A stretch of DNA of 8,640 bases from an archaeon (GTDB lineage Archaea > Thermoproteota > Nitrososphaeria > Nitrososphaerales > UBA183): positions 1 to 8,640 of the forward strand of contig JAKASI010000025.1 in NCBI GenBank assembly GCA_021828185.1, in the 5' to 3' direction. Positions 1 through 8,640 of this stretch are shown here, piece by piece. Under the pieces are notes generated by a model. That model was not told the DNA's origin and ran no database searches. It worked only from the letters and a program-made list of their open reading frames with translations. Each line of letters begins with the position of its first letter. Within the stretch, counting starts at the first letter, position 1. The translations under genes were made by a program, and so were the position numbers.

Positions 1-198
1 GTTGAAATCTACGGTGAGAAATCTAGCGTGAAGGACCCGGCCAAGATGGAGTTCTACAGGGCGAACGGGTTCACGGCAGTCACCGTCCCGAACGCCGTGG
101 CAGACGACGCCGAATGGTCGAAGCCAGTCTTCCAGCTCCTCGCGCTAGTCTGCGGGTCGGACCATCCTGAGCGCCTGTTTGCGCCGGAGATCGGGTAA
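1..198 (+). CDS. 3' end of an unidentified gene (partial)
   Basis: The reading frame is open from the first base and ends at TAA 196-198, giving the last 65 residues of a protein whose start lies left of the window. The peptide begins VEIYGEKSSVKDPAKMEFY and ends with ERLFAPEIG. It has ordinary mixed composition with well-spaced hydrophobic residues, so it reads as a genuine globular C-terminus. The acidic beta-strand VEIYG followed by a helix with Lys, then Tyr-Arg and a second strand, is faintly like the end of a PD-(D/E)XK nuclease fold, but the catalytic part is not visible and I do not assign a family. Its last 119 bases overlap the 3' end of the convergent minus-strand gene ending at 80. 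Confidence 0.6.
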   Translation, partial: VEIYGEKSSVKDPAKMEFYRANGFTAVTVPNAVADDAEWSKPVFQLLALVCGSDHPERLFAPEIG

Positions 199-1198
199 CG
201 AGGCCCGCGAGATTCGGTATCTGCGTTAGGAAGTCTGGCTTCGCTGGCGCCCGCACGACGTTCAGCACTCCGTACACCGACTCCAAGGTGCTCAGGTACT
301 CCTGCGCGTCCTGCTCAGACCTTGAAGAGAGCAGGAGGTCGGTGTGGCCGTCGCCGAAGACCAGCTCGAGGCCTCTGGTGTTCGGAGAGGCAAGCAGGGC
401 GAGCCTCTCCGCGCTGGCGTCCTTCAGGGGCTCTGTGATGTCCGGGACTTTGGCGAGCCTCAGCACCTTGGAGCCGCGGGCGTTCTCGGTCTCTTCGCCG
501 CCCCCTTCGACACCGCCGGTCCCGATCTCGGTGAAAGCGGTTCTCTCCGTGAGCGATTTCAGGAAGCCGGTCTTGGCGACCGGGAGGTGGAGGTAGTAGG
601 GGATCTCCTCCTGGGTGATGAGGAACGACGGCGGCTCGAGGCGCGAGCGGGCGTAGCTCATTATGTAGGACGAGACGTCGGTGACCATCCTCCTCTCGAC
701 CAGCTCTGCGAGCATCCAGGGGTTGCGGTAGACGAAGGTCCCTAGCCTGTCCAACTCGTCGTGGCAGTCCTTGAAGGGGAGGGTGGAGAGCTGCCGGGGG
801 TCTCCGACCCACATCCCCTGGATAGCGAGGAGGACATGCGGGACGTTACTAATGGAATCAATCCTCTTGACCCTCTCTCCGGAGCGCTTGTACCAGTCCC
901 GGTAGAGCTCCGGCCTGTCGGATTCGTTGTCGTCTATCCAGCTCCTCCTGGGGGTCTTGATCTGCTCCGCTGCGACGTGCATGGAGTTCTTCAGGGCAAC
1001 CAGGGTGGGCGAGAGGTTCACCCGCCTGAAGAGGAACTGGACCCAGGCGAACCTTGGGTTCGCAGCCTCAATCGAGTGGATGAGTTCGCCCATCAGGCGC
1101 TGTGGTTGGGGGAACTTTGGGATGGACATGGGGTTCGCGTTGATGAGACTGACGTTGGAGAAGCGCACCTTTTCTACAACATCCTGCTTCTGGCTCAT
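80..1198 (-). CDS. Soluble protein of unknown function, possible coupling-ATPase accessory domain
   Basis: Start is ATG 1198-1196, preceded on the minus strand by AGGAGAGACGAG, a good Shine-Dalgarno. It overlaps the stop of the upstream membrane-protein gene as ATGA, so the two are translationally coupled. The 372-residue product begins MSQKQDVVEKVRFSNVSL and has no membrane segment. Around residues 195-206 it reads ITQEEIPYYLHLP. That resembles the 'EEla..~HLP' signature that precedes the motor domain in TraG/VirD4/HerA-like coupling ATPases, but no Walker A motif is present. I therefore infer at most a detached N-terminal-like domain of such a system, with low certainty. A Gly/Glu-rich linker lies near residues 224-236 (GGVEGGGEE). 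The last 40 or so residues are Arg-rich and low in complexity, and they are encoded in the part that overlaps the convergent gene at 1-198. This tail may be an extension caused by loss of an earlier stop. The open frame continues upstream of 1198 to 1744, but that part is a shadow of the membrane gene. Confidence 0.75.
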   Translation of the reverse strand: MSQKQDVVEKVRFSNVSLINANPMSIPKFPQPQRLMGELIHSIEAANPRFAWVQFLFRRVNLSPTLVALKNSMHVAAEQIKTPRRSWIDDNESDRPELYRDWYKRSGERVKRIDSISNVPHVLLAIQGMWVGDPRQLSTLPFKDCHDELDRLGTFVYRNPWMLAELVERRMVTDVSSYIMSYARSRLEPPSFLITQEEIPYYLHLPVAKTGFLKSLTERTAFTEIGTGGVEGGGEETENARGSKVLRLAKVPDITEPLKDASAERLALLASPNTRGLELVFGDGHTDLLLSSRSEQDAQEYLSTLESVYGVLNVVRAPAKPDFLTQIPNLAGLVTRSPAQTGAQDGPTRRLARGAGRLASTIRRRLPRRSGR

Positions 1199-1683
1199 CT
1201 CGTCTCTCCTGTAGTAGAAACCGCCGTGTTGGGAGGCTTCGGCTCGTTGCTTCGTCCAAGGTGTCGTATCCGGGTCCCAAGACGGGGATACGGCAGGACG
1301 TCCCTGTAGGGCTTGAATGGGAACGGTCCGGTCCAGTTCAGGACGAGCAAGACGAAAAGCGGCGCCGCCACCGCTGCCTGAATCGCGCACAGGTAGTACC
1401 ACGCCAGCAGGAGGGAGGAGGCGTAGCCTGATGCAGCATAGATTGTGAGCGAGGCGATGAGCAGGAGGAGGTTCCGGGTGCTTCCCAGGAGAGGTTTCTC
1501 CGGAGGCCTCAGGTCGACGCCTGCCAAGCCTAGGCACCTGCAGACAGAGTACCATTCCGATTCGCTTGAACAGTCGCGGAACGGTTTCGCCAGCCTCCCA
1601 AGGTCGTGACGGTAGGTCACGAGGTACATCGCGGCCAGATATGGGACCGGGGTGTAGAGAAAGAGCCAGGCGAAGTCGGTCAA
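1195..1683 (-). CDS. Small integral membrane protein, three predicted helices
   Basis: 162 residues from a TTG start at 1683. An in-frame TAG lies 24 bases further upstream and no other standard start intervenes. Hydrophobic segments lie at about residues 5-21 (WLFLYTPVPYLAAMYLV), 72-92 and 95-117, the last two forming a hairpin with many Leu, Ala and Tyr. The region between helices 1 and 2 is polar and has two Cys (CRCLG). The C-terminal 45 residues are basic and Pro-rich (KPYRDVLPYPRLGTRIRHLG) and probably cytoplasmic. The stop overlaps the ATG of the next gene (ATGA at 1198-1195), so the pair probably forms one unit: a membrane anchor plus a soluble partner. I do not recognise the family. 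A TTTATC element at 1738-1733 is a plausible TATA box for the unit. Confidence 0.75.
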   Translation of the reverse strand: MTDFAWLFLYTPVPYLAAMYLVTYRHDLGRLAKPFRDCSSESEWYSVCRCLGLAGVDLRPPEKPLLGSTRNLLLLIASLTIYAASGYASSLLLAWYYLCAIQAAVAAPLFVLLVLNWTGPFPFKPYRDVLPYPRLGTRIRHLGRSNEPKPPNTAVSTTGETR

Positions 1684-1732
1684 CGAGAGTCGGGAGCGCG
1701 GCAGCTAATAACGGGCGGGAACCCCGCAGCGC

Positions 1733-1738
1733 GATAAA
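1733..1738 (-). promoter_or_regulatory. Candidate TATA box for the minus-strand membrane-protein operon
   Basis: Read on the minus strand the sequence is TGTTTATCG. An archaeal TATA box centred here would place transcription start near 1709, about 26 bases before the TTG start at 1683. No clear Shine-Dalgarno is seen in that leader. The element is inferred from position and A/T content only. Confidence 0.3.
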
Positions 1739-1784
1739 CAGCACTTGTCGCGAATGCTGTGCAGGTGGTTCTCCGACTGGAAGG

Positions 1785-1792
1785 CCTAAAAC
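1785..1792 (+). promoter_or_regulatory. Candidate TATA box for the prenyl synthase gene
   Basis: CCTAAAAC sits in G+C-rich surroundings, with the purine-rich GGAAGG just upstream as a possible BRE. Its centre is about 27 bases before ATG 1816, which is the spacing expected for a leaderless archaeal transcript. This is the main reason for preferring ATG 1816 over the upstream GTG at 1759. Confidence 0.4.
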
Positions 1793-1815
1793 ACGGCGCG
1801 GCCAGCCAAGGAACG

Positions 1816-2802
1816 ATGGCTGCGTCAGGGATGAAAAGATTGGACAGTTACGTGAAGTGCGTGAACTCGGAGCTTCTCGGCCTCTCGTTCGGAAGGTCGG
1901 CGCTCGGCGGTTCGGTGAGGGACGCCCTGTCGAGCGGCGGCAAGAGGGTCAGGGCCGTGCTGGCTCTCCTCTGGTGCGAGGCGTTCTCGGGCGATTACGA
2001 ACCGGCAGTCCCCATAGCCATCGCGTACGAGCTGGCCCACTCCGCCGCCCTGGTGGAGGATGATATTATCGACGGCTCTGATACGAGGAGAGGGAAGGAG
2101 TCGGTCGTGGGCAAGTACGGCCTGCCCAACGCGATACTCGCGTCCAACATGCTCCTCTTCTACGTCCCGAAGATGGTCGCCCGCTACCGCAGGATGTCAA
2201 GCGAGAGGCTCTGCAGGCTCTTCGACCTAGTTGGCGAGTGCTGCAGGGCGACCACGGTGGGGGAGTTCCTGGACATGCAGATGGTGAAGAGGACCAGAGT
2301 TACCGAGGATGATTACGAGAGGATGATCAAGCTAAAGACGGCGTCGCTGCTGGCTGCTCCCTCCGCCAGCGGCGCGATAGTGGCTGGAGCGTCGGACGGC
2401 GAGGTCAGGACGGCATACAGGTTCGGAGAACGAATCGGCATGGCCTACCAAGTCCGGGACGACCTGCTCGATGTGATGGGCAGCGAGGCGGCGCTCGGCA
2501 AACCGGTCTTCACCGACGTGAGGGAAGGGAAGAAGAGCCTCGTGACCATGCACACGTTGGGCAGGTGTTCAGGAGATGAGAGGCGCTTCGTCGAAGGCCT
2601 CTTCGGCAGGAAGTCGCTCGAAGACTGGGAGGTCGAGAGGATGAGGCGGCTGGTGCGGAGATACGGCTCGGTCGAGTATTGCGAGAAGAGGGCGCTGCGA
2701 TACGTGGGGGAGGCGAAGAGGCTCCTCCGCTCCGTCAAGCGGTCGGAGGCGCGGAGCAGGCTCTTAGAGCTCTGCGATTATCTCTCAGAGCGGGATTACT
2801 GA
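1816..2802 (+). CDS. Polyprenyl diphosphate synthase (GGPP synthase family)
   Basis: The family condenses isopentenyl diphosphate onto allylic diphosphates, making C20 or longer chains for archaeal membrane ether lipids or quinone tails. In the 328-residue product, counted from ATG 1816, GGKRVR is at residues 41-46 and the first aspartate-rich motif DDIID is at 82-86, followed by DTRRG. TTVGEFLDM lies in the middle, and YQVRDDLLD carries the second aspartate-rich motif at 215-219, followed by the basic EGKKS. All Mg-diphosphate-binding aspartates are present, so it should be active, and the length is typical. The residues 5 and 8 before the first Asp of DDIID are both Ala. In Sulfolobus GGPP synthase the position at -5 is a Phe that limits chain length, so a product longer than C20 is possible (inference). 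The residue before the motif is Glu where His is usual. A GTG start at 1759 would add 19 residues, but it lies upstream of the likely TATA box. The gene is monocistronic by appearance. Confidence 0.93.
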   Translation: MAASGMKRLDSYVKCVNSELLGLSFGRSALGGSVRDALSSGGKRVRAVLALLWCEAFSGDYEPAVPIAIAYELAHSAALVEDDIIDGSDTRRGKESVVGKYGLPNAILASNMLLFYVPKMVARYRRMSSERLCRLFDLVGECCRATTVGEFLDMQMVKRTRVTEDDYERMIKLKTASLLAAPSASGAIVAGASDGEVRTAYRFGERIGMAYQVRDDLLDVMGSEAALGKPVFTDVREGKKSLVTMHTLGRCSGDERRFVEGLFGRKSLEDWEVERMRRLVRRYGSVEYCEKRALRYVGEAKRLLRSVKRSEARSRLLELCDYLSERDY

Positions 2803-2814
2803 TTAGGTCCGTTC

Positions 2815-2837
2815 GGAGGGCCTGCAACGGTCCCTCC
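2815..2837. repeat. Small inverted repeat behind the prenyl synthase gene
   Basis: GGAGGG at 2815-2820 pairs with CCCTCC at 2832-2837 across an 11-base loop. It lies 12 bases after the stop codon. It could be a transcript-end hairpin, but no T-tract follows, and such pairs are expected by chance in G+C-rich DNA. Confidence 0.2.
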
Positions 2838-2871
2838 TCGTCAGCGGCCTCGCGACGCGCGAGCCGGCTTG

Positions 2872-2886
2872 CTTAAACGGATATAT
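2872..2886 (+). promoter_or_regulatory. Tandem TATA-like elements for the 81-residue gene
   Basis: CTTAAAC and ATATAT lie together in an otherwise G+C-rich spacer. ATATAT (2881-2886) is centred 26 bases before ATG 2910, so the message is probably leaderless. The upstream CTTAAA would give a start near 2900. Confidence 0.5.
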
Positions 2887-2909
2887 CGTGGCCGGTCCGC
2901 GGCACGGCC

Positions 2910-3155
2910 ATGGATGAATCGAAGGAAGCCGAAGACATAGAGAAAGGGCTCTTCGAAGGACTCATCGAGGCGTTGAACGACAAGCACTCCCAGCTGGACC
3001 TGAACTTTCAGCACGCGAGAATGAACCTGTTGGGCTCGCAGCTGGGCTGCGAGCTGAACGGCGTCCTGAGCCTCACCGTCCACATGAGAGAGCTGACAGA
3101 GGACGAGAAGAGGGCCTCGGTCGAGAAGAACGTCGCAACGATGTCATCGAAGTAA
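2910..3155 (+). CDS. Small hypothetical protein, largely helical and charged
   Basis: 81 residues from ATG 2910, beginning MDESKEAEDIEKGLFEGL. Glu, Asp and Lys are abundant at both ends. A more hydrophobic centre (residues about 30-58, ARMNLLGSQLGCELNGVL) with one Cys suggests a short amphipathic helical hairpin that may dimerise. There is no signal peptide, membrane segment or known motif. The support for coding is the well-placed TATA box, the ATG start, and protein-like composition without the Arg/Pro/Gly bias that shadow frames show here. It stands alone between the prenyl synthase and a convergent gene. I do not recognise it. Confidence 0.7.
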   Translation: MDESKEAEDIEKGLFEGLIEALNDKHSQLDLNFQHARMNLLGSQLGCELNGVLSLTVHMRELTEDEKRASVEKNVATMSSK

Positions 3156-3206
3156 GAGCTCCCAACGCGGTCCTGCCTTCTCCTTGGTCCGCTGCCAGCC
3201 GTGCCT

Positions 3207-3578
3207 CTACCGCAGGGTTTCCAGCAATCTCCCCAGCTTCAGCGGATTCGCAGTTATGTGGCCTGTGAGCCTTGACGACCTGTTCCCCATGCTCAGCAGT
3301 CTCTGATTTCTATCGTAAAGTGTGAGCGTCCAGCCCATCTCGGAGAGTCTCCTCGCCATCCCCTCTGACTCCGTAAGCAGCCTCCTAACGCCGCCCCGCC
3401 CCGTTCCGAGACCGAGCATCTTCCCCCACCTGAGCCCGCTCTGCCTCATTCCGTCGGCCTCCACGCTGAGCAGTTTGGACTTGGAGTCGACCCGCATGAC
3501 TGGAACCCCGTTCACCGACACGCTCAAACCCCCTGACTTGAAGCGGGGGAGAAGGCCAAGCACGGCCGCGAACTGCAA
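3207..3578 (-). CDS. Hypothetical protein, archaeal type
   Basis: At least 123 residues. The N-terminal half reads as beta strands (LSVSVNGVPVMRVDSKSK). It is followed by a Gly/Arg-rich turn (GLGTGRGGVRRLL), a helix with RRLSEMGWTLTLYDRN, and a C-terminus ending HITANPLKLGRLLETLR. The fold looks compact and soluble, and no catalytic motif is apparent. The start is uncertain. TTG 3578 is used here, but the frame is open upstream to a TGA near 3665 with only a CTG at 3638 between. The intervening basic peptide (VRKGRDGKKPPPAR) could be translated from a non-standard start. The gene converges on the 81-residue gene (51-base gap) and diverges from XPB. Confidence 0.65.
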   Translation of the reverse strand: MQFAAVLGLLPRFKSGGLSVSVNGVPVMRVDSKSKLLSVEADGMRQSGLRWGKMLGLGTGRGGVRRLLTESEGMARRLSEMGWTLTLYDRNQRLLSMGNRSSRLTGHITANPLKLGRLLETLR

Positions 3579-3669
3579 ACGGGCAGGCGGCGGCTTCTTG
3601 CCATCTCGTCCCTTCCGAACTCTCGACGTAGGTTCCAGCCCCTGTTTGTACGTTGCCTCCGTTCAATAA

Positions 3670-3675
3670 GATAAA
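3670..3675 (-). promoter_or_regulatory. Candidate TATA box for the minus-strand hypothetical gene
   Basis: On the minus strand the sequence reads CGCTTTATCTTATTG. A TATA box at 3675-3670 would start transcription near 3646. That is just upstream of CTG 3638 and about 68 bases before TTG 3578, so it bears on where the protein begins. Confidence 0.35.
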
Positions 3676-3752
3676 GCGTTCTGTCGGGACCGCCTGGCTG
3701 TTCATGCGAAGGAGTTGGTTAACTGATGCTCTCCGGTCGCTCGCCGGCCACG

Positions 3753-3769
3753 CGAAGAAAGACTAAATC
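3753..3769 (+). promoter_or_regulatory. Candidate promoter of the XPB-Bax1 operon
   Basis: CGAAGAAAGACTAAATC contains a purine-rich BRE-like stretch followed by a TATA-like CTAAAT centred at about 3765. Transcription would start near 3791, eight bases before the TTG start of XPB. A nearly identical 17-mer (16 of 17 bases) is at 8497-8513. Confidence 0.4.
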
Positions 3770-3798
3770 GGCGGTGCAGTGGAACGGCCACGTCGTCG

Positions 3799-6183
3799 TT
3801 GCAGCCCACCCATCTATCTTACGACAGGGGGACCCTTCTTATCAGGGGTGATGCCAAGGTCCCTTACTCCACCTGGGACGAGAGGGTGAGGGGGTTCAGG
3901 GCCCAGGCCCTCTACTATAGGGAGATAGTCGACTTCCTGAAGAAGAGCGAGCTCGGCGAGGTCAAGGACGGGGTGGAGGATCTCCCACCCTGCCCTGACC
4001 TGAAGTGCGCGGGCAAGCTGAGGGCGTACCAGAGGAAGGCGCTCGAATCCTGGGACAGGGCGGGGAAGCGGGGCGTCATTGTGCTCCCAACTGGCGCGGG
4101 CAAGACCGTGATAGGCATGAAGGCGATGGAGCTGGTGAACAGGCCCTCCGTGGTGATCGTCCCGACGCTCGACCTCCTTGAGCAGTGGAGGAGGAGGGTC
4201 GCGGAGGACCTCGGAGTCGAGGTCGGGGTCTACGGCGGAGGCGAGAACACCCTGAAGGCGGTCACCGTCTGCACCTACGACTCAGCCTTCCTGAGGGCCG
4301 GAGAGCTGGGGAACAAGTTCAAGCTGCTGATGTTCGATGAGTGTGTTACTGGGGACACGCAGGTGACAATGGCAGATGGAACGACCAAACCTATCAAAGA
4401 TATCAATGTCGGGGATTCGGTCCTTTCAGCCGCCAATATCTCTCGACGTGTGACTTACAAGTGGAATCAAGGAATACGTCCGATCATCCAGCTGACTTTG
4501 GCTGATGGGCGAGTGCTACGTTGCACGCCAGAACATCAGATATTCGAAAGAGGCGGATTGACAGTGGCCGTTAATTGCAGAACTCCATTATGTATGGACA
4601 AGGATGCAAAGTCCAGCGAGCCACAGGGGATGCCCGGTTTGCAAGAGCCGGTTTACGCACAGATCCTCCTTGTTCAAGCACTTGAGGGCGATTCATGGCA
4701 TAAATCCAAGATACGAGTGTCCAACATGTGGGAAACCATTTCAGACTGTTGCACAGTTGGGAGGTCATCAAATTACTGCACACACCAATCACAACCTGTG
4801 GGTTTCGCGTATCCACCACTGGTCAATCAAGAAGAAAGACGATTGGAACGCTTTCAGAAAGAGGATGAGCGAAGAGCGCACCCTAGGTGGGAATCCAAAC
4901 TGGAAGGGCGGGACCTCACGGAGCACTCTGAGACGGCTGACCTTCGGGGTCTGGCGACAGAAAAGGGAGTGCCGTTTCTGCGGCAGGACCGACACTCTCG
5001 ATGTCCATCACAAGGACTGGGACAAGACTCACAACGTTCCAGGAAACATCATAGTGCTCTGCCGGTCATGTCACACGAGCATTCACAGAGGAGGGCAGAT
5101 GGCGTTGATGGCGATGGCTCTGCGGTACTCTCCTTCGGAGGACATACGGCTTCTGCTAAACTTGATTCCGTACAAGTCGTACAGGTTGATTCGACTCTTA
5201 GAAGTGAAGAAGTATTCGACATCGAAGTAGACGAAGACCATAGTTTCTTCGCCAACGGGGTAGCAGTCTCGAACTGCCACCACCTCCCGGCGGAGAGCTT
5301 CAGGCAGATAGCGGAGATGTTCACGGCCCCGTACAGGATGGGCTTGACGGCCACCTACGAGAGGGACGACATGCTCCACCTGGAGCTCCCGAGGCTCATC
5401 GGGGGGGTGGTGTACAGACTCCAGCCAGAGGATTTGGCGGGCAGGTACCTCTCAGACTACACCGTCGAGAGGGTGAACGTGGAGCTGACTGAGGGTGAAA
5501 AAGCAGAGTACCGCCAGAACTACAGGCAGTTCACAGACTACCTTGAGAAGAACCGCATCTGGATGAGGACGCCCATGGACTTCCAGAGGTTCATAATGAG
5601 GACGTCGAGGGACCCCGAGGCCAGGAGGGCCCTCCTGGCGAGGAACAGGGCAGTCAAGGTGGCCTTCAACTCCGAGGCGAAGCTTGACAGGCTGGATGGG
5701 ATACTGCGCGAGAACCCGGACGAGAGGGTCCTTGTCTTCACCCAGCACAACGACCTGGTCTACAGGATATCGAAGAGGTTCCTCCTCCCGTTCATCACCC
5801 ACACCACAGCCAAGGAGGAGAGGTACGAGGTCCTGAAGGGCTTCAGGGAGGGGAGGTTCCGGGCGGTCGCCACGTCGAAGGTCCTGGACGAGGGGATAGA
5901 CGTGCCGGAGGCCTCCATCGGGGTGATAGTGAGCGGGACCGGGAGCTCGAGGGAGTTCATACAGAGGCTCGGGAGGCTTCTTAGGAAGAGCGAGGGGAAG
6001 GGGAGGGCTAGGCTGATCGAGCTTGTGTCGAGGGAGACGTCGGAGACGAGGACGAGCTCTAGGAGGAAGCGCACCAGGGGAAGGGGGGCGCGGAAGGGCA
6101 AAGCCGTCCCAGGTGCCGAGAAGGAGGGGGCCGAAGAGCCCATCGCAAAGGGGGCCGACGAGGGAGAACTCTTCGAGGAGTAG
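3799..6183 (+). CDS. xpb: XPB/Rad25-type DNA repair helicase precursor, containing an intein
   Basis: Superfamily 2 DNA translocase/helicase that opens damaged DNA and partners with Bax1. The precursor is 794 residues; after removal of the intein (residues 182-492) the mature protein is 483, close to archaeal XPB length. Residues 1-75 form the damage-recognition-like N-terminus (HLSYDRGTLLIRG). Walker A PTGAGKT is at 97-103. Motif II starts with DE at 180-181 and is completed by CHH after splicing. LTAT motif III is at 516-519, followed by ERDD, a variant of the XPB RED motif. Motif V is VLDEGIDVPEA and motif VI is FIQRLGRLLR. The C-terminal 50 residues are first strongly basic (SSRRKRTRGRGARKGK) and then acidic (ADEGELFEE), and probably disordered. 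TTG 3799 is the only standard start after the in-frame TGA at 3724-3726. The stop is 9 bases before Bax1, so the two form an operon. The extein codons are G+C-rich, unlike the intein. Confidence 0.95.
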   Translation: MQPTHLSYDRGTLLIRGDAKVPYSTWDERVRGFRAQALYYREIVDFLKKSELGEVKDGVEDLPPCPDLKCAGKLRAYQRKALESWDRAGKRGVIVLPTGAGKTVIGMKAMELVNRPSVVIVPTLDLLEQWRRRVAEDLGVEVGVYGGGENTLKAVTVCTYDSAFLRAGELGNKFKLLMFDECVTGDTQVTMADGTTKPIKDINVGDSVLSAANISRRVTYKWNQGIRPIIQLTLADGRVLRCTPEHQIFERGGLTVAVNCRTPLCMDKDAKSSEPQGMPGLQEPVYAQILLVQALEGDSWHKSKIRVSNMWETISDCCTVGRSSNYCTHQSQPVGFAYPPLVNQEERRLERFQKEDERRAHPRWESKLEGRDLTEHSETADLRGLATEKGVPFLRQDRHSRCPSQGLGQDSQRSRKHHSALPVMSHEHSQRRADGVDGDGSAVLSFGGHTASAKLDSVQVVQVDSTLRSEEVFDIEVDEDHSFFANGVAVSNCHHLPAESFRQIAEMFTAPYRMGLTATYERDDMLHLELPRLIGGVVYRLQPEDLAGRYLSDYTVERVNVELTEGEKAEYRQNYRQFTDYLEKNRIWMRTPMDFQRFIMRTSRDPEARRALLARNRAVKVAFNSEAKLDRLDGILRENPDERVLVFTQHNDLVYRISKRFLLPFITHTTAKEERYEVLKGFREGRFRAVATSKVLDEGIDVPEASIGVIVSGTGSSREFIQRLGRLLRKSEGKGRARLIELVSRETSETRTSSRRKRTRGRGARKGKAVPGAEKEGAEEPIAKGADEGELFEE
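4570..4577 (+). promoter_or_regulatory. Possible internal promoter for the nested endonuclease
   Basis: GTTAATTG inside the intein is TATA-like and is centred about 30 bases before ATG 4604. That fits a leaderless or nearly leaderless transcript. No Shine-Dalgarno is present before ATG 4604 (AAGG abuts the codon), so internal translation from the XPB message looks poor. This makes a private promoter worth testing, but the element itself is weak evidence. Confidence 0.2.
4604..5230 (+). CDS. Zinc-finger HNH homing endonuclease nested in the intein in the +1 frame
   Basis: 208 residues, ending at TAG 5228-5230. Two canonical C2H2 fingers come first: CPVCKSRF...HLRAIH and CPTCGKPF...HQITAH, each C-x2-C-x12-H-x4-H. 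Next is NPNWKGG with a downstream Trp, a common lead-in of HNH homing nucleases. The HNH domain follows: CRFCGRTDTLDVHHKDWD, then NVPGNIIVLCRSCHTSIH, with both Cys pairs, the catalytic HH, the Asn and the closing His all present. It should therefore be an active metal-dependent nickase or nuclease that recognises the uninterrupted xpb site (inference from family). The frame opens only after TGA 4559-4561, and ATG 4604 is its only standard start before the first finger. It is in the +1 frame relative to XPB, so it is not part of the intein polypeptide. Its last 14 codons or so also encode the approach to intein block F. How it is translated is unknown: own promoter, internal initiation or +1 frameshifting are all possible. 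Confidence 0.88.
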   Translation: MQSPASHRGCPVCKSRFTHRSSLFKHLRAIHGINPRYECPTCGKPFQTVAQLGGHQITAHTNHNLWVSRIHHWSIKKKDDWNAFRKRMSEERTLGGNPNWKGGTSRSTLRRLTFGVWRQKRECRFCGRTDTLDVHHKDWDKTHNVPGNIIVLCRSCHTSIHRGGQMALMAMALRYSPSEDIRLLLNLIPYKSYRLIRLLEVKKYSTSK

Positions 6184-6192
6184 CGAGCCAGG

Positions 6193-7779
6193 ATGCTCCC
6201 TTCCAACCTCCTCAGGGCCAAGATCTCCAGGGGGAAGATGCGCCCCCTCTATGTGGGGCTCGACGCCGACATGCTGGCCCTCGCCGAGAGAGTCTCCGGC
6301 GTCTACCGCGACTCCGTAGGGAAGAGGAAGGGCGAGCTCCTCGAACGCCTGGGAGAGGTGGAAGGGGAGGGCCACGACTTCAAGCTCGTCAGGGGTTTGG
6401 CGGCCCTCCTAGAAAGGAGGTGCGCCTTCGAGGCCGACAGCGCGACGGACCCGATGCAGGCGAGGATGGCGGTCTTCGAGGAGGCGAGCAGGAGGAGGGT
6501 GACGGGCGCGAAGGAGAGGGGGGAGGTTGTGCGCGAGGTCGCGGCGAAGCTGGGCGTGACGGAGGAGGCGCTCGAGAGGACCCTCTTCAGCGACCTTGAC
6601 GAGGAGCTGATACTGAAGAAGTTCGAGCCCCTCGGCCCGGAGCCCCTCCTCAGGAGGTACAACCTCTCCCTCACCCAGACCCTCCTCTTCAAGTCGCTCA
6701 GGGTCGAGTTCTCTGCGTCTGGGAACTGGAAGAACATCTTCCGGGGCGTGAAGAGGTTCGGTCTGATCTACTCGGTGGAGAGAAGCGACGACGACGAAGG
6801 CGGGTACACCGTCTCCCTGGACGGCCCCCTCTCCCTCTTCAAGCTGACCGACCGCTACGGCACGTCGGTGGCCAAGCTCCTCCCCCTGATCGCGGCGTCA
6901 GACTCCTGGAGGGTCAAGGCGGAGATACTCTCGAGGAGCAGGGGGAACAGGGTCTACACGTTCGAGGCGGAGAGCGGGGAGCTGAAGGGCGTGATCGACG
7001 CCTCAGAGGACGAGGGCAGGCCGATGAATCTTTACGACAGCGCGGTGGAAGAGAAGTTCGCCAGGTCGTTCCTCTCCTACGGCTCCGGGTGGGCTCTGAA
7101 GAGGGAGCCAGAGCCCCTCATAGCGGGGAGGCACGTTCTGATACCCGATTTCAGCTTCGAGAAGGGAGGGGCGAAGGTCTACCTGGAGGTGGTGGGCTTC
7201 TGGACCCCGGGCTATCTGGAGAGGAAGATAGACAAACTGAACTCCGTCACGGGCGTCGACATGATCATCGCCGTGGACGAGAGCCTCGCCTGCGCCAAGG
7301 TGGAGAGGCTGAAGCGCAAGGCTGTCGTCATCTACTACAGGAAGGAGGTCCCGGTGAAGCCCGTTATTGAGCACCTGAAGGAAAGGGAGGGGTCAATCCT
7401 GAGGGCGCAGGCGGGAGCGATCCGGAGGGAGGACATCACCCTCAGGGGGGACGTCGTGAGCCTGGGCGACATCGCGAAGGAGAAGGGGGTCTCGGTCGAG
7501 TCGCTGGCACTGGCCCTGGCGGGATTTGAGGCCGACGGTTACGTCAGGGCCGGCGACCGCTTCATCTCCAAGGCGAAGCTCGATGAGATAGACGGGAAGC
7601 TCGCCGGGGTCGAGATGCTCGCAGACGCCCTGAGGGTGATCGAGGGTTCGGGGGTGAGAGAGGAGGACGGCCAGAAAGTGCTGGACGCCCTGGGTTACAC
7701 TTCGATCTGGGCAGGGATGGAGATAGAAAAGGTCAGGATATCAAAGCGCACGACAGTGGCATCGGAAGGCGAGACCTAG
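6193..7779 (+). CDS. bax1: Bax1 nuclease, partner of XPB (DUF790)
   Basis: Bax1 (binds archaeal XPB) is a structure-specific nuclease that cuts near bubble junctions opened by XPB. This 528-residue protein starts MLPSNLLRAKISRGKMRPLY, the hallmark N-terminus of the family. The nuclease core is in the C-terminal half. IPDFSF has Asp319, and KVYLEVVGFW has Glu332 followed by YLERK. Together they form a PD-(D/E)XK-type site with the DUF790 VGFW signature. About 120 further residues (from about 400) read as winged-helix-like segments (LGDIAKEKGVSVESLALALAG, then GYVRAGDRFISKAKL) and may contact DNA or XPB. ATG 6193 lies 9 bases after the XPB stop, and the Shine-Dalgarno-like GAGGAG overlaps the last XPB codons, so the two are co-transcribed and probably made in balanced amounts. 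Confidence 0.93.
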   Translation: MLPSNLLRAKISRGKMRPLYVGLDADMLALAERVSGVYRDSVGKRKGELLERLGEVEGEGHDFKLVRGLAALLERRCAFEADSATDPMQARMAVFEEASRRRVTGAKERGEVVREVAAKLGVTEEALERTLFSDLDEELILKKFEPLGPEPLLRRYNLSLTQTLLFKSLRVEFSASGNWKNIFRGVKRFGLIYSVERSDDDEGGYTVSLDGPLSLFKLTDRYGTSVAKLLPLIAASDSWRVKAEILSRSRGNRVYTFEAESGELKGVIDASEDEGRPMNLYDSAVEEKFARSFLSYGSGWALKREPEPLIAGRHVLIPDFSFEKGGAKVYLEVVGFWTPGYLERKIDKLNSVTGVDMIIAVDESLACAKVERLKRKAVVIYYRKEVPVKPVIEHLKEREGSILRAQAGAIRREDITLRGDVVSLGDIAKEKGVSVESLALALAGFEADGYVRAGDRFISKAKLDEIDGKLAGVEMLADALRVIEGSGVREEDGQKVLDALGYTSIWAGMEIEKVRISKRTTVASEGET

Positions 7780-7792
7780 AAGGAGACTCAAG

Positions 7793-7846
7793 GTGGCCGA
7801 AGAAAGCGAGGGCGCAGAAGGGAAGGACAAGCGCTTGTTGTCTTGA
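7793..7846 (+). CDS. Possible 17-residue leader-like ORF after Bax1
   Basis: GTG 7793 is preceded by AAGGAG at 7780-7785, the best Shine-Dalgarno in the neighbourhood, at a 7-base spacing. The peptide is VAEESEGAEGKDKRLLS. It ends at TGA 7844-7846, three bases before the ATG of the cysteine-rich ORF. It may serve only to carry ribosomes to that ORF, or be chance. There is no other support. Confidence 0.25.
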   Translation: MAEESEGAEGKDKRLLS

Positions 7847-7848
7847 CC

Positions 7849-7950
7849 ATGTGCTACTGCGGCAGGCCGCTGACGAAGACCGAGGGAGGGGCATGGGTCT
7901 GCAAGCAGTGCAAGCGGGAGCCGGTAAACTGCGAGTGCTTCCCGATCTGA
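7849..7950 (+). CDS. 33-residue cysteine-rich zinc-ribbon-like protein
   Basis: ATG 7849 to TGA 7948-7950 gives a peptide starting MCYCGRPLTKTEGGAWVC and ending NCECFPI. Six cysteines are arranged as C-x-C, C-x2-C and C-x-C with a Trp and a Gly-Gly turn between, as in tiny zinc ribbons. Such spacing is unlikely for a chance reading frame. It lies 69 bases after Bax1 in the same direction and may be the last gene of that operon. The role is unknown; small zinc ribbons often bind nucleic acids or partner proteins. Confidence 0.5.
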   Translation: MCYCGRPLTKTEGGAWVCKQCKREPVNCECFPI

Positions 7951-8042
7951 CTCCGCTCCCTGCATGGACGGACGGTCGAAGGCGGACACGCACGCCGGAG
8001 CCCCCCCTTCCGCTCCTTGTCGCGAGAGGCCTGGTCGTCCGC

Positions 8043-8426
8043 TCAGCCCACGATTTGCGTGATCTCTCTCGCCAGTCCCTTCTCGACGTGCTCAGTCCAG
8101 AGCATCTCGGGGACGTCCACGGCCAGGAAGAGCTCTGAGAGGAGAAGCGCCTCTGCGGCCATCACGCCGAGGTTCTGGAAGAACTTCCCTACGCCTATGT
8201 GGACGGAGAAGTCGTTTGGCTGCCCCGTGACCATTATGGTGAAGGCCCTTTCCGCAGCGACGAGGTCCTTCAGTATCCCTCCCTTCTGGGCCTGGATGAC
8301 GGTCCCGAGGGGCGGGGTCGCGATGGTGGTCCTGTACCCCTCAGACTGGAGCTGCTGCACTATCTGCTGGCTCAGGGAACCCAGATCCTTGTTCTTGTTC
8401 TGGAAGCGGAGTATCTTTTCAGACAC
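8043..8426 (-). CDS. Hypothetical protein, compact alpha/beta with a hydrophobic C-terminal helix
   Basis: 127 residues from GTG 8426 (VSEKILRFQNKNKD); TTG 8429 is an equal alternative. The open frame extends to 8483, but the extra peptide is encoded across the likely TATA box. Features are a helix (LSQQIVQQLQSEGY), strands around TTIATPPLGTVIQAQKGG, and the RAFTIMVTGQPNDFSVHIGVG segment. A hydrophobic stretch (LGVMAAEALLLSELFLAVDV) follows, too interrupted by Glu to be a clear membrane helix, and the end is EHVEKGLAREITQIVG. No enzyme motif is visible. The architecture resembles small archaeal conserved proteins with an 'RF.N...D' start, but I cannot name the family. The gene converges with the XPB-Bax1 operon. 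Confidence 0.7.
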   Translation of the reverse strand: MSEKILRFQNKNKDLGSLSQQIVQQLQSEGYRTTIATPPLGTVIQAQKGGILKDLVAAERAFTIMVTGQPNDFSVHIGVGKFFQNLGVMAAEALLLSELFLAVDVPEMLWTEHVEKGLAREITQIVG

Positions 8427-8460
8427 CAATTCGAATCGATGCGGCGTCCCCGCGCCGTCG

Positions 8461-8466
8461 TATAAG
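8461..8466 (-). promoter_or_regulatory. Candidate TATA box for the minus-strand 127-residue gene
   Basis: On the minus strand the sequence reads GGCTTATACG. Centred at about 8463, it predicts transcription from about 8437, giving a roughly 10-base leader before GTG 8426. This supports the shorter start. Confidence 0.45.
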
Positions 8467-8526
8467 CCTGGCGTTTCGGCCAAAGGGTTCTCTTTTCGAA
8501 GAAAGGCTAAATCTTGATGCTGTCCC

Positions 8527-8640
8527 TCAACTATGTGATTTGATTACCGGGTAGGTCATCAGGTCTCCCATCGACCATCTGTGGTCTGTTATCCCGGCTG
8601 CCATGGCGGGCGTTCTCTGCGCCCACCTCCTGGGCGTCCC
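8527..8640 (-). CDS. C-terminal end of an insertion-sequence transposase (partial)
   Basis: An open minus-strand frame enters from the right edge and ends at TGA 8529-8527, giving 37 residues. It contains RTPAMAAGITDHRWSMGDLM, which matches the typical C-terminal '(K/R)TPAMAAG...DH.W....L' ending of DDE transposases found in archaeal and bacterial insertion sequences, recognised from memory and not by search. The catalytic core lies outside the window, so the exact family cannot be given. Its terminal inverted repeat should be at or left of 8527. I see no obvious partner within the window. Confidence 0.55.
   Translation of the reverse strand, partial: GTPRRWAQRTPAMAAGITDHRWSMGDLMTYPVIKSHS

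What the first reader, a model, noticed from the sequence alone, without database searches (positions are those of the whole stretch)
4604..5230. Homing endonuclease encoded out of frame inside an intein
The intein's splicing blocks are in the XPB frame, yet its complete HNH endonuclease with two C2H2 fingers is read in the +1 frame of the same DNA. Canonical inteins carry the endonuclease as an in-frame domain. Here it would be an independent protein made from a gene nested in the coding sequence of another protein. I do not know of an established intein class built this way.
Basis: partly seen in the sequence, partly recalled or inferred. Interest (0 to 1): 0.93.

Follow-up and report, generated by a model that had tools for sequence, protein, structure and literature searches.

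The report
Intein hiding an out-of-frame homing nuclease
In archaea, a DNA-repair helicase gene carries a predicted self-splicing insert whose DNA, read one base over, encodes a second, conserved protein that is a predicted DNA-cutting enzyme and would likely spread the insert; related genomes show the same double-read design.

Summary
The XPB helicase ORF (3799-6183) contains an intein (4342-5274) whose splicing blocks pass NCBIfam cut-offs; the +1 frame of its middle encodes a 208-aa protein with two C2H2 fingers and an HNH motif (4604-5230). It is not a sequencing error: an archaeal contig from another assembly (L001) has the same arrangement with both frames open, a second (L002/L008) agrees over the parts held, and three XPB-intein protein clusters back-translate into DNA that can also spell the HNH almost perfectly, unlike shuffled controls. 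Substitutions between window and L001 move their third-position peak from the XPB frame to the HNH frame over the nested ORF and back (P=6e-13). dN/dS is 0.15 in the HNH frame and 0.87 in the overlapping XPB frame, which is nevertheless free of stops (about 7 expected, P=1e-4). The intein is patchy at one site. Best reading: a mobile intein whose homing endonuclease is a separate overlapping gene. Splicing, translation and cutting are inferred; no ribosome-binding site supports separate initiation. Closest precedent: out-of-frame HNH insertions in phage methylases (ShiLan), which lack splicing domains. Nine literature searches listed no intein built this way.

The parts
3799..4341 (+). XPB/Rad25-type helicase, N-extein, ending in the DE of the Walker B DExH motif
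   Evidence: Pfam XPB_DRD 3.8e-16 and ResIII 7.4e-25; alignment with intein-less relatives
4342..5274 (+). Intein in the XPB frame (311 codons), Cys1 to Asn311, followed by Cys+1
   Evidence: NCBIfam intein_Nterm and intein_Cterm over cut-off; absent from the homologous site in relatives
4342..4596 (+). Intein N-terminal splicing part (85 codons; blocks A and B, with TPEH)
   Evidence: intein_Nterm match to residues 1-68; dN/dS 0.14 in the XPB frame over 4342-4600
4559..4561 (+). TGA stop in the +1 frame just upstream of the nested start; also present in L001 and L002
4571..4576 (+). TTAATT, a candidate TATA-like element 33 nt before the nested ATG (TTAAAT at -39 in L001 and L002); post hoc lead only
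4604..5230 (+). Nested +1-frame ORF, 208 aa, predicted C2H2-C2H2-HNH homing endonuclease
   Evidence: relatives in L001 (whole), L002 (cut by the contig end) and P0001
4631..4696 (+). C2H2 finger 1 (C10, C13, H26, H31 of the nested protein)
   Evidence: PF00096 residues 10-31; residues invariant in the two-row alignment A1
4718..4783 (+). C2H2 finger 2 (C39, C42, H55, H60)
   Evidence: PF13912 residues 36-60; residues invariant in the two-row alignment A1
4970..5089 (+). HNH motif with C-x2-C pairs (C123/C126, H135, H136, N148, C153/C156, H157, H161)
   Evidence: PF01844 residues 123-162; residues invariant in the two-row alignment A1
5206..5274 (+). Intein C-terminal splicing blocks F and G (...DEDHSFFANGVAVSN), XPB frame
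   Evidence: intein_Cterm match; 5 of 6 substitutions to L001 at XPB third positions
5275..6183 (+). XPB C-extein starting with Cys+1 (DE|CHH; V, T, I, A or S there in 102 of 105 intein-less relatives)
   Evidence: Pfam ERCC3_RAD25_C and Helicase_C
4267..4341 (+). 75 nt of N-extein next to the insertion point, anomalously divergent from the nearest intein-less DNA relative L003: candidate co-conversion tract
   Evidence: 22/75 mismatches against 103/1068 elsewhere, P=4e-6; against L037 only P=0.06

Best explanation
A predicted intein in an archaeal XPB helicase gene carries in its middle a second, conserved reading frame (+1) that encodes a predicted zinc-finger HNH homing endonuclease, which is likely made as a separate protein and would spread the intein, while the XPB frame stays open through the same bases. 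Shown: both frames are open, in the window and in an independent relative; the HNH frame is under purifying selection in the nested part and the XPB frame in the splicing blocks and exteins; the XPB frame is free of stops to a degree that chance does not give; the element is present in some XPB genes and absent from the same site in close relatives. Inferred: the ribosome reads the XPB frame straight through, giving a precursor whose intein middle is a non-homologous linker, and the N- and C-blocks (about 121 residues together) splice it out. The HNH would be started separately at the nested ATG, from an internal transcript or by internal initiation, bind intein-less xpb alleles through its fingers, cut near the DExHH codons, and be copied in with the intein and its Cys+1 codon by gene conversion.
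For: L001 (different assembly and record): XPB frame open through the intein, +1 HNH ORF of 216 aa; L002 and L008 agree over the parts held. P0001, a 231-aa protein cluster of 10 sequences, continues into the +1 reading of the intein C-block as seen in L001 and L008, so it too is nested. P0002, P0003 and P0004 (23, 6 and 1 sequences) keep the XPB frame open; the best back-translations of their inteins encode the HNH at 1096, 1071 and 1110 of a possible 1128, against 311-359 for their 15 shuffled controls; three LAGLIDADG inteins at the same site score 330-377, close to their own controls (324-379). Substitutions window-L001 by XPB codon position 1/2/3: N-extein 18/18/68, N-block 8/12/34, HNH region 54/24/26, block F/G 1/0/5, C-extein 43/38/126; window-L002, as far as L002 goes: N-extein 25/18/80, N-block 8/12/32, HNH part 33/14/15; HNH region against the rest, window-L001, P=6e-13. 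dN/dS: HNH frame 0.15; the same bases in the XPB frame 0.87 and in the third frame 1.55; N-block 0.14 in the XPB frame and 2.46 in the +1 frame; exteins 0.15 and 0.10. Protein identity window-L001: HNH 79%, overlapping XPB-frame stretch 63%. XPB frame open: P=1e-4; 45 random HNH-synonymous changes leave it open in 1.7% of 10,000 runs; HNH third positions vary less than extein third positions (54/185 against 194/449, P=0.001). Mobility: three separate positions in a 112-row extein tree (one of them rests on P0004, which may be a chimera), Cys+1 in 8 of 8 intein-bearing proteins against 3 of 105 intein-less ones, divergent 5' flank.
Against: No ribosome-binding site stands out: anti-SD energy before the nested ATG (-2.0) is weaker than at most ATGs of the window (84.8% of 92 controls are as strong or stronger) and ordinary in L001 and L002 (42.9% of 42 and 68.3% of 60); the XPB start itself is also weak at -2.7. 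The start codons of window and L001 are not at the same aligned position. No expression, splicing or cleavage data exist. Both AlphaFold models are uninformative (mean pLDDT 39.9 and 30.7). Pfam scores are marginal (HNH at cut-off, Intein_splicing just below). The penultimate His of block G is Ser in the window, L001, P0002, P0003 and P0004. DNA evidence rests on one complete relative and one split over two contigs; the other clusters are known as protein only. In 400 genomes of the order, 108 matched the HNH profile, but apart from the two already known all at 36 bits or less, mostly over the fingers alone. Intein and extein divergence between window and L001 are similar, so recent transfer between these two lineages is not indicated. 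Naive dN/dS in overlapping frames is biased, though here the contrast is large.
Confidence: 0.8

Rival explanations
1. Sequencing or assembly error: two compensating indels move an ordinary in-frame HNH domain out of frame.
For: The window stands alone: no whole genome is held for it and no reads are available.
Against: The same frame relation is in L001 and, over the parts held, in L002/L008. The XPB-frame stretch is alignable between five sequences at 59-95%. If the HNH were in frame, XPB-frame proteins such as P0002-P0004 would show it; they do not.
Confidence: 0.02
2. Programmed frameshifting: the ribosome shifts +1 before the HNH and back after it, or shifts once, so the HNH is made as part of the intein or as a truncated fusion to the XPB N-terminus.
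For: No stop lies in the +1 frame between 4562 and 4603, so a shift there is possible; there is no convincing ribosome-binding site for separate initiation.
Against: If the ribosome always left the XPB frame, that frame would not need to be open, yet it is free of stops beyond chance. A single shift gives no C-block and no helicase. A TGA closes the +1 frame at 4559, and an ATG follows within about 50 nt in all three DNA sequences.
Confidence: 0.12
3. Fossil: the HNH is a recently degraded or captured ORF, no longer translated, and the intein is now a plain splicing intein with a junk linker.
For: No ribosome-binding site; few genomes carry it.
Against: dN/dS of 0.15 in the HNH frame with dS 0.66, equal to the helicase itself; the cysteines and HNH residues are identical in window and P0001.
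Confidence: 0.06
4. ShiLan-type insertion: an out-of-frame HNH in a coding gene that stays in the protein, the intein-like ends being coincidental or dead.
For: Same out-of-frame HNH idea as PMC11855218; block G lacks the usual penultimate His.
Against: N- and C-splicing blocks are over curated cut-offs; the N-block is under purifying selection (0.14); they stand in the right order at a point where LAGLIDADG inteins also sit (P0007, P0031, P0077) and are followed by Cys+1. The insertion sits inside the DExH motif, so unspliced protein would likely be an inactive helicase.
Confidence: 0.06

Closest known systems
ShiLan domain and related out-of-frame HNH insertions in phage DNA methylases (PMC11855218: abstract, passages and sections 3.6 and 4 read)
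   Same: A zinc-finger HNH endonuclease encoded in another frame of an insertion that keeps the host frame open; disjunct distribution; no evident ribosome-binding site.
   Different: ShiLan has no detectable splicing blocks and is thought to stay in the protein; it is in phages. Here the carrier is an intein with conserved splicing blocks inside the DExH motif of an archaeal helicase.
Canonical full-length inteins with an in-frame endonuclease domain (here P0007, P0031, P0077: LAGLIDADG inteins at the same xpb site; PMC7765530, passages seen)
   Same: Hint splicing blocks, site, Cys+1, patchy distribution.
   Different: Their endonuclease is read in the XPB frame and is part of the spliced intein; joint back-translation shows no hidden HNH.
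Group I intron HNH endonucleases such as I-HmuI (recalled)
   Same: HNH homing endonuclease translated from its own ORF inside a self-splicing element.
   Different: Splicing here would be of protein, not RNA, so the host reading frame must stay open through the nuclease gene; no Rfam match in 4200-5400 up to E 0.1.
Mini-inteins (recalled)
   Same: The in-frame splicing residues (N85 plus C36) amount to a mini-intein.
   Different: A 190-residue stretch, dictated by the overlapping gene, lies between the blocks.

Membership tests
Intein | N-terminal splicing block with catalytic Cys/Ser at position 1 and block B TxxH | tested here: met
   intein_Nterm 33.4 bits, cut-off 24.5; C1 and TPEH invariant in A5 and A7
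Intein | C-terminal splicing block ending in Asn before Cys/Ser/Thr+1 | tested here: met
   intein_Cterm 28.0 bits, cut-off 15.6; N311 then Cys+1; penultimate Ser instead of His
Intein | In-frame insertion absent from homologues at the same point | tested here: met
   105 intein-less homologues, 5 with this intein, 3 with LAGLIDADG inteins, of 113 sorted
Intein | Protein splicing | not testable with these tools
   no expression data; inferred from selection on the N-block
Canonical intein with in-frame homing endonuclease | Endonuclease read in the intein frame | tested here: not met
   HNH in +1 in window and L001, selection in the +1 frame
HNH homing endonuclease | HNH motif and DNA-binding module | tested here: met
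   PF01844 at cut-off, PF00096 and PF13912 over cut-off; PHROG HNH families to 1.1e-11
HNH homing endonuclease | Cleaves the empty allele | not testable with these tools
   inferred from patchy presence and the divergent 5' flank
ShiLan-type out-of-frame HNH insertion | HNH out of frame in an open insertion | tested here: met
ShiLan-type out-of-frame HNH insertion | No splicing domain in the host frame | tested here: not met
   splicing blocks present and the N-block conserved

The most novel reading that the evidence does not exclude
A new class of intein: the splicing domain and the homing endonuclease are two separate proteins encoded in overlapping frames of the same DNA, so the selfish element makes its nuclease without passing through the host protein, and the host gene must keep a second, meaningless frame open through the nuclease gene.
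Probability: 0.75. Interest if true: 0.9.

Novelty: new variant of a known kind. Interest (0 to 1): 0.83.

Why it matters
Textbook inteins carry the endonuclease as an in-frame domain, so nuclease supply is tied to host gene expression and protein splicing. Here the two functions share the DNA but not the frame. That would give a natural case of a gene lodged in another gene's reading frame, suggest how mini-inteins may capture free HNH genes, and offer an archaeal model for the out-of-frame homing nucleases so far reported in phages. It also warns that annotation of one frame per locus hides nucleases: two searches of a 5.8-billion-protein collection found the nested protein only as one cluster of 10.

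Tried and rejected
Structure prediction of the HNH (4-row alignment) and of the intein (5 rows) gave pLDDT 39.9 and 30.7, meaningless, so no fold search was run. Viral contigs: two scans, no relative. Phage records: only distant HNH matches, 73 records, none covering 80% of the query. A profile search for remoter proteins gave 26 hits at E up to 1; after P0001 the best is 5.8e-8 over 22% of the query; four of these (P0123-P0126) were read and have other architectures. Ribosome-binding-site test: negative. TATA-like hexamer: 3 of 3 DNA sequences have it at -33 or -39 and 0 of 91 other ATGs of the window do, but the hexamer set was chosen after seeing the sequence and the bases also encode intein residues; a lead only.

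Survey of other inteins in the order for nested nucleases: 91 of 300 genomes had an intein match; only 30 of the loci, the best-scoring, were fetched. Off-frame ORFs of 110 aa or more nested in the host frame occur in 6 of 30, and in 7 of 12 loci from the family search. These were read by eye (in one search only their first 60 residues), not scanned with HMMs; none looks like HNH. They show that ORF length alone proves little in such genomes, so I rely on selection and recurrence. In one search one weak match (G265, 33.3 bits, 7-170 of the profile, one stop inside) spans fingers and HNH; it was not followed up.

An RNA intron was rejected: no Rfam match and the host frame is open. A fresh transfer between the window and L001 lineages was considered and not supported: intein and extein diverge similarly. 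The co-conversion reading is one-sided: the 75 nt 5' of the site stand out against L003 (P=4e-6; the most divergent of 363 windows starts at -71), but against L037 P is only 0.06, and the 3' side shows nothing; the 75-nt length was chosen. P0004 looks chimeric (N-extein and intein like P0003, C-extein like P0037): either co-conversion or an assembly chimera, so its separate tree position is weak evidence.

Rows dropped: of 123 proteins (P0001-P0121, window, L001), 9 lacked the searched DE-x-HHL motif (453-500 aa, too short for an intein), P0001 is the HNH itself, and P0094 (aberrant C-terminus) was left out of the tree, leaving 112 rows. The intein pattern in that script demanded Cys at +1, but the only proteins over 600 aa are the eight it found, so none was lost. 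The 120 XPB proteins used are the listed part of 5811 hits among 8000 scored candidates. The genome-collection scan ran on two peptide words only, so it is no census.
Full report
What is there. The window encodes an archaeal XPB helicase (3799-6183), followed by a DUF790 protein (6193-7779, 3.5e-124; recalled: the XPB partner nuclease Bax1). The nearest intein-less protein is P0005 (91% over 480 extein columns); P0006, 88% identical, is named Nitrososphaerota. No whole genome is held for the window. Within XPB, between the E and the next residue of the Walker B DExH motif, lies a 311-codon intein (4342-5274). Its ends score over the curated cut-offs for intein N- and C-terminal regions. In the +1 frame the same DNA encodes 208 residues with two C2H2 fingers and an HNH motif (4604-5230).

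Is it an error? No. A genome-collection scan found L001 (Thaumarchaeota TA_13, VBPP01000068.1), with XPB open over 761 residues and a 216-aa HNH in +1. It also found L002 (TA_14, VBPQ01000093.1), which runs off its contig inside the HNH, both frames open, with the other end on a second contig, L008, where both frames are again open up to the expected +1 stop in the C-block (its first bases hold a short duplicated stretch). The protein collection gave one HNH relative, P0001 (10 sequences), whose tail is the +1 reading of an intein C-block. It also gave three XPB proteins with the same intein in the XPB frame, P0002, P0003 and P0004 (23, 6 and 1 sequences). For these I asked how well the +1 frame could encode the HNH P0001 over all back-translations: 1096, 1071 and 1110 of a possible 1128, against 311-359 for their 15 shuffled controls. 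Three LAGLIDADG inteins at the same site reach 330-377, close to their own controls (324-379). This shows that a hidden HNH is possible and very probable there, not that the DNA was seen.

Which frame matters where? Between window and L001, substitutions peak at XPB third positions in the exteins (68 of 104, 126 of 207) and splicing blocks (34 of 54, 5 of 6). In the HNH region they peak at XPB first positions, which are HNH third positions (54 of 104). L002 shows the same as far as it goes: 80 of 123 at XPB third positions in the N-extein, 32 of 52 in the N-block, 33 of 62 at first positions in its HNH part. The window-L001 contrast has P=6e-13. dN/dS is 0.15 in the HNH frame, 0.87 in the XPB frame and 1.55 in the third frame over the same bases; 0.14 in the N-block, 0.15 and 0.10 in the exteins. 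The XPB-frame protein there is therefore close to unconstrained, except that it may not stop. Keeping the HNH protein and its codons but permuting synonyms gives 6.9 stops on average and an open frame with P=1e-4 (window); 7.9 and none of 20,000 (L001). Forty-five random HNH-synonymous changes leave it open in 1.7% of 10,000 runs. HNH third positions also vary less than extein third positions (54/185 against 194/449, P=0.001). This is what a nested gene inside a frame that ribosomes must read through would show.

Is it mobile? In a tree of 112 exteins the intein sits in three places and needs at least three changes; one of them, P0004, may be a chimera. The window's closest exteins, P0005 and P0006, are empty. 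Intein-bearing proteins have Cys at +1 in 8 of 8 cases; intein-less ones have V, T, I, A or S, with Cys in 3 of 105. The 75 nt before the insertion differ from L003 at 22 positions against 103 of 1068 elsewhere (P=4e-6), and among 363 windows the most divergent starts at -71. Six control pairs of relatives show no such hot spot, but against L037 the effect is weak (P=0.06), and the 3' side shows none. In the family, 7 of 46 genomes hold this XPB at E 1e-50: two with the intein and five without. Of 400 genomes of the order 108 matched the HNH profile at E 1e-5, but only G001 and G002 (the genomes of L001 and L002) above 37 bits; of 398 of the phylum only G001 matched at E 1e-9. The nearest inteins by N-block in the family (12 loci) were scanned in 7 cases: five sit in aconitase genes, two in ParA-type genes.

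How it likely works (inferred). Ribosomes translate XPB straight through, the blocks splice, and the linker is discarded. The HNH is started separately. No Shine-Dalgarno site supports this, though the XPB start is also weak. A TATA-like TTAA(T/A)T lies 33-39 nt before the ATG in the three DNA sequences, a post hoc lead that would fit an internal, nearly leaderless transcript. The HNH would cut empty xpb alleles in the DExHH codons, and repair would copy in the intein with its Cys codon.

Compared with what is known. The library searches found one line of precedent: the ShiLan insertion and others in phage methylases (PMC11855218; abstract, passages and sections 3.6 and 4 read), and an out-of-frame HNH in a methylase of phage Applejack (PMC12613952; passages seen). 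These have an HNH in another frame; for ShiLan the authors found no splicing domains. A review describes full-length inteins as having the endonuclease domain embedded between splicing domains (PMC7765530; passages seen). Nine searches listed no paper on an intein with an out-of-frame nuclease, judged from titles and starts of abstracts. Three of the lists were capped below the number of papers found, and bioRxiv as a library and most subscription journals are not held. I call this a new variant: an intein by its splicing blocks, a homing nuclease by its domains, joined in a way that neither definition covers.

Noticed in passing
L077 (Staphylococcus phage CUB-EPI_14, ON325435.2) 2321-2803 within CDS 1162-2967: A 160-aa HNH ORF (PF01844, 2.3e-5) lies in the +1 frame of an annotated DNA-cytosine methyltransferase with no intein match at E 0.01: a ShiLan-like hidden HNH in a phage outside Mycobacterium.
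   Followed up: partly
P0007, P0031, P0077 (XPB proteins): Other XPB proteins of this group carry in-frame LAGLIDADG inteins (PF14528 or PF03161) at exactly the same DE|CHH point, so one site hosts at least three intein types.
   Followed up: partly
L080, L081, L082, L084, L087: The inteins nearest in N-block sequence sit in aconitase genes in 5 of the 7 loci scanned (of 12); in the one checked at E up to 1 (L081) Pfam names no endonuclease in the several-hundred-residue middle of the intein.
   Followed up: partly
P0004 and P0048: XPB proteins that look recombinant, with N- and C-terminal parts from different clades; in P0004 the break follows the intein. Gene conversion or assembly chimera.
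   Followed up: partly
window 6193-7779: DUF790 protein directly after xpb, probably the XPB partner nuclease Bax1 (name recalled).
   Followed up: no
window 1759-2802: Polyprenyl synthetase gene (PF00348, 6.5e-62).
   Followed up: no
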